64,000 bases of DNA from positions 62,001-126,000 of the forward strand of contig NZ_ML660056.1 of assembly GCF_007004665.1 (NCBI RefSeq), given 5' to 3'. The notes under the pieces are model-generated. The model ran no database searches. It was not told the DNA's origin and saw only the letters and a program-made list of their open reading frames with translations. Numbering within the stretch: the stretch's first letter is position 1; every line of letters begins with the position of its first letter. Below, piece after piece: positions 1 to 64,000 of this stretch. Source of the stretch: Denitrobaculum tricleocarpae. GTDB taxonomy: Bacteria > Pseudomonadota > Alphaproteobacteria > Kiloniellales > Kiloniellaceae. The translations under genes and the position numbers were made by a program.

Positions 1-68
1 CGTCGCGTTTCCGCCGGATTATTTCTTGTGGCAGCATGCCTCAGGACCTCCTGTTCACGACGCGTGGC

Positions 69-878
69 TCAATCATCGGGTTGTCCCTCCAGGAACGCAA
101 TGATCAGCTTCTTGAGATCCTGTGCCGCGAGCGCGGCCTTTTCCATGGTCTGGTCGTGGCTCAATGGCGTGTCATCCAGGCCTGCGCCGTAGTTGGTGAT
201 GATGGAGAGAGCCGAGACTTTGAGGCCCAGGTGCCGGGCAAGAATGACTTCCGGCACCGTCGACATGCCCACCGCATCGGCGCCGAGGATCTTGGCCGCG
301 CGTATCTCCGCCGGAGTCTCGAAGTTGGGGCCCGAGAACCACATATAAACGCCTTCGTTCAAGGTTACGCCCTGTTGCCGGGCGGCTTCCTGCAATTGTG
401 CGCGATATTCCGGATCGTAGGCATCGACAAGATCGACGAAGCGGGTCGGGGACTCTTCACCGATCAGAGGAGAGCTGCCCGAGAAGTTGATGTGATCCGT
501 GAGCAGCATCAGGCTGCCCGGACCGGCGCCATTGAGCAGACTGCCGGCGGCATTGGTGAGCAGCAGCGACTTGCAGCCCGCCGCCTGGAGCGAACGGATC
601 GGTCCCTTCATGGCGTCCGCCTTGCCGGCCTCGTAATAATGGGCGCGGCCCTGCATCATGGCGATGGAGACACCGCCCAGGCGTCCCAGAACCAACTGGC
701 CTTCGTGCCCCTGGACGGTGGGCTTCGGAAAACCCGGGAGCTCGGCGTAGGGAACATGTTTGGCGTTTTCGACGGCATCGGCCAGAGAGCCCAGACCGGA
801 CCCCAGCACCATGCCGAAGCTGGGCGGAGCGTCGCCCGCGGCCTCAAGGATAATCTCGGCGGCGTTTTTGCTGCTCAT
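69..878 (-). CDS. punA: purine nucleoside phosphorylase
   Basis: Cytoplasmic phosphorolysis of purine (deoxy)nucleosides to free base and (deoxy)ribose-1-phosphate. The 269-residue length and motifs fit the trimeric PNP class (PNP_UDP_1 fold): phosphate-binding GSGLG at residues 26-30, GHEG with His58, QGRAHYYEAG around 76-85, TNAAG at 108-112, and the base-binding FETPAEI segment near 185. The ATG overlaps the stop of the cytidine deaminase gene by four bases (ATGA), so the two are translationally coupled as the last genes of a nucleoside uptake and salvage operon. The family assignment is firm; preference for guanosine/inosine over adenosine is inferred from the trimeric class. Confidence 0.95.
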   Translation of the reverse strand: MSSKNAAEIILEAAGDAPPSFGMVLGSGLGSLADAVENAKHVPYAELPGFPKPTVQGHEGQLVLGRLGGVSIAMMQGRAHYYEAGKADAMKGPIRSLQAAGCKSLLLTNAAGSLLNGAGPGSLMLLTDHINFSGSSPLIGEESPTRFVDLVDAYDPEYRAQLQEAARQQGVTLNEGVYMWFSGPNFETPAEIRAAKILGADAVGMSTVPEVILARHLGLKVSALSIITNYGAGLDDTPLSHDQTMEKAALAAQDLKKLIIAFLEGQPDD

Positions 879-1267
879 TTCAGGTTCTCCGGGCCGAAGG
901 ACAAAGGTAAAAGTTCGTCGAGTGTCGTGGTCCTGCGGATCCCCTCCGGCCCGCAGACATGGATCGCGGTCGAACCGGCAGCGAACTCCCGGATTTTCTG
1001 GCGGCAGCCGCCGCAGGGTGTGACCAGGCTGTCGCCTCTGCCCATCACGCAGACTTCGTCGATTTTTTGCGCGCCTGCATTGACCATGGCCGCGATCGCG
1101 GCGGCCTCGGCGCAGAGGCCTTCCGGATAGGCGCTGTTTTCGACGTTACAGCCGCTGTAAATCTTGCCGTTATCGGCGCGGACGGCGGCGCCCACGGCGA
1201 AGCCGGAGTAGGGTGCATAGGCCCTGCTCATTGCCTCACGCGCCGCCGCGATCAGGTCTTCAGTCAC
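875..1267 (-). CDS. cdd: cytidine deaminase
   Basis: Hydrolytic deamination of cytidine/deoxycytidine to uridine/deoxyuridine in pyrimidine salvage. The 130-residue product has the zinc site of the homodimeric/tetrameric CDA family: CAE with the catalytic Glu in the first half and the PCGGC pair in the second. I chose the GTG at 1267 because it lies one base after the TAA of the upstream permease and has a purine-rich AAAGAGAGA just ahead; an ATG ten codons upstream would begin inside the permease gene. It sits between nucleoside permease and punA, so it acts on imported nucleosides. Function is sure, the start less so. Confidence 0.93.
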   Translation of the reverse strand: MTEDLIAAAREAMSRAYAPYSGFAVGAAVRADNGKIYSGCNVENSAYPEGLCAEAAAIAAMVNAGAQKIDEVCVMGRGDSLVTPCGGCRQKIREFAAGSTAIHVCGPEGIRRTTTLDELLPLSFGPENLK

Positions 1268-1268
1268 A

Positions 1269-2243
1269 TTATCTCTCTTTGACGTAGGGTATTCCACTGG
1301 CCTTCGGAGCCACGGCCTTGCCGATAAAGCCCGCGAGCAGGATCACAGTCAGGATATAGGGCAGTGCCTGGATCAGTTGTACCGGAATCTCACCCACGAG
1401 TGGCATTGACACGCCCTGGATACGGTTGGCGACGGCGTCGAGAAACCCGAACAGCAGGCAGGCCATCATGGCGGGCACCGGACGCCACTTGCCGAAGATC
1501 ATCGCCGCCAGCGCAATGAAGCCCTGACCCGCGGTCATGTTCTTAACGAAACCGGCGTTTTGCGCGGTCGAGAGATAGGTTCCGGCGATGCCGCAGAGCA
1601 GACCGCAGCAGAGCATGGCCTGATAGCGCAGCGCCGTGACCGAAATACCGGCCGTGTCGACGGCGGCGGGGTTCTCGCCGACGGCCCGCAGACGCAAGCC
1701 GAACCTGGTCCGGTAAACCACCCACCAGGTCAGCGGAACCGCCAGGTAGGCAATATAGGCCAGCAGGTTGTGGCCGCTGATGATCTCCGTGTAGAGCCCG
1801 CCGATGAAGGGCACGTCCCTGACCGCCAGCGCGCCGGGCCAGACCAGCGGACTGAAGCGCGCGTCGTTGGTCAGAGACGGCGTCTGACCGCCCTGGGCGA
1901 ACCAGGCAATGCCCAGCGTGACGGTCAGACCGGCCACCAGGATGTTGATCGCGACCCCGCTGACCACCTGGTTGCCCTTATGGGTGATGCAGGCAAAGCC
2001 GTGGATCAGCGCGAGAATGACGGAGATGGAGACGCCCGCAAGCAGGCCTGCCCAGGCAGAATCCATCACAAAGGCCGCGGCTGCGGCGGCGAAGGCCGCG
2101 GCCAGCATCTTGCCTTCCAGACCGATGTCGATCACGCCCGAACGCTCGGCATAGAGGCCCGCGAGTGCGGCCAGAACCAGCGGCGCGGCGACACGGATCG
2201 TGGCGTCGAGAGTCGAGACCACCAGAATGAAGAACTCATCCAT
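1269..2243 (-). CDS. nupQ: nucleoside ABC transporter permease (second subunit)
   Basis: Inner-membrane subunit of a BMP-type nucleoside importer (BPD_transp_2, family of NupQ/YufQ and RnsD). It has about ten hydrophobic segments and the family signature near the N terminus, where YAERSGVIDIGLEGKML marks the cytoplasmic loop. The start at 2243 (MDEFFILVV) lies four bases after the stop of the other permease; an earlier ATG at 2300 would overlap that gene by 50 bases. It is followed without a gap by cdd and punA, which supports nucleosides rather than simple sugars as substrate. The symbol follows the Bacillus homologue; the exact substrate is inferred. Confidence 0.88.
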   Translation of the reverse strand: MDEFFILVVSTLDATIRVAAPLVLAALAGLYAERSGVIDIGLEGKMLAAAFAAAAAAFVMDSAWAGLLAGVSISVILALIHGFACITHKGNQVVSGVAINILVAGLTVTLGIAWFAQGGQTPSLTNDARFSPLVWPGALAVRDVPFIGGLYTEIISGHNLLAYIAYLAVPLTWWVVYRTRFGLRLRAVGENPAAVDTAGISVTALRYQAMLCCGLLCGIAGTYLSTAQNAGFVKNMTAGQGFIALAAMIFGKWRPVPAMMACLLFGFLDAVANRIQGVSMPLVGEIPVQLIQALPYILTVILLAGFIGKAVAPKASGIPYVKER

Positions 2244-2247
2244 CGAT

Positions 2248-3381
2248 CTAACCCTCCACCGCTGAGCGTCGTCCCGAGGTAACAGCGGTGATAACCGCAT
2301 AGATACGCTCGACGGTCGGTTTAATCATCAGGGCGAGGGCGCCGCTGAAGAGGATCACCAGACCCTGAACCACCTCGACCATCTCGCGGGTGACCTTGGG
2401 CATGTCGAAGGAGAGCTCCGCGCCGCCCTGATAGAGGGTGCCGAAGAGCAGGCTGGCGAAGATGATGCCGATCGGATGGTTGCGTCCCATCAGCGCCACG
2501 GCGATCCCGGCAAAGCCGTAGCCGAGCTGAAAGTTCAGCAACAGGCGGTGATGGACGCCGAGGATCTCATTCAGTCCCACGAAACCCGCCAGACCGCCCG
2601 AGACGCACATGGCCAGGATGATGATCTTTTTCGGGTTGATCCCGGCATAGACCGCGGCGGTCTCGTTGAAGCCGACGGTGCGGATCTCGTAACCCCAGCG
2701 CGTGCGCCAGATAAACGCCCAGACCAGGGCACAGCAGATCAGTGCCCAGAAAATCGAGAGGTTGAGCGGTGAACGGGTAATGCTGATGCCGAACCAGGCG
2801 AGAGCTTCATGCATGAAGGGCAGCCAGGTGGTTTCGGCGAATTCCCGGCTCTGGGGCGACATCTGACCCGGCTGGATCAGAACGTTCACCAGCAGGTAGA
2901 CCATCAGCGCCGAGGCGATGAAGTTGAACATGATGGTCGTGATTACGATGTGGCTGCCGCGGTAGGCCTGCAGGTAGGCCGGGATGTAGGCCCAGGCGGC
3001 GCCGAAGAGGGCGGCGGCCATGATTGAGATCGGTACGATCAGGATCAGGGGCAGGCTGCTGTCGAAGGCCAGCAGCATGAGGCCTACGCCCAGACCGCCG
3101 ATGTAGGCCTGCCCCTCGCCGCCGATGTTGAAGAGACCGGCGTGAAAAGCGACGGCCACGGCAAGACCGGTGAAGATGAAGTTGGTGGTGTAGTAGAGCG
3201 TGTAGCCGATGCCGTAGTCGGTGCCCCAGGCGCCGTAGAGCAGGATACCGACCGCTTCGATGGGATCTTCGCCGATCAGCAGGATGATCAGCCCCGATAC
3301 GAAAAACGCCATGAGGATATTGATCAGCGGGATCAGGCCGACGTCCACCCAACGCGGGATGTTTCCGCTTGAAGCGCTCAT
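2248..3381 (-). CDS. nupP: nucleoside ABC transporter permease (first subunit)
   Basis: Inner-membrane permease of the same importer (NupP/YufP type, 377 residues), the larger of the pair as is usual in this family. Multiple hydrophobic helices are visible from residue 12 on, including [20 protein letters not shown], and the family loop [13 protein letters not shown] lies around residue 88. The ATG overlaps the end of the ATPase gene by four bases. With the second permease it should form the heterodimeric translocation path fed by the binding protein at 5097-6092. Confidence 0.9.
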
Positions 3382-4955
3382 GCCTCTGCTCCCAGGTTAC
3401 GCTGTTCCCCGACAGGCTCCTGGCCGGCGGCCGACTCTGTTTCCGGGTTGGCGTTGGCCATCATCAGGCCCAGCATGCGTTCGTTCGCATCCTTGGCATC
3501 GACTTCGCCGACGATCCGTCCTTCGAACATGACCAGGATCCGGTCGCTGAGAGACATGATTTCCTCCAGCTCGACCGAGACCAGCAGCACGGCCGCGCCC
3601 GCATCGCGCATGGCCACCAAATTTTTATGAATGTATTCAATCGCACCGATATCGACGCCCCGGGTCGGCTGTCCGACCAACAGGACTTTGGGTTTACGCG
3701 CCATCTCGCGCGCCAGCACGATCTTCTGCTGGTTGCCGCCGGAGAAGTTCGCGGACTTCAGGCCGGGAGTCGGGGGGCGCACATCAAAGTCCGCCATTTT
3801 CTGCGCGCAGTCCTCGATGATCGCGGCGCGCTTCATCAGGATCGGCCCGTTAAAGGTCTCGTCACGGTGATAGCCGAGGATCGCCGACTCGTCAGCCGTG
3901 AAGGCCGTCACCAGTCCCATGCGATGACGGTCTTCGGGGACGTGACCGACGCCCAGGTCGCGAAACGCGGCCGCATCGAGCGGGCTGTCAGCCGTGACCG
4001 TCGTGCCGTTGATGGCGATGCTGCCTTTACTGGGCTTGACGATCCCGGAGAGGGCAGCCAGCAGCTCGCTCTGACCGTTTCCCGAGACACCGGCCACGCC
4101 GACGATCTCCCCGCGCCGGACCGAGAGGCTGACATTGTCAAGGCGCGCAACGCCGTCCGCACCGATCACTGACAGGCCCTCAACTTTCAAGGCGGCGTCC
4201 TGGGGATGCGCTTCTTCCTTGTCGACCTTGAGCAGAACCTTGCGCCCGACCATAAGCTCGGCCAGCTCTTCCTTACTCGTTTCGCTGGTCTTGCGGTGAG
4301 CGACCATCTCGCCGCCGCGCATGACCGAAACCCCGTCGGTGACCGCCATGATTTCCTGCAGCTTGTGGGTGATCAGGATTACGGTCACACCCTGCTCCTT
4401 GAGGGCGTCCAGGATTCTGAAAAGCTGATCGGTCTCCTGCGGGGTCAGAACGCCGGTGGGTTCATCCAGGATCAGGATCTGGGCGCCGCGATAGAGCGCC
4501 TTTAAGATTTCCACCCGCTGTTGCAGGCCGACCGGCAGTTCGCCCGCGAGCGCGTCGACCGGAACGTTGAGGCCATATTCGCGCTTCAGGCGTTCCAGCT
4601 CCTCGCGCGTCTTGTCGATCCCTTTGTCCAGCAGCGCACCGCCTTCCGCGCCGAGCATGACATTCTCGACGACGGTAAAGGGGTCGATCAGCATGAAATG
4701 CTGATGGACCATGCCGATCCCGGCGGCGATGGCCTCGTCGGAACCGTGAATTTTGGTGATTTCGCCGTTGATCAGAATGTCGCCGCTGTCGGCCTGGTAA
4801 AAGCCGTAGAGGATCGACATCAGGGTCGACTTACCGGCACCGTTTTCACCGATGATACCGTGAATGGTGCCTTTTTCGATGTTCAGCGCCACGTTTTTGT
4901 TGGCGTGAACGGGGCCGAACGACTTGTTAATACCCCGGAGTTCGATCGCGATCAT
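3378..4955 (-). CDS. nupO: nucleoside ABC transporter ATP-binding protein, tandem ATPase
   Basis: Energises nucleoside import. The 525 residues contain two ABC domains, as in the sugar/nucleoside CUT2-like group. Domain 1 has an intact Walker [10 protein letters not shown] at 36-44 and a Walker [11 protein letters not shown], with the signature reduced to PVGLQQR. Domain 2 has a degenerate Walker A (GVSGNGQSE) but a clear signature FSGGNQQK and the motif PTRGVDIGA. Unequal ATPase sites are typical of this family. The C-terminal 25 residues are acidic and poorly conserved. It lies 141 bases downstream of the binding-protein gene, with a stem-loop in between. Confidence 0.92.
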
Positions 4956-5018
4956 AAACGAGCCAATCGTGAGCCGGATGGACAGGCGGGCTCTGCTCCC
5001 GCCGTCGTTTCCGTGTAC

Positions 5019-5046
5019 TTCCGAACGACGTTCCAGGCGTTCGGAA
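5019..5046 (-). promoter_or_regulatory. intercistronic stem-loop between binding protein and ATPase genes
   Basis: A perfect 9-base inverted repeat, TTCCGAACG at 5019-5027 and CGTTCGGAA at 5038-5046, with a 10-base loop. No T-run follows on the minus strand, so it is not a standard terminator. Such hairpins after binding-protein genes often protect the upstream transcript end and lower expression of the ATPase and permeases; that role is inference. Confidence 0.5.
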
Positions 5047-5096
5047 CTTCCTTGGTTTACAAGAAAAGAAGCTCCGAACGGCCTGAAAAGCGGCGA

Positions 5097-6092
5097 TTAG
5101 TAGTTGCAGCTGTTGTCGGACATGTAGTCGTGGACGGCGATATTGCCGGCGATGATGTCGGCTTTAACCTGATCGGCCATGGCCTGCATTTCAGCTGTGA
5201 TCAGGCTTTTGTTGTGCTCGTCAAGCGCCCAGTCGATACCGCCCTCGGCAAGGCCCAAGACCTGAATGCCCGGCTTCCAGGTGCCATCCTGTGCCCCTTT
5301 GAAGGCGTTGTAGGCGGCCACGTCGACCCGCTTCAGCATGGAGGTCAGCATGGTGCCCGGATGCAGGTAGTTCTGGTTGGAGTCCACACCGATGGCGAAC
5401 TTGCCGTTGTCCTTGGCGGCCTGGTAGACGCCAACACCGGTCGCACCTGCCGCGGCGTAGATGACGTCGACGCCACGGTCAAACTGACCCTTGGCGAGTT
5501 CGCCGCCCTTGGAGGGATTGTTCCAGGCCGCCGGGGTCGTACCGGTCATGTTCTGGATGATTTCGATCTCCGCGTTGGCGTGCTTCGCGCCCTGCTCGTA
5601 GCCACAGGCGAATTTGCGGATCAGCGGGATATCCATTCCGCCGACGAAACCGACTTTGCCGTTCTGCGAAGCAGCGGCTGCCAGAGCGCCGACCAGGAAC
5701 GAACCTTCGTGCTCTTTAAAGACAACCGACTGAACATTAGGAAGATCGACGACCATATCGATGATCGTGAAGCGCGTGTCCGGGAATTCCTTGGCGACTT
5801 TCTCCATCGCCGGACCCTGGGCAAAGCCGACACCGACCACCGGATCCGCGCCACGTTGGGCCATACGGCGAAGGGCCTGTTCGCGCTGGGTTTCGTTCGT
5901 GACTTCGAATTCGCGGTAGCTGATACCGGTCTCGGCTTTGAACTTCTCGACGCCGTTAAAGACGCCTTCGTTGAAGGACTTATCGAATTTTCCGCCCATG
6001 TCGAAGACAACGGCAGGACTGAGGTCGGCCGCGCTGACGCTGGCGGCGGACAGAAGAAGTGCGCTCGATGCTGCAAGAAAAATCTGTTTCAT
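5097..6092 (-). CDS. BMP-family ABC transporter substrate-binding protein (nucleoside)
   Basis: Periplasmic receptor of the nucleoside importer (PF02608, family of Bacillus NupN and Treponema PnrA). The 331-residue product begins with a type I signal peptide ending near SVSAAD; there is no lipobox Cys, as expected for a soluble periplasmic protein. The family signature FDMGGKFDKSFNEG follows at residues 30-43, and a GVGVYQAAKDNGKFAIGVD segment in the middle matches the ligand-binding half. First gene of a run reading to cdd and punA. Purine or pyrimidine nucleosides are the likely ligands given the salvage enzymes downstream. Confidence 0.92.
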   Translation of the reverse strand: MKQIFLAASSALLLSAASVSAADLSPAVVFDMGGKFDKSFNEGVFNGVEKFKAETGISYREFEVTNETQREQALRRMAQRGADPVVGVGFAQGPAMEKVAKEFPDTRFTIIDMVVDLPNVQSVVFKEHEGSFLVGALAAAASQNGKVGFVGGMDIPLIRKFACGYEQGAKHANAEIEIIQNMTGTTPAAWNNPSKGGELAKGQFDRGVDVIYAAAGATGVGVYQAAKDNGKFAIGVDSNQNYLHPGTMLTSMLKRVDVAAYNAFKGAQDGTWKPGIQVLGLAEGGIDWALDEHNKSLITAEMQAMADQVKADIIAGNIAVHDYMSDNSCNY

Positions 6093-6245
6093 TCGGAAGC
6101 CTCGTTTCCCTGTCTTAACGGAGGTTAGAAAGCATTGTTATCTATTCAGGCGTCTTTGTCGCGACTGTTTTAAACACTGAAGGATCTGTTTTTCCTGTCC
6201 AACTGGTCAAGTTTTTTGTTGGGAGCGGGAGAGCACAGGCGCGAT

Positions 6246-7256
6246 TCAAGCCGCGCTCTGTCCCTGATTGATAGTCTCGGTAAAGTGGCAGGCGACTTTT
6301 TGTGTCCTGTGGTCTGTCAACTCCGGCAGCTCGACCCTGCAACGCTCTTGCGCATGAGGACAGCGTTGATGGAACGCGCAGCCCGAGGGCGGATTCATCG
6401 GCGACGGCAGTTCACCCTTCAGCTTGATACGTTCGACCCGGTGGCGCGGATCGACGGCGGGCGTGCTGGCCAGCAAAGCCTTGGTGTAGGGATGCATGGG
6501 GTTCTGGAAGACGGCGTCGCGCGATCCTTGCTCCACCGGACGGCCGAGATACATCACCATGACTTCATCCGCGATATGGCGCACGACGCTGAGGTCATGG
6601 GAAATGAAGAGATAGGCGAGATTGAACTCTTCCTGCAGGTCCATCAGCAAGTTGAGGACCTGGGCCTGGATCGAGACATCGAGTGCAGAGACCGGCTCAT
6701 CGGCCACCAGAATCCGGGGCTGCAGCATCAGGGCGCGCGCGACCGCGATACGTTGGCGCTGGCCCCCGGAGAACATGTGAGGATAGCGGTTGTAGTGCTC
6801 CCGGCGCAGACCCACCTTGGTCAGCAACTCCATCGCACGCTCTTTGCGCTCTTCCGCTGTGGCGTTGGTATTGATGACGGCCGGCTCTTCCAGGATCGTG
6901 CCGATTTTCTTGCGGGGATTGAGCGAGCCGTAGGGGTCCTGGAAGATGATCTGAACGTCCTGACGCAGGCGCTTCATTTCAGCCGGTTTTGCCTGCGCGA
7001 CGTCGACGTCATCGACCAGCAACGCGCCCGATGTTGGCTGTTCGATCAGGGTGACGGCGCGTGCGAGGGTGGATTTACCGCATCCGGATTCTCCAACCAC
7101 GGCCAGGGTTTTGCCGGCTTCGAGCGTAAAGCTGGCACCGGCCAGCGCCTTAACCGTTTTCGGCTTGCCGAAGAGACCGCCGCCGACTTCGTAGAAGCGC
7201 GCCAGCGACCGGGCTTCCAGGACGGGTGATGTAGCTTGATGCGGCTGATCGCTCAT
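6246..7256 (-). CDS. dppF: dipeptide ABC transporter ATP-binding protein
   Basis: One of two ATPases of the dipeptide importer. Walker A GESGCGKST lies at residues 55-63, signature SGGQRQRI near 158, and Walker B LVADEPVSALD shortly after. The C-terminal oligo-HPY extension carries clustered cysteines (GCAFHQRCPHAQERC), the pattern that binds an iron-sulfur cluster in characterised DppD proteins. Its ATG overlaps the dppD stop by four bases. Order dppA-B-C-D-F, all on the minus strand, is canonical. Confidence 0.93.
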   Translation of the reverse strand: MSDQPHQATSPVLEARSLARFYEVGGGLFGKPKTVKALAGASFTLEAGKTLAVVGESGCGKSTLARAVTLIEQPTSGALLVDDVDVAQAKPAEMKRLRQDVQIIFQDPYGSLNPRKKIGTILEEPAVINTNATAEERKERAMELLTKVGLRREHYNRYPHMFSGGQRQRIAVARALMLQPRILVADEPVSALDVSIQAQVLNLLMDLQEEFNLAYLFISHDLSVVRHIADEVMVMYLGRPVEQGSRDAVFQNPMHPYTKALLASTPAVDPRHRVERIKLKGELPSPMNPPSGCAFHQRCPHAQERCRVELPELTDHRTQKVACHFTETINQGQSAA

Positions 7257-8299
7257 GCGGGGCCTCCCGGTGTGACGCCATTCGAAGCCTCGGCCCCATG
7301 CGTTTCAGGCTTTGGAGTCTGCGGTGGCGGGGTCTGTGCCGTCGGCAAAGGAAAGTGGCAGCGGACAAACCCCTGCTGGTCCGGGACCAAAGCCGGGCTG
7401 CGGTGCTGGCATTCGGGCTGGACGAAGCGGCAGCGGGGGTTGAAAAGGCAGCCCTCGGGACGATCTCCGGCCCCCGGAACAACACCGGGTATGGTCGAAA
7501 GCCGGGTGCCCTCGACGCTGCGTTCGGGCAGGGCGTCAAGCAGTGCCGATGTGTAGGGATGGCGCGGCGTTTCGAAAAGTTCCTGGACGCCGCGCACCTC
7601 GACCTGCTGGCCGGCGTACATGACGGCCACCCGTTGGGCGGTCTCGGCGATCACGCCCATGTCGTGGGTGATCAGGACCATCGACATGCCGCGATCCTGC
7701 TGCAGGCTGCGCAGCAGGTCGAGAATCTGGGCCTGAATGGTGACGTCCAGCGCGGTGGTGGGTTCGTCGGCGATCAGCAGACGCGGATTGCAGGAAATCG
7801 CCATGGCGATCATGACCCGCTGGCTCATGCCGCCCGAGAGCTGGTGAGGGAAGGCGCTGAGCCGGGATTCAGGAGCGGGAATGCCGACCTGCTCAAGGAG
7901 CTCGATGGCCCGGCTGCGGCGTTCGGCGCGCGGCATGCCCTGATGCACCTTGAGGGATTCCATGATCTGAAACCCAACGGTGAAACAGGGGTTCAGACTG
8001 GTCATGGGCTCCTGAAAGATCATGGCGATGTCCTTGCCGATGATCTTGCGGCGGTCCTTCGGCGTGATCTGCAGCAGGTCCTGGCCGTCGAAGCTCAGGC
8101 GGTCCGCCGTCACGATGGCGGTGGGCGGCAGCAATCCCATCAGCGCCAGCATCGTGACCGACTTGCCGGAGCCGGATTCGCCCACGACCCCGACCAGTTC
8201 GCCGGACTCGATATCCAGGTTGATCCCGTCGACCGCCCGGAAGAGGCCATAGGCGGTTTCGAATTCGACCGAGAGGTCTCGTATCTCAAGCAGGGCCAT
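7253..8299 (-). CDS. dppD: dipeptide ABC transporter ATP-binding protein
   Basis: Second ATPase of the importer. Counting from the ATG at 8299 ([13 protein letters not shown]), Walker A GESGSGKS is at residues 40-47, signature LSGGMSQR and Walker [13 protein letters not shown] follow, and a C-terminal cysteine group ([10 protein letters not shown], then PECQH) matches the oligo-HPY domain. This start lies two bases after the dppC stop; a longer reading to 8410 would run deep into dppC and is rejected. The C-terminal tail is proline- and threonine-rich and not conserved. Confidence 0.93.
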
Positions 8300-8301
8300 A
8301 A

Positions 8302-9255
8302 TCAGCTCCGCTTCAGTTTGGGATCGAGGGCATCGCGCAGGCCGTCGCCCATGAGGTTGAACGCGATCACCGAGATCAGGATCGCCAGCCCGGGGAAGGT
8401 CACCACCCACCAGGCCCGCAGGATGAAGTCACGGGCTTCGGAGAGCATGGTGCCCCACTCGGGAATGGGCGGCTGAGCGCCCAAGCCCAGAAAACCCAGT
8501 GCCGCCGCATCCAGAATCGCGGTTGAGAAGCTCAGGGTGGCCTGCACGATCAGCGGTGCCATGCAGTTCGGCAGCACGGTGATGTACATCAGGCGGAATA
8601 TGCCGGCGCCGTTGACCCGGCTGGCGGTCACGTAGTCCTTGGAGAGTTCCGCCATCACCGCCGCGCGGGTCAGGCGCACGAAATGCGGCTGCAGCACGAT
8701 GGCGATCGCGATCATGGCGTTGGTCAGGCTGGGCCCCAGGATTGCCACCAGCACCAGGGCCATCAGCAGGCTCGGGAAAGCCAGGATCGTATCCATCAGG
8801 CGCAGAATGGTGGTGCCGATGATCCCCGGGAAGAAGCCGGCGACGAGGCCCAGCGACACGCCGACGGTCAGAGAGATCGTGACCACGATGACGCCGACAA
8901 AGAGCGATTCCCGGGTCCCGTAAATCAGGCGGGAGAGCAGGTCCCGTCCCACCGGGTCCGTGCCGAGAATGAATTCCCAGCTGCCGCCTTCCTGCCAGGC
9001 CGGGGGCTGCAGCAGGTGATCGCGGTATTGCTCGTAAGGCAGATGCGGTGCGATCACATCCGCGAAGATGGCGAGCGTGATCAGGGTCAGCACAATGAAG
9101 AGACCCGCGACCGATCCTTTGTTTTCGCTGAAATAGTACCAGAACTCGAGGACGGGATGGATCGGTGCCGCCTCGGCGGTGCCATCAGACCCGTTGGGTG
9201 CGGATCCGTTTGGCAGGGGCTGACGGGCGGAGGCGTCGTTTGTGGTCACGGCCAT
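8302..9255 (-). CDS. dppC: dipeptide ABC transporter permease
   Basis: Inner-membrane permease (BPD_transp_1 with OppC N-terminal domain), 317 residues from the ATG at 9255. A hydrophilic, Asn/Pro-rich N terminus precedes the first helix (GSVAGLFIVLTLITLAIFAD). The cytoplasmic coupling loop reads DYVTASRVNGAGIFRLMYI, the EAA motif that docks on DppD/F. It starts seven bases after the dppB stop; the in-frame extension to 9429 overlaps dppB and is not used. Confidence 0.93.
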   Translation of the reverse strand: MAVTTNDASARQPLPNGSAPNGSDGTAEAAPIHPVLEFWYYFSENKGSVAGLFIVLTLITLAIFADVIAPHLPYEQYRDHLLQPPAWQEGGSWEFILGTDPVGRDLLSRLIYGTRESLFVGVIVVTISLTVGVSLGLVAGFFPGIIGTTILRLMDTILAFPSLLMALVLVAILGPSLTNAMIAIAIVLQPHFVRLTRAAVMAELSKDYVTASRVNGAGIFRLMYITVLPNCMAPLIVQATLSFSTAILDAAALGFLGLGAQPPIPEWGTMLSEARDFILRAWWVVTFPGLAILISVIAFNLMGDGLRDALDPKLKRS

Positions 9256-9262
9256 GGAGCTT

Positions 9263-10273
9263 TTACCTGGCGTATCTGATTCGGGGATTGATGAGTCCGT
9301 AGAGCAGGTCGACGACCAGATTGACCAGCATAACGAAAGCGGCGATGAGCATGAGACCGCCTTGTACCGAGGGATAATCCCGGCGGGAGATGGAGTCGAC
9401 CATCCACTTGCCGATACCCGGCCAGGCAAAAATGGTTTCGGTCAGGATCGCGCCCGCAAGCAAAACGCCGACCTGCAATCCGATCACGGTGATCACCGGG
9501 ATCAGGGCATTGCGCAGCGCGTGAAGGCCGACCACGCGCGAGGGGGGGAGGCCTTTCGCCCGCGCCGTGCGCACATAGTCCTCGCTCAGGACTTCAAGCA
9601 TGGCCGAGCGGGTCTGGCGTGCGATGACCGCGAGCGGAATGGTGCCCAGCACGATGGCGGGCAGGATCAGATGACTGACCGCGGAGCGAAAAGCGCCTTC
9701 TTCATCGGAGAGCAGGGTGTCGATCAGCATAAAGCCGGTCACGGGCTCGAAGTAATAGAGCACCGAAATCCGCCCGGACACCGGAGTCCAGCCCAGGATT
9801 CCGGAAAAGAAGATGATCAGCAGCAGGCCCCACCAGAAGATCGGCATGGAGAAACCGGTGAGGGATATTCCCATCACCGTGTGATCGAAGACGCTGCCGC
9901 GCTTGACGCCTGCGATAATACCGGCGGGAAGGCCCAGCACGACGGCAAAGACAATGGCAAAAAGCGCAAGTTCCAGCGTCGCCGGGAAGAGGGTGAAAAA
10001 CTCGTCGAAGATCGGCTTCTTGGTGACGATCGAAACGCCCAGATCACCGTTGAGCAGCTTGCCCATGAAAACCAGATACTGTTCCCAGATAGGCTTGTCG
10101 AAGCCGAACTGGGCCATCAGCTGGGCGTGGCGCTCCGGTGCGATTCCGCGTTCGCCGGCCATCAGCTCAATAGGGTCGCCGGGCAGCAAACGGATGAAGG
10201 TAAAGGAAATGATGGTCACGCCGATAAAGGTCGGGATCAGCAATCCGATGCGGGTCAGGATGAATTTGAGCAT
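9263..10273 (-). CDS. dppB: dipeptide ABC transporter permease
   Basis: Inner-membrane permease, 336 residues from the ATG at 10273 (MLKFILTRIGLLIPTFIGV), the standard DppB N terminus with helix 1 at once. The family segment FIRLLPGDPIELMAGERG follows, and the EAA loop VRTARAKGLPPSRV lies near residue 205. A longer in-frame start at 10432 would add 53 residues with no similarity to the family. Separated from dppA by 256 bases holding two hairpins. Confidence 0.93.
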   Translation of the reverse strand: MLKFILTRIGLLIPTFIGVTIISFTFIRLLPGDPIELMAGERGIAPERHAQLMAQFGFDKPIWEQYLVFMGKLLNGDLGVSIVTKKPIFDEFFTLFPATLELALFAIVFAVVLGLPAGIIAGVKRGSVFDHTVMGISLTGFSMPIFWWGLLLIIFFSGILGWTPVSGRISVLYYFEPVTGFMLIDTLLSDEEGAFRSAVSHLILPAIVLGTIPLAVIARQTRSAMLEVLSEDYVRTARAKGLPPSRVVGLHALRNALIPVITVIGLQVGVLLAGAILTETIFAWPGIGKWMVDSISRRDYPSVQGGLMLIAAFVMLVNLVVDLLYGLINPRIRYAR

Positions 10274-10293
10274 TGCTTTACTCAGAGTCTGAT

Positions 10294-10320
10294 CGCTTTT
10301 CGCCGCTTTCGGGAAAAGCG
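10294..10320 (-). promoter_or_regulatory. hairpin upstream of dppB
   Basis: An 8-base perfect inverted repeat: CGCTTTTC at 10294-10301 and GAAAAGCG at 10313-10320, loop of 11. It lies about 20 bases before the dppB start in the dppA leader-side gap. It may modulate stability or readthrough from dppA. No binding protein is implied. Confidence 0.35.
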
Positions 10321-10480
10321 CTGGCCAGCCTCTATGTCGCGTGGTTAGAGGGTGCTCCGTGGTCTCGGTATTCCCGGACCAAGACAGACCAGCCTCTATC
10401 TCACAGAGTTGCGCACGAAGAGCCGCATTCATGCTTCACATCGAAGCAAAGTAAAATGATCTGGCTCAACGGAAGTGCCA

Positions 10481-10498
10481 GGAGGGACATTTCCCTCC
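10481..10498 (-). terminator. hairpin after dppA, probable partial terminator
   Basis: GGAGGGA at 10481-10487 and TCCCTCC at 10492-10498 with a 4-base loop, extendable by CC/GG across one mismatch. It sits 32 bases beyond the dppA stop. There is no T-run, so I read it as an mRNA-end stabiliser or attenuator that keeps binding protein in excess over DppBCDF. Confidence 0.45.
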
Positions 10499-10529
10499 CG
10501 GACCTCTGCCGAATGGCGCGATCAGTGTC

Positions 10530-12122
10530 TTACTTCAGATCGACACCGTAGAAGATGTGGCCGCCGAGCGGATGAACGCGGAAGTCGACCACTTCGTTAC
10601 GGACCGGCTTGGAGACCACGGAATGCGCGATGGTCACCCAGGGGGCCTCTTCCTTGAAGATCAACTGAGCTTCTTCGTAAAGCCGCGTGCGCTCGGCCTG
10701 ATCGGCGGTCTGCTTGGCCTGCTGCAGCAGATCGTCGAAGGGCTTGTGACACCAGCGCGCACGGTTAGTGCCGCCGACTGCCGCATCGCAACCCAGGAGA
10801 ACGTAGAGGAAGTTATCCGGATCTCCGTTGTCACCGGTCCAGCCCAACAGCACGGTTTCATGCTCGCCGGCTTTGGAACGCTTGAGGTACTCACCCCACT
10901 CGAAAGTGACGATCTCGGCTTCGACGCCGACCTTGGCCCAGTCCGCCTGAATCAATTCAGCCATGCGGCGGGCGTTGGGGTTGTAGGGGCGTTGAACCGG
11001 CATGGCCCAGATGTTGGTCTTAAGACCAGAGACACCGGCTTCTTCCAGCAGTTTTTTCGCGCCTTCGGGATCGTAAGCATAATCCTTGGTGGAGTCGTTA
11101 TACGACCAGATTGTCGGCGGGATCGGGTTTTTGGCAATCTTGCCTGCGCCCTGGAAAACGGCTTCGATGATCGCCTGCTTGTCGACGGCCATGTTCAGCG
11201 CCTGACGGACGCGCTTGTCCGTGAAGGGTGCTTTTTCGGTGTTGAAAGCCAGGTAGCCGACGTTCAGGCCTTCCTGCTCGAGGAGGTTCACGTCGCTGTC
11301 GCTCTTCATGGCCTCGATGTCAGCCGGATTCGGATAAGGCATGACATGGCACTCGCCGGCTTTCAGCTTCTGATAGCGGACCGACGCATCGGGCGTGATC
11401 GCGAAGATCAGCGTGTCGATCGGCGCTTTGCCGGCCCAGTAATCCGTATTGGCCTTATAACGGATCACGGCGTCTTTCTGATACTGCTGCAGCTGGAAAG
11501 GACCGGTTCCGACCGGGTCGAGGTCGACCTGTTCAGGCGTCCCCGCCGCCATCATCTGATCAGCGTATTCCGCGGACAGGATCGACGCGAAATCCATGGC
11601 CAGGTTGGCGATGAAGGGCGCTTCGGGTTTGCTGAGGATGAACTTGACCGTGTAGTCGTCGACCTTTTCCACCGTTTCGATGATCTCGGACATGCTCATG
11701 CCCTCGAAGTACTCGTAGGAACCGCCGGAGACCTTGTGGAAGGGATGTTCTTTGTTGCCCTGACGCTCGAAGCTGAAGATCACGTCATCGGCATTGAAGT
11801 CGCGGGTCGGCGTAAAGTTCTTGGTCGTGTGGAACTTCACCCCTTTGCGGAGTTTGAAGGTGTACTCCAGGCCGTCTTCAGAAGCGCTCCAGGACTCGGC
11901 GAGAGCCGGGATGACGGTCGTCGAGCCACGTTCGAACTCGGCCAGGCGGTTGTAAATCGGATGCGAAGATGCATCGAAGGTGGTGCCGGCCGTGTACAGC
12001 GAAGGGTTGAAGCCTTCCGGGCTGCCTTCGGAACAGTAAACCAGCGTTTTAGCGCTGAGAGGAGATCCAAAGGCCACACTTGCGGCAATGGCAACGGATG
12101 CCATCCATAGTTGGCGTCTCAT
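10530..12122 (-). CDS. dppA: dipeptide-binding periplasmic protein
   Basis: SBP_bac_5 receptor of the dipeptide importer, 530 residues. A signal peptide (residues 1 to about 24, ending PLSAK) precedes the highly conserved stretch TLVYCSEGSPEGFNPSLYT, almost the same as enterobacterial DppA, so dipeptide (and possibly haem-precursor) binding is likely. A ribosome site AGGGA lies nine bases before the ATG. It is first in the operon, and the 650-base gap upstream should hold its promoter. Confidence 0.95.
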   Translation of the reverse strand: MRRQLWMASVAIAASVAFGSPLSAKTLVYCSEGSPEGFNPSLYTAGTTFDASSHPIYNRLAEFERGSTTVIPALAESWSASEDGLEYTFKLRKGVKFHTTKNFTPTRDFNADDVIFSFERQGNKEHPFHKVSGGSYEYFEGMSMSEIIETVEKVDDYTVKFILSKPEAPFIANLAMDFASILSAEYADQMMAAGTPEQVDLDPVGTGPFQLQQYQKDAVIRYKANTDYWAGKAPIDTLIFAITPDASVRYQKLKAGECHVMPYPNPADIEAMKSDSDVNLLEQEGLNVGYLAFNTEKAPFTDKRVRQALNMAVDKQAIIEAVFQGAGKIAKNPIPPTIWSYNDSTKDYAYDPEGAKKLLEEAGVSGLKTNIWAMPVQRPYNPNARRMAELIQADWAKVGVEAEIVTFEWGEYLKRSKAGEHETVLLGWTGDNGDPDNFLYVLLGCDAAVGGTNRARWCHKPFDDLLQQAKQTADQAERTRLYEEAQLIFKEEAPWVTIAHSVVSKPVRNEVVDFRVHPLGGHIFYGVDLK

Positions 12123-12774
12123 GATACATTTCCCTGCTATTTCAATCTGTATTGTCGCCTACTCTTGGTGATCACTGTAGACGTATGAAGCTGCAAGCTA
12201 GGCCCTTGTCCGGCCCCTCGTCAACGCCATTTCGAGGCCGGTTGCATCAAGTTTGTGCAGGGCAGAGCTCGTATAGAGGTTGTTTAAACTCCTGCGGCAC
12301 AACCTCGGAAAGCCTGCTTTCCCGGCCTAAGATCATGACATACCTGCTGGATCACGGGCCAGGCGTCTCGACTCGTTAAACTCTGGTATTTGCCGCTGCG
12401 GCGCTATGACGCGTGAAGAGCCGTCGTCTCTTCGACCGCACGCAAATAGAACGCGGAATTGAATTGCCCGGGAACAGGATCTACTCTCTAGCCTTGTTCG
12501 GGTTCATACGAAGTCGGATGATTTCGCGGCAGGCAAGCGTGTGAGAGCGGTCGTGCGAAACATGTTCCATATTACGGGAAAAGCTATTCGTATTTTTACG
12601 CACTGGTAGTGGTTTCTGGGATATCATAGATACAGCGCTATATCTTTTGCTGAGGGATTGCGCTGGTGTATGCGAGGGAATCGTGGTGAAAAGCCAGGTG
12701 AAACAAGAGTTTTTTCAATAAAGAGCGTTTTGTGATCATTACCCGCACTCCAGCGCCAGGGACTCAATGAAGTC
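12123..12774. other. 652-bp intergenic region between divergent dppA and the LuxO-like regulator
   Basis: Holds the promoter regions of both divergent genes. I see an 8-base palindrome GTGATCAC at 12168-12175 about 46 bases from dppA, a palindromic hairpin at 12307-12322, and AT-richer sequence from about 12580 on before the regulator gene. A 75-codon reading at 12152-12379 has no recognisable feature and is not called. No sigma-54 -24/-12 element could be recognised by eye. Confidence 0.5.
12307..12322. repeat. 7+7 palindrome in dppA upstream region
   Basis: GGAAAGC at 12307-12313 and GCTTTCC at 12316-12322 separated by two bases. The short gap suits either a dimeric protein operator or a tight hairpin. 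No second copy was noticed nearby. Confidence 0.4.
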
Positions 12775-14262
12775 ATGCTGCGCAGTAATCTAATACCGGC
12801 AGAGGTCAAACCGCTGAAGGTTCTCCTCGTTGAGGACAACCTCTCGCTCGCAAACCTCTATGTGAATTTTCTGCAGGCCGAGCCGGTCGCTCTCAGTCAT
12901 GTTGCGACGGGCAGCGAGGCGATGACCGCAATCCGCAACGAGCGGCCGTCCGTGGTGTTCCTGGATCTGCAGCTTCCCGACATGAACGGCATCGAAATTC
13001 TGAACTGGATTCAGAACGACGGGATCGATGCGGCGGTTATCGTCGTGACCGCGGACGGCTCGCTCTCGACGGCCGTCGAAGCCATGAAGGCGGGGGCTCT
13101 GGACTTTCTTGTCAAACCCTTTAACCGGGAGCGTCTGGTTGTCACCTTGCGCAACGCCCTCGAACGCCAGCGGCTTTCCGCTATCGTCGAGAAGGTAAAG
13201 GGCGGTTATCCCCGGGATAATTACTGCGGGTTTGTCGGCAGCTCGGTTTCGATGCAGGCCGTCTACCAGGTCATCGAGTCCGCCGCGCAGAGCAAAGCAA
13301 CGGTTTTTGTCACTGGCGAGAGCGGCACGGGTAAAGAGGTTTGCGCCCATGCGCTCCACGATCTCTCGCCACGCAATGATAAGCCCTTTGTTCCGATCAA
13401 CTGCGCGGCCATCCCCAGAGAGTTGATGGAAAGCGCCATCTTCGGTCATGTGAAGGGGGCTTTTACGGGTGCGACCCAGCATCAGAGCGGCGCCGCCAAG
13501 CGTGCTGACGGCGGTACGCTGTTTCTGGACGAAGTCTGCGAGATGGACGCGGACCTGCAGACCAAGCTGCTGCGCTTTATCCAGACCGGCAGTTTCGAAG
13601 CCGTTGGCAGTCCCACGACCGAGGTCGTGGACGTTCGTTTTATCTGCGCAACCAACCGGGACCCCTGGGTGGAGGTGCAGGCGGGGCGCTTTCGCGAGGA
13701 CCTTTACTACCGGCTGCATGTCATCCCGATCCAGTTACCGCCACTGCGCGAGCGCGACGACGACATTCTGACACTGGTGCGCCACTTCATCCGCGTCTAC
13801 GCGGAAGAGGAGGGGAAGGCCTTCCGCGATGTCTCGCCGGAGGCCGCGCGGGTGCTCCTCGATTACTCCTGGCCCGGCAATATCCGAGAACTGCAGAACG
13901 TCATCAGAAATGCCGTGGTTCTCTATGATGCCGAGGTCATAGAGCCGGCTATGCTGCCGGCAAAGATTGCCCAGGCCGCCGGGAACCGGGTGCCAAAAGC
14001 GGCCGGGGCGGCGGGAGCGCCAGCGGCTCTCCCTGCCACCGCGAACCTTGCGCCCATCGATGAGGCATCGCTCTCCGAGCGGATCGTGCCGCTTTGGAAG
14101 CTCGAGAAAGAAGCCACGGAGCAGGCGATTGAGCTCTGTGGCGGCAACATCGCCAGGGCGGCCGCTTATCTCGGTATCTCTCCCTCGACCATCTACCGCA
14201 AACGCGTCTCTTGGGAAGCGATGGAATCGAACCTTGTGGCGACAGCGGAAAGCTCCCGTTAG
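12775..14262 (+). CDS. LuxO-like sigma-54-dependent response regulator
   Basis: NtrC-family activator of sigma-54 promoters, 495 residues. Receiver domain at about 14-130 with acidic pocket Glu20-Asp21 and phospho-acceptor Asp64 (FLDLQLPDMNG). AAA+ domain at about 155-385: Walker A GESGTGKE 181-188, sigma-54 loop GAFTGA 228-233, Walker B GGTLFLDEVCEMD, arginine-finger region FREDLYYRLHVIP. Fis-type HTH at about 445-485 (GGNIARAAAYLGISPSTIYR). Several stretches, such as GTGKEVCAHALH and DLQTKLLRFIQTG, closely resemble Vibrio LuxO. No LuxU, histidine kinase or autoinducer synthase is adjacent. An orphan quorum-sensing or stress regulator is plausible; the target is unknown. Confidence 0.88.
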   Translation: MLRSNLIPAEVKPLKVLLVEDNLSLANLYVNFLQAEPVALSHVATGSEAMTAIRNERPSVVFLDLQLPDMNGIEILNWIQNDGIDAAVIVVTADGSLSTAVEAMKAGALDFLVKPFNRERLVVTLRNALERQRLSAIVEKVKGGYPRDNYCGFVGSSVSMQAVYQVIESAAQSKATVFVTGESGTGKEVCAHALHDLSPRNDKPFVPINCAAIPRELMESAIFGHVKGAFTGATQHQSGAAKRADGGTLFLDEVCEMDADLQTKLLRFIQTGSFEAVGSPTTEVVDVRFICATNRDPWVEVQAGRFREDLYYRLHVIPIQLPPLRERDDDILTLVRHFIRVYAEEEGKAFRDVSPEAARVLLDYSWPGNIRELQNVIRNAVVLYDAEVIEPAMLPAKIAQAAGNRVPKAAGAAGAPAALPATANLAPIDEASLSERIVPLWKLEKEATEQAIELCGGNIARAAAYLGISPSTIYRKRVSWEAMESNLVATAESSR

Positions 14263-14960
14263 AGCGAAGTCGGTTTCACCCTGGATTCGGCCAGTATTCC
14301 TATTGCTGCCACTCTTGTAGCCGCGGCTCCTGTTGCCGGCTGTCCCGTTAATGGGGCCGCGCGCTCACTGAGACGTCGGCTGCGTTCCTGACCGGATCGA
14401 TCTCGGATTCGGCGGATTTCCGCTCGCCAGCTAAATTTTTAATCTATTGATTTTGAATGAGAAAGTTACACCCCGGCAGAAAAATTGTCACTTTAAGTTC
14501 ACGTATGCGTTAAGTTATTGACCTATTCGGACATTTAGTCTTTATATGTATGAAAGCAGTCCCTGGTTCATGGGGAGCCATTCACGGTCCTGGCTGACGC
14601 GGTCATAACTGTGAAGCGGTCCCCGGCCCGATGTCAGGCTGGCCGAAATCGCATCGATCCCGGTCGAATTGAGGCAATTTGGCTCCGCTAGACGACATTG
14701 AGTGGAATGCAGCGCTGGGTTGTTGTAATAATTTTGTTGCGCTTCACATTGAGAGTGAAAAGGTCGTTAAGGCCGAAGCGCGGCGAGGAGGAGCCAATGA
14801 GACCGTCTCTGGTAAGCTTCCCTGTGTCTGAGGTGCTGGCTGGCTTCGTATGCCGGACTCCCTTCAGCCTGTCACTCCGGTGTTGCAGAGCGCGCATGCG
14901 TGCGACTGCCAGGATCGGCGCCGACCCCAGTGCGCGTGCCTGCGCAGTGGGGTCGCCGAC
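14263..14960. other. 698-bp intergenic region before the acyl-CoA ligase gene
   Basis: Contains a possible terminator stem for the regulator gene (14322-14330 pairing with 14353-14361, nine pairs with one wobble, no T-run), an AT-rich stretch at 14420-14560 with two TTAAGTT copies that could hold a promoter, and a strong hairpin at 14923-14954. I looked for Qrr-type small RNAs because of the LuxO-like neighbour and could not recognise one. A reading of 88 codons at 14698-14964 shows no protein-like features. Confidence 0.45.
14923..14954 (+). promoter_or_regulatory. strong hairpin just before the acyl-CoA ligase start
   Basis: GACCCCA at 14923-14929 pairs with TGGGGTC at 14948-14954, and after a G/G mismatch TGCGC at 14931-14935 pairs with GCGCA at 14942-14946, loop of six. 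It ends six bases before the preferred GTG start and contains the only purine-rich ribosome-site candidate, so it could limit initiation. If translation starts at 14850 instead, the hairpin is inside the coding region. Confidence 0.5.
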
Positions 14961-16661
14961 GTGACTTTGGCATCCGAACTCTCGACACCCTGGTCCGGAC
15001 AGTACCCGTCGAATATCGATTGGCACGCTCCGGTTTCGGATGAACCCATGCCGGCTGTGCTGGACCGGCAAGCCGCCTTACACGGCGACCGCAGTTGCGT
15101 CAATTTCCTGGGCCGTATCTCCAGCTACAGTGAGATTTCCGCGCTGTCCGACCGGATGGCCAAGGGTCTGCAGGATATGGGGGTCGGCAAAGGAGATCGG
15201 GTCGGTCTCTTCCTTCCCAACACACCCTATGCGGTGATCGCATTTTACGGCGTGCTGAAAGCCGGCGGGGTTGTCGTGAACTTTAATCCGCTCTACGCGG
15301 ATGAAGAGGTTCGCAAGCAGATCGATGATTCGGGCGTGAAGATCATGGTCACGCTCGATCTGAAACTGATGCTGCCGAAGCTTCAACGGATGCTGGGCCG
15401 TCCGCCTCTCGAGAAGATCATCGTTTGCTCCATGTCGGCGGCACTGCCTTTTCCCAAGGCGCAGCTTTTCAAGGTTTTCAAGTACAGCGAGATCGCAGCC
15501 GTAAAGGACGCTGAAGGCATCGTCAGCTACGACCGTGTGATCGACAATGACGGCGACTACCTTCGCCACGAAGTCGATTCCCGCAGTGATGTTGCGGTGT
15601 TGCAGTACACAGGCGGCACAACGGGCGTTCCCAAGGGCGCTATGCTGACCCATGCGAACATTGCGATCAACGCCCGGCAGGTGGCCCTGTGGGACGGCGA
15701 GCCGGCCGATTATCAGGAGAAGGTACTCGGGGTCCTGCCTCTCTTCCATGTTTTCGCCATGACCGTCGTGATGAATGCGGCGATCATCGTCGGAGCGGAG
15801 ATGATTCTGTTGCCGCGCTTCGAAGTCATCACCACGCTGAAGACGATCCAGAAAACCAAACCGACGCAGTTCCCCGGTGTGCCCACGCTCTTTAACGCCA
15901 TCGATCAGGAACCGACGGTCGACAAGTACGATCTCTCATCGATCGATATCTGCATTTCGGGCGGCGCCCCCCTGCCGGTCAAGGTCAAGCAGGCTTTCGA
16001 GGGGAGAACCGGTTGTAAGCTGGTGGAAGGCTATGGCCTGAGCGAGTCCTCACCGGTCGCCGCCTGCAATCCTGTCGAAGGCATCAATAAGGAAGGCAGT
16101 ATCGGCCTGCCCCTGCCGCAGACCTATCTTGAAATCCGGGGACTTGACGATCCGGACAAGCTCATGCCGGTCGGTGAGAGCGGAGAAATCTGTATTGTCG
16201 GACCGCAGGTCATGGTCGGTTACTGGGGGCGTCCGGACGAGACCGCCCGCACCATTCGAAACGGCCGCCTGCACACCGGTGACATCGGCTACATGGATGA
16301 AGAAGGGTTTACCTTCATCATCGACCGCTTGAAGGATTTGATTCTCTGCAGCGGCTACAACGTTTATCCGCGCACCATCGAGGAAGCGATCTACCGCCAC
16401 CCGGCGGTCGCGGAGGTGACCGTGGTCGGGATCCCGGATGAATACCGGGGTGAAGCACCCAAGGCCTTTATCCGGCTGAAAGATGACCAGATGCTGGAAG
16501 TCGAAGAACTGAAGGCCTTTCTCAAAGATAAGATTTCGCCCATCGAAATGCCCCAGGAGATCGAGTTCAGGGCTGAGTTGCCCAAGACCATGATCGGGAA
16601 ACTCTCCAAGAAGGAACTGGTGGCGGAGGAAGAACAAAAGCGTGCGGAAGGCACGTCGTGA
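14961..16661 (+). CDS. fadD: long-chain fatty acid--CoA ligase
   Basis: AMP-forming activation of fatty acids to acyl-CoA at the inner membrane face. Motifs: ATP/AMP P-loop YTGGTTGVPKGAMLTH, GYGLSESSPV, hinge and adenosine contacts GDIGYMDEEGF and DRLKDLILCSGYNVYPRTIE, and the catalytic Lys region KTMIGKLSKKEL near the C terminus. The start is uncertain. I prefer the GTG at 14961 because the family N terminus (here SGQYPSNIDWHAP) begins about 12 residues later; the ATG at 14850 would add 37 Cys/Arg-rich residues not typical of the family. First gene of the beta-oxidation block. Confidence 0.9.
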   Translation: MTLASELSTPWSGQYPSNIDWHAPVSDEPMPAVLDRQAALHGDRSCVNFLGRISSYSEISALSDRMAKGLQDMGVGKGDRVGLFLPNTPYAVIAFYGVLKAGGVVVNFNPLYADEEVRKQIDDSGVKIMVTLDLKLMLPKLQRMLGRPPLEKIIVCSMSAALPFPKAQLFKVFKYSEIAAVKDAEGIVSYDRVIDNDGDYLRHEVDSRSDVAVLQYTGGTTGVPKGAMLTHANIAINARQVALWDGEPADYQEKVLGVLPLFHVFAMTVVMNAAIIVGAEMILLPRFEVITTLKTIQKTKPTQFPGVPTLFNAIDQEPTVDKYDLSSIDICISGGAPLPVKVKQAFEGRTGCKLVEGYGLSESSPVAACNPVEGINKEGSIGLPLPQTYLEIRGLDDPDKLMPVGESGEICIVGPQVMVGYWGRPDETARTIRNGRLHTGDIGYMDEEGFTFIIDRLKDLILCSGYNVYPRTIEEAIYRHPAVAEVTVVGIPDEYRGEAPKAFIRLKDDQMLEVEELKAFLKDKISPIEMPQEIEFRAELPKTMIGKLSKKELVAEEEQKRAEGTS

Positions 16662-16673
16662 GACGCGCGGCCG

Positions 16674-16690
16674 CACGCTGTGAAAGCGTG
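16674..16690 (+). promoter_or_regulatory. inverted repeat between fadD and the MerR gene
   Basis: CACGCT at 16674-16679 and AGCGTG at 16685-16690 with a 5-base gap, in the 58-base spacer. It could be an RNA hairpin or an operator for the adjacent MerR regulator; its position upstream of merR-fadA fits either reading. Confidence 0.3.
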
Positions 16691-16719
16691 AGTTCAGTCA
16701 GAAAAGTAATGTTCGTATC

Positions 16720-17166
16720 ATGACCAAACTCTTGACCGTCACAGAACTGGCCCACGAGCTGGGCGTGACCGCACGGGCAATCCGCTTCTATGAAGACAAG
16801 GGGTTGATTGCGCCGCAGCGGGTCGGCAACCGGCGTGTCTACAGCAACCGTGACCGTGGCCGCCTGGTCCTGATCCTGCGCGGGAAACGACTGGGGTTTT
16901 CCCTGCGCGAGATCCGCGAATGGCTGACGCTCTACGATACCGGACCGGATCAGGTCGAACAGATGAAACGCCTGCTGGCCCTGACCCAGGACCGCATGGC
17001 GGCGCTTGAAGCGCAGTACGACGACCTCGAAGCCACCATTGAAGAGCTTCGGGATATCGAAACCGAGGTGCTGGAGCACCTGAAGGCCAACGGTGGATTG
17101 GACGATGCCGGGGAGAAGACGGCTGAGCCCGAAGCGCCACCGCGCCCAGGACGCAAGAGGAAGTAG
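16720..17166 (+). CDS. MerR-family transcriptional regulator
   Basis: 148 residues with the winged-helix MerR DNA-binding domain at the N terminus (LTVTELAHELGVTARAIRFYEDKGLI, residues 4-29, then RVYSNRDRGRLVLILRGKRLGFSLREI) and a coiled-coil dimer helix at about 85-125. The effector part is short and has no metal-binding Cys group, so it resembles regulators of fatty-acid or branched-chain acyl catabolism (LiuR-like) rather than metal sensors. It is two bases upstream of the thiolase gene and is probably the local regulator of this block, sensing an acyl-CoA; that ligand is inferred. Confidence 0.85.
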   Translation: MTKLLTVTELAHELGVTARAIRFYEDKGLIAPQRVGNRRVYSNRDRGRLVLILRGKRLGFSLREIREWLTLYDTGPDQVEQMKRLLALTQDRMAALEAQYDDLEATIEELRDIETEVLEHLKANGGLDDAGEKTAEPEAPPRPGRKRK

Positions 17167-17168
17167 AG

Positions 17169-18311
17169 ATGCATAAGAACGTCGTTATCGCGGGTTATAC
17201 CCGCTCGCCATTCCACTTTGCGAAGAAAGGCGACCTGAAGCGGGTCCGGCCGGACGAGTTGGCCGCGCAGGTGGTCAAGGGACTGGTCGAAAAAACCGGT
17301 ATCGATCCTGCCGATATCGAGGACCTGATTGTCGGCTGTGCCTTTCCGGAAGCGGATCAGGGTTTCAACGTCGCGCGTCTGATCGGTTTCCTCGCGGACC
17401 TGCCGCGTTCGGTCGCGGGCACCACGGTCAACCGCTTCTGCGGGTCTTCCATGCAGTCGATCCACATGGCCGCCGGCGCGATCCAGATGAACGCCGGTGA
17501 AGCCTTCATCTGCGCCGGTGTGGAATCCATGAGCCGCGTGCCCATGACCGGATTCAACCCGATGCTGCACCCGGGTCTCGCCGAGAACTATCCGCAGGCC
17601 TACATGCCCATGGGCGAGACCGCCGAGAATGTGGCGGAGAAATACAGCATCTCGCGCGAGCGCCAGGAGGAACTGGCGGTGGATAGTCATCGAAAGGCCA
17701 CCGCGGCGCAGAGCGAAGGCCGGCTGAAAGACGAAATCACGCCGATCATCCAGGGCAATCACACCGTGGATGCCGATGGCTGTATCCGCCCGGAAACGAG
17801 CGCTGAAACCCTGGCGGGATTGAAACCGGCGTTCCGGGCTGACGGGATCGTGACGGCGGGGACGTCCTCTCCGCTGACCGACGGCGCGTCCGCTGTCCTG
17901 GTCACTTCGGAAGACTATGCCAAGGCCAATGGTCTGAAGATCATCTCGCGCATCAAGTCGGTCGCGGTTGCAGGCTGCGCACCGGAGATCATGGGCATCG
18001 GTCCGGTGGGGGCAACCAAGAAGGCGCTGGAACGCGCCGGAGTCAGCATCGGCGACATCGATGTGGTCGAGTTGAACGAAGCCTTTTCCTCACAGGCATT
18101 GGCCTGCGCCGAGGATCTCGGCATCGATCTGGCGAAGGTCAACATCGACGGCGGCGCGCTGGCCATCGGGCACCCTCTGGGCGCGACCGGCGCGCGGATC
18201 ACCGGCAAGGCCGGACAGATCATGCAGCGCGAAGGTAAAAGCCTTGCGCTGGCCACCCAGTGCATCGGCGGCGGGCAGGGGATTGCCACCATTCTGGAGA
18301 ATGCCGCATGA
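17169..18311 (+). CDS. fadA: acetyl-CoA C-acyltransferase (3-ketoacyl-CoA thiolase)
   Basis: Last step of beta-oxidation: thiolytic cleavage of 3-ketoacyl-CoA. 380 residues with nucleophilic Cys91 in NRFCGSSMQS, the HPLGATGARI segment with the catalytic His, and the C-terminal Cys loop in ATQCIGGGQG. The stop overlaps the fadB start (ATGA), so the two subunits of the trifunctional complex are co-translated. Biosynthetic acetoacetyl-CoA thiolase is the alternative within the family; the operon context favours degradation. Confidence 0.93.
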   Translation: MHKNVVIAGYTRSPFHFAKKGDLKRVRPDELAAQVVKGLVEKTGIDPADIEDLIVGCAFPEADQGFNVARLIGFLADLPRSVAGTTVNRFCGSSMQSIHMAAGAIQMNAGEAFICAGVESMSRVPMTGFNPMLHPGLAENYPQAYMPMGETAENVAEKYSISRERQEELAVDSHRKATAAQSEGRLKDEITPIIQGNHTVDADGCIRPETSAETLAGLKPAFRADGIVTAGTSSPLTDGASAVLVTSEDYAKANGLKIISRIKSVAVAGCAPEIMGIGPVGATKKALERAGVSIGDIDVVELNEAFSSQALACAEDLGIDLAKVNIDGGALAIGHPLGATGARITGKAGQIMQREGKSLALATQCIGGGQGIATILENAA

Positions 18312-20641
18312 GCATCGAAAAGGTTGCCGTCATCGGCGCCGGTGTCATGGGGGCGGGCATAGCCGCCCACGTGGCGAACGCAGGCATTCCCGTTCTGCTG
18401 CTGGACATCGTGCCCGAGGGCGCGACGGACCGGAATGCGATTGCCGCGGGCGCGGTCAAGAAAATGCTCAAGACCGATCCCGCGCCCTTCATGTCCAAAC
18501 GGGCCGCCAAGCTGGTCACGCCGGGCAATATCGAAGACCATCTCGCGGACATTGCGGACTGCGACTGGATCGTCGAGGCCGTGATCGAACGCCTGGATAT
18601 CAAGCACGATCTCTATGCCAAGATCCAGGCCGTGCGGAAGCCGGGTTCCATCGTCACCTCGAACACCTCGACGCTGCCGCTTTCCAAACTGGTGGAGGGG
18701 ATGGACGATGCCTTTGCCCGGGATTTCGCGATCACCCACTTCTTCAATCCGCCGCGCTACATGCGTCTCCTGGAGATCGTGGCCGGGGCGGCGACCCGCG
18801 AAGACGCCGTCGCCGACCTCACCGACTTTGCGGACAGGCGGCTGGGCAAAGGTGTGGTCCTTTGCAACGACACACCGGGCTTCATTGCCAACCGGATCGG
18901 CACCTTCTGGATTCAGTGTGCCCTGGTCGAAGCCATGGACCGCAAACTGCCGATCGAGGAAGTCGATGCGGTCATGGGGCGCCCCATGGGGATTCCCAAA
19001 ACCGGTGTGTTCGGCCTGATGGATCTGGTCGGCATCGACCTGATGCCGCACGTGGACAAAGGCCTGGGCGATAACCTCCCCGCGAGCGATGCCTATCAGG
19101 ATCTGCGCCGGGAGCTGCCTCTGATCCAGAAGATGATTGCTGACGGCTATACCGGCCGCAAGGGCAAGGGCGGTTTCTATCGCCTGAATAAAGAGGGCGG
19201 CAAGCGGGTCAAGGAAGCGATTGACCTGACCAACGGCGTCTATGCGCCCGCGAAGAAAGCCTCGCTCTCGTCGGTCTCGGCCAGCCGCAAAGGCGGCTTC
19301 AAGGCCCTGATGGCGCACGATGACCGCGGCGGCGCCTATGCCTGGGCGGTGATGTCGAAGATCCTGGCCTATGCCGCTGCCCTGGTGCCGGAGATCGCCG
19401 ATGACGTTCCCGCCGTCGACCGGGCCATGAAGCTTGGCTACAACTGGAAATTCGGCCCCTTCGAGCTGATTGATCAGCTGGGCGCCGGTGATTTCGCGGC
19501 CCGCCTGAAAGAAGAGGGGCGGGCGGTTCCGGATCTGCTTGAGAAGGCGGCTGCCGCAGGCGGTTTCTACCGGATCGAGGGCGGCAAGCTTCAGTTCCTG
19601 GACGTGACTGGCACCTACGCGGATCTGGTCCGGCCCGAGGGTGTGCTGCTGCTTGAGGACATCAAACGGGCCGGCGAGCCCGTCGCCAAGAACGGCTCGG
19701 CAAGCCTTTGGGACATTGGTGACGGCGTGGCCTGTCTGGAGTTCCATACCAAGCTGAACACCTTCGACCCCGATATGCTGAAGATGGTCGGCAAGGCCGT
19801 CGCACTTGTGCCGAACAAGGGTTTCAAGGCGCTGGTCATTTATAACGAAGCCAGCAATTTTTCCGCCGGTGCGAACCTGGGGCTGGCGCTCTTTGCCGCC
19901 AACACCGCCATGTGGCCGCTGGTCGAGGAAATGGTGGAGCAGGGACAGAAGGCCTTCCTTGCTCTGAAACGCGCTGGCTTTCCCGTCGTGAGCGCCCCCT
20001 CCGGCATGGCGTTGGGCGGTGGTTGCGAGGTGCTTCTGAGTTCCGACGCGGTTCAGGCGCACGCGGAGAGCTACATCGGGCTGGTGGAAGTCGGCGTTGG
20101 GATCGTGCCGGGTTGGGGCGGCTGCAAAGAGATGCTGCTGCGTTTGTCCAAGGACCCCAAGCGCCCGCGCGGACCCATGCCGCCGGTCTCCTCGTCCTTT
20201 GAGACCATTGGTACCGCCAAGGTGGCGAAGTCCGCCTTCGAGGCCAAGGAACTCGGTTTCCTCAAAGCCAGCGACGGGATCACCTTCAACCGTGAACGTC
20301 TGCTGGCCGACGCGAAAGCCAGGGCGCTTGCGCTGGTTGAGGACTATGCGGCCCCTGAAGCTGCCGAACTCACACTGCCCGGGCCCTCCGGTGCCGCCGC
20401 TCTGCGGCTGGCGCTCAAGGACCTGACGGCGCGTGGGCTTGCGACACCCCATGATCAGGTCGTTGCCGGCGGTCTGGTGGATGTTCTGACCGGTGGCCCC
20501 GGCGCAGACATCACCGAGCCGGTTTCGGAGGAAGAGGTGCTCAAGCTTGAGCGCGAGACTTTCATGAAGCTGATCAAAACCAACGGCACGCTGGCGCGCA
20601 TGGAGCACATGATCGAAACCGGCAAACCGCTCCGCAATTAA
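18308..20641 (+). CDS. fadB: 3-hydroxyacyl-CoA dehydrogenase / enoyl-CoA hydratase fusion
   Basis: Bifunctional beta-oxidation enzyme, 777 residues from the ATG at 18308. The NAD-binding dehydrogenase part comes first (Rossmann GAGVMG at 10-15, NTSTLPLSKL, HFFNPPRYM with the catalytic His, C-terminal 3HCDH domains to about 420). The crotonase fold follows at about 475-690, with oxyanion segment NFSAGANLG and the two glutamate motifs GMALGGGCEVLLSSD and VEVGVGIVPGWGG. This order is the reverse of enterobacterial FadB and common in Alphaproteobacteria. It overlaps fadA by four bases. Confidence 0.93.
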   Translation: MSIEKVAVIGAGVMGAGIAAHVANAGIPVLLLDIVPEGATDRNAIAAGAVKKMLKTDPAPFMSKRAAKLVTPGNIEDHLADIADCDWIVEAVIERLDIKHDLYAKIQAVRKPGSIVTSNTSTLPLSKLVEGMDDAFARDFAITHFFNPPRYMRLLEIVAGAATREDAVADLTDFADRRLGKGVVLCNDTPGFIANRIGTFWIQCALVEAMDRKLPIEEVDAVMGRPMGIPKTGVFGLMDLVGIDLMPHVDKGLGDNLPASDAYQDLRRELPLIQKMIADGYTGRKGKGGFYRLNKEGGKRVKEAIDLTNGVYAPAKKASLSSVSASRKGGFKALMAHDDRGGAYAWAVMSKILAYAAALVPEIADDVPAVDRAMKLGYNWKFGPFELIDQLGAGDFAARLKEEGRAVPDLLEKAAAAGGFYRIEGGKLQFLDVTGTYADLVRPEGVLLLEDIKRAGEPVAKNGSASLWDIGDGVACLEFHTKLNTFDPDMLKMVGKAVALVPNKGFKALVIYNEASNFSAGANLGLALFAANTAMWPLVEEMVEQGQKAFLALKRAGFPVVSAPSGMALGGGCEVLLSSDAVQAHAESYIGLVEVGVGIVPGWGGCKEMLLRLSKDPKRPRGPMPPVSSSFETIGTAKVAKSAFEAKELGFLKASDGITFNRERLLADAKARALALVEDYAAPEAAELTLPGPSGAAALRLALKDLTARGLATPHDQVVAGGLVDVLTGGPGADITEPVSEEEVLKLERETFMKLIKTNGTLARMEHMIETGKPLRN

Positions 20642-20683
20642 GACGCCCCCTTGTTAAAAGGGATGAATTCGAGGAACTGACGC

Positions 20684-22468
20684 ATGGTTACCTACGCAGC
20701 ACCGATTGACGACATTCGGTTCGTCATGAACGAACTCTTCGATTACCAGAACTCGATCCCGACCCTGCCGGGCTATGAAGACGCGACCCCGGATGTTGTC
20801 GAAGCTGTGCTGGAGGAAGGCGCCAAGTTCTGCGTCAACGAACTTCTGCCATTGAACCTGCCGGGCGATGCCGAGGGCTGCCATTACGAGAATGGTGTCA
20901 TACGCACGCCCAAAGGCTTCAAGGAAGCCTACAAGGCCTTCCGCGAGGGCGGCTGGACCGGTCTTTCCTGCGATCCGGAATACGGCGGCCAGGGATTGCC
21001 GAAGACGCTGCAGTTCATCATGAGCGAGTTGATCGTCTCGACGAACCTGAGCTTCGGGATGTATCCGGGGCTGTCGCACGGCGCCTACAATGCGCTCTCG
21101 GTTTACGGCGACGATGACCAGAAGCAGACCTTTCTGCCCAGGCTGATCGACGGCACCTGGTCCGGCACCATGTGCCTGACCGAACCGCATTGCGGCACTG
21201 ATCTGGGCCTGATCCGCACCAAGGCGGAACCGGACGGCAAGGGCGCCTACAAGATCACCGGCACCAAGATCTTTATCTCTGCCGGCGAGCATGACCTGAC
21301 CGACAATATCGTGCATCTGGTCCTCGCGAAGCTTCCCGATGCGCCGCCCGGCAGCAAGGGCATTTCGCTCTTCATCGTGCCGAAGTTCCTGGTCAAGGAT
21401 GATGGCACCCCGGGGATGCGCAACGGCGTGACCTGCGGATCCATCGAAAAGAAGATGGGTATCAAGGCCTCCTCGACCTGCGTGATGAATTTCGAGGAAG
21501 CAGAAGGCTATCTTGTGGGGGAACCCCATACCGGCATGGCGTCCATGTTCGTCATGATGAACACGGCCCGCCTGGATGTCGGCATCCAGGGGCTCGGTCT
21601 GGCCGAGACGGCCTATCAAACGGCGGCGGCCTACGCCAAAGACCGGGGGCAGGGGCGTTCGCTCGGTGGCACCAAGGCACCGGAAAAGGCGGCTGATCCC
21701 ATTATCGTTCATCCCGATGTGCGCAAAAACCTGCTGACCATGCGGGCTTACAACGAGTCCGCGCGGGCACTTGCGATCTGGATCGGGATGGAGGTCGATA
21801 TCTCCGAGAAACATCCGGACCCGGCGCGCCGCCAGGAAGCCGATGATCTGGTGCAGCTGATGACCCCGATCATCAAGTCTTTCTTTACAGACTACGGCTT
21901 TGAAGCGACCAACCTCGGTGTGCAGATCCACGGCGGGCACGGCTATATCCATGAATACGGTATGGAGCAACTGGTCCGCGACGCACGCATTGCGCAGATC
22001 TACGAGGGCGCCAACGGTATCCAGGCGCTGGATCTGGTCGGCCGTAAACTCGGACAGGGCATGGGGCGGCTTTTGCGGCGCTTCTTCCATCCGGTTGCAG
22101 GATTTATTGAAGAGAACCAGGAGTCTGCCGAATTGATGGAGTTTATCCTTCCGCTCGCCAAGGCTTTTGGCCGCTTGCAGCAGGCCACCGGCTGGATCGC
22201 ACAAAACGGATTGAGAGATCCCGAGGAAGCCGGCGCGGCTTCAAGTGATTATCTTCGCCTCTTTGCCCTGGTATCGCTGGCTTACATCTGGACCAGGACC
22301 GTAAAGGTCAGCCTGGAGAAGATGGACGAGCGGCCGGAATTCTATCGCGCCAAGATCGCCGTCGCGCGTTTTTACGTGACGCGCATCCTGCCACAAAGCT
22401 CGTCGCTCTTCGCGACCATCATGGCGGGCAAGGCGCCACTCATGGAACTTGAGGAGGGCGCATTTTGA
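20684..22468 (+). CDS. acyl-CoA dehydrogenase
   Basis: FAD-dependent first oxidation of beta-oxidation. 594 residues, longer than the classic 380-residue ACADs: N-terminal, middle and C-terminal ACAD domains (CLTEPHCGTDLGLIRTKAEP at about 165-185, QIYEGANGIQALDLVGRKL near 445 carrying the expected catalytic Glu) plus an extra C-terminal helical domain of about 130 residues (Acyl-CoA_dh_C type). This form works with long acyl chains in many Proteobacteria. It lies 42 bases after fadB, on the same strand and likely in the same transcript. Confidence 0.93.
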   Translation: MVTYAAPIDDIRFVMNELFDYQNSIPTLPGYEDATPDVVEAVLEEGAKFCVNELLPLNLPGDAEGCHYENGVIRTPKGFKEAYKAFREGGWTGLSCDPEYGGQGLPKTLQFIMSELIVSTNLSFGMYPGLSHGAYNALSVYGDDDQKQTFLPRLIDGTWSGTMCLTEPHCGTDLGLIRTKAEPDGKGAYKITGTKIFISAGEHDLTDNIVHLVLAKLPDAPPGSKGISLFIVPKFLVKDDGTPGMRNGVTCGSIEKKMGIKASSTCVMNFEEAEGYLVGEPHTGMASMFVMMNTARLDVGIQGLGLAETAYQTAAAYAKDRGQGRSLGGTKAPEKAADPIIVHPDVRKNLLTMRAYNESARALAIWIGMEVDISEKHPDPARRQEADDLVQLMTPIIKSFFTDYGFEATNLGVQIHGGHGYIHEYGMEQLVRDARIAQIYEGANGIQALDLVGRKLGQGMGRLLRRFFHPVAGFIEENQESAELMEFILPLAKAFGRLQQATGWIAQNGLRDPEEAGAASSDYLRLFALVSLAYIWTRTVKVSLEKMDERPEFYRAKIAVARFYVTRILPQSSSLFATIMAGKAPLMELEEGAF

Positions 22469-22644
22469 CGTAAAGAAAAGACGCATTTCCGCAAGCGTGT
22501 ATTGCTTCAATTTGGAGTGAAGTACGAAAAAAACGCTGCGGTTCGAATGGGATAGGTCTAAACTGTACGTAAAGTTATAAAAGACTCGAAGCGGTTACAT
22601 GCCTTGAACGGAGTATTCAAGCGCTGGGAGGATAAGGGGGCAAA

Positions 22645-24471
22645 ATGAAATCCGCATCTAAACTGCCGATAGAAGGCCGTGAGACGACGGGCCTGTTGGC
22701 AAGCACTTCCGTAGCAGTTGGTTTGGGATTGGGCGCAGCCGGCGTTGTCGCTCTGCCTGCTGCGGCCATTGATTTCGATTGGAATAACGGGGCCATCAGC
22801 GGCTCCTTCGACACCACGGTTTCGAGTGGCGTGTCGGTCCGGACGCAAGGCCACGATCACCGCCTGATTGGTATCGTCAACGGTGGCACGGCCAACTCCA
22901 TCAATGGTGACAACGGCAACCTGAACTATGAAAAGGGCGATATCACCTCGGCCAACGTCAAGGCGACGCATGAACTCTCTCTGAATGCCGGTGATTTCGG
23001 TTTCTTTGGCCGGGCGTCCTATTTTTACGATACCGCGATCATGGATGGCGACACTGCGCGGACCGATCTCGGGAACGAGGCCAAGGGACGCGCCGGACGC
23101 GACTTCGAACTGTTGGACGCATACGTTTTCGGCGACTTCGATGTCGGCGAGGTCCCGGTTACGGTGCGCGTCGGCAACCAGGTTCTGAGTTGGGGCGAGA
23201 GCACCTTCATTCAGAACGGTATCAACACCATCAACCCGATCGATGTGACGAAGTTCCGCGTCGCCGGTGCCGAGGTTCGCGAAGGTTTGATTCCGGTGCC
23301 GATCATCGATGTGAACGTGGGCCTGACCGATAAATTCTCGATCGAGGGTTTCCTGCAACTCGAGTGGGACAACACGGAGATCGAACCCGAAGGAACCTTC
23401 TTCTCCACCAACGACTTCGCGTCGCCGGGCGGCGAGTTCGCTTTCCTGGGCTTTGGCCAGCCGCCGCTGCCGACAGATAACCCGGTCTCGTTCGGTGGCA
23501 ATGCTCCGATTGGAACAACTATCCCGCGCGGCGCGGACAGGAGCGCTAGCGACAATAACCAGTGGGGTGTTGCTCTTCGCTATTTCGAGCCTGAACTCAA
23601 CGACACTGAATTCGGTCTCTATTATATTCAATACAACAGCAGGCTACCGGTTTTGAGCGCCCGCACCGGAACCTTCGCGGGTCTTGCCGGTGGCAACTAC
23701 GCTGGCTCCGCCCAGTATTTCCGTGAGTTTCCCGACGACATCAAGCTGATAGGTGCGAGTTTCAATACTGAGATTCCAGGTACCGGTATTGCCCTGCAGG
23801 GTGAGTATTCCTTCCGCAAGGACCAGCCGCTGCAGATCGACGATATTGAGCTATTCTTTGCCGGTCTTTCACCGACCGACCCGTTTACTAGCGCGCCCTT
23901 CGGTGCACAGGGACAACTTGGTAGCTTTGGGTTCGATGAAGAAATTCAGGGTTTCCGGCGCAAGGACGTGAGCCAGATGCAGGCAACCGCGTCGAAGGTC
24001 CTGGGCCCGAACCTGGGCGCCGATCAGATCACCCTCGTTGGCGAAGTCGGCGGTACCTACATCCATGACATGGAAAGCAAGGACGAACTGCGCTACGAAG
24101 GTCCGGGCACCTTCACAAGCGGCAACAGTTTTCTCACCGCTGCAGGACTTCAGCCCGCAACACAAACCGATGGTTTTGCCGATCCCTTCTCCTGGGGTTA
24201 CCGGCTTTTGGCGCGGGCTGATTTCAACAACGCCATCGGTCCGGTCAATCTTCAGCCGGGTATTGCTTTCTCGCACGATGTCAGTGGAACGACGCCTTCG
24301 CCGCTTTCGAACTTCGTCGAAGACCGCAAAACCGTGACTCTCTCGTTGGGGGCGACCTATCTGGACTCGCTGCGGGCCAGCATCGCCTACACGAACTTCT
24401 TTGGCGGCAGTCCCTTCAACCTCTTGAGTGACCGTGACTTTGCGTCATTTGTCGTCAGTTACTCGTTCTAA
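22645..24471 (+). CDS. DUF1302 outer-membrane protein
   Basis: 608 residues. A long N-terminal signal region ends around VALPAAAIDFDW, followed by repeated alternating beta-rich segments and a C-terminal Phe (SFVVSYSF), the pattern of an outer-membrane beta-barrel. DUF1302 proteins regularly neighbour DUF1329, YCF48-like and RND genes in lipid or steroid catabolic loci. I infer a channel for a hydrophobic substrate; no member function is certain to me. It starts 176 bases after the acyl-CoA dehydrogenase gene and probably has its own promoter. Confidence 0.85.
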   Translation: MKSASKLPIEGRETTGLLASTSVAVGLGLGAAGVVALPAAAIDFDWNNGAISGSFDTTVSSGVSVRTQGHDHRLIGIVNGGTANSINGDNGNLNYEKGDITSANVKATHELSLNAGDFGFFGRASYFYDTAIMDGDTARTDLGNEAKGRAGRDFELLDAYVFGDFDVGEVPVTVRVGNQVLSWGESTFIQNGINTINPIDVTKFRVAGAEVREGLIPVPIIDVNVGLTDKFSIEGFLQLEWDNTEIEPEGTFFSTNDFASPGGEFAFLGFGQPPLPTDNPVSFGGNAPIGTTIPRGADRSASDNNQWGVALRYFEPELNDTEFGLYYIQYNSRLPVLSARTGTFAGLAGGNYAGSAQYFREFPDDIKLIGASFNTEIPGTGIALQGEYSFRKDQPLQIDDIELFFAGLSPTDPFTSAPFGAQGQLGSFGFDEEIQGFRRKDVSQMQATASKVLGPNLGADQITLVGEVGGTYIHDMESKDELRYEGPGTFTSGNSFLTAAGLQPATQTDGFADPFSWGYRLLARADFNNAIGPVNLQPGIAFSHDVSGTTPSPLSNFVEDRKTVTLSLGATYLDSLRASIAYTNFFGGSPFNLLSDRDFASFVVSYSF

Positions 24472-24509
24472 AAACGAAAAGAATCCGTGATGTACGGGAG
24501 GACCACTTT

Positions 24510-25874
24510 ATGAAACTGGCATCAACACAGCTCGCATGCGGCGCTCTTGCGCTGATGCTTGCCGCGCCGGCGGCCTATGCCAAGGTCACGCCGGAGGAGG
24601 CCGCCAAGCTGGGCCAGGAACTGACGCCCATGGGCGCGATCCAGGCCGGGAATGCCGACGGCACAATTCCGGCCTGGGACGGCGGGATTACAACACCGCC
24701 TGCGGGCTATGAGCCCGGCATGCACCATCCCGACCCCTTTGCCGATGACGCGCCGATCGCGACGATTACGGCGGCCAATGTCGATCAGTTCCAGGACAAG
24801 CTGTCGCCCGGTCAACTGGCGATGTTCAGGCGCTATCCGGATACCTGGAAGATGAATATCTATCCGAGCCGCCGGAGTGCATCCTATCCGCAGCGCATCT
24901 ACGATTTCGCGATCGCCAATGCCACAACCGCGGAGCTGACGGCCGACGGCAACGGTGTCGTGAACGCGCGGGAATCCATTCCCTTCCCCATTCCGCAAAA
25001 CGGACTCCATGCGATCTGGAACCACCTCCTGCGGTACCGGGGCAATACGGTACGCCGAATTATCGGGCAGGTATCGCCCACCTCGGGCGGGGCCTACAAT
25101 CTGGTCAAGATCGATGAGCAGATCTATCTCTCCTATGCCCATCCCGGCGCGTCGATTGAAAGCATCAATAATACGCTGGGTTACTTCCTGCAGGAAGTGA
25201 CGGCTCCGGCCCGGCTGGCGGGGACCATCCTGCTGGTGCATGAAACCCTGAACCAGGAGGCTGAACCCCGGAAGGCCTGGACCTATAATCCGGGCCAGCG
25301 CCGCGTCCGCCGCGCACCCAATGTGGCCTATGACAACCCCGGAACCGCCTCGGACGGCCAACGCACGAGTGATCAGCTCGATATGTTCAACGGCGCGCCC
25401 GACCGCTACAACTGGGAGCTCAAGGGGCGCCGGGAAATGTACGTGCCCTATAACTCCTACAAGCTGCACAGCGACTCACTCGAGTACGACGACATTATTC
25501 AGGCAGGCCACCTTAACCAGGATGTGACGCGCTACGAACTGCATCGGGTCTGGGAAGTCGATGCGACCTTGAAGGAGGGCACCAGCCATATCTATGCGCG
25601 CCGGACCTTCTACTTCGACGAGGACAGCTGGCAGATCGTGGCCGCCGACCAGTACGATGGCCGTGGAGAGATCTGGCGCGTATCCGAGGCGCACAACATC
25701 AACTATTACGAAGTGCCGCTGCTCTGGGAAACCGTCGTGACCCAGTACGATGTTCAGAACGGCCGATATCTGGCGTTCGGGCTCAACAATCAGGACCGCA
25801 TCGAGATCTTCAATGACGATCTGGAACTGAGGCAATTCACGCCGGAAGGCCTGCGGCGTAAGGGACGCCGTTAA
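24510..25874 (+). CDS. DUF1329 periplasmic/outer-membrane associated protein
   Basis: 454 residues with a signal peptide ending LAAPAAYAK and the family opening VTPEEAAKLGQELTPMGAI, then GTIPAWDGGI. DUF1329 folds are related to LolB/LppX-like lipid carriers by family description; no lipobox is present, so the protein is soluble or peripheral. It is 38 bases downstream of the DUF1302 gene. Together they may hand a hydrophobic substrate across the periplasm; this is inference from the gene pair. Confidence 0.85.
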   Translation: MKLASTQLACGALALMLAAPAAYAKVTPEEAAKLGQELTPMGAIQAGNADGTIPAWDGGITTPPAGYEPGMHHPDPFADDAPIATITAANVDQFQDKLSPGQLAMFRRYPDTWKMNIYPSRRSASYPQRIYDFAIANATTAELTADGNGVVNARESIPFPIPQNGLHAIWNHLLRYRGNTVRRIIGQVSPTSGGAYNLVKIDEQIYLSYAHPGASIESINNTLGYFLQEVTAPARLAGTILLVHETLNQEAEPRKAWTYNPGQRRVRRAPNVAYDNPGTASDGQRTSDQLDMFNGAPDRYNWELKGRREMYVPYNSYKLHSDSLEYDDIIQAGHLNQDVTRYELHRVWEVDATLKEGTSHIYARRTFYFDEDSWQIVAADQYDGRGEIWRVSEAHNINYYEVPLLWETVVTQYDVQNGRYLAFGLNNQDRIEIFNDDLELRQFTPEGLRRKGRR

Positions 25875-26001
25875 AGTCGGCGTTTTAGCGATGATCGTGA
25901 AGAAGTGGTCCCGGCGAGCCCGACCGGCAGGATCTCTGGAGCGCTTCTTCGGGTGCGCGGAAAGGCGGGAGACCGGCCCGGTCTCCCGGACAGGTTCTTA
26001 G

Positions 26002-27054
26002 ATGCGTCGAGCCGCCGGCATTCTGCTCGTGAGATCACGGCTCTTCCTGCTGCTGATCGCTCTTGGTTTCGGGGCGCACGCCAGCACGCCTATCTTTGCT
26101 CAGGAGTCCGGAGCGAAGGGTGCTCCGGCACAAGAGGTATCGAGGATCGAACCTCTGGCGGCGCAGTCTCTATTGCTGGAGGCCGTCGAGCTGGGCGGTC
26201 GTGTCGTGGCGGTTGGCGAGCGGGGCCATGTGCTCCTCAACGACGATCCGGCCTCGACACCCTGGAGGCAGGTGTCTGTTCCGACGCGTGCAATGCTTAC
26301 GTCCGTTGTGGCCGGCGGCGACAGCGACCTCTGGGCGGTCGGCCATGACGCGGTCATTCTTCACAGCAGGGATGCCGGAGAGACGTGGGACCTGCAGCAC
26401 GCTGACCCTGATCTTGAAACACCGCTCCTCGATGTTTGGTTCGAAAGCGGCGGACATGGCCTCGCGGTCGGTGCATATGGTCTTGTCTACGAGACCTTTG
26501 ACGGCGGAGAAACCTGGGAACAGCGTAGCATCGATGAAGAGGAGCCGCATTTTTATGCGCTTTTCGAGACTGTCGGCGGCGACCTGATCCTCGCCGGCGA
26601 ATTCGGCGCGATTTTGCGTTCCGAAGATCGCGGGAAGACCTGGACAAGGCTGGAAAGTCCCTACAACGGAAGTTTTTTCGGCGGCATCGGCTTATCGGAC
26701 GGCACGATCCTGCTGTTCGGGCTGCGCGGAAATCTCTTCAGCTCCCAGGACCGTGGAGAGAGCTGGCAGACGATCGAAAGCGGGGTGACCGCTTCGCTTC
26801 TCGCCGCCGCCCAGCGGAGGAACGGTGAAGTCGTGATTGTCGGACTCAGCGGCACTTTGCTGCGCAGCAACGAAGGCATCCAGAGTTTTGCGCTCTCGGG
26901 CGGCCTTAAGCGAGAGGCAATCACATCGGTGTTGCCGCACTCGAGCGGCGGATTGATTCTCTTGGGTGAGCGGGGTGTGTCGCTCCTGACCAATGCGGGC
27001 ACCGGCGCCGAGAGCAGTGCGACTTCCGGCTCACCGGGCGGGACGCTGAACTGA
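26002..27054 (+). CDS. YCF48/BNR-repeat beta-propeller exported protein
   Basis: 350 residues with a signal peptide (ending near PIFAQESG) and at least four sialidase-type Asp-box repeats: SRDAGETW, TFDGGETW, SEDRGKTW and SQDRGESW, spaced about 45-50 residues apart, which indicates a seven-bladed-type propeller like photosystem assembly factor Ycf48. In this setting it probably acts as a periplasmic accessory of the following RND transporter, whose ATG overlaps its stop. Precise role unknown. Confidence 0.85.
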   Translation: MRRAAGILLVRSRLFLLLIALGFGAHASTPIFAQESGAKGAPAQEVSRIEPLAAQSLLLEAVELGGRVVAVGERGHVLLNDDPASTPWRQVSVPTRAMLTSVVAGGDSDLWAVGHDAVILHSRDAGETWDLQHADPDLETPLLDVWFESGGHGLAVGAYGLVYETFDGGETWEQRSIDEEEPHFYALFETVGGDLILAGEFGAILRSEDRGKTWTRLESPYNGSFFGGIGLSDGTILLFGLRGNLFSSQDRGESWQTIESGVTASLLAAAQRRNGEVVIVGLSGTLLRSNEGIQSFALSGGLKREAITSVLPHSSGGLILLGERGVSLLTNAGTGAESSATSGSPGGTLN

Positions 27055-29375
27055 TGCTGGCAAAAATCGAAAACGTCGTTTTCGGGAACCGGAAGATCAT
27101 TCTGGGTCTCTTTCTGCTCGCCACGATTTTCATGGCCTACCAGACCTCGTTGCTGAGGATCGATGCCGGGTTTGAAAAACAGCTGCCGCTGAAGCACCCC
27201 TACATGCAGACCTTCGTCGAGCATAAGGAGGAGTTTGGCGGCGCCAACCGGCTGCTCATCGCGGTGCGGGCAAAAGAGGGGGACATCTTTACCCCGGATT
27301 TCTTCTCGACCATGAAAGCCGTTACGGATGAGGTTTTCTTCCTGCCCGGGGTGAACCGCAGTACGGTCCGTTCCATCTTCACGCCGAACGTGCGGTTTAT
27401 CGAGATCGTCGAAGGCGGCTTCTCCGGCGGCAACGTCATACCGGCCGAATTTACACCGACGCCAGAGTATTTGGCCGAGGTACGCGAGAACATCCTGAAG
27501 TCGGGCATTGTCGGGCGTCTGGTGGCCGACGACTTCACCACCGCGATGGTCTCGGCGCAGTTGGTCGAGATCGATCCGGCGACCGGGGAACGGCTCGACT
27601 ACCTGAAGGTCGCCGAGCAGCTGGAAGCGAAGATCCGTGAGCGTTTCGTCGATGACGAAATCGATATTCACATCATCGGATTCGCCAAAGCGGTCGGTGA
27701 CATTGCCGACGGCGCGCTCGGGGTCGTCCTGTTTTTCGGGATCGCCTTTCTGATCACGGCGGCAATTGTCTATCTCTTCACCCATTCGGTGAGGATGACC
27801 TTGTTGCCGCTCCTCTGCTCCCTGGTGGCCGTGGTCTGGAACATGGGGCTGCTGACCCTCTTTGGCTTCGGCCTGGATCCCATGTCGATCCTGGTTCCCT
27901 TCCTGGTCTTTGCCATCGGTGTTTCACACGGTGTGCAGATGATCAATGCCGTTGGTGCCGAAGTCTTTGACGGTGCCGACAACGTTACGGCCTCGCGCAC
28001 GGCGTTCCGCAGACTCTTGCTGCCCGGCGGTGTCGCGCTCTTGAGTGACACCATCGGCTTTCTGACGATCCTGCTGATCGAGATCCGGATCATCCAGGAA
28101 CTGGCGATTACAGCCAGCCTGGGTGTCATGGTCATTATCCTGACCAACCTGATCCTGCTGCCGATCCTGCTGTCGTACATCAAGCATGGTGAAGGCTATC
28201 GCAAACGCATGCACGAGGGCGCCAAGCGCCGCGAGCCTTTGTGGCGATTTCTGTCCCGGGTCGCGGACCCCAAGGTGGCGATGGGCAGCATCGCCTGTGC
28301 GCTTCTTCTGCTGGCCTGGGGGCTGTATGAGGCGCCCAATCTGAAAATCGGAGACATCCACGCCGGCGTTCCGGAACTGCGGCAGGATTCGCGCTACAAC
28401 GTCGATACCGCCGTCATCACGGATAAATTCGCCATTGGCGTCGATGTCATCACCACCATTGTCGAGACCGTGCCGGACGGCTGCATCGAACATGATATCA
28501 TGGACCGGATCGACCGCTTCCAGTGGCAGATGTCGAACGTGCCCGGCGTGCAGTCGACGATCTCCATGCCGCAGGTCGCGAAAGTCATCAATGCGGGCTG
28601 GAACGAGGGCAATCCGAAATGGCGGGTCCTGCCCAGGAATCCGCAAACCATGGTTCAGGCGGTGTCCTCGATCGAGACCTCGACCGGTCTTCTGAATAAG
28701 GACTGCAGTGTCCTGCCGGTCTTGATCTTCACGGAAGACCATAAGGCCGAGACCATCGAGCGCGTCATCGATGCGGTGAAGGTTTTTGCCGCCGAAAACA
28801 ACAGCGAGCGGCACACGTTCCGGCTCGCGACCGGGAACGTCGGCGTCATGGCGGCCACCAACGAGGTGGTTCAGGCCGCACAGACCGAGATGCTGCTCTG
28901 GATCTACGCCGCGATCATCGTGCTTTGCTTTGCGACCTTCCGTTCCTGGCGCGCGACCCTCTGTATCGTCCTGCCGCTCAGCCTGGTTTCGGTGCTGGGG
29001 TACGCGGTCATGAGCGTGCTCGGGATCGGCCTGAAGATTTCGACGCTGCCGGTCGCCGCTCTCGGGGTCGGAATCGGCGTCGACTACGGCATCTACATCT
29101 TCAGCCGTTTCCGCACGCTTTTGAATGAAAAGGCGATGGGGCTCCACGAGGCCTACGAGGAAACCCTGCGGGTGACTGGGAGCGCGGTTTTGATCACGGG
29201 ACTCACTCTTGCGATCAGCGTCAGTACCTGGGCCTTTTCCGCACTCAAGTTTCAGGCGGACATGGGCGTCCTGCTGGCCTTTATGTTCCTCGCGAACATG
29301 TTGGGGGCTTTGTTGCTGCTGCCTGCGCTCGCCTTTGTGGTTTACGGCTTTATCCGACGCAAACCCACTGCCTGA
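27054..29375 (+). CDS. RND/MMPL-family transporter
   Basis: 773 residues with the internal duplication of the RND superfamily: one helix at 15-33, a periplasmic domain to about 215, a cluster of five or six helices at 220-385, a second single helix near 415, a second periplasmic domain, and the last helix bundle from 620. Conserved features include DYGIYIFSRFRTL and the sterol-sensing-like segment FLVFAIGVSHGVQMINAV. The family moves lipids such as hopanoids or mycolates. Its start overlaps the propeller gene by one base. The stop lies inside the first unit of a 17-bp tandem repeat. Confidence 0.9.
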   Translation: MLAKIENVVFGNRKIILGLFLLATIFMAYQTSLLRIDAGFEKQLPLKHPYMQTFVEHKEEFGGANRLLIAVRAKEGDIFTPDFFSTMKAVTDEVFFLPGVNRSTVRSIFTPNVRFIEIVEGGFSGGNVIPAEFTPTPEYLAEVRENILKSGIVGRLVADDFTTAMVSAQLVEIDPATGERLDYLKVAEQLEAKIRERFVDDEIDIHIIGFAKAVGDIADGALGVVLFFGIAFLITAAIVYLFTHSVRMTLLPLLCSLVAVVWNMGLLTLFGFGLDPMSILVPFLVFAIGVSHGVQMINAVGAEVFDGADNVTASRTAFRRLLLPGGVALLSDTIGFLTILLIEIRIIQELAITASLGVMVIILTNLILLPILLSYIKHGEGYRKRMHEGAKRREPLWRFLSRVADPKVAMGSIACALLLLAWGLYEAPNLKIGDIHAGVPELRQDSRYNVDTAVITDKFAIGVDVITTIVETVPDGCIEHDIMDRIDRFQWQMSNVPGVQSTISMPQVAKVINAGWNEGNPKWRVLPRNPQTMVQAVSSIETSTGLLNKDCSVLPVLIFTEDHKAETIERVIDAVKVFAAENNSERHTFRLATGNVGVMAATNEVVQAAQTEMLLWIYAAIIVLCFATFRSWRATLCIVLPLSLVSVLGYAVMSVLGIGLKISTLPVAALGVGIGVDYGIYIFSRFRTLLNEKAMGLHEAYEETLRVTGSAVLITGLTLAISVSTWAFSALKFQADMGVLLAFMFLANMLGALLLLPALAFVVYGFIRRKPTA

Positions 29376-29454
29376 CCGAAGGTTATGCCTGATTGAAAAG
29401 TCCGCCTGATTGAAGACTCCGCATGACTGAAGAGACCGGCTGACCAGTTATTCC
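29370..29454 (+). repeat. 17-bp imperfect tandem repeat, five units
   Basis: Units at 29370-29386, 29387-29403, 29404-29420, 29421-29437 and 29438-29454, with a consensus close to GCCTGAYTGAAGASTCC. The middle two units differ at only two or three positions. The first unit contains the TGA of the RND gene; the array fills the gap before the thioesterase gene. Confidence 0.75.
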
Positions 29455-29502
29455 TATCAAATCCGGCGCGGAGTCTGCGTCGAGCTGTAAACAAGTGTTG
29501 AA

Positions 29503-30036
29503 ATGAATCTTCTCTTTCGGATGCTTCGCGTGCTGCTGACCGGCATTTTTCGCACCAAGGTCGACTTCCTGGACGAGTCGGTCGTGTTCTTCCGGGTATT
29601 GCCGAACGATCTCGACTTCAATCTGCATATGAACAACGGCCGTTACCTGACCATCATGGACCTGGGCCGTTTTGATCTGATGCAGCGCAGCGGACTGGCC
29701 GGGATCGCAATCAAGAACCGTTGGATGCCGGTGGTCGCCTCCCAGGTGATCAACTACCGGCGCTCGCTGGCCCCGTTCCAGCGTTACAGTCTGCACAGCC
29801 GGATCCTGGGATGGGACGAACGCTTCGTCTATTTCCTGCAGCAGTTCCGCAGCAAGGACGGACGCCTGGCTGCCTCGGCGCTGGTGCGGGCGGGGATCCT
29901 GGTTAAGGGACGGAGCCTAACGATGAAGGAGATCATCGAGATCGTCGGTTACAAGGGACCACGGCCGATCCTGGCATCGGAAGTGACCGCCTGGCGCGAC
30001 ACCGAGGAATGGCTCCGTTCCGACGCCGAGACCTGA
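29503..30036 (+). CDS. hotdog-fold acyl-CoA thioesterase family protein
   Basis: 177 residues of the 4HBT/THEM6-like type: NDLDFNLHMNNGRYLTIMDLGRFDL at about 37-61 is the thioesterase active-site region, then VASQVINYRRSLAPFQRY. It would hydrolyse acyl-CoA and release fatty acids, fitting its place after the fad and transport genes on the same strand. Substrate length is not evident. It ends just before a tandem duplication shared with the convergent GNAT gene. Confidence 0.85.
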   Translation: MNLLFRMLRVLLTGIFRTKVDFLDESVVFFRVLPNDLDFNLHMNNGRYLTIMDLGRFDLMQRSGLAGIAIKNRWMPVVASQVINYRRSLAPFQRYSLHSRILGWDERFVYFLQQFRSKDGRLAASALVRAGILVKGRSLTMKEIIEIVGYKGPRPILASEVTAWRDTEEWLRSDAET

Positions 30037-30039
30037 AAG

Positions 30040-30081
30040 CCCGTCCGGGTTACCCGAAGGCCCGTCCGGTTTACCCGAAGG
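30040..30081. repeat. 21-bp tandem duplication at a convergent gene junction
   Basis: Two units, 30040-30060 and 30061-30081, identical except for one base. The first unit contains the 11-base palindrome CGGGTTACCCG; the change in the second unit spoils it. The second unit runs into the last codons and the stop of the convergent acetyltransferase gene. It may have arisen by slippage and may contribute to transcript ends. Confidence 0.7.
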
Positions 30082-30991
30082 CTTGGGCGGCGATCCCATA
30101 GTAGTGCTTTTGCGGGGCGTTTCGTCCCTCGATCGCTTGCGTGCCATCAAGGTTCACTCCGTCAGGACTGCGCAGCATGATCGGCGGGACATCGTTTTCG
30201 ACGAAGCCAAGGGTCTCGATGTCGCCGAAAATCGCCTTTTGCCGGGCCGGCAGGTCTATGCGGAAGGGCGCGCTGTCCAAGCCCGACATCAGCCCGGTGA
30301 TCAAGGTGAGCGCAGCGGCATCATCCGGCGCAACAAGAGGGCCGAGATTGGCCAGGCTCTTCTGCCGCACCAACAGCCCGTATCCCACCGGCGCGGCGTT
30401 TTGAAAAAGAACGAGGCTTCGCTCGGCCCGGGCGATCCGCTCTTGCAACATCCGCGCGCGTCGATGGCCGAAGGCGGATGCATCGAGGGCAATCACAGAT
30501 TCCACCAGGGACCGATCCAAGGGCCGAAGTTCCTGACCCCTTGCCGGCGGATGCTTCCCGACCGGTGCCGCGTTCGCTGGGCGCCGATAACTATGCAGCT
30601 TCTCTACGGTTCGAAAACCATACTTTTCATAGAGCGGCCGTCCGTCCAGGGTCGAGATCAGTCGCAGGAGAGGCGAGGGTGTTTGACCGGACGCGCGTTG
30701 AATAGCCTCCTTCATCAAGTCCTGACCCAGTCCTTGCCGCCGGGCCTGAGCGTCGACAATGATCATGCCCAGCGACGTCGATGGCCCGGTCCCGGCGCTC
30801 TCGTAGGGGATCATCGCCGCGCAGGAGATGATTTCATCTTGGATGTTCCGGTGCCCGAAAACCTCGCCGCTGGCCAGAACCGTGCGCCAATCATCTTCGG
30901 TATGCGGCCAGTCTTGCGCTGCCGAAAGCCGGAGCAGGCCTGTAAGATCACTTTCATCGCAGGGGCCGATCGGCCCAACGGGGTCGCTCAT
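30071..30991 (-). CDS. GNAT-family N-acetyltransferase, two-domain
   Basis: 306 residues. The first half is a GNAT fold: SLGMIIVDAQARRQGLGQDLMKEAI near 80-104 holds the acetyl-CoA pyrophosphate loop (RRQGLG). The second half resembles the acetyltransf_18 extension found after GNAT in YitH-like proteins (DASAFGHRRARML and YGLLVRQKSLANLGPLVA). Substrate unknown; small-molecule amine acetylation is the general role. It lies five bases downstream of a small conserved gene on the same strand. Confidence 0.85.
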   Translation of the reverse strand: MSDPVGPIGPCDESDLTGLLRLSAAQDWPHTEDDWRTVLASGEVFGHRNIQDEIISCAAMIPYESAGTGPSTSLGMIIVDAQARRQGLGQDLMKEAIQRASGQTPSPLLRLISTLDGRPLYEKYGFRTVEKLHSYRRPANAAPVGKHPPARGQELRPLDRSLVESVIALDASAFGHRRARMLQERIARAERSLVLFQNAAPVGYGLLVRQKSLANLGPLVAPDDAAALTLITGLMSGLDSAPFRIDLPARQKAIFGDIETLGFVENDVPPIMLRSPDGVNLDGTQAIEGRNAPQKHYYGIAAQAFG

Positions 30992-30996
30992 GTGTT

Positions 30997-31269
30997 TTAT
31001 GTGTCGTTCCGGGTATCGTCGTCCTGGGTGCGGTCGTCCTGGGTGCGGGCCAGTTCTTCCATGAGGCGACGGGCGAAGGCACCATTATCGTAGCGGGCGG
31101 CGAGAAACTGCTCGACGATCTGCCGCGCGGCCTTTTTGTCATAAGGTTCCGAGCCGGGGTTGGCGACCTTCTGCTGCACCCGCTTCAGGATTTCGGGATC
31201 GATTGTGGCGCGCAACTCGGCCAACTGCTGGAGAAGGGCTTCGCGATCGACGGGTTCGTCTTCGGCCAT
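30997..31269 (-). CDS. small hypothetical protein with in-frame 15-bp duplication
   Basis: 90 residues, acidic and helical (LLQQLAELRATIDPEILKR), with no membrane segment and no domain that I recognise. The residue unit RTQDD occurs twice near the C terminus because of a perfect 15-bp tandem repeat at 31019-31048, and the sequence then ends DTRNDT. It is followed closely by the GNAT gene, so it is likely co-transcribed. Codon use resembles the neighbours and supports a real gene. Confidence 0.65.
   Translation of the reverse strand: MAEDEPVDREALLQQLAELRATIDPEILKRVQQKVANPGSEPYDKKAARQIVEQFLAARYDNGAFARRLMEELARTQDDRTQDDDTRNDT
31019..31048. repeat. 15-bp perfect tandem repeat inside the 90-aa gene
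   Basis: TCGTCCTGGGTGCGG occurs at 31019-31033 and 31034-31048. The length is a multiple of three, so the frame is kept and five residues are doubled. It lies at the 3' end of the gene. Confidence 0.8.
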
Positions 31270-31580
31270 GCTGTATCGTAAGTTCCGTTTGTGGGCGAAT
31301 TTTATGAAGGCAGGTCCGTCACCTGGTCGAATTGGTTCATGAAGACACTATGCCGACAACGGATGAAAGTTTATGCCACTTTGCCCGCTTTTGCCATGCT
31401 GTCGCGTGAGCCGCCTTATGGCCTTGGGCTGTTGCGCGCAGACACGTGCTTGCAGGCAGGTTAAAGGGATGGTAATAATACGTAGTAAACCATAAAATAT
31501 AGATTAAAAACAATAGGTTAAAGAATTTTCTCAATTCGCCGAACCTATCACGCATGAACCTTGGAAAGAGTTAGCAGTCG
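31270..31580. other. 311-bp divergent intergenic region
   Basis: Separates the minus-strand 90-aa gene from the plus-strand membrane protein gene. The half near the plus-strand gene (31460-31560) is AT-rich, with several AAT/TAA runs suitable for a promoter, but no clear -35/-10 pair could be fixed by eye. No RNA gene recognised. Confidence 0.4.
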
Positions 31581-32309
31581 ATGTCGCTTGGGTTGCACGA
31601 ACGGAGAGCAAAGCGCCGCCGCAAGTTTTGGTGGGGCGTCATCAAGTGGTTGGTGGCGCTCGCTATTATCGGCGCGCTGGGAGTGAAGGCCTATTACACC
31701 GGTTCCGATATCGCGCAACGCGATCTGATTGCGGAGCAGGAAAAGACCGCACGCCTGACCGGAGAGCTCGCCGACCTCAACCAGTCGGTGGCCGATCTGA
31801 AGGCCCAACTTGCGAGCGCCAACCGCTCGGCCAGCGATTGGCAGAAGAAGTACGAGACCGACGTTCCGACGGGAGAACTGAAGGAAGTTCTGGATATTGC
31901 CAGCAGCAAGCTGGGCAACGGTGTCGGCATGGACCGTCTGCGCTTTCTGATCGACTCCGCAAAGAACGAGCGCAGCTGCGACAATGCACCCGTGAGCAAG
32001 CGCTTCTTTGTCAGCACCGATCTTTACAGCGGCGCAAACGATTCCGTCACCTTTGCCCAGTCGGCGATTACGGTCACGGCCAAAGGGCTCTCCGCCAAGG
32101 ACGCGGCGGGGAATGTGGAGGCCTGGTATGACGCGGCACAGCCTTTGGATGTGAATTTCACGCTGCTCGGTGGCGAAAACATCCAGGAAACCGGTAAGTT
32201 GCCGCTGCACCGCTCGGTGGTGGTCAACAATTCCGAGTACCGCTTCAGCCTGACCGAAGGGCCGCGTGGCTTTGTGCTTATCTCCGGCGACCGCTGCGAT
32301 TATCCTTAA
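31581..32309 (+). CDS. membrane-anchored coiled-coil protein of unknown function
   Basis: 242 residues. A very basic N terminus (LHERRAKRRRKFWW) precedes one transmembrane helix at about 20-40, giving an inside-out N-in anchor. A coiled coil follows at 48-90 (EQEKTARLTGELADLNQSVADL), then a globular domain with a single pair of cysteines (Cys131 region RSCDNAP and the C-terminal RCDYP) that could form a disulfide in the periplasm. I do not recognise the family. Confidence 0.75.
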   Translation: MSLGLHERRAKRRRKFWWGVIKWLVALAIIGALGVKAYYTGSDIAQRDLIAEQEKTARLTGELADLNQSVADLKAQLASANRSASDWQKKYETDVPTGELKEVLDIASSKLGNGVGMDRLRFLIDSAKNERSCDNAPVSKRFFVSTDLYSGANDSVTFAQSAITVTAKGLSAKDAAGNVEAWYDAAQPLDVNFTLLGGENIQETGKLPLHRSVVVNNSEYRFSLTEGPRGFVLISGDRCDYP

Positions 32310-32342
32310 GCGCGGGCAGGATAGCGCTTAGTCTGTCGAGAG

Positions 32343-32364
32343 GGGCAGCGAAGTCTCGCTGTCC
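32343..32364 (+). terminator. hairpin after the coiled-coil gene
   Basis: CAGCGA at 32346-32351 and TCGCTG at 32356-32361 with a 4-base loop, lengthened by a G/T wobble and two G-C pairs on the outside. It lies 34 bases after the stop and has no T-run. Possible attenuator or 3' stabiliser. Confidence 0.35.
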
Positions 32365-32403
32365 AGTCTCGAAGCTGAGGCCGTAGGGCCGCTCCGGCGT
32401 GGG

Positions 32404-33231
32404 GTGGATGGATCGCAGATGCTCATCGAGTGGTTACAATACCTGGCCACACCCTGCCCGAAGTATCTGCGTGCCATGGGCTATCCCCAGGAAATCATCG
32501 CCACCCAGGCCCGTTACCGGCGCTGCAGGGAAGCCTGGCGCCCGCACCTGGAAAATACCAAGGCCTTCATTCTGGAAAGTGCCGCCGCCGCAAAGGGAGA
32601 CCGCACCGCCGTCGTGCTGGGCTCCGGGATGCTGCTGGACGTCCCGCTCGCCGAGCTTTCTCAACGCTTCGAGCAGGTTATTCTTGTCGACATTCTTCAT
32701 CTGCCCTGGGTGAAGTTCCGCGCCCGCCGATATCCCAACGTGCGGTTCGAAGAGCTGGACGTGACCGGGGTTTGCGAGCTGATTTTTGAGCAAGTGAAAC
32801 GAATGCGGTCAGGGCGGGGGACAGTGCCCAAGCTTCCGGAATTACTGCCAAAGCCTTTGGCCCAAAGTCTGGGCGTATCGTCGATCGACTTTTTGGCTTC
32901 GGTCAACCTGCTCTCGCAGCTTCCGATCCTGCCTCTTGCTTATCTCGAGAAACACTCGCCGGCCTACTCGGAAGAGGAGTTTGGAGTCTTTGCGAGCTTG
33001 CTGTTCAGAAATCACCTTTTGCACCTGAAAGCTAGCTCAGAACAGGTGTGCCTGATCACTGACCTGGAGAGAATTACTCTCGACAATTTAGGAAATTTGA
33101 TCGAGAGAGAGAATGCACTGTATGATTCGATGTCCCTCATACCGAAAGTGGTATGGAACTGGCGTATAGCACCTCAAACAGAAACTGCAACGGATACAGA
33201 AATCTGTCATCGTGTTGGTTGGATTGACTAA
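32404..33231 (+). CDS. hypothetical protein with Rossmann/SAM-fold-like segment
   Basis: 275 residues (the ATG at 32419, giving MLIEWLQYL, is an equally possible start). The middle resembles a methyltransferase-like nucleotide fold: AVVLGSGMLLDVPLAEL at about 70-86 as a glycine loop, EQVILVDILHLPWVK as strand 2 with an acidic end, and VRFEELDVTGV as strand 3. I do not recognise a named family or a catalytic motif. The last third becomes AT-rich and may cross the edge of the foreign segment. Function unknown. Confidence 0.7.
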   Translation: MDGSQMLIEWLQYLATPCPKYLRAMGYPQEIIATQARYRRCREAWRPHLENTKAFILESAAAAKGDRTAVVLGSGMLLDVPLAELSQRFEQVILVDILHLPWVKFRARRYPNVRFEELDVTGVCELIFEQVKRMRSGRGTVPKLPELLPKPLAQSLGVSSIDFLASVNLLSQLPILPLAYLEKHSPAYSEEEFGVFASLLFRNHLLHLKASSEQVCLITDLERITLDNLGNLIERENALYDSMSLIPKVVWNWRIAPQTETATDTEICHRVGWID

Positions 33232-33442
33232 TTTGACTTGTAGCAAACAAAGTTAGCGAAATAGCGGATGGCCTATTGGTAACCGCGTTTTGCTTGAAAA
33301 AATTGCCAAGTTGCCAATGAAATGTTGGTGGGAATCGCGGCAATATTTCATAATATTGGCGTTTAGTGTTGAATCGTGCATTTATTTTTGCTGGAAATGA
33401 AGTAAATTGGAGATTGTGATTTTTTTGTTTCAAAATATTGGT

Positions 33443-33448
33443 TTGACA
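33443..33448 (+). promoter_or_regulatory. possible -35 element TTGACA in AT-rich island
   Basis: A perfect TTGACA lies 41 bases ahead of the unknown gene at 33489. The matching -10 is poor: AGTTAA or TTAAGT at 17-19 base spacing. Listed only as a candidate. Confidence 0.25.
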
Positions 33449-33488
33449 CATGTTTTCTATAAAAAAGTTAAGTAAATACCGTTAGTGG

Positions 33489-33872
33489 ATGTTACCTGTC
33501 GTCGCCCTAATTTTGTTTCTAAGTGTTTGTGTTGAAAAACAAGAAGTTGGGCCAATTGTTAAGTTTTTGAAAAATAATATTTCGATGAAAGATATACCAG
33601 TTCATGTACCGAAAAGTATAAAAAATTGTATTACAAAAAAATTTAGAGTATCTGACGAGAAAATATTTTCTATGGCGATGTTGGAGTCCGATCGTGTCGA
33701 ATCGTTTGTAGATGAAAGTTGTGATTGTGTTATTGTTTTGTCCTCTATGCAGATTGAGTCGTTTGGAGTTTTTGGGGTAAGTGTTGGTGCTGAGAACGTA
33801 AGATTTGTGTTCCAAGTAAGAAATAGGCAGATTATTTTAGATGATGTCGTGGTCGTGACGACATTGTTGTGA
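33489..33872 (+). CDS. AT-rich hypothetical protein, possibly secreted
   Basis: 127 residues with no family that I recognise. The N terminus MLPVVALILFLSVCVEK could be a short signal peptide; the Cys at 14 follows LSV, an imperfect lipobox. The remainder is mixed polar with a beta-rich end (VRFVFQVRNRQIILDDVVVV). Base composition differs sharply from the neighbours (17 G/C in 60 at 33541-33600), which points to transfer. Its stop overlaps the region just before the Hint-domain gene, so the two may be a unit. I see no clear ribosome site, and the start is uncertain. Confidence 0.5.
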   Translation: MLPVVALILFLSVCVEKQEVGPIVKFLKNNISMKDIPVHVPKSIKNCITKKFRVSDEKIFSMAMLESDRVESFVDESCDCVIVLSSMQIESFGVFGVSVGAENVRFVFQVRNRQIILDDVVVVTTLL

Positions 33873-33904
33873 TTTGCGGGGGCAAATTTGAGGGGAAGAG
33901 ACAA

Positions 33905-34060
33905 ATGGAGAAAATAGAAATTGGGTATAGCCGCACAGGTCGTGACGTAACAGACAGTATTTTCGTCTATCACAAATTCATTATATACACCCGATCGGAC
34001 GGTTCATCATTCCAGCTCCATGGAGGGCCTGATCAAGGTTTTTTTGGGTTCGCCATTTGA
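33905..34060 (+). pseudogene. N-terminal fragment of the frameshifted Hint-domain gene
   Basis: 51 codons from an ATG with a good ribosome site (AGGGGAAG eight bases upstream). The reading YHKFIIYTRSDGSSFQLHGG then GPDQG ends at a TGA soon after a run of seven T at 34039-34045. Removing one T continues the frame as DQGFLGSPFDEF and joins it to the Hint-domain reading at 34020-35222. No good ribosome site precedes the downstream ATG, which supports one original gene of about 438 codons. Assembly error, a true mutation and transcriptional slippage at T7 are all possible. Confidence 0.6.
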
Positions 34061-35222
34061 TGAGTTTGTTTCCTCCAAAATCCCTACGCTTGAAGGTTTT
34101 GGAAATCTACATGCTATTGCCTTTGAGACTACGAACAGCACAAAAATTGGTGACGACGTTCAAAGAGAACTTGTGTTCGAAGGGGATGATCTAAGGGGAA
34201 AATTTGTTCAACTGGTGGGGATGGCGCAGGGTATTGCCGAGCAAAACACAAAGTATGACCTGTTGAATAACAACAGTAATACACTTGCTGACACTATTTT
34301 AAAGTGGATTGGTGCTAAAGCGCCTCAACTTGACAATTATTTGGCGGCGCCTGGTAGCGTACCTGACAGTGAGTTTAATCCTCAACTTTTCGAGAACCTT
34401 CCTCCGCCACTTTGGGGTGAAGAACTATATGATGAGTTCCGGGAAGTCTTCGAGAAGCTTTTTGATAACATAAAGGATTACTGTTTTGCTGCCGGGACAA
34501 AGATCCGGATGGCAGATGGTTCTCTGAGACCTATTGAGTTAGTCTCGATTAACGATGAAGTCCTCGCATACGATAACAATGACCAGCATGGCCAGGGGCG
34601 TCTTGCTGCGCGACGTGTCACCCGAACTTATTCCACTCCTGACAAATTGGTTATCGATTTCCACGGCCTAAAGGTCACACCCGGACACGTTTTCCTCTGT
34701 GGCGATGGCCCGCACGTTGGGCAGCATCACATGTTGATGGAAATTCTCCGTGCCGATGGGACGATTGTGCATGCGGACGGAACGGTGTTGCGTGCGGCGA
34801 CCAATGCACCTGTGGGAAGCCGTGAAGACGCCTTTGTTCAAGTGGCTTATCTGACAGACGCCAATGATGCGCTGATGCAGACTGGGCAGATGCGTGCCGG
34901 TACCCTCATCCTGACCGCTGAAGGGGAGACTAAATCTGTTCTCCAGTGCATGGAGGAAGAGGGTTATCGCTTTGATGCCGAGAGCGGACTGATCGCTAAA
35001 GAGGGTGAAGAGCCGCACCCGCTCTATTGGTTCGGCGAAGTTCCGCGCCCCGAAGACTATATCTTGAAGCGCAGCGATCTAACTGATGCGGATCTCTATG
35101 CTGAACCGGATTACCAGCCTGAGGTCGCGGCTGCAACCACCAGACTTGGACAAGGAATTACTCCGGCTGAGGGCACCCTCCACGCAGAAGCCGCAATACG
35201 CGCAGGTGAAACGATCCACTGA
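34020..35222 (+). CDS. Hint (hedgehog/intein) domain protein, downstream part of a frameshifted gene
   Basis: 400 residues in the displayed frame. Residues 1-155 are polar and of unknown fold. The Hint_2-type autoprocessing domain starts at about 157 with the block A cysteine (DYCFAAGTKIRMADGSLRPI) and continues through VTPGHVFLC at about 222, whose TxxH is block B. The C-terminal PLYWFGEVPRPEDYI is typical of bacterial Hint_2 proteins; no intein HNC end is present, so cleavage rather than splicing is expected. The first half is AT-rich and the Hint half approaches the genomic composition. The ATG at 34020 is likely internal to the real gene. Confidence 0.65.
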   Translation: MEGLIKVFLGSPFDEFVSSKIPTLEGFGNLHAIAFETTNSTKIGDDVQRELVFEGDDLRGKFVQLVGMAQGIAEQNTKYDLLNNNSNTLADTILKWIGAKAPQLDNYLAAPGSVPDSEFNPQLFENLPPPLWGEELYDEFREVFEKLFDNIKDYCFAAGTKIRMADGSLRPIELVSINDEVLAYDNNDQHGQGRLAARRVTRTYSTPDKLVIDFHGLKVTPGHVFLCGDGPHVGQHHMLMEILRADGTIVHADGTVLRAATNAPVGSREDAFVQVAYLTDANDALMQTGQMRAGTLILTAEGETKSVLQCMEEEGYRFDAESGLIAKEGEEPHPLYWFGEVPRPEDYILKRSDLTDADLYAEPDYQPEVAAATTRLGQGITPAEGTLHAEAAIRAGETIH

Positions 35223-35230
35223 TGGATGCG

Positions 35231-35270
35231 GAAACGGCGCTGAATACGGGCGATTGTCAGGTGCCGTTTC
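35231..35270 (+). terminator. long-stem hairpin after the Hint-domain gene
   Basis: GAAACGGC at 35231-35238 pairs perfectly with GCCGTTTC at 35263-35270, and CTG/CAG inside adds three pairs across a bulge. It starts eight bases after the stop. Only a short TTTCTT follows, so termination strength is uncertain. The convergent deacetylase gene ends 26 bases away. Confidence 0.5.
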
Positions 35271-35295
35271 TTATCCCTAAAGGCGACTTCCAACG

Positions 35296-36336
35296 TTAAG
35301 GCGAGCTGCGGCCAAACCCCTCCAAAAAGCTCACCAGGTTTGCGCCCAGCGCCGGGTTGGCGTAACCGCCCTCCTGAACGATCACGCTGGGCAGAGCGAG
35401 ACCACCGATCTCACGTCCGATCTCGCCGAAGCCCGCCGTCGTCACGGCCAGGCCCGCGAAGGGGTCGCTTTCGTGGGCGTCCAGCCCCAAGGCAACCACC
35501 ATGGCGCCCGGCGCAAAGGCGGCAATGGCTTCGCAGGCGCTGTCCAGGGCGGCGAGGAAGGGTTTGTCGCCGGAGCCCAGCGTCAGGGGGAAATTCAGGT
35601 TATAGCCGACACCTGTGTCTTCGCCGCGCTCGTTCCCATGTCCCCAGAAGAACGGATAGAAGTTCTGCGGATCGGCATGGATCGAGATCGTGAGCACGTC
35701 GTCCCGGCGGTAGAAGATCCCCTGAGTGCCGTTGCCGTGATGCAGGTCCACGTCCAGCACGACGACCCGGTCATGGTTCCGGCGCAAGTCCTGAGCGGCA
35801 ATGGCCGAGTTGTTGAGATAACAGAAACCGCCGGCCATGTCCGCGAAGGCATGATGGCCCGGCGGGCGGCAGAGGGCGTAGGCGGCGCGTGCGCCTGCGC
35901 GGACCTGCCGCGTGGCATGGACGGCCGTGTTCATGGAGGCCTTGACCGATGTCCAGGTGCTCTCCGATATGGGACAGGCGGTGTCCGCCATGTGATAACC
36001 GGCCTGTCCGACCGCCGACGCCGGATAGCCGGCACTTGTGCCATGGGGCCGGCCGTTCGGATGGACATTGGGGATGACTTCGTCGGACGCCCCGGGAATC
36101 TCGCGCCAGCGGGCGTGAATGCTTTGCAGGAAGCGGAGATACTCGGGGCTGTGAATTGCCGCTGCGGGCGCAAGTCCGTAGTCATCGGGAGCTTCTATCT
36201 CGAAGCCGGAGGCCCGGCCGGCTTCGAGCAGCATATCGGCGCGCGCAGGGGTTTCGGGATTGGGTTTGCGAACCCCGCTGGAGAGAAAGTTGCCGGGATT
36301 GTGGGCGCTCTGGGCGGGGTCGAAGACGAATTTCAT
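35296..36336 (-). CDS. histone deacetylase family protein, acetylpolyamine amidohydrolase-like
   Basis: Zinc-dependent deacetylase of the arginase/deacetylase fold. The 346-residue length fits bacterial acetylpolyamine amidohydrolases. Counting from the ATG at 36336: catalytic His161-His162 in CRPPGHHAF, zinc ligands Asp197 and His199 in LDVDLHHGNGTQG, and Asp286 in GLDAHESDP. All catalytic residues are present. An in-frame start at 36504 would add a lysine-rich leader overlapping the opposite gene's upstream region and is not favoured. Likely substrate is acetylated polyamine or another small acetamide. Confidence 0.9.
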   Translation of the reverse strand: MKFVFDPAQSAHNPGNFLSSGVRKPNPETPARADMLLEAGRASGFEIEAPDDYGLAPAAAIHSPEYLRFLQSIHARWREIPGASDEVIPNVHPNGRPHGTSAGYPASAVGQAGYHMADTACPISESTWTSVKASMNTAVHATRQVRAGARAAYALCRPPGHHAFADMAGGFCYLNNSAIAAQDLRRNHDRVVVLDVDLHHGNGTQGIFYRRDDVLTISIHADPQNFYPFFWGHGNERGEDTGVGYNLNFPLTLGSGDKPFLAALDSACEAIAAFAPGAMVVALGLDAHESDPFAGLAVTTAGFGEIGREIGGLALPSVIVQEGGYANPALGANLVSFLEGFGRSSP

Positions 36337-36613
36337 CGAGATGGCCTGTGGTTGTTCGTTTGTCGTAATCAGGGCGAACAGCTTAGGAAGCGGGCAGGGG
36401 TCTGCCAAGCTGCGTTTCAATGAGTTGGTTTTGCGAGTTGCCGCGCTTTGCTTACTTGCCTTGGGATTGACGGGCTTTGGAAGAGCGGCTGGCTTTCGGG
36501 CCACTGGGCTCCACGTAGTCAGGACCGTGACCTACAGCAATTGCGGTGAGGACTGCTTCTGGGCTAAGAAGTCGGGACAGACTCAAGCGACCGGCTCAGG
36601 AAAGAAATCCAAC

Positions 36614-38302
36614 ATGACATCTCAGGGAAAATTGCGCACGGGCGGACGGATCTTGGTTGATCAGCTCCGCCTGCATGGCGTTGATACCGCGTTCGGCGTG
36701 CCGGGGGAGAGTTATCTCGCGGTGCTGGATGCGTTCTATGACGTGCCCGAGATTGCGTTCCGGATCTGCCGGCAGGAGGGTGGGGCGGCCATGATGGCGG
36801 ACGCCTACGGAAAGCTGACTGGTCAGCCCGGGATCTGCTTCGTAACCCGGGGGCCGGGCGCGACCAGCGCCAGCGCGGGGGTTCACATCGCCTATCAGGA
36901 TTCGACCCCGATGATCCTTTTCATCGGCCAGGTCGGCCGCGACATGATCGAGCGAGAAGCCTTTCAAGAGATCGACTACCGCCGCATGTTCGGTCAGATG
37001 GCCAAGTGGGTGGCGCAGATCGACGATGCCGACCGGATCCCCGAGTATCTGGCGCGCGCTTTCGCGACTGCGACATCCGGGCGGCCCGGGCCCGTGGTGC
37101 TGGCGCTGCCCGAAGATATGCTGCGGGACATGACCGCAGCGCCGGATGCCAAGCCTTACAGGCCCGCCGAGGCGCATCCTTCACTTGCGGATATGAAGCG
37201 CCTTGGCGATCTCGTCGCCGCGGCGAAGCGACCGTTGATGATTTTGGGCGGTACGTCCTGGAATGCCCAGGCCTGCCGGCACATTCAAAGCTTCGCTGAA
37301 GCCCATGGCCTGCCAACGACGGCATCCTTCCGGTGTCAGGACTATTTCGACAATCGCCATCCGAACTACGCCGGTGACGTCGGGATCGGAATCAATCCCA
37401 AGCTGGCTGACCGCGTTCGTGAGTCGGACCTGGTTCTTGTGGTGGGCGCGCGTCTGGGTGAGATGACGACCGGCGGATATACCCTCTTCGACACGCCGGT
37501 ACCCAAGCAAACCATGGTTCATGTGCATGCCGGTGCGGAAGAACTGGGGCGGGTGTACCAGCCCGAATTGGCGATTAATGCCGGGGTCAAGGCTTTTGCG
37601 GCAGCCGCCGCGGCCTTGAGTCCGCCAAAATCGCCGGACAAGGCGCGGAAGGAATTGGTCTCGACAGCCCGCAATGAATACGAGGCGTACATCGAGACAC
37701 CAAGCATACCGGGCGATGTGCAGATGGGCGAAATCATGGCCTGGCTGCGCGAACGCCTGCCGGAAGATGCCATTATCAGCAACGGTGCCGGCAACTATAC
37801 GACCTGGGTGCACCGCTTCTATCAGTACCGCAGCTTCCCGACCCAGCTTGCGCCGACATCCGGCTCGATGGGCTACGGCTTACCTGCGGCGGTGGCGGCC
37901 AGCTCGGTCTTTCCCGAGCGCACGGTGGTCTGTTTTGCCGGCGACGGTTGCTACATGATGCATGGCCAGGAACTGGCGACCGCGATGCAGTACGGCCTCA
38001 AGATCATCATCCTGGTGATCAACAACGGCATGTACGGTACCATCCGCATGCATCAGGAGCGCGAGTACCCAGAGCGCGTCAGCGGTACTGAACTGGTCAA
38101 TCCGGATTTCGCCGCCTACGCCCGCGCGTTCGGCGCAAACGGCGAGGTGGTGGAGCGGACGGAACAGTTCGCACCGGCTTTTGAGCGCGCGATGGCGGCC
38201 GAGGGGTCAAGCCTGATCGAGATCCGGATTGACCCCGAAGCAATTACACCGAAAACGACTCTCGCGCAGATCACGGCCGCTGCGCAAGCGAAGCTATCCT
38301 AG
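36614..38302 (+). CDS. thiamine-diphosphate-dependent enzyme, acetolactate-synthase-like
   Basis: 562 residues from the ATG at 36614, with three TPP-enzyme domains: N-terminal PYR domain with catalytic Glu55 in CRQEGGAAMMADAYGKL, a central Rossmann-like domain, and a C-terminal PP domain with the metal/diphosphate motif GDGCYMMHGQELATAMQYGL and N following. Without an adjacent small regulatory subunit it is unlikely to be the main IlvB; decarboxylases and lyases of the same family are alternatives. The 277-base gap to the divergent deacetylase gene should hold both promoters. Its TAG stop is the first three bases of an inverted-repeat element. Confidence 0.85.
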   Translation: MTSQGKLRTGGRILVDQLRLHGVDTAFGVPGESYLAVLDAFYDVPEIAFRICRQEGGAAMMADAYGKLTGQPGICFVTRGPGATSASAGVHIAYQDSTPMILFIGQVGRDMIEREAFQEIDYRRMFGQMAKWVAQIDDADRIPEYLARAFATATSGRPGPVVLALPEDMLRDMTAAPDAKPYRPAEAHPSLADMKRLGDLVAAAKRPLMILGGTSWNAQACRHIQSFAEAHGLPTTASFRCQDYFDNRHPNYAGDVGIGINPKLADRVRESDLVLVVGARLGEMTTGGYTLFDTPVPKQTMVHVHAGAEELGRVYQPELAINAGVKAFAAAAAALSPPKSPDKARKELVSTARNEYEAYIETPSIPGDVQMGEIMAWLRERLPEDAIISNGAGNYTTWVHRFYQYRSFPTQLAPTSGSMGYGLPAAVAASSVFPERTVVCFAGDGCYMMHGQELATAMQYGLKIIILVINNGMYGTIRMHQEREYPERVSGTELVNPDFAAYARAFGANGEVVERTEQFAPAFERAMAAEGSSLIEIRIDPEAITPKTTLAQITAAAQAKLS

Positions 38303-38373
38303 GTTGGGAGCTCCTATTCCTTGACGGTCTTGACGACAAAATTATGTTTTCTGGCAAGGAGTTAAGAGTGGAG

Positions 38374-38389
38374 CGATGCCATAGCATCG
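38374..38389 (+). repeat. small hairpin within the inverted-repeat element
   Basis: CGATGC at 38374-38379 pairs with GCATCG at 38384-38389 around the loop CATA. Confidence 0.55.
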
Positions 38390-38433
38390 TGCTTAGTCAG
38401 AATTGGACCGATGACACGACGCTGTCCAGACCT

Positions 38434-38460
38434 TGGTTCCCAGAACGTGGTTCCCAGAAC
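38434..38460 (+). repeat. two copies of a 13-bp unit within the element
   Basis: TGGTTCCCAGAAC occurs at 38434-38446 and 38448-38460, period 14. Confidence 0.8.
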
Positions 38461-38538
38461 TCATAATCTTATCGCCTGAGGACCACGTCCCAGGCGGGTC
38501 GTATTTTGTCGGGTTTCAGGTGCGTTGACGCCTCTTAC

Positions 38539-38554
38539 CGGGCCTTCAGGCCCG
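38539..38554 (+). repeat. apical hairpin of the inner inverted repeat
   Basis: CGGGCC at 38539-38544 pairs with GGCCCG at 38549-38554 around TTCA. It caps the 22-base inner arms of the element; no T-run follows directly. Confidence 0.6.
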
Positions 38555-38639
38555 CTTTCGAGCCCTCGCCTGCCTAAAACCCGGCAAAATACGATCAAGA
38601 CCATCAAAGAATAGGAGTCCTCAACCTAGAGAGACAAGG

Positions 38640-39269
38640 TCAGGGAACACTGAGTGTGCTCAGGTCGCCCAGACGCGGCTGACGAAGCGCGGTCTGTACG
38701 ATCACGCCCTCGGGCAACAACCCCCCGGAGTCGAAGAAACTTGAGAGGAAATCGAGGAAAACCGGCTCGAAGCGGAAATACACCTCCGCTGTAATGACGT
38801 TTTCATTGTCTCTGACAACAAACCCGGCGGGCATGTTGGCCGGATCGCCGACACCGCCGTATAAGCTTGGAGGTAAGGTGGGGCCTGCACCTTGGATCTG
38901 CCATGTGATCTCTGCCGGGTCGCCAGGGTTCTTATAGACCGAACTCACGATCACACCGCCTTTCGATGCTAGATCGAAGGGCTGCACAACCTCAATTGCG
39001 GCAATCATAAGCTGGTTGATTTCGGCCGCCGATATACTGGACGGACGCGATGTCAGGTCCGACATGGTTGCAGCTGCCCGGTCAAGTTTCTGGTTCAGCA
39101 GCATGTAGCGGCCCATATCGAACATACCGAGCAGCATGAAGAGGATCACCGGGACGATAAAGGCAAACTCGATGATGGTTACGCCCGACCTGTCAGACAC
39201 AAAGGAGTGATACTGGCGGGCTATCTTGAGCCTATAACTGTTCAATACGGCATTCATTTCGACACCCAA
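38640..39269 (-). CDS. TadE/TadG-like pseudopilin-type protein
   Basis: 209 residues. A short basic N terminus, then SGVTIIEFAFIVPVILFMLL at about 28-47: the TadE hydrophobic segment with Glu at +5 relative to the Gly, expected to be processed by the prepilin peptidase. The periplasmic part has no von Willebrand domain, so it is TadE-type rather than full TadG. Last gene of the minus-strand Tad pilus run, three bases after another TadE-like gene. The start is uncertain; MNAVLN four codons later is possible. Confidence 0.82.
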   Translation of the reverse strand: MGVEMNAVLNSYRLKIARQYHSFVSDRSGVTIIEFAFIVPVILFMLLGMFDMGRYMLLNQKLDRAAATMSDLTSRPSSISAAEINQLMIAAIEVVQPFDLASKGGVIVSSVYKNPGDPAEITWQIQGAGPTLPPSLYGGVGDPANMPAGFVVRDNENVITAEVYFRFEPVFLDFLSSFFDSGGLLPEGVIVQTALRQPRLGDLSTLSVP

Positions 39270-39271
39270 AC

Positions 39272-39772
39272 CTATTCTTCTCTGTAGGGCTCATTGCGGA
39301 CGGCGACCGTCGCCGTCATCGGCAGTGAACCGCTCGAACCGGCGAAGACAGAGAAAACGGGCGTCATGTATTGCCATTCGTATTCAAGCCGATAGAAAAC
39401 AACATCGTTTGCGTCACCTGCTCCGGGCGTGCCTGGACCACCGTCGTCGCCTGAAAAGTCGGGGTAGACAGTCACGCTGACGTTGGCCTCGGAAACGTCA
39501 ATAAGCCCATGGGTATGATCTGAGATGATTTCCAGGATCTTGTCCTGGCGGGCTGCTGGATCGACTTCCTGGCCTGTGACGCCAAATCTGGCGGCCTCAC
39601 GCAGACCACCCTCGGCAAGAGTCAGGGTGAACATGACCATTGCTATCTCCAGAGCGCCAAACAGCAACAGCAAGAATGCAGGTAGAATGAGGGCAAATTC
39701 AATTGCTGCGAGTCCGTCTTTGTTGTCTCTGAAGCGGCGTATGACTTGCCGTATCGGCATTGTCGTCAGCAT
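39272..39772 (-). CDS. TadE-like pilus assembly protein
   Basis: 166 residues from the ATG at 39772 (an in-frame ATG at 39832 exists). DGLAAIEFALILPAFLLLLFG at the N terminus is the TadE pseudopilin segment with the conserved Glu; the rest is a small periplasmic domain (EGGLREAARFGVTGQEVDPA). Minor pilus subunit of the Flp/Tad system. 102 bases lie between its favoured start and tadC, in the same orientation. Confidence 0.83.
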   Translation of the reverse strand: MLTTMPIRQVIRRFRDNKDGLAAIEFALILPAFLLLLFGALEIAMVMFTLTLAEGGLREAARFGVTGQEVDPAARQDKILEIISDHTHGLIDVSEANVSVTVYPDFSGDDGGPGTPGAGDANDVVFYRLEYEWQYMTPVFSVFAGSSGSLPMTATVAVRNEPYREE

Positions 39773-39874
39773 AACTCTCAATCCTCGGTCATCGGTTGTC
39801 CTGGAATGTGATACCGCCGTTATCTCCCACATGGCATAGCCACACTCTCGTGGCGCTTATCAATTGGTTTATTC

Positions 39875-40849
39875 CTACACGCCACTCAGGGCGTCTATGG
39901 TCCGTACGATCGCAGGTCCAAGGAGGACCACGAAAAGCGGGGGAAGAATGAATAGGATCATGGGCACGGTCATCATCGCCGGAAGCCGTGCGGCTTTTTC
40001 TTCTGCTTTGAGCATCCGTTCATCGCGAGACTCTGTGCTCATAACCCGCAAGGATTGCGACAGCGGGGTGCCGTAGCGTTCGGCCTGAACGAGCGTATTG
40101 ACGAGACTGCGGATGATCTGCAGATCGGTCCTTTGGGCTAAATTGTCGAGGGCTGCCCGCCGCTCAGGCAAAAAGCCGAGTTCAAGGCCGGTCAAGCTGA
40201 ACTCATCAGCAAGCTCGGGGGCGGCCGAGGCCATTTCCTGCGAGACGCGTGTCAAAGTCGCGTCGAGACTCAGGCCAGCTTCTGTGCAAATGACCATGAG
40301 GTCGAGTCCGTCTGGAAGCGATTTCCGGATGGCTTCCTGACGTTTCTTTGACGCATTTTTGATTATGACATCAGGCATATATGCGCTTACGCCAATTACG
40401 CTGATGCAAATTATCAGCTTCATGCCGTCGGACAGGTTGTAGCTGTCGAAGCCGTAAAACATCAGGAGCGCCACACCCCCCAATACGAAGGGCAGGGCGA
40501 GTTTAAAAAAGAGATACTGGATTACAGCTTCTTTCGAGCGCCAGCCCGCGCACATCAGCTTGTTAGAAATATTGCCGGCCTGTGCGGATTTCATGAGCTG
40601 CAGGCGCTCGACGACCTGGCGCATAAAGGATGCCGTGTTCAGGCGTTCGCTGCGCCGCCGCGGAGCAAGCATACCGCTGCGCAAAGCCGAACGCTGCTCG
40701 GCGAGAACCTTCGCTCGTTTCTGCGAAGGGTCGCGGTGAATGAGCGATGACCATACCGCAGCGAAGCAGACAAGCACTGTTATTGAAGCCATGACAACGA
40801 TCACGTCTTCGGTCGTAACCCCGGCAGGAAGATAGGCTTCAATACTCAT
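39875..40849 (-). CDS. tadC: Tad type II secretion F family membrane protein
   Basis: 324-residue inner-membrane platform protein (T2SSF domain). The N-terminal helix covers about 15-35, a cytoplasmic helical domain carries the family part LPDGLDLMVICTEAGLSLDATLTRV, and two strong helices close the protein (MMTVPMILFILPPLFVVLLG). It overlaps tadB by four bases. TadB and TadC together anchor the CpaF motor. Confidence 0.92.
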   Translation of the reverse strand: MSIEAYLPAGVTTEDVIVVMASITVLVCFAAVWSSLIHRDPSQKRAKVLAEQRSALRSGMLAPRRRSERLNTASFMRQVVERLQLMKSAQAGNISNKLMCAGWRSKEAVIQYLFFKLALPFVLGGVALLMFYGFDSYNLSDGMKLIICISVIGVSAYMPDVIIKNASKKRQEAIRKSLPDGLDLMVICTEAGLSLDATLTRVSQEMASAAPELADEFSLTGLELGFLPERRAALDNLAQRTDLQIIRSLVNTLVQAERYGTPLSQSLRVMSTESRDERMLKAEEKAARLPAMMTVPMILFILPPLFVVLLGPAIVRTIDALSGV

Positions 40850-41856
40850 ATTTCGAACTTGACCATTTTATACATCGTGCCGATCCCGACACCGAACATT
40901 ACGAAACCGCCTGCGAGCATCATGTTACCTCGTGGGTCATGCCATAGCGTCATGACGTACTCGTTGTTGATGAAAAACAGCAACAGGAACATGATGAAGG
41001 GCAGGCTGCCGATAATGTAAGCACTGGCCTTCGCTTCAGACGACATGGCCTTAATCTTGAATTTCATTTGCTTGCGCTTGCGCAAAATGTCCGAGAGGTT
41101 AGACAAGGTTTCCGCCAGGTTGCCGCCGGTTTCGGTTTGGATGGACAGTGCGACTGTGAAAAAGTTGAACTCGGGAATCATCAGCCGATTTGCTGTGTCC
41201 CAGAGAGCATCCTCGATCTTGCTGCCGATTTTAACAGCTTCGAAAATACGTGTGAGCTCCTCGCCAACCGGCCCGGGAATTTCCTGTCCTGCGGATTTCA
41301 TCGACTCGGTAATGGGCAGGCCGGCTTTCAGGCCACGAACCATCAAGTCGATTGCATCGGGAAAGTGCGCAATAAACTGGAGTTGCCGGCGCTTGGCCAT
41401 GATTCCGAGTGCAAAGTGCGGTACTCCGATGACGCCCACGAGCCCGAAAAGCCCTGCAATTATATTAGGAAAGCCGAAGGCTATCCTGCCAATCATGTAC
41501 GCGACAACGCCACTGAGTAGGCACATCATCAGGTAGCGGCCCAACGCAGGCTTTACGCCCGCACGCTCTAACCTGTCACGGAGCAAATCGGGACGGGGCA
41601 ACAGCGTTTTGATCAGCCGGTCGACGAGGGCATAACGACTATCGGCTGTCGCGCGGCGGACGCTAACCACAGTCTGCACCGATTGATCGACGTTTCTCAC
41701 ATCACCCGTGGCGCGTTTGATGCGCCGTTTGAAGTTCCGATTCGTTCCATCGCCCGCGAAGGCCGCGGCAATGAGCATGACCCCACCCAGCATCGGCAGG
41801 CACATGAGGATCAATGTCATCGTCGGATCGTTGTTGGTGAGGAGGGAAAGATCCAC
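40846..41856 (-). CDS. tadB: Tad type II secretion F family membrane protein
   Basis: 336 residues, T2SSF domain with HFPDAIDLMVRGLKAGLPITESM, an N-terminal helix and three C-terminal helices. The longer, first of the paired platform proteins, placed directly after cpaF (the genes share a base). Partner of TadC in Flp pilus assembly at the inner membrane. Confidence 0.92.
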   Translation of the reverse strand: MDLSLLTNNDPTMTLILMCLPMLGGVMLIAAAFAGDGTNRNFKRRIKRATGDVRNVDQSVQTVVSVRRATADSRYALVDRLIKTLLPRPDLLRDRLERAGVKPALGRYLMMCLLSGVVAYMIGRIAFGFPNIIAGLFGLVGVIGVPHFALGIMAKRRQLQFIAHFPDAIDLMVRGLKAGLPITESMKSAGQEIPGPVGEELTRIFEAVKIGSKIEDALWDTANRLMIPEFNFFTVALSIQTETGGNLAETLSNLSDILRKRKQMKFKIKAMSSEAKASAYIIGSLPFIMFLLLFFINNEYVMTLWHDPRGNMMLAGGFVMFGVGIGTMYKMVKFEI

Positions 41857-43559
41857 TACATCGCCTCCAACAGCCGTTGTTCCAGTCCGAAGTATGCCGC
41901 CTTTTTGGCGAAGAACGGCCGAAGGCCGGAGGATTTGAAACTGCCGACGAGGTTTCCGTCCGCGTCTTCTCCCTCGAACTCAAAGGTGTAAAGGTCCTGT
42001 GTCGTTATGATCTCCCCCTCCATTCCCACGATTTCAGTAATGTGGGTGACCCGGCGCATACCGTCGCGCATACGGGAGATCTGAACGATCATGTGGACCG
42101 CGTCTGAGATTTGGGTCCGCACGGCCTTTGCCGGCAGGTTGATGCCGGCGAGGCCAATCATGTTTTCGAGACGTGTCAGGCCTTCGCGGGGTCTGTTTGC
42201 GTGGATCGTACCCAGTGAGCCATCATGGCCTGTGTTCATGGCTTGCAGCATGTCCACGGCTTCGCCACCGCGAACCTCACCAAGAATAATTCTGTCAGGA
42301 CGCATACGCAGAGTGTTCTTCACCAGATCGCGCATGTCGATGGCGCCTTCACCCTCAAGGTTTGCAGGGCGGGTCTCCAACCTGACCACATGCGGCTGTT
42401 GCAGTTGAAGTTCAGCCGCATCCTCGATAGTGACGATGCGTTCGCCGGGGTCGATCATCTGCGAAAGGGCATTCAACAGTGTGGTTTTACCCGAACCGGT
42501 ACCACCGGAGATCAGAATGTTAAGCCTGCTGCGTGCGGCGATCTTGAGCACCATCGCCATCTTTTCGTTGATATTGCCCTGGCGCGCCATGACGTCCAGC
42601 GTAATGCCCTTCTTGGCAAACTTACGAATGGAGATAGAGGCGCCGTCGATTGCGAGAGGTGGTATGACGATATTGACACGGCTGCCATCCAGCAAACGGG
42701 CGTCGACGAGGGGAGTCGTCTCATCGACGCGTCGGCCGATCTGGGCGACGATGCGACGTGAGATATTCACAACATGATCGTTGTCCCGGAACTTGATGTC
42801 GGAGAGCTCAAGTTTGCCGCCACGTTCGACATAGACCTGATAAGGTCCGTTCACCATAATATCGGTGACTTTCTCGTCGGCCAATAGCGGTTCGAGTGGT
42901 CCAAGGCCGAGCATGTCCGCCAGCATTAGTTCGACCACACCCGCTTGCTCCGGGCCATTCAACCTGATTTTTTCCTCCGCAAGGACCTCGGAGACGATCT
43001 CGCCGAGTTGACTCGAGAGTTCTTCGCGTGGCAACTGTGAGGCTGCTGAAACATCCAGTCTCTCCATGACCTTCGCATGGATGGCATCTTTTGCAGCTTC
43101 TACGGTGTCGGTGATCGGCGCCTTGGTTTCAAGGCGACGCTCGTCGATCTTAAATGGGTCAGGTTGATCCGGCACCGCCGCTGCGTTTGCCTGCGAGGAT
43201 GGTGCAGGGGGAAGATCCGGCACAGACGCACGCTCTGCGGAACTCGCCACTTGTGTGCTCTGTTGCTGGGTGGGTGCCGACTGCTTTGGATACTGCGCGG
43301 TGACCCAGTTGATGAGTTCGGTCAAGAGAGTCCGGCGTTCCAGCAGGTTCAGATTGTTGGGTTGCTTCTCGAATTCAGATGTAACGAGTTGCCCGAGCCG
43401 CAGACCGAGTTCCGGTCGCGACAGCTGCGATATTTCAAGGCCGCTCAGGCACTCAGCGACTTTCGGCTTTAATTGCTCGATGTACGGGGCGAGATTTGAC
43501 TGTGCTTGTGCACTGGCTTTCCCCGGCTTCGCATTTTTGCGCTGCGCGAATATCGACAT
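41856..43559 (-). CDS. cpaF: CpaF/TadA pilus assembly ATPase
   Basis: Hexameric secretion ATPase powering Flp pilus assembly. 567 residues: a Pro/Gln/Ala-rich variable N terminus (about 1-130), the N-terminal domain with [23 protein letters not shown], Walker [15 protein letters not shown] at about 355, [11 protein letters not shown], the His box [15 protein letters not shown] and Walker B-type [14 protein letters not shown]. All ATPase elements are intact. Six bases after cpaE. Confidence 0.95.
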
Positions 43560-43564
43560 TGGGT

Positions 43565-44803
43565 CTATTTCCTCTTAAGCCAATCGCGCCAGCTTTTTTT
43601 GGCTTCGCCAGCAGCCTTTTCCTTGCTGCCATCGAGTACGGTTACTGCACGTTTGAGCGTCTTGCTCGCCTTGCAGCGTGCATCGACCTGCACGAGCGGC
43701 TTGCCCGTGTTTGCGGCGAGGTTGAATGCCTTGTGATCTTCCGCAAGCTGAAAGTCGACCTTTCGGCCGAGTGCCTTCTGGAAGTCACCGATCTGCATTC
43801 CCTGTGTCGAGCTTCCGGTCCGGTTTGCAACGACTTTGATCGGGGTGTTCGGGCTCAGTTCTTCGATGTTCGCGAGTGTCCGAATGGAGTCACGCAGCCC
43901 TGACAGTGTCAGTTCTGTGACGACAACAATCTGGGTCGCTGCTTCAAAAACACCCTGTCGCAGACCGGGAGCTGCACGGGGCATGTCGACAACGATGCAT
44001 TCGTGTTCACGCCCAAGAGCGTCAAAGAGAGCCCCGGTAGCAGCCGGATCGAACAAAATGTCATGACTGACGTTTTCTTCAGTTGCCATGACCGAGAGAT
44101 TTTCCGTCAGCTTTGCGGTCGCGCTCGAAATGAACAGGCTGTCGATACGCGATGGATTTTCCAAAGCTTCGCGAAGACCACGCGTCGGTTCGAGGTCTAA
44201 GGATAAAGCAATGGTTCCATATTCAAGGTCTAGGTCGACAAGCGCAGTTTTGTGTTGTTTTTCCTCGGCCATGCTCCATGCAATATTGAGCGCAACGGTC
44301 GAGGCGCCGCAGCCGCCCCGCGAGCCGATCACGACTATTTTCTGCGTTGCGTCAGGATCCGCAACAGGTGCTTCCACCTCGTCCTCGGGCTCCTCCAGTT
44401 GCTGCAGAGTGCTGAACAAGGCCTTCTCTGTGATTGGTTTCACCAGATAATCGGAGATGCCAGCGCCAATCATTTCGCGGTAAAGGTTGATGTCGTTCAT
44501 CGAACCGATACCAATGAGGCGGGTATCTTCCGTAAAGGCGGCCGTGAGGGAGAGCATCGCCGTTAGCGGCGACGGTGAATCGCCGATATCGACAATCATC
44601 ACCCGCGGAACCGGGGACTCGGTCAGGTACTGCATGGCTTCCTGACTGCCGCCATCGCGGATAACCGTCTCGGCGTAGAATTGCCGGGTGACGGAGTCGA
44701 TGACATCGTGTGTCTGGCCGTCGTTTACGAAGGCGGCACATTCGGCAAGCGGCGTGAGTTCGCTATTGCCTTCGGAGGCGAAGAGGTCTTCAGCTGTACT
44801 CAT
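43565..44803 (-). CDS. cpaE: CpaE/TadZ pilus localisation ATPase
   Basis: 412 residues. A receiver-like N-terminal domain (MIVDIGDSPSPL, and DYLVKPITEKAL at about 115-126) precedes a MinD/ParA-like ATPase with the deviant Walker A SRGGCGASTVALNIAW, in which the usual Lys after Gly is replaced, as in other TadZ proteins. It directs the pilus machine to its cell site. The start overlaps the cpaD stop by one base. The C terminus is basic (EAKKSWRDWLKRK), a probable membrane-contact tail. Confidence 0.92.
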   Translation of the reverse strand: MSTAEDLFASEGNSELTPLAECAAFVNDGQTHDVIDSVTRQFYAETVIRDGGSQEAMQYLTESPVPRVMIVDIGDSPSPLTAMLSLTAAFTEDTRLIGIGSMNDINLYREMIGAGISDYLVKPITEKALFSTLQQLEEPEDEVEAPVADPDATQKIVVIGSRGGCGASTVALNIAWSMAEEKQHKTALVDLDLEYGTIALSLDLEPTRGLREALENPSRIDSLFISSATAKLTENLSVMATEENVSHDILFDPAATGALFDALGREHECIVVDMPRAAPGLRQGVFEAATQIVVVTELTLSGLRDSIRTLANIEELSPNTPIKVVANRTGSSTQGMQIGDFQKALGRKVDFQLAEDHKAFNLAANTGKPLVQVDARCKASKTLKRAVTVLDGSKEKAAGEAKKSWRDWLKRK

Positions 44804-45558
44804 TACTGGTCAATCCCCCTGGTAGAGAGAATTTCATCAAGCGGAATGATCTCGCCCCTGCGATAACGATCGATTGATAGAACCGAGGCTGTTCCATCCC
44901 GAAAACCGCCCGGCGACCCTTGTTGGAGATCGGCAGGGTTGGCAACCATGAGGCCCAAGTTGCTTTTGTTCGCGCAATCGCGGACGGTTTCCGGACGCGC
45001 TCCACTGTTGGGTTGCACGCTGCTACAGTCTGGCAAGCGCACCAGCGTACGCGTTATGACGACTGCGATGCGATTATCCGGTGCAAGCTGTACAGTGATA
45101 GGCCGTTCAGCCGTATAGGCCTGCAATCCGTAGTTTGCGAGTTCAAGGCGCAGGGCGTCTATCCGCTGGACTGTCTCCGGCAAAAGTTCGTAATCGTCTG
45201 ATCGTAGACCGTCGAGTTGGATACGGTCGCCTTGTTGAATTCCCTTAGTCCGCAAAAAAAGCGCCAGACGGGTCCGCTCAGTCTCGCTGACAGTAGTAGA
45301 GCCTGGCGAGAAGTTCATTGCATGCGCCTGCATGACAGACTGGGTTTGCAACTCTGTTGCCGCTTCGATCTGTTGCCAGCTACCGGTGTTGAAGGTTCTC
45401 TCGACCAAGCCCAGCGTGTTGTCATAGACGACGTCGGATGAATCTTCTTCGGTGAACCGTGTCTGTCCATTGCTGCAGGCACCAACCGTCAGGCTCACAG
45501 CCATGAGTAACGGTGCAAAAACTCTCTTGTTGAAGATTGGATCTTGCATTTTGCTCAC
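44803..45558 (-). CDS. cpaD: CpaD pilus assembly lipoprotein
   Basis: 251 residues of the Pilus_CpaD family. The N terminus is a lipoprotein signal with lipobox VGAC, Cys28 becoming the lipidated residue. The middle has the family stretch IQQGDRIQLDGLRSDD, and the C terminus NPADLQQGSPGGFRDGTAS resembles Caulobacter CpaD. Outer-membrane accessory of the CpaC secretin. Lies one base after cpaC. Confidence 0.9.
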   Translation of the reverse strand: MSKMQDPIFNKRVFAPLLMAVSLTVGACSNGQTRFTEEDSSDVVYDNTLGLVERTFNTGSWQQIEAATELQTQSVMQAHAMNFSPGSTTVSETERTRLALFLRTKGIQQGDRIQLDGLRSDDYELLPETVQRIDALRLELANYGLQAYTAERPITVQLAPDNRIAVVITRTLVRLPDCSSVQPNSGARPETVRDCANKSNLGLMVANPADLQQGSPGGFRDGTASVLSIDRYRRGEIIPLDEILSTRGIDQ

Positions 45559-45559
45559 T

Positions 45560-46954
45560 CTACTCGAGGATGAAGCCCAGAGGGCGCGGCAGACTTGATG
45601 CTGATGACGATGCCGCCGGAACAGTGGTCAAGCCAGAGGCTGTATTTCCGGTTTGCACCGGCGCGGTTGTCTTGGTTTCAGCACGCTCTTCCATGTAGGG
45701 AGTTGTCGGTACCGGCAGGGGTTGAGAGACCGGACGCACCAGATATGGCGTCACGATGATGACCAACTCGCTCTCTCTGCGCTGAAAACGCTCACTGGTA
45801 AAGAGTTTGCCGAGGATCGGAATGTCTCCAAGACCCGGGACCTTGCTCGTGATCTGTTGCGTGTCATCCAGAAGCAGGCCGGCGATCGCAAAGCTCTGAC
45901 CGGATCCCAGTTCAACAGTTGTTTCCGCACGGCGTGTCGCCAGCGCCGGAATGACAAGGTCTGCAACAGTAATCGCACCGTTTTCCGATAACTGACTGAC
46001 CTCTGGACGAACCCGCATGCTGATGAGGTTTTCACCGACCAGGGTCGGAGTAAAAGCAAGGCTGACGCCGAATTCCTTGAATTCGATCTCGATGTCTCGA
46101 CCGCCTTCGTCGTTTGTCTCAGCGCCAACCGGAATGGGAAACTCTCCGCCTGCCAAAAAGCTGGCGGTCTCGCCGGACAATGCCGTCAGGTTCGGTTCCG
46201 CGAGAACAGTGACCAATTGGTCGTCGGCCAGTGCATCGATCAGAACATTGAGATCCAGCGGACCCACTGATCCGTCGATCTCGAAAAAGCTGGGCGGCGA
46301 GTCAATAAGGATTTGAGAAGTGTTGGTGAAAAGCCCGAAGGTAAAGGCTCCGTCTGCAATCGCATTCCAGTCGAATCCGAATTGCTCGATGACTTCCTTT
46401 GAGACTTCAGCAACTCGAACCCGAAGATTGACTTGGTTCGGTGCCGTGATCTGAATCTGGTTGATAATTTCTTCCGGGTTGTTCACAAAGCGCGCGGTAA
46501 CACGCTGAGCGTCTGCCGCCTCGGTTGCTGTATTTGCCAGTCCTGCCAAGAGGATACCGCCGTCAATTGATGTCACCGAGATACGAGCGCGCGGCGCTAC
46601 CGCTTCCAAGGCTGTACGGAGCCGGCTCAAGTTATGACTGACGCGGACCGTCAAGTTGGCGATGATATTGTCGTTGCTGTCGACCGCGAAGAGGGTTGTT
46701 TCACCGGTTGCCTGACCGAAGACATAGATCAACTGCGACGACTTTACATTGACGTCCGCAATTTCGGGGTTGGCTACGAAAACCGATACGGCGGCTTCCT
46801 CCAGACGCAGAAGCTGTCCCTCGTTGATTTCGAGTTGTATCGGCTCACCCGTTGCGGGTGCAGCATAACCGACGATATCGGCGCTCGCACGACCGGGTAG
46901 AATCAACGCCACCAACAGCAGCGTTGAGAGGAGTCTATTAAAATTCATTTTCAT
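45560..46954 (-). CDS. cpaC: CpaC/RcpA secretin
   Basis: 464-residue outer-membrane secretin of the Tad pilus. Signal peptide (ending GRASA), pilus-secretin N-terminal domain (ADVNVKSSQLIYVFGQATGETTL at about 68), BON-type domain, then the secretin core with TALSGETASFLAGGEFPIPV and RVRPEVSQLS, and a C-terminal motif LGDIPILGKLF. Forms the ring through which Flp pili leave the cell. Overlaps cpaB by four bases. Confidence 0.94.
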   Translation of the reverse strand: MKMNFNRLLSTLLLVALILPGRASADIVGYAAPATGEPIQLEINEGQLLRLEEAAVSVFVANPEIADVNVKSSQLIYVFGQATGETTLFAVDSNDNIIANLTVRVSHNLSRLRTALEAVAPRARISVTSIDGGILLAGLANTATEAADAQRVTARFVNNPEEIINQIQITAPNQVNLRVRVAEVSKEVIEQFGFDWNAIADGAFTFGLFTNTSQILIDSPPSFFEIDGSVGPLDLNVLIDALADDQLVTVLAEPNLTALSGETASFLAGGEFPIPVGAETNDEGGRDIEIEFKEFGVSLAFTPTLVGENLISMRVRPEVSQLSENGAITVADLVIPALATRRAETTVELGSGQSFAIAGLLLDDTQQITSKVPGLGDIPILGKLFTSERFQRRESELVIIVTPYLVRPVSQPLPVPTTPYMEERAETKTTAPVQTGNTASGLTTVPAASSSASSLPRPLGFILE

Positions 46955-47856
46955 CGGGCCCCTACCACTTCGATGTCGAGCTGCTCGACTTGACTGCCGC
47001 GTCCGACGACAACTTTAACTTCACCATTGCCGGGGCGAGGCACGAGGACGCTCACGTCACTCTCCCAGGTGTAGGTTCTGCCTGATTTTGGCTCGGCCTC
47101 TTTCAATGGATCCTCGCCTTTCACCAGGCGTTCCAGTTCTTCTTCGTCTTTCGCGAGGCTACGGAGGCTGAGAGATAGCTGCCCCAGGCTTTTGACCGCC
47201 GCGATCATCTCGACCTGCTTTGGTGTGAGTTCAAGCGTTGCGGTGCTTGCGATGGTCGGCTCGCTCTCGCTGTCTGTGTTGGTCTGCTGGTCGACTGCCA
47301 GGATGCGAACGTTGGTCAGAATCGTCTCGCTTGCCTGCCGTTCGCTGCGGTTTTCGAGTTCTGAATCCTGGATCGTGTGGCTGAGGATGAGGTCGACTCG
47401 GTCACCTGGGAACACAAAGCCGCCGATGCCGGAAGTCTCGTCAACCTGAATTGAAACGGCCCGGTAACCAGGTTTTAAAACCGCAGCAAGGAAACCACGT
47501 TCGCCAGGGGCCACCACGCGCCCTAGCACCATTGGTTCGCCGGCAGAGATAGGCTGCCTTGACACAGAACCAAGCAGAGACGTCTCGTCGAACTCATCTT
47601 GAATTAGATAGTTGTCCGACTTGACTTCATCCGGCCAGGCTTGCCAATCCAGATCCGTCTCCTGGATAAAGGTACCAATCGGGATATCGGTTTTGGCGAT
47701 CAACACGTATGTGAGCTCAACTTCTGGCACAGGTTGTGCCTCGACGGTTTGTTGAACCGGTGCACGCTGTGCATCAAGCCAGCTTTTTGCGACGAACGCG
47801 GTACCGCCTATCATAAAGAGGGCACCGACGATCAAGAGGATGTTTCGTATCGACAT
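46951..47856 (-). CDS. cpaB: CpaB/RcpC pilus assembly protein
   Basis: 301 residues with an N-terminal helix (ILLIVGALFMIGGTAFV), then a SAF-like domain TDIPIGTFIQETDLDWQAWP and the RcpC/CpaB domain (ETSGIGGFVFPGDRVDLILSH). It binds the secretin complex in the periplasm. The short spacing to cpaA (nine bases) and overlap with cpaC fit one transcript. Confidence 0.93.
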   Translation of the reverse strand: MSIRNILLIVGALFMIGGTAFVAKSWLDAQRAPVQQTVEAQPVPEVELTYVLIAKTDIPIGTFIQETDLDWQAWPDEVKSDNYLIQDEFDETSLLGSVSRQPISAGEPMVLGRVVAPGERGFLAAVLKPGYRAVSIQVDETSGIGGFVFPGDRVDLILSHTIQDSELENRSERQASETILTNVRILAVDQQTNTDSESEPTIASTATLELTPKQVEMIAAVKSLGQLSLSLRSLAKDEEELERLVKGEDPLKEAEPKSGRTYTWESDVSVLVPRPGNGEVKVVVGRGSQVEQLDIEVVGAR

Positions 47857-47865
47857 GGCTTTAGC

Positions 47866-48363
47866 CTATCTCAGCAATGTGAACGCTACGTAAACGCCAC
47901 CCAATGCAATTGCAGCGCCGTAGGGCATTGGTTTTTTTGCAAAAGTCTCGAAATCGCAGGTTAATCCCTGTGGCAAAAATGGGAGCATGTGGGCGGCGCG
48001 ATTGAACAACCAAAGGCTGACTGCGATCACACCCCCGGTAACTGCCGTCATAAGAGCAAATTCAATAAACAGGTCAGTGCCGGCCCACAGGCTCGCAGCG
48101 GAAAAAAGCTTCACATCACCACCGCCGCAGAGCTTAAAGGCAAACAGAACAAAACCGAAAGTTAAGACAGCGCCTGAAAGTCCGAGCGCGAGCAACCATT
48201 CGGGAGAAGGATCGGATGTCAAAACAAATGCCGGGTACAAGATGACCAGCGCTGAGCTGTAGTCATTGGAGATCGTAAAGCTTTTGATGTCCTGATAAGC
48301 TGCAACGGCAACAATCAAAGCAAAAAGACAGATGGTTACTTCGTTAAGGGTAGGATTTAACAT
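47866..48363 (-). CDS. cpaA: CpaA/TadV prepilin peptidase
   Basis: 165-residue A24-family aspartyl protease that cleaves the Flp prepilin leader at the inner membrane. Both catalytic aspartates are visible: Asp25 in AAYQDIKSFTISN and the GGGDVKLFSA motif near residue 75. About five transmembrane helices. Separated from the pilin gene by 110 bases that contain a strong attenuator hairpin. Confidence 0.92.
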   Translation of the reverse strand: MLNPTLNEVTICLFALIVAVAAYQDIKSFTISNDYSSALVILYPAFVLTSDPSPEWLLALGLSGAVLTFGFVLFAFKLCGGGDVKLFSAASLWAGTDLFIEFALMTAVTGGVIAVSLWLFNRAAHMLPFLPQGLTCDFETFAKKPMPYGAAIALGGVYVAFTLLR

Positions 48364-48388
48364 TGTGTGAATTCTTGCTTTGGAGCAA

Positions 48389-48424
48389 AGAGGGCCGAGA
48401 GTGTTTTCTACTTCTCGGCCCTCT
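48389..48424 (-). terminator. strong attenuator hairpin between pilin gene and cpaA
   Basis: A 12-bp perfect stem: 48389-48400 pairs with 48413-48424 (core GAGGGCCGAGA/TCTCGGCCCTC), loop of 12. On the minus strand the stem is followed by TTTGCTCC, a weak T-tract. A smaller hairpin, CTTTG/CAAAG at 48378-48390, shares its base and cannot form at the same time. Position after the pilin gene suits partial termination, giving abundant pilin and less machinery. Confidence 0.7.
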
Positions 48425-48473
48425 AAGAGATGCTCAGGTGCACTAGTTAATGTGCAGGCTGTTCAGGTGAGCG

Positions 48474-48653
48474 TTACGGCGTACGCGCGCCTTTCAGTTT
48501 GGTCTCGACAAACGTGAACATCGCACTCAGCTCATCACCCATTGCAGACAGGGCTGCGATTGCAGCGACCGAGATCAGAGCGGCAATCAGGCCGTATTCG
48601 ATTGCGGTTGCACCTGATTCGTCGTTCAGAAACGATTTAATGGTCGTAAACAT
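48474..48653 (-). CDS. Flp/Fap-type pilin
   Basis: 59-residue major pilin of the Tad system, translated by hand from the ATG at 48653 to TAA at 48474. Leader MFTTIKSFLNDESG, predicted cleavage after Gly14, mature start ATAIEYGLIAALISVAAIAA with the conserved Glu at +5 and Tyr at +6 of the Flp motif. A strong ribosome site GGAGGT lies at 48661-48666, eight bases before the start, as expected for a highly expressed pilin. It is the first gene of the pilus transcript. Confidence 0.93.
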   Translation of the reverse strand: MFTTIKSFLNDESGATAIEYGLIAALISVAAIAALSAMGDELSAMFTFVETKLKGARTP

Positions 48654-48997
48654 TCTTAAAACCTCCAGTTAGCAGAAAACCTGTGAACGATAATGACGTG
48701 GACGCGTTAAGAAACAGTAAATGAAAAACAACAAAAAGCCGCGTAACTCATTGTTAAACCACGAGAAAAATGATTTATATTTGCCGAAACTAAATACAAA
48801 ATTACTCTATAATTTATCTAAAATTTTTCATATCGATTTTTTTCGTGCAGAAACAGATCTTTACTGAGATTCATTGTTTGTATCCCTAATCAAAATGGTT
48901 AAGTTGATTCGTTTTTACACAATCTATTGCCTTTTTTGATCTATCAGGTTTAGGCTTCCCAATTAACCATCAGGTGTGTTGAAAGACAGGGGCTCGC
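48654..48997. other. 344-bp AT-rich divergent promoter region (pilin / cobQ)
   Basis: Unusually AT-rich for this window (48760-48900). Apart from the GGAGGT ribosome site of the pilin gene I see two copies of TTAACCAT, at 48895-48902 on the minus strand and 48963-48970 on the plus strand. This 8-mer matches the CtrA half-site used in Caulobacter. No cobalamin riboswitch could be recognised before cobQ. Confidence 0.45.
48895..48970. promoter_or_regulatory. pair of CtrA-like TTAACCAT motifs in inverted orientation
   Basis: TTAACCAT reads on the minus strand at 48895-48902 and on the plus strand at 48963-48970. CtrA controls pilin genes in Caulobacter, and its half-site has this sequence. The distance to the pilin start (about 240-310 bases) is long, so the match may be chance. 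Confidence 0.3.
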
Positions 48998-50476
48998 GTG
49001 CAAAAAAACACCGCCGCGTTAATGTTTCAGGGAACCGGGTCAGATGTTGGAAAATCCCTTCTGGTTGCGGGATTGGCGCGTGCTTTTTCACGTAGGGGTC
49101 TCTCGGTTCGGCCCTTCAAACCACAAAATATGTCGAACAATGCCGCGGTAACCGCGGACGGTGGTGAAATCGGCCGGGCGCAGGCGCTTCAGGCCCGTGC
49201 CTGCGGCCTCGCGCCCCATACCGATATGAATCCTGTCCTTCTGAAGCCCCAGAGTGAAGTCGGCGCCCAGGTCGTCGTCCAGGGCAAGGTGATCGGGAGC
49301 GCAACCGCCAGGGAATACTGGTCTCTGAAGCCCAAGCTGATGCCTGCGGTCCTGGAGAGCTTCCATCGCCTCGGCGAAGACGCAGACCTTATCCTGGTCG
49401 AGGGGGCAGGCAGCGCCTCGGAAGTCAATCTGCGCGCGGGCGATATCGCCAATATGGGTTTTGCGGAGGCGGCGGACCTGCCGGTTATCCTGATCGGTGA
49501 CATCGACCGGGGCGGGGTTATTGCCAGCCTGGTCGGAACGGCGGCGGTGCTTCCCGCGGCGGAGCGGGCCCGGATCAAAGGTTTCGTCATCAACAAGTTT
49601 CGCGGAGACGTCAGTCTTTTCGATGAAGGTCTCGATCTTATTGCCGAAAAAACCGGGTTCGAGGCTCTTGGTGTCATTCCCTTTTTGGATGCCGCGCGCC
49701 GTCTTCCGGCCGAGGACTCGGTTCAACTCTCTGTTTCGTCAGCGGATACCGCCGCTTCCGGCGACGTCATCGTAGCCGTCCCGGTGCTGTCGCGTATTTC
49801 CAATTTTGACGATCTGGATCCCTTGATCGCGGAGCCCGGTGTCAGCGTCGTCTTTGTTCAACCGGGACAGGCTTTGCCCGGGAACGCAAACCTGGTGGTT
49901 TTGCCCGGCTCAAAGGCCACGCTTGCTGATCTGGCATTTTTCCGGGCGCAGGGCTGGGATATTGACCTGCAGGCCCACTACCGGCGCGGAGGGCATATCT
50001 TAGGCCTCTGCGGCGGCTATCAGATGCTTGGCAGGCAAATCAGCGACCCCCAGGGTATCGAGGGAGCGGTCGGGGGCGCCGAGGGCCTGGGTATGCTCGA
50101 CGTGGATACGGTGCTGAGCGATGACAAGACCCTGGTTGCCGTGGAGGGGCTCGAGCTGGCGAGCAGGCAGGCTTTGAACGGCTACGAGATGCATATCGGC
50201 ATTACGACCGGGCCCGGAACGCAGGTCCCTATGATAGAGCTTGGCGGGCGTGCCGAAGGCGCCGTATCGGCCGATGGACGGATTGCGGGCTGTTATCTGC
50301 ACGGAATTTTCTCGGCGGACGGTTATCGTCAGAGCCTGCTGGCCCGGCTGGGCAGGAGCGGGGCTTCCGGGTTGGACTATGAGCAGGGTGTTGAAGAGGC
50401 TTTAGATGCCCTCTCAGAGCATCTCACCGTCCACCTCGACCTCGAGCGTATACTGGAAATCGCGCGCGGCAGATAA
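48998..50476 (+). CDS. cobQ: cobyric acid synthase
   Basis: ATP-dependent amidation of adenosylcobyrinate a,c-diamide at four carboxylates, using glutamine. 492 residues from a GTG start (ribosome site near AGACAGGGG). N-terminal dethiobiotin-synthetase-like ATPase: [55 protein letters not shown]-terminal glutamine amidotransferase: nucleophile Cys in [11 protein letters not shown] and the later His in YLHGIF. No other cobalamin gene lies in the window, so it is separated from the rest of the pathway. Confidence 0.95.
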
Positions 50477-50498
50477 TATGCGCGGGTCGCCTGAGACG

Positions 50499-51194
50499 TC
50501 AGTCGGCGTCCTCGATCTTGATATGCAGAGGCGCAAGGCCTTCAATTGAGGCCGTCACCCGATCGCCCGGCAGCACAAAGCCGACACCCGCTGGCGTCCC
50601 GGTAAACACCAGATCACCCGGCTTTAGCTCGAACATGCGTGACAGATAGGAGACGATTTCGGGTACCGACCAGATCATCTCCTTGAGATCGGCATCCTGC
50701 CGGGGCCTGTCATTGACGCTCAGTGCGATCCGGCCGGCATTCATGGGCGGACATTCCGCCTTGGGCGTGATCAGGCCGCAGGGCGCGGAGCGGTCAAAAG
50801 CCTTGGCTGCCGTCCAGGGCAGGCTCCGGTCCTCGGCGACCTGCTGCAGATCCTTGCGGGTCAAATCGATCCCGACCGCATAGCCGAAGATATGTTCATC
50901 TGCGGCTTCAGTGGAGATCTCGTAGCCGCCCTTTTCGATTGCCACGACGAGCTCGACTTCATGATGCAGGCTGGCTGTTGCAGGCGGATAGGGCAGGGAG
51001 CCGCCGTCGCTGACGATCCCGTCGCTGGGCTTATTAAAGAAAAAGGGGGATTCCCGGTCGGGATCGCGGCCGGTTTCGTGAATGTGAGAGAGATAATTGT
51101 GTCCGACACAGTAGATCCGCCTGACCGGGAACTGTTCGGAACGCCCGACGATACCGACAGATGCGGCAGGTTCGGGCGGAAAAAGGTAATCCAT
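50499..51194 (-). CDS. fumarylacetoacetate hydrolase family protein
   Basis: 231-residue FAH-fold hydrolase or decarboxylase acting on beta-diketo or oxo acids. Metal site HHEVELVVAIEKGGYE with the paired Glu and later Asp in YAVGIDLTRKDLQ; the substrate loop KAFDRSAPCGLI; C-terminal LKPGDLVFTGTPAGVGFVLPGD. Length and motifs fit fumarylpyruvate hydrolase or oxaloacetate tautomerase/decarboxylase (FAHD1-like). Convergent with cobQ; no aromatic pathway gene is nearby to decide between these. Confidence 0.9.
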   Translation of the reverse strand: MDYLFPPEPAASVGIVGRSEQFPVRRIYCVGHNYLSHIHETGRDPDRESPFFFNKPSDGIVSDGGSLPYPPATASLHHEVELVVAIEKGGYEISTEAADEHIFGYAVGIDLTRKDLQQVAEDRSLPWTAAKAFDRSAPCGLITPKAECPPMNAGRIALSVNDRPRQDADLKEMIWSVPEIVSYLSRMFELKPGDLVFTGTPAGVGFVLPGDRVTASIEGLAPLHIKIEDAD

Positions 51195-51328
51195 TGGGAC
51201 CCGTGCGACTTTCCTACGTTAGTGTGTCGCCAGAAAATCTATCATGTTTCAGCGCTCAGCCAACACGCTCAATGGTCGGCCCTGGTGTCCGGCACTAAAA
51301 GATAAGGGGCTGGTTGTGCCGCTTCGGA

Positions 51329-51682
51329 CTATATGTGGAAGCTCTCGCCGCAGCCGCAGCGGCCCTTTTCGTTGGGGTTCGAAAAGACGAAACCCGTTTG
51401 AAACTTGTCTTCGACATAGTCCATTTCGCTGCCGATAAGGAACATGACCGCGGTCGGATCGATGAAAATCTTAACGCCCTTGCTTTCGACCACGTCTTCA
51501 AACCTGCCTTGCTCTTCGGCGTACTCCACAACGTAACTCATGCCGGAGCAGCCACGCGAGTTCACACCGACGCGCAATCCCTGCACAGGTTTCTCGCTGC
51601 GGTCGATCAATTCCTTGACCCGCGCTGCGGCCGCGTCGGTCATGGTGATCATGGGCTTTGACATATCGAACATGGCGGTCAA
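51329..51682 (-). CDS. sufA: SufA/IscA-type iron-sulfur carrier
   Basis: 117 residues of the HesB/IscA A-type carrier family with all three cysteines: GCSGMSYV in the middle and GRCGCGES near the C terminus. Receives clusters from the SufBCD scaffold and passes them to apo-proteins. Alternative starts at MFDMSKP or MSKP are possible. Last gene of the suf run, 84 bases after the SufT-like gene; the spacer includes a 13-bp-period duplication. Confidence 0.93.
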   Translation of the reverse strand: MTAMFDMSKPMITMTDAAAARVKELIDRSEKPVQGLRVGVNSRGCSGMSYVVEYAEEQGRFEDVVESKGVKIFIDPTAVMFLIGSEMDYVEDKFQTGFVFSNPNEKGRCGCGESFHI

Positions 51683-51751
51683 TCTACCTCAGATTTCTTG
51701 CTTATCATATGGGAAGAAAACTTAATTTTTGAATTCCTTCCCAAAACGAGC

Positions 51752-51775
51752 CTTTAAAACAGGTCTTTAAAACAG
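51752..51775. repeat. 13-bp-period tandem duplication at the sufT stop
   Basis: CTTTAAAACAG occurs at 51752-51762 and 51765-51775. The second copy contains the TAA of the sufT-like gene (minus strand). Confidence 0.75.
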
Positions 51776-52201
51776 CCCCAGTGCCAGTTGGGCGTCTTCA
51801 GACATGCGCTCCGGTGTCCAGGGCGGATCCCACACCAGGCTGACGGCGACTTCGCCCACACCTTCGGCACCGGCCACGGCACGGGCGACATCGAACGGCA
51901 TCTCGCCCGCGACCGGGCAGGCGGGCGCGGTGAGCGACATCTCAATCACCACCGAGCCGTCCCCGGCAATGTCGATGCTGTAAATCAGGCCCAGGTCATA
52001 GAGATTCACCGGAATCTCAGGGTCATGCACGGTCCGCAGCGCTTCGATGACGATGTCCTCATCGGCCACCTTGGTTCCCGGCTCCAGAGGCGCGCCGGCA
52101 CGGGCCGTCAGCTCTTCTCCGGGCATTGCCTGACCATTCGGCATGAAATGAGCCAGACCGGGACCGTCGGGGCCCGCGAGAGGGTGTTTGAATTCGCTCA
52201 T
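51767..52201 (-). CDS. sufT: SUF system assembly protein, DUF59/SufT type
   Basis: 144 residues. A variable N terminus (about 1-45) precedes the MIP18/DUF59 domain: TVHDPEIPVNLYDLGLIYSI, MSLTAPACPVAGEMP with the conserved Cys, and a C-terminal WDPPWTPERMSEDAQLALGLF typical of SUF-linked members. Thought to help iron-sulfur protein maturation. It shares its start base with the sufS stop region, so it is translationally coupled to the desulfurase. Confidence 0.9.
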   Translation of the reverse strand: MSEFKHPLAGPDGPGLAHFMPNGQAMPGEELTARAGAPLEPGTKVADEDIVIEALRTVHDPEIPVNLYDLGLIYSIDIAGDGSVVIEMSLTAPACPVAGEMPFDVARAVAGAEGVGEVAVSLVWDPPWTPERMSEDAQLALGLF

Positions 52202-53505
52202 CAGCCCAGAAGCTCCTTAACCTTATGCAGGGCGGCAACCAGCGCGTCGACTTCCGCGCGGGTGTTGTAGAGACCGAAGGACGCCCGCGCCGTGGCGCTG
52301 ACCCCGAAGCGGTCCATCAGCGGTTGGGCGCAGTGATGTCCGGCGCGCACCGCAACTCCGGCCCGATCTATGATGGTGCCGATATCGTGGGCATGGGCGT
52401 TGTCCATCACAAAGGACACGATGCTGGCTTTCTCCTGCGCCTGTCCGATGATGCGCAGGCCTTCGATCTCCAGCATGCGTTCGGTCGCGTATGCCGTGAG
52501 GCCTTGCTCGTGAGCAGAGATCCGGTCCTGGCCCAGTGCCTTGACGTAATCTATCGCCGCACCGAAGCCGATGGCTTCGATGATCGCCGGCGTGCCCGGT
52601 TCGAAGCGATGGGGGGCGTCTTTATAGGTGCTCATTTCGAAGGTCACCCGGTCGATCATCTCCCCGCCGCCGTGGTGAGGCGGCATGGCGTTGAGCAGGT
52701 CCAGCTTGCCGTAAAGCACGCCGATCCCTGTCGGGCCGTAGACCTTGTGGCTTGAGAAGCAGTAGAAGTCGACGTCCAGGTCCCGCACGTCGATTTTCAT
52801 ATGCGGTCCGGCCTGGCAGCCGTCCACCAGCACCTTCGCGCCCGCAGCGTGGGAAAGGCGGATGATATCCTTGAGTGGAACAATCGTGCCCAGTGCATTC
52901 GAGATATGGGTGATGGCGACTAACCTGGTCTTCGCGCTCAGGCAGTCGCTGAAGGTCTCCAGCGACAGGTTTCCGTCGTCATCGATGGGCACGACCTTAA
53001 GCTCGATGCCGGTCTCGTCGCGGAGCATCTGCCAGGGCACGATGTTCGCGTGGTGCTCCATTTCGGAGATCAGAACCTCATCGCCGGCCTTCAGGAAGGT
53101 CCGACCATAGCTCCAGGCCACCAGATTGATGGCTTCGGTCGCGCCGCGCAGGAACACGATCTCATCACTGGTCTCGGCATTGATGAAGTCAGCGGCCTTT
53201 TCGCGGGCGGCTTCGAAGGCATCCGTGGAGAGCTGGCTGAGCCGGTGCAGGCCGCGGTGAACGTTGGAGTAGTAGGTTTCCATGTTCTGGCACATGGCGT
53301 CGATGACGACTTTGGGTTTTTGCGCAGAAGCTGCATTATCGAGGTAAACCAATGGTTTGCCGTAGACTTCCTGACTTAGGATCGGAAAGTCCTTCCGCAC
53401 CTTTTCGACATCGTAAGAAGCGATGGAATTGTCGCCAATGCTTGTCGCGACGTCTGCTTCGCGGGACGCCAGTGTCGCGCTGCTCATGCTCTGCTCCATT
53501 TTCAT
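52201..53505 (-). CDS. sufS: cysteine desulfurase, SufS type
   Basis: PLP-dependent class V aminotransferase that removes sulfur from cysteine for SufB. PLP Lys in CFSSHKVYGPTG; the catalytic Cys in VRAGHHCAQPLMDRFG is in the short-loop form of group II desulfurases. I chose the ATG at 53505 because it overlaps the sufD TGA as ATGA; an ATG at 53517 lies inside sufD. About 434 residues, with a roughly 30-residue N-terminal extension before YDVEKVRKDFPILSQ. No SufE gene is in the window. Confidence 0.93.
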   Translation of the reverse strand: MKMEQSMSSATLASREADVATSIGDNSIASYDVEKVRKDFPILSQEVYGKPLVYLDNAASAQKPKVVIDAMCQNMETYYSNVHRGLHRLSQLSTDAFEAAREKAADFINAETSDEIVFLRGATEAINLVAWSYGRTFLKAGDEVLISEMEHHANIVPWQMLRDETGIELKVVPIDDDGNLSLETFSDCLSAKTRLVAITHISNALGTIVPLKDIIRLSHAAGAKVLVDGCQAGPHMKIDVRDLDVDFYCFSSHKVYGPTGIGVLYGKLDLLNAMPPHHGGGEMIDRVTFEMSTYKDAPHRFEPGTPAIIEAIGFGAAIDYVKALGQDRISAHEQGLTAYATERMLEIEGLRIIGQAQEKASIVSFVMDNAHAHDIGTIIDRAGVAVRAGHHCAQPLMDRFGVSATARASFGLYNTRAEVDALVAALHKVKELLG

Positions 53506-54818
53506 ACCGCCAGCCAATCCGAGATTTTGTCCAGAAACACGTCATGCAGTGCTTCATCACCGATTTCACTCACGGACTCTGCAAGAAAAGCCTTTATCAG
53601 CAAGGCTTTAGCAGAGTCTTCCGAGAGACCGCGCGAGCGCAGATAAAAGAGCGCATCATGGTCGACTTCACCCGCCGAACAGCCGTGACTGCACTTCACA
53701 TCGTCCGCGTAGATCTCGAGCTCCGGTTTGGCATTTATTTCCGCCGTATCGGTCAGCAGCAGCACCTTGTTGAGCTGATGGCCGTCGGTCTGTTGCGCTT
53801 GAGGATGCACCACGATGCGGCCCTGGAATACACCGCGTGAGCGGTCGTCGAGTACGCCCTTAAAGACTTCCCGGCACGAAGTCTGCGGTGAGAGGTGGTC
53901 AACGACCGTCGTGGTGTCGCAATGCTGCTTGTCCCGCATCAGATAGCCGCCGTTGAGGTGACAGCGTGCGCCGGCGGCCGTGAGCTTCATAGAGGTTTCG
54001 TTACGTGACAGAGCCGCACCGATGCTCAGGGTGAAGCCGTCGTAAAAGCTGTCGCCCGCCAACTGGCCGTTCATGGTGCTGGTGTGCACGGCATTTTCGC
54101 CCTCGGCCTGGATCCGATAGTGGCGCAGGGTTGCGCCTTCCGCGAGGGTGACGTCATTTGCCGCATTGATGTAGTAAGCAGCGCCGTTCAGGCCGATGTG
54201 ATGTTCGAGAATCGTCGCCTCGCTGCCCGCAGCCAGGGAAATCAGGTTTCGGGCATTGTGCGCAAATACACCATTTTCCGCCGAATTGACGTGGATGATT
54301 TCCAAAGTCTTGTCGAGTTTGCTTCCTGCCTCGAGCTCCAACAGGAGACCATCGCGCATGAAGGCGGTGTTGAGGGCGACCAGCGGCTGATCATCCGTAT
54401 CCTTGTGCGCAGAAAGCAGGGCCTCCACGCGCTGCGGCTGGCTCTCCGCCAGTTCAGCGACGCTGCCGAGCGTCACACCTTCGGGCAGTCCGGCAAGATC
54501 CGAGAGATCGGAGCGAAATCCGCCGTTTACGAAGACGACACGATAGGCACTGCCATCGGGCAACAGGCTGGGGGCACGATCGATAGAGATCGGCTGCGGG
54601 CTCAGAGCCTGTTCGGTCAGTTCCAGCTGTTTCAGGCCGCGCAGGTTGGTGTACTTCCAGGATTCGCGCCGCTGGGTCGGCAAGCCCGTCTCGGCGAAGC
54701 TGTCCAGCGCCCGGTCGCGCAGCGCGGCGAGCCAGGGCAGGGCATGCCCGGGAAGCGCCGGCTTGAGGCCGTCGTACTGATCAACGAAAGGTGTGGTCAT
54801 GGCATTATCTTGCTTCAT
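53502..54818 (-). CDS. sufD: Fe-S cluster scaffold subunit SufD
   Basis: 438 residues of the SufBD beta-helix family, partner of SufB and SufC. The core shows VVFVNGGFRSDLSDL, the helix-turn segments NAANDVTLAEGATLRHYRIQ, and the C-terminal conserved part VKCSHGCSAGEVDHDALFYLRSRG with the His expected in SufD. A second in-frame Met (MTTPFVDQ) five codons on is an equally likely start. 56 bases follow sufC. Confidence 0.93.
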   Translation of the reverse strand: MKQDNAMTTPFVDQYDGLKPALPGHALPWLAALRDRALDSFAETGLPTQRRESWKYTNLRGLKQLELTEQALSPQPISIDRAPSLLPDGSAYRVVFVNGGFRSDLSDLAGLPEGVTLGSVAELAESQPQRVEALLSAHKDTDDQPLVALNTAFMRDGLLLELEAGSKLDKTLEIIHVNSAENGVFAHNARNLISLAAGSEATILEHHIGLNGAAYYINAANDVTLAEGATLRHYRIQAEGENAVHTSTMNGQLAGDSFYDGFTLSIGAALSRNETSMKLTAAGARCHLNGGYLMRDKQHCDTTTVVDHLSPQTSCREVFKGVLDDRSRGVFQGRIVVHPQAQQTDGHQLNKVLLLTDTAEINAKPELEIYADDVKCSHGCSAGEVDHDALFYLRSRGLSEDSAKALLIKAFLAESVSEIGDEALHDVFLDKISDWLAV

Positions 54819-54874
54819 ATCGGATCTTGCTCGGTTCTGGCGTCCTAAGATGCGTTTGCGGCTTATGAAGGCCC

Positions 54875-55624
54875 TCAGGCAGCTTGATCGGTGAACTCGG
54901 CATAACCTTTCTTTTCAAGTTCTTGCGCCAGGCTTTTATCACCCGACTTGACGATCTTTCCCTTGGCCAGGACGTGAACGTAATCCGGCACGATGTAGTC
55001 CAGCAGGCGCTGATAGTGGGTGATCACCAGGGTCGCGTTTTCGGGCGAGCGTAACAGGTTCACGCCGTCTGCGACGGTTTTGAGCGCATCGATGTCCAGG
55101 CCGCTGTCCGTTTCGTCCAAAATCGCAAGACTTGGCTCCAGGATCGCCATCTGTAGGATGTCGTTGCGTTTCTTTTCACCGCCGGAGAAGCCGACATTGA
55201 CGGCCCGCTTCAGCATGTCGTTGGACACACCCAACTGCTTGGTCTTTTCGCGGATAACCTTCATGAACTGCATCGCATCCAGCTCATCCTCGCCGCGGTA
55301 CTTACGCACCGAATTCAGGGCTTCCTTCATGAAGGTGGTGTTGGTGACGCCCGGGATCTCCACTGGATACTGGAACGCCAGGAACACGCCTTCACCGGCG
55401 CGCTCTTCCGGTTCCATCTCCAGGATGTTTTTACCCCGGTAGAGAACTTCGCCTTCGGTCACATCGTAGCCGTCACGGCCCGAAATGACGTGGGCCAGGG
55501 TGCTTTTGCCCGAGCCGTTAGGGCCCATGATGGCATGCACTTCGCCCGGGTTGATGGTCAGGTCGAGCCCGCGCAGAATGGCTTTGCCTTCGACGTCGGC
55601 GTGGAGGTTTTTGATTTCGAGCAT
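54875..55624 (-). CDS. sufC: SUF ATPase SufC
   Basis: 249-residue ABC ATPase of the SufBCD complex. Walker A GPNGSGKST at 35-43, Q-loop LAFQYPVEIPGV, signature FSGGEKKRNDILQMA, Walker B AILDETDSGLDID and the late His of LVITHYQRLL. Drives conformational change of SufBD during cluster assembly in the cytosol; not a transporter despite the fold. Confidence 0.95.
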   Translation of the reverse strand: MLEIKNLHADVEGKAILRGLDLTINPGEVHAIMGPNGSGKSTLAHVISGRDGYDVTEGEVLYRGKNILEMEPEERAGEGVFLAFQYPVEIPGVTNTTFMKEALNSVRKYRGEDELDAMQFMKVIREKTKQLGVSNDMLKRAVNVGFSGGEKKRNDILQMAILEPSLAILDETDSGLDIDALKTVADGVNLLRSPENATLVITHYQRLLDYIVPDYVHVLAKGKIVKSGDKSLAQELEKKGYAEFTDQAA

Positions 55625-55680
55625 TACGCTTGGAACCTTCGTTATCCTATTGTTGTCAAATCACCAAAGACGACCGGATT

Positions 55681-57141
<1,461 letters not shown>

Positions 57142-57209
57142 TTTCTCCTAAATCGTCAATGCTTTAACGACGGTTTCTAACCATTTTCCAAGCGCTTTCA
57201 CGCTGTTCC

Positions 57210-57677
57210 CTACGCAGTGTTGCGCCGGGCTTCCTGTTCATTCTCGCCGGGAGCGGGAACGCCGAACATCGGCATGGACATGCTCATATCCGCCAGCGTT
57301 ACGCTTGAGAGCGCGCTGTGGATTGCAGAGTTGACCCGGTTCCAGTTACCGCGCATCGGGCAGAGGGATTCGACTTCGCAGTTGCTTTCCGCGCCCTCTA
57401 CACAGGCGGTCAGGGCAATCGGGCCCTCAAGCGCCTGAATGATCTCAGCCATGGTGATGCTTTCCGCACTCCGGCTGAGGACATAGCCGCCGGTTGCGCC
57501 GCGCTGCGACGTCATCAGCCCGGCCCGGGTCAGCGTGCCGAGCAGCTTGGAGACCGTCGGCAGGGGCACGCCGCTCTCGGCAGCGATTTCCTGGGCACTG
57601 TTCGTCTTCTCCGGGCGCATCGCCATCTGCGACATCACGACGACCGCATAGTCTGTAAGCCGGTTCAGTCTAAACAT
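57210..57677 (-). CDS. Rrf2-family iron-sulfur regulator of the suf operon
   Basis: 155-residue winged-helix Rrf2 repressor, SufR/IscR-like. HTH at about 26-66 (SAQEIAAESGVPLPTVSKLL and the wing QRGATGGYVLSR). Cluster-ligand cysteines 92, 100 and 106 are present in CVEGAESNCEVESLCPM, with a longer first gap than IscR of E. coli (92, 98, 104). It sits upstream of sufB in the same direction, so it should read the cell's cluster status and repress suf. Likely autoregulated through the boxes at 57822-57869. Confidence 0.93.
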   Translation of the reverse strand: MFRLNRLTDYAVVVMSQMAMRPEKTNSAQEIAAESGVPLPTVSKLLGTLTRAGLMTSQRGATGGYVLSRSAESITMAEIIQALEGPIALTACVEGAESNCEVESLCPMRGNWNRVNSAIHSALSSVTLADMSMSMPMFGVPAPGENEQEARRNTA

Positions 57678-57821
57678 CCAAATCTCCTGGGCGTGCCGTT
57701 AAGGAGCCACTCGAATTCGAGGGCGATACCGCTATCGACTCCACCGATCCGGGCACCTCGTGAGCGTCTCTTGTTTCCTGTCCTCGAAGGGGTGAGAAGG
57801 AGCAGGAACGCCGGTACGCCG

Positions 57822-57869
57822 TTTAATCCATACTAATTTAGTCAGGTTTAACATTTTAATCCAGACTAA
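57822..57869. promoter_or_regulatory. repeated operator-like boxes upstream of the Rrf2 gene
   Basis: Two direct copies of TTTAATCCAKACTAA (K is G/T) at 57822-57836 and 57855-57869, start-to-start 33 bases (about three helical turns), with an inverted related box TTTAGTCAGGTTTAA at 57837-57851 between them. This AT-rich dyad arrangement resembles Rrf2/IscR family operators. They lie about 150-190 bases upstream of the regulator start. Confidence 0.6.
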
Positions 57870-58165
57870 ATCGGTACGGATTTAAATATATCAGCGAAAA
57901 CAGAATGCAAGAGCAATTCTTGAAGAAGTTGATGCGAGTAATTCTCAATAGTAAATGATCGCACTTGATGCCCAATTCCCCTTATGGGTCATAGTCTCCT
58001 GGACAGGAGGTATCCGCTCTTTTATCTATCGCCGCATCGAATCAGGCGCCGACATAGCGCTGTTGTTCGCCGGCTGTGGCAGATCAGCGCAGGGGCGGCG
58101 GGCAGGGGTAAGCGCGCCTGGTTACAGCGCATAGCTCCAAGGCGCACAGGGAAGGTAAAACAAGC

Positions 58166-58798
58166 ATGAGCAAGAACCTTAAAATCGTCGAGCATCCACT
58201 GGTGCAGTACAAGCTGTCTCAGATGCGCTCGAAAGACACTCACTCTGCCGACTTCCGACGGCTGCTGCGTGAGATCAGTTTGCTGCTTGCTTATGAAGTC
58301 ACCCGGGATCTGCCCCTGACCGAGGCTGAAATCGAAACCCCGATGGCGCGGGCGCTGCTGCCGGTTTTGAAGGACCTTGAGCCCTGCTTCATTTCGATCC
58401 TGCGGGCCGGGAACGGGATTCTCGACGGTATGCTGGACCTCTTGCCGTCCGCGCGGGCCGGACATGTGGGGCTCTACAGGGATCACGAGACCCTTGAGGC
58501 CATTGAGTACTACTTCAAGGTCCCGGAGGATATGGCCGGGCGCCTGACCATTGTCGTCGATCCGATGCTGGCCACCGGTCACACCGCCGTCGCCGCCATT
58601 CAACGGCTCAAGGATGCCGGCGCGCAGAAAATCAAGTTCGTCTGTCTGCTGGCCGCGCCCGAGGGCGTAAAGACCCTGGTCGAAGCCCATCCCGATACAC
58701 CTATTTTCACGGCGGCCCTGGATGAAAGGCTCAATGAAAAGGGCTACATCATGCCGGGTCTAGGGGACGCGGGCGACCGGATCTACGGCACCAAGTAA
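58166..58798 (+). CDS. upp: uracil phosphoribosyltransferase
   Basis: Converts uracil and PRPP to UMP in pyrimidine salvage. 210 residues with the N-terminal [34 protein letters not shown] and the PRPP loop [13 protein letters not shown], then the uracil-binding end [18 protein letters not shown]. Ribosome site GGAAGG ten bases before the ATG. It complements the nucleoside salvage genes at the other end of the window. Convergent with the MFS gene six bases away. Confidence 0.95.
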
Positions 58799-58804
58799 GC
58801 CCTT

Positions 58805-59992
58805 CTAAGCCTCTCCGCCTGAGTGCCGGGTTCCAGCGAGGTAGAGGCTCACCCAGCTTGCCAGTGCGGCGGCAAACACGACGCCTGCGGCGATCAGGGC
58901 AGGGCTCGTCAAGCCGGCGTTTTCGTAAGCCGGCCCCAGCAGCGCGGCTCCGGCCAACGCGCCCATGTAGGTGATCGCGGAATTCAGTCCTAAAACCGCG
59001 CCGCGCGCCTCGCCCGCCGCTGACGAGAGCAGCAGCACCAGGATGTTCAGGCCGAAGTGATTGAGAAAGCCCCATATCAGGCAGATCGCCATGAGGGCAA
59101 AGCGGTCATGGCTCGCAGGTGCGACGCCCGCGTAGGCCAGGCCAATGACAAACAGCACCAGTGGGAAAAGCCGTCTCGGGTCGCCGCGGTCCAACCAGCC
59201 ATCGGCAAGGCTCGCCGCTCCGAATCCGACGCCATACGCCAGGGCGAAGAGGCCGGCGAAAGACGTTGACGTTCCAAGCAGGCTGCGGACATGGTCGCCG
59301 ACAAATGGGTAGACCCCGTAAAAGGCGGTCATGAAGGAAAAGCAGATCGCCAGGAGCAGCAGGATTTCAAGTGTCATGGCGTCGCGCAGCGAGCGAGCAT
59401 AGGAAATGCGCGTTTCCGATGTCTGCGGCCTGTCCTTGGGGATCGCACGCAGACCCGCAGAAGCAGCGAGCGCCAATAGAGCCAGCGCGATGAAACAGGC
59501 GCGCCAACCCAAGGCATCGGCAATCAGAGCCGAAATCGGTACCCCTAAAACCAGCGACACGGACCATCCTGTCAACACTCGGCCCAGGACTCGCGCTTCC
59601 TCGCCCTTTGGCGCGGTTTTGGTTGCCAGGGCGTAGGTGGCGGGAAGAACGACTCCGGCACCGAGACCCGCCAGAGCTTGTGATATCGACAGCATCTCCC
59701 AGCTTTGCGCAGCGGCGCTGAGTCCGATCCCAAGGAAAAGAGCGAAGAGCCCGCGCAGCAGCATGGTCCGGTTGCCACAGCGGTCAATCAGCGGTGCCAG
59801 CGCCAGCGCCGAAAAGGCGGTTGCGCCGCCATAGGCGGCAATGGCGCGCGCGGCTGTGGCCGGCGTTGTTGCCAGGCCGCGCGAGACGTCCGTCAGGATC
59901 GGACTCAAGAGCAGAGAGTTGGATCCGACCGTGGCGACCACAGCCAGCAAAAGGAGCGTAATACGGCTATTCGATTTATTTTGACTGGTCAT
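58805..59992 (-). CDS. MFS transporter, drug/sugar efflux type
   Basis: 395 residues, about 12 transmembrane helices, with the MFS loop between helices 2 and 3 (LAPLIDRCGNRTMLLRGLFAL) and the antiporter-like motif region VLPATYALATKTAPKGEEARVLGRVLTGWSVSLVLGVP split across helix 5. This suggests an antiporter of the AraJ/CmlA group. It is divergently transcribed from an Lrp-type regulator with a shared 39-base region that holds a clear dyad, so its substrate is likely an amino acid or a derivative sensed by that regulator. Confidence 0.85.
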   Translation of the reverse strand: MTSQNKSNSRITLLLLAVVATVGSNSLLLSPILTDVSRGLATTPATAARAIAAYGGATAFSALALAPLIDRCGNRTMLLRGLFALFLGIGLSAAAQSWEMLSISQALAGLGAGVVLPATYALATKTAPKGEEARVLGRVLTGWSVSLVLGVPISALIADALGWRACFIALALLALAASAGLRAIPKDRPQTSETRISYARSLRDAMTLEILLLLAICFSFMTAFYGVYPFVGDHVRSLLGTSTSFAGLFALAYGVGFGAASLADGWLDRGDPRRLFPLVLFVIGLAYAGVAPASHDRFALMAICLIWGFLNHFGLNILVLLLSSAAGEARGAVLGLNSAITYMGALAGAALLGPAYENAGLTSPALIAAGVVFAAALASWVSLYLAGTRHSGGEA

Positions 59993-60003
59993 AGGCTATA
60001 AAT

Positions 60004-60020
60004 ACCGAATGAAATTCGGT
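60004..60020. promoter_or_regulatory. operator-like inverted repeat in MFS/Lrp divergent region
   Basis: ACCGAAT at 60004-60010 and ATTCGGT at 60014-60020, perfect 7-bp arms with a 3-base gap, between starts only 48 bases apart. This is the size expected for an Lrp/AsnC dimer site, and one bound protein could act on both genes. Confidence 0.65.
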
Positions 60021-60040
60021 GAAAACGGAAAATGTCAGCC

Positions 60041-60526
60041 ATGCCAAAAGAAACGAATAGGCTTCGGGAGAATGGGCGTACCAAGGCGGGGTTCGATGAA
60101 AAAGACCGAATGCTGTTAAGGCTGTTGGCCCAGGACGCGACTCGTTCCTACGCGGACATGGGCGCGCAGATCCATCTGTCGCCGCCCGCCGTGCACGAGC
60201 GGGTGAAACGTCTCAAGCGGGACGGCTACATCAGGGCGACGGTTTCGCTTCTCGACGGAGAGAAGATCGGGCGGCCTTTGCTTTCCTTCATTCATGTCGA
60301 CACCACCGGCTGGGGCGCCAAGTCGCCCATGCGTGCGCTTTCTGAACTGGAGGAGGTGGAGGAGATCCACACGGTGACCGGCGACACCTGTGTGATCCTG
60401 AAGGTCCGTATGCCCGGGACCCAGGCGTTGGAGGACTTGCTGGCCCGGATTTACCGGATCGAGGGTGTCAAAGGTACGCGCAGCTACGTTGCTTTGAGCA
60501 CCTATCTGGAACGCGGACCGACCTAA
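60041..60526 (+). CDS. Lrp/AsnC-family transcriptional regulator
   Basis: About 161 residues. HTH at residues 17-60 (DEKDRMLLRLLAQDATRSYAD, HLSPPAVHERVKRLKRDGYI) followed by the RAM effector domain (VEEIHTVTGDTCVILKVRM). I favour the ATG at 60041 because GGAAAA at 60027-60032 is correctly spaced from it; an ATG at 60032 overlaps that site. Divergent from the MFS transporter, and probably its regulator and its own. Amino acid effector expected but not identified. Confidence 0.88.
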   Translation: MPKETNRLRENGRTKAGFDEKDRMLLRLLAQDATRSYADMGAQIHLSPPAVHERVKRLKRDGYIRATVSLLDGEKIGRPLLSFIHVDTTGWGAKSPMRALSELEEVEEIHTVTGDTCVILKVRMPGTQALEDLLARIYRIEGVKGTRSYVALSTYLERGPT

Positions 60527-60537
60527 AACCCGCCATG

Positions 60538-61716
60538 TCACGTGGTTTCATGGGGAAGGCGTTCTTCCTGTGAGCGTGGAAAACTGAGAAGCCGGAGGGC
60601 GAGCAGCACGGCAATACCCGCCAGTCCGGCCATGGCAAAAAAAGCGAATGCAGGACTCTCGCGGTAAAGGACACCTGCCAGTAAAAGCGCAAGCCCCATG
60701 CCGAGGCCGCCGGAAAACGCGGAGTAGAGGCTTTGGGCCGTTGCCGCCGCGCCTATGGGCGCGCGCCGTGCGATAAAGTGCATGGCGCCGAGATGGGTCG
60801 CCCCGAAAGTTCCCGCATGAAGCAACTGCACGCCGATCAGGGCCGGGAGCCAGGTGGTTTCACCAATCACAAGCCAGCGCACGATGCCGCAAATGCCGCC
60901 GATGAGCAGGAGTGTGCTGGGCCGCATTCGTCTGACCATCGCACCGCTGATCGCAAAGAGCAGAACTTCGGCTGCGACACCTTCTGCCCACAGCAAGCCG
61001 ATCACGGTTTCACTGTGGCCCGCCAGCTGCCAATGGATCGTTGAAAAGGCGTAGTAGGTTGCGTGGCTTGCCTGCAGAAGACTGGCGCAGATCAGAAAAA
61101 TCAGGAATTGCGGTTTCAGGAGCGGACGCCAGTCTCCCTTGCTTTGTGATGCCGTGTTCTGAGGCGTCTTGTCTTGGGGCGGCAGTACGATGATCGTGCC
61201 AAGGGTGATAACCAGGAGAAGCAGCAAAAACGGCAGAAACGCGCCGATACCGTACGTCTCCACAAGGGGCCCGGCCACCGCCGCCGCGAGGATGAAACCG
61301 ATCGATCCCCAAAGACGAATCCGCCCGTAGTCGAGACCCCGTCCGTAAACCGCCCCCAGAGTCAGGCTGTCGCCCAGCGGAGGCAGGGCCTGCATGGCCG
61401 CCACGGCGATCAGACTGATCAAAAGGATGGGCCAGAATCCGCTGCTGTCCCATAGCAGCGCATAAAAGCCGACCGACAGCAGGGCAACCACGGCCATGGT
61501 TACCTTGGGGCGTCCACTGCGGTCGGAGACCTGCGCGAAACCGGGGGTCGTCGCAATTTTCAGCCAGGATGCAGCCGCCAGAAGGGTTGCGATCTCAGGC
61601 GCGCTCAGGCCCTTTTCTCCCAGCCAGAGCGGCCAGAAAGGAATGTAGATGCCGATCGCAGCGAATATGGCGGTATAAAAGGCCGCGTAGCGGACTGAGA
61701 GTTGTGTGGCGGACAT
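60538..61716 (-). CDS. MFS transporter, 3-phenylpropionate permease-like
   Basis: 392 residues of the MFS_1-like/HcaT group: N terminus YAAFYTAIFAAIGIYIPFWPLWLGEKGLSAPEI is characteristic, with the helix 2-3 loop FAQVSDRSGRPKVTM and Gly-rich late helices (FSGGLGMGLALLLAG). Likely proton-coupled uptake of a small aromatic acid or nucleoside. The gene ends close to the convergent lrp gene, 11 bases apart. Confidence 0.83.
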   Translation of the reverse strand: MSATQLSVRYAAFYTAIFAAIGIYIPFWPLWLGEKGLSAPEIATLLAAASWLKIATTPGFAQVSDRSGRPKVTMAVVALLSVGFYALLWDSSGFWPILLISLIAVAAMQALPPLGDSLTLGAVYGRGLDYGRIRLWGSIGFILAAAVAGPLVETYGIGAFLPFLLLLLVITLGTIIVLPPQDKTPQNTASQSKGDWRPLLKPQFLIFLICASLLQASHATYYAFSTIHWQLAGHSETVIGLLWAEGVAAEVLLFAISGAMVRRMRPSTLLLIGGICGIVRWLVIGETTWLPALIGVQLLHAGTFGATHLGAMHFIARRAPIGAAATAQSLYSAFSGGLGMGLALLLAGVLYRESPAFAFFAMAGLAGIAVLLALRLLSFPRSQEERLPHETT

Positions 61717-61882
61717 GGCGAGGGGAATGTGATTGCTTCGGCGCAGGATCGCATGGGCTTCTCGACCGGTAAAGGCAATAAATTCAATGCGCTAACTTCT
61801 CTTCTTGTGATGCGTTCAAGGCATACCATGGCATTCTTCACCGGTTGGTCTATGCTATCCCGCCTGGGGGAAGTTTCGGGGT

Positions 61883-62536
61883 ATGGCAAATCTGGTAGCG
61901 GATCTGATTCCCTTTGAAACGGCACGACAGCTGGAAGCCGGCGACCGTATCCCTCCCTTTGCGCTCACGGCTCAGGACGGCACTCTTTTCAACAGCCACT
62001 CCGATGAGGTCGCCGGCCTGCCGACTCTCCTGATTTTTGACTGCGGACCGGACGGCGAGGGGACTGGTTTTGAGAGCGGCCTGGCAGCGCTGAACGATCA
62101 GATCACGAAAACCGGCAGCCATGACTCTGTGGTGTGTGCGATCACGCGCGGGATCGAGACGGGAAACCGTGACCTTCAAGAGCGGCTCGGACTGACATTT
62201 GATCTGCTCTCAGACCCGCAGGGCCGGGTCTATCGCGCCTGCGGTTTGGAGCCGGCGCCACCTGGATGCGATGCGGTTGTCTTTGTGCTTGATCCTCAGT
62301 TTCGTGTGGTTCGCATCACTGCCGGCCGTGGAGCGGCGCAGATCGCGGAAGTCCATAATAGTCTGACCCGCTTGATGGAGGACAGTGAGCCCCAGACTCA
62401 TCAGACACATGCACCGATGCTCGTCATTAAAAACGCTCTGACCAGGGAAGACTGTGCCCGGTTGATCGATGTCTGGCATCAACCGGTTCCGGTTTGGAAA
62501 ACCGATGGCTTGCTCTGCGACGGCCACGAGGCTTAA
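61883..62536 (+). CDS. redoxin-like N-terminal part of an interrupted 2OG-oxygenase gene
   Basis: 217 codons. Residues 1-165 have the AhpC/TSA-like thioredoxin fold (AGDRIPPFALTAQDGTLFN, LGLTFDLLSDPQGRVYRACG, VVFVLDPQFRVVRI); only single Cys residues remain where peroxiredoxins have their peroxidatic Cys, so peroxidase activity is doubtful. From about 178 (PMLVIKNALTREDCARLIDVW) the start of a 2OG-Fe(II) oxygenase is seen. The frame then meets TAA at 62534-62536, and the oxygenase continues in the same frame beyond. Good ribosome site GGGGGAAG. Confidence 0.75.
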   Translation: MANLVADLIPFETARQLEAGDRIPPFALTAQDGTLFNSHSDEVAGLPTLLIFDCGPDGEGTGFESGLAALNDQITKTGSHDSVVCAITRGIETGNRDLQERLGLTFDLLSDPQGRVYRACGLEPAPPGCDAVVFVLDPQFRVVRITAGRGAAQIAEVHNSLTRLMEDSEPQTHQTHAPMLVIKNALTREDCARLIDVWHQPVPVWKTDGLLCDGHEA

Positions 62537-62974
62537 GAGGGTGACTTCAAAATACAGGGCGCGGCACCTTACGGCGTTCTTCAGTACGTGATCCGAAACC
62601 GGCAGATCCAGAAATACCTTGACGAAAAACTTGCCCGCCGGATCAGGCCGGAGGTCGAAAAGGCGTTTCAGACCGGATTTTCAAAGCGCGAGGACTACAG
62701 AATTGCGGCCTACGCTGCAGCGAGCGGCGACTCCTTGGCTGCGCATCGGGACAATCCGACGGCCAAGACCCGTCACCGGCGCTTTTCAGTCTTCGTCACT
62801 CTCAACGCGGAAGATTTTGAGGGCGGTGCATTGCGGTTCCGCGAATATGGCTGTCAGGACTATCGGGTCGGGACCGGCAGCGCGATCATCTGGTCCTGTT
62901 CGCTCCTGCATGAGGTGAGGCCGGTTACGCAAGGTCAGCGCTTCATCCTCGGAACGCATTTCTTCGGCAATTGA
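62537..62974 (+). pseudogene. 2OG-Fe(II) oxygenase C-terminal part after in-frame stop
   Basis: Reads in the same frame as 61883-62536 without any further stop: EGDFKIQGAAPYGVLQYV and on to LGTHFFGN. It holds the iron motif HRD in LAAHRDNPT, the distal His and the 2-oxoglutarate Arg in LLHEVRPVTQGQRFIL, so all catalytic residues survive. A GTG at 62588 could start a shortened protein. The break is one codon, with no frame change: recent nonsense mutation, assembly error or readthrough. Confidence 0.7.
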
Positions 62975-62992
62975 ACGCGCCAAGGTGAGGCG

Positions 62993-63235
62993 TTAGTTAA
63001 AGGCCTTATAGGCGACGATCGTGAAGGTGTCTTTCACGCCGGGCAGGGTTTGAATCGAGTCGGTTACGAAATGACCGATGTCGTCCTGGTCGCCCAGAAA
63101 ACACTTCAGCATCAAGTCGTACTGGCCCGAAGTGGAATGGACTTCCGATACCTGCTCGACCGTCTGGACCGCCTGGTCGGCGACTTCGTAGGCCTTGCCG
63201 AGTTCGCATTTGATGTTCACAAAGATCGTCTGCAT
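62993..63235 (-). CDS. stand-alone Lrp/AsnC ligand-binding (RAM) domain protein
   Basis: 80 residues covering only the effector domain of Lrp proteins: beta strand TIFVNIKCE, helix GKAYEVADQAVQTV, then STSGQYDLMLKCFLGDQDDIGHFV and GVKDTFTIVAYKAF. No HTH precedes it. Such short proteins bind amino acids or partner with full-length Lrp members; the role is unknown here. Confidence 0.88.
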   Translation of the reverse strand: MQTIFVNIKCELGKAYEVADQAVQTVEQVSEVHSTSGQYDLMLKCFLGDQDDIGHFVTDSIQTLPGVKDTFTIVAYKAFN

Positions 63236-63330
63236 ATCGCGTCGATGACTCCAGTGGATCGCTTGCCGACAGCAGACTTATCCGGCTGTCATTTGAAATT
63301 CAATGGATGATAGCATTTGCCGCCTGAATT

Positions 63331-63361
63331 GAAAAAGGGTCCGCAGTGGGACCCTCTTTTT
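63331..63361 (-). terminator. bidirectional intrinsic terminator
   Basis: GGGTCC at 63337-63342 pairs with GGACCC at 63349-63354 with a 6-base loop; an A5 run precedes at 63332-63336 and TCTTTTT follows at 63355-63361. Read on the minus strand it gives stem plus T5 and ends the helicase transcript, whose stop is 49 bases upstream. On the plus strand it is also functional in form. Confidence 0.8.
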
Positions 63362-63409
63362 CCTGGCAAGGCGAAGCCGCCGGTTAACCCGCTGCCGTTC
63401 CTCGGATCT

Positions 63410-64000
<591 letters not shown>

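Follow-up and report, generated by a model that had tools for sequence, protein, structure and literature searches.

The window, a 64,000-nt stretch of the Denitrobaculum tricleocarpae genome (G000), carries on its forward strand a gene for a thiamine-pyrophosphate enzyme (PRK08199 subfamily, acetolactate-synthase-like; 36614–38302), on which an opposite-strand frame (38640–39269) converges. The gap between the two genes is nearly filled by a 331-bp segment bounded by outer inverted arms of 35 nt (38299–38333 and 38595–38629; 86% complementary). A second pair of arms, 22 nt long and 91% complementary (38499–38520 and 38573–38594), lies inside it and directly abuts the right outer arm, with a GC hairpin, CGGGCC-TTCA-GGCCCG, as its cap (38539–38554). 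The left half contains a 14-bp direct repeat (38426–38453), for which TRF reports 2.5 units of CCAGAACGTGGTTC on the forward strand across 38426–38460. Neither an annotated gene nor a confined open reading frame of at least 100 amino acids is present in the element. The two pairs of arms, the GC hairpin and the 14-bp repeat had all been noted in a sequence-only reading of the DNA and proved real, the outer arms, then given as matching at about 29 of 34 positions, being refined to 35 nt. An additional hairpin that the same reading had placed in the left half exists as a small structure (arms 38373–38379 and 38384–38390), which really lies within a larger module bounded by its own stem (38334–38354 and 38454–38474). 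The predicted minimum free energy of the segment is −149.6 kcal/mol, as compared with −98.7 ± 5.8 kcal/mol for dinucleotide shuffles (z = −8.7), and none of the 100 shuffles was as low; thus, the stability of the fold is far beyond chance.

The unit that would move is somewhat shorter than the segment. Whereas the sequence-only reading had the element begin with TAG and extend over 38300–38628, the TAG being indeed an in-frame stop codon, the mobile unit covers 38302–38626 (325 bp, GGTTG...CAACC), and the remainder corresponds to two copies of a TA target duplication (38300–38301, within the target C-TA-G, and 38627–38628). The terminal inverted repeats occupy 38302–38333 (forward strand) and 38595–38626 (reverse strand). 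Between them lie module A (38334–38474), defined by the consensus structure of 38 copies and including the small hairpin at 38373–38390, and module B, a 96-bp hairpin (38499–38594) distinguished by paired changes among copies. From the translations of the convergent neighbors, the minus-strand region 38640–43559 may be read as a Tad pilus cluster, with two TadE/G-like proteins, TadC/TadB-like proteins and a CpaF-like ATPase.

Copies, target site and distribution

A DNA search of the G000 genome (6.44 Mb, 34 contigs) yielded 48 matches, a list that includes self-matches between the inverted arms; about 18 of these are near-full copies, with identities of 70–100%, and the family was found in all three congeneric Pelagibius genomes searched (G001, G002 and G003). 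The segment, which the sequence-only reading had proposed to check for single-copy occurrence and absence from relatives, is therefore neither. The copies are 70–90% alike mutually, so that nothing points to bursts in the very recent past.

Scanning all fetched loci (numbered with the prefix L) for ends and targets produced 57 candidate elements, or 52 once overlapping or doubtful calls were dropped. The candidates share the ends TA-GGTTGRGRACTC...GAGTYCYCAACC-TA, and among the 57, the base preceding the left TA is C in 42 and T in 15, and the base following the right TA is G in 47, A in 9 and C in 1. Since the left TA is followed by a G that belongs to the element itself, and the two outer bases vary independently, the duplication is TA within YTAR rather than a 4-bp sequence. 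The site of copy L012 in G000 (GTGACCG[element]GCAGGCGCG) is empty in G002 (GTGACCGTCAGGCAGGCGCG), the site of L005 is represented in G002 by one CTAG adjoining a short deletion (a near-empty site), and where L004 lies in G000, all that is left in G002 is roughly the final 19 nt of an element. One insertion, L019 in G000 and L046 in G002, has both flanks in common between the two genomes, and hence predates their split. This common insertion shows stable inheritance; no other pair sharing both flanks was present within the fetched set.

A search of 54 further genomes from the same taxonomic family and order detected no copies, and the segment had no match in the plasmids and phages searched. 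In a scan of approximately 85,000 species genomes, which required exact matches and in which the window's own species was possibly absent, the initial 28 nt of the ends were found in two genomes only, those of Pelagibius sp. Alg239-R121 and of an uncultured member of the Kiloniellaceae, both of them congeners already counted above. Considering the multi-copy dispersal, the terminal inverted repeats, the TA duplication, the empty and near-empty sites and the ends resembling those of the IS5 family (see below), the segment is very probably one copy of a MITE family that is confined to Pelagibius among the genomes searched, targets YTAR and would be mobilized by an IS5/IS427-group-like transposase. 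An old MITE was one of the two explanations that the sequence-only reading had put forward, and the multiple copies, inverted repeats, TA duplication at YTAR, empty sites and IS5-family-like ends bear it out.

Insertion at stop codons

Many copies of the family lie at stop codons. In 25 of 88 flanks, the frame terminated by the border TAG stays open over at least 100 codons, as do the other two frames in 7 and 5. With gene calls made on the joined flanks, 19 of the 52 copies lie exactly on a stop codon, 22 are non-genic and 11 are inside open frames. Copies at stop codons thus account for 19 of 41 outside genes, as opposed to 74 of 537 non-genic YTAR sites (14%; Fisher P = 2e-6), in a comparison that was conceived after seeing the data and relies on crude gene calls, with a background of 284 kb of genus DNA constituting a convenience sample (the window and the copy-carrying contigs, with the copies left in). 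When the background is limited to CTAG, 18 of 95 non-genic sites are stop codons (P = 0.0016).

Because the element starts with G, a TAA or TAG codon entered at its TA becomes a TAG stop. A transposon that starts with G and targets YTAR enters TAA and TAG stops from either strand, leaving the protein unchanged, and this combination of a stop-preserving G start and a YTAR target offers a simple explanation for why nearly half of the non-genic copies lie exactly on a stop. Selection is likely to be behind the excess, since the protein is unchanged by the insertion; the 3′ ends of genes would represent harmless landing places, as a TAG always remains.

For the thiamine enzyme, the sequence-only reading had gone further, proposing that the element, by inserting or by evolving there, fixed where the gene, and hence the protein, now ends. 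The TAG of this gene is indeed built from a TA copy and the first G of the element; however, when the flanks are joined by removing the element and one TA, the sequence reads CTA TCC TAG AGA, with the identical stop. Furthermore, the alignment with the element-free orthologues reaches residue 558 of 561, and these terminate no more than a few residues from this point, with TAA in G002 and TAG in G003 and G001. Given the same TAG after removal and the similar ends of the orthologues, the element did not set the end of the gene, and the creation of the C-terminus by the insertion is scarcely credible.

Modular interior and stem pairing

The copies come in a range of sizes (60, 164, 180, 182, 217–220, 272–288, 301–304, 315–317, 328–344, 370 and 402 bp), and the differences correspond to whole modules and to the number of 14-bp units, which varies from 0 to about 7. 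The 60-bp copy consists of both ends only, the 164-bp copy (L138) contains module B alone and the 182-bp copy (L145) module A alone. In the old insertion common to G000 and G002, the repeat has about 7 units in the former (L019, 1304–1705; G000:C5:10419-10822) and 2 units in the latter (L046, 1502–1842). The 14-bp repeat is a minisatellite inside a MITE. In one copy (C8:332018-332320), module B is inverted (C8:332190-332285), with 98% identity. The interior can be pictured as a pair of hairpin modules together with a 14-bp repeat of fluctuating length, with the modules being gained, lost, exchanged or flipped.

We assessed the pairing of the stems in an alignment of 38 copies, which are akin to one another, so that the counts given here overstate independent events. 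In the consensus structure, 97.1% of the cells are paired, two-sided changes occur at 14 of 84 pairs, and the covariation score is 0.121, as compared with 0.078 ± 0.003 for shuffled and approximately 0.03 for slid alignments. The double changes fall mostly in the module B stem, where they affect 9 of 21 pairs and where several self-complementary alleles are found (GCCGGG, GCCTGG, GGCAGGC, AGCAGGC, GACAGGC and GGGAGG), along with hybrids of two alleles.

Such changes on both sides of the stem, scoring above the shuffled and slid controls, the variety of self-complementary alleles and the location of 19 of the 41 non-genic copies at stop codons all speak for the hairpin core being a functional structured RNA or 3′-end element under selection, with mobility merely having spread it; the transcripts of the upstream gene would then end in, or gain protection from, the two-hairpin structure. 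Selection for RNA pairing was also the second explanation offered by the sequence-only reading, which had pointed to mismatches compatible with G-U pairs. The paired changes between copies are real, but the mismatches in the module B stem are G-U in 11 columns and A-C in 14. These similar numbers reveal no strand bias and are not the pattern that selection on a one-strand RNA should give. Searches of the segment against Rfam covariance models returned no match up to E = 1, and no intrinsic terminator was found in the element. Moreover, copies without one or both modules occur (60, 164, 180 and 182 bp), the two-allele hybrid stems point to recombination, and correction of palindromes yields paired changes without selection, which accounts for those observed here. 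Collectively, these observations make a selected RNA structure unlikely. Most likely, the hairpins would be kept paired by templated correction and recombination between the palindromic arms.

We attach similarly little probability to a partial domestication of the family, in which the copies would act as portable 3′-end elements, influencing the end or stability of transcripts or forming a barrier between convergent genes, with a selected stem and a variable 14-bp repeat. If this were true, copies would be favored because insertion at YTAR into a TAR stop keeps a stop.

Parent transposase and known relatives

Insertion sequences (ISs) with DUF4096/IS5-type transposases in G003, G001 and G000 have the ends TAGG......ACTCA or close to it. 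When the ends of the multi-copy IS were compared with the MITE consensus, 13 of 15 positions matched on the right and 11 of 15 on the left; for a random 13-mer (TA excluded), the corresponding chances are approximately 8e-5 for 11 of 13 and 5e-3 for 9 of 13. The IS5-type ISs of Pelagibius are 844–853 bp long, with two overlapping transposase frames. A complete, 853-bp relative of the multi-copy IS of G000 is present in L120, and the reading frames of both L119 and L120 match NF033580 (IS5 family) above its cut-off.

The closest correspondence is provided by a relic, L128 (G000:C3:534697-534862), in which the remaining, C-terminal portion of a transposase of the IS5 family is followed by a stop codon and then by TGAGTCCTCAACCTA, identical at 15 of 15 positions, including the TA, to the right end of the MITE. 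The transposase remnant matches NF033580 over the C-terminal part (E = 5e-18; 65 bits, under the full-length cut-off of 110 bits) and PF13586 (E = 6e-9). None of the four genomes yielded a complete IS whose ends match those of the MITE exactly, this truncated relic being the sole exact match. The best reading of these sequences is that a degraded IS of the IS5/IS427 type was the parent of the MITE family, the placement in the IS427 group being based on size, duplication and transposase models rather than on a tree.

Mobilization of the elements was probably in trans, through an IS5 transposase of the IS427 group, and related resident ISs may still be acting on the MITE copies. An IS5-family (IS427-group-like) DDE transposase encoded by a full IS would recognize the 13-nt ends GGTTGRGRACTCM, which at the left terminus of the segment match those of the IS5-type ISs, move the element, insert it at YTAR and duplicate TA. 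We infer both which transposase moves the MITE and whether movement continues.

Elements of the IS630/Tc1 type likewise duplicate TA, and could on this ground be considered as the parent. We looked for an IS630-type IS bearing the GGTTGRGRACTC ends of the MITE and rejected it, as the ends of the DDE_3 (IS630) genes, of which there is one each in G000, G001 and G002 and none in G003, are unlike those of the MITE. MITE-like ends occur instead on IS5-type ISs, which renders an IS630/Tc1 parent most improbable.

The assembly of G000 is interrupted by the multi-copy IS5-type IS, the copies of which are near-identical, with at least 13 contig ends lying inside its transposase gene (right halves in L156 and L158–L169; left halves in L123 and L125). 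These contig breaks suggest recent activity of this IS.

Among the open papers searched, we found no MITE from Pelagibius, and the family is apparently undescribed, the kind of element being already known. IS5-family MITEs of Porphyromonas gingivalis, namely BrickBuilt, MITE239, MITE464/PgRS and MITE700, are similarly non-autonomous, genus-restricted and intergenic, with terminal inverted repeats matching resident IS5-family ISs, and BrickBuilt also holds a tandem repeat that varies in copy number (PMC4596501). However, the P. gingivalis elements have unrelated, GAGACCTTTGCA-type ends and no consistent target duplication, and feature a 23-nt repeat unit and a distinct leader and tail, in contrast to the long palindromic arms of the Pelagibius MITE (PMC4596501). 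The Pelagibius ISs, with their 844–853 bp and overlapping frames, fit the IS427 group, exemplified by IS1248 and ISPaes1 of Paracoccus, which are approximately 830–865 bp long, with terminal inverted repeats of 13–21 bp and mostly 2-bp duplications; those ISs are autonomous, whereas the MITE lacks coding sequence and has arms that are far longer and more complex (PMC3281130). QMITE2 of Coxiella burnetii, the transcript of which is predicted to fold very stably, is also a MITE with long terminal inverted repeats, but differs in its 7–9-bp direct repeats, other ends and a simple core of 113–145 bp (PMC10969869).

With these elements, Pelagibius, a marine genus that has received little study, gains a MITE family, together with its likely parent family, target rule and modular core. 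The excess at stop codons and the variable 14-bp repeat are among its less ordinary traits.

Exact matches to the 14-mer TAGGTTGRGRACTC also occur without an element (G000:C7:105676, L074; L059–L061 in G001; L062 in G003; L072–L073 in G002), and exact sites of this kind are commoner than the roughly 0.2 expected per genome. The TAG of the isolated sites is often the stop codon of a gene, with the other end overlapped by the TGA of a convergent gene. These sites initially resembled excision scars at convergent stops, a reading that does not hold for several of them: the site in L128 belongs to the terminus of the IS relic, some others are decayed copies, one site in G002, orthologous to a copy in G000, preserves a MITE end and nothing more, and L073 and L062 align straight through to relatives, with no insertion. 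The excess of exact sites over expectation nevertheless persists.

A second palindromic repeat of about 126 nt, TATCCCGAATCTGAAATTCACTTCATTGAATTTCAGATTC..., with copies 94–98% alike, is present in G002 and adjoins several MITE copies, in the left flank of L101, the right flank of L108 and the left flank of L115.
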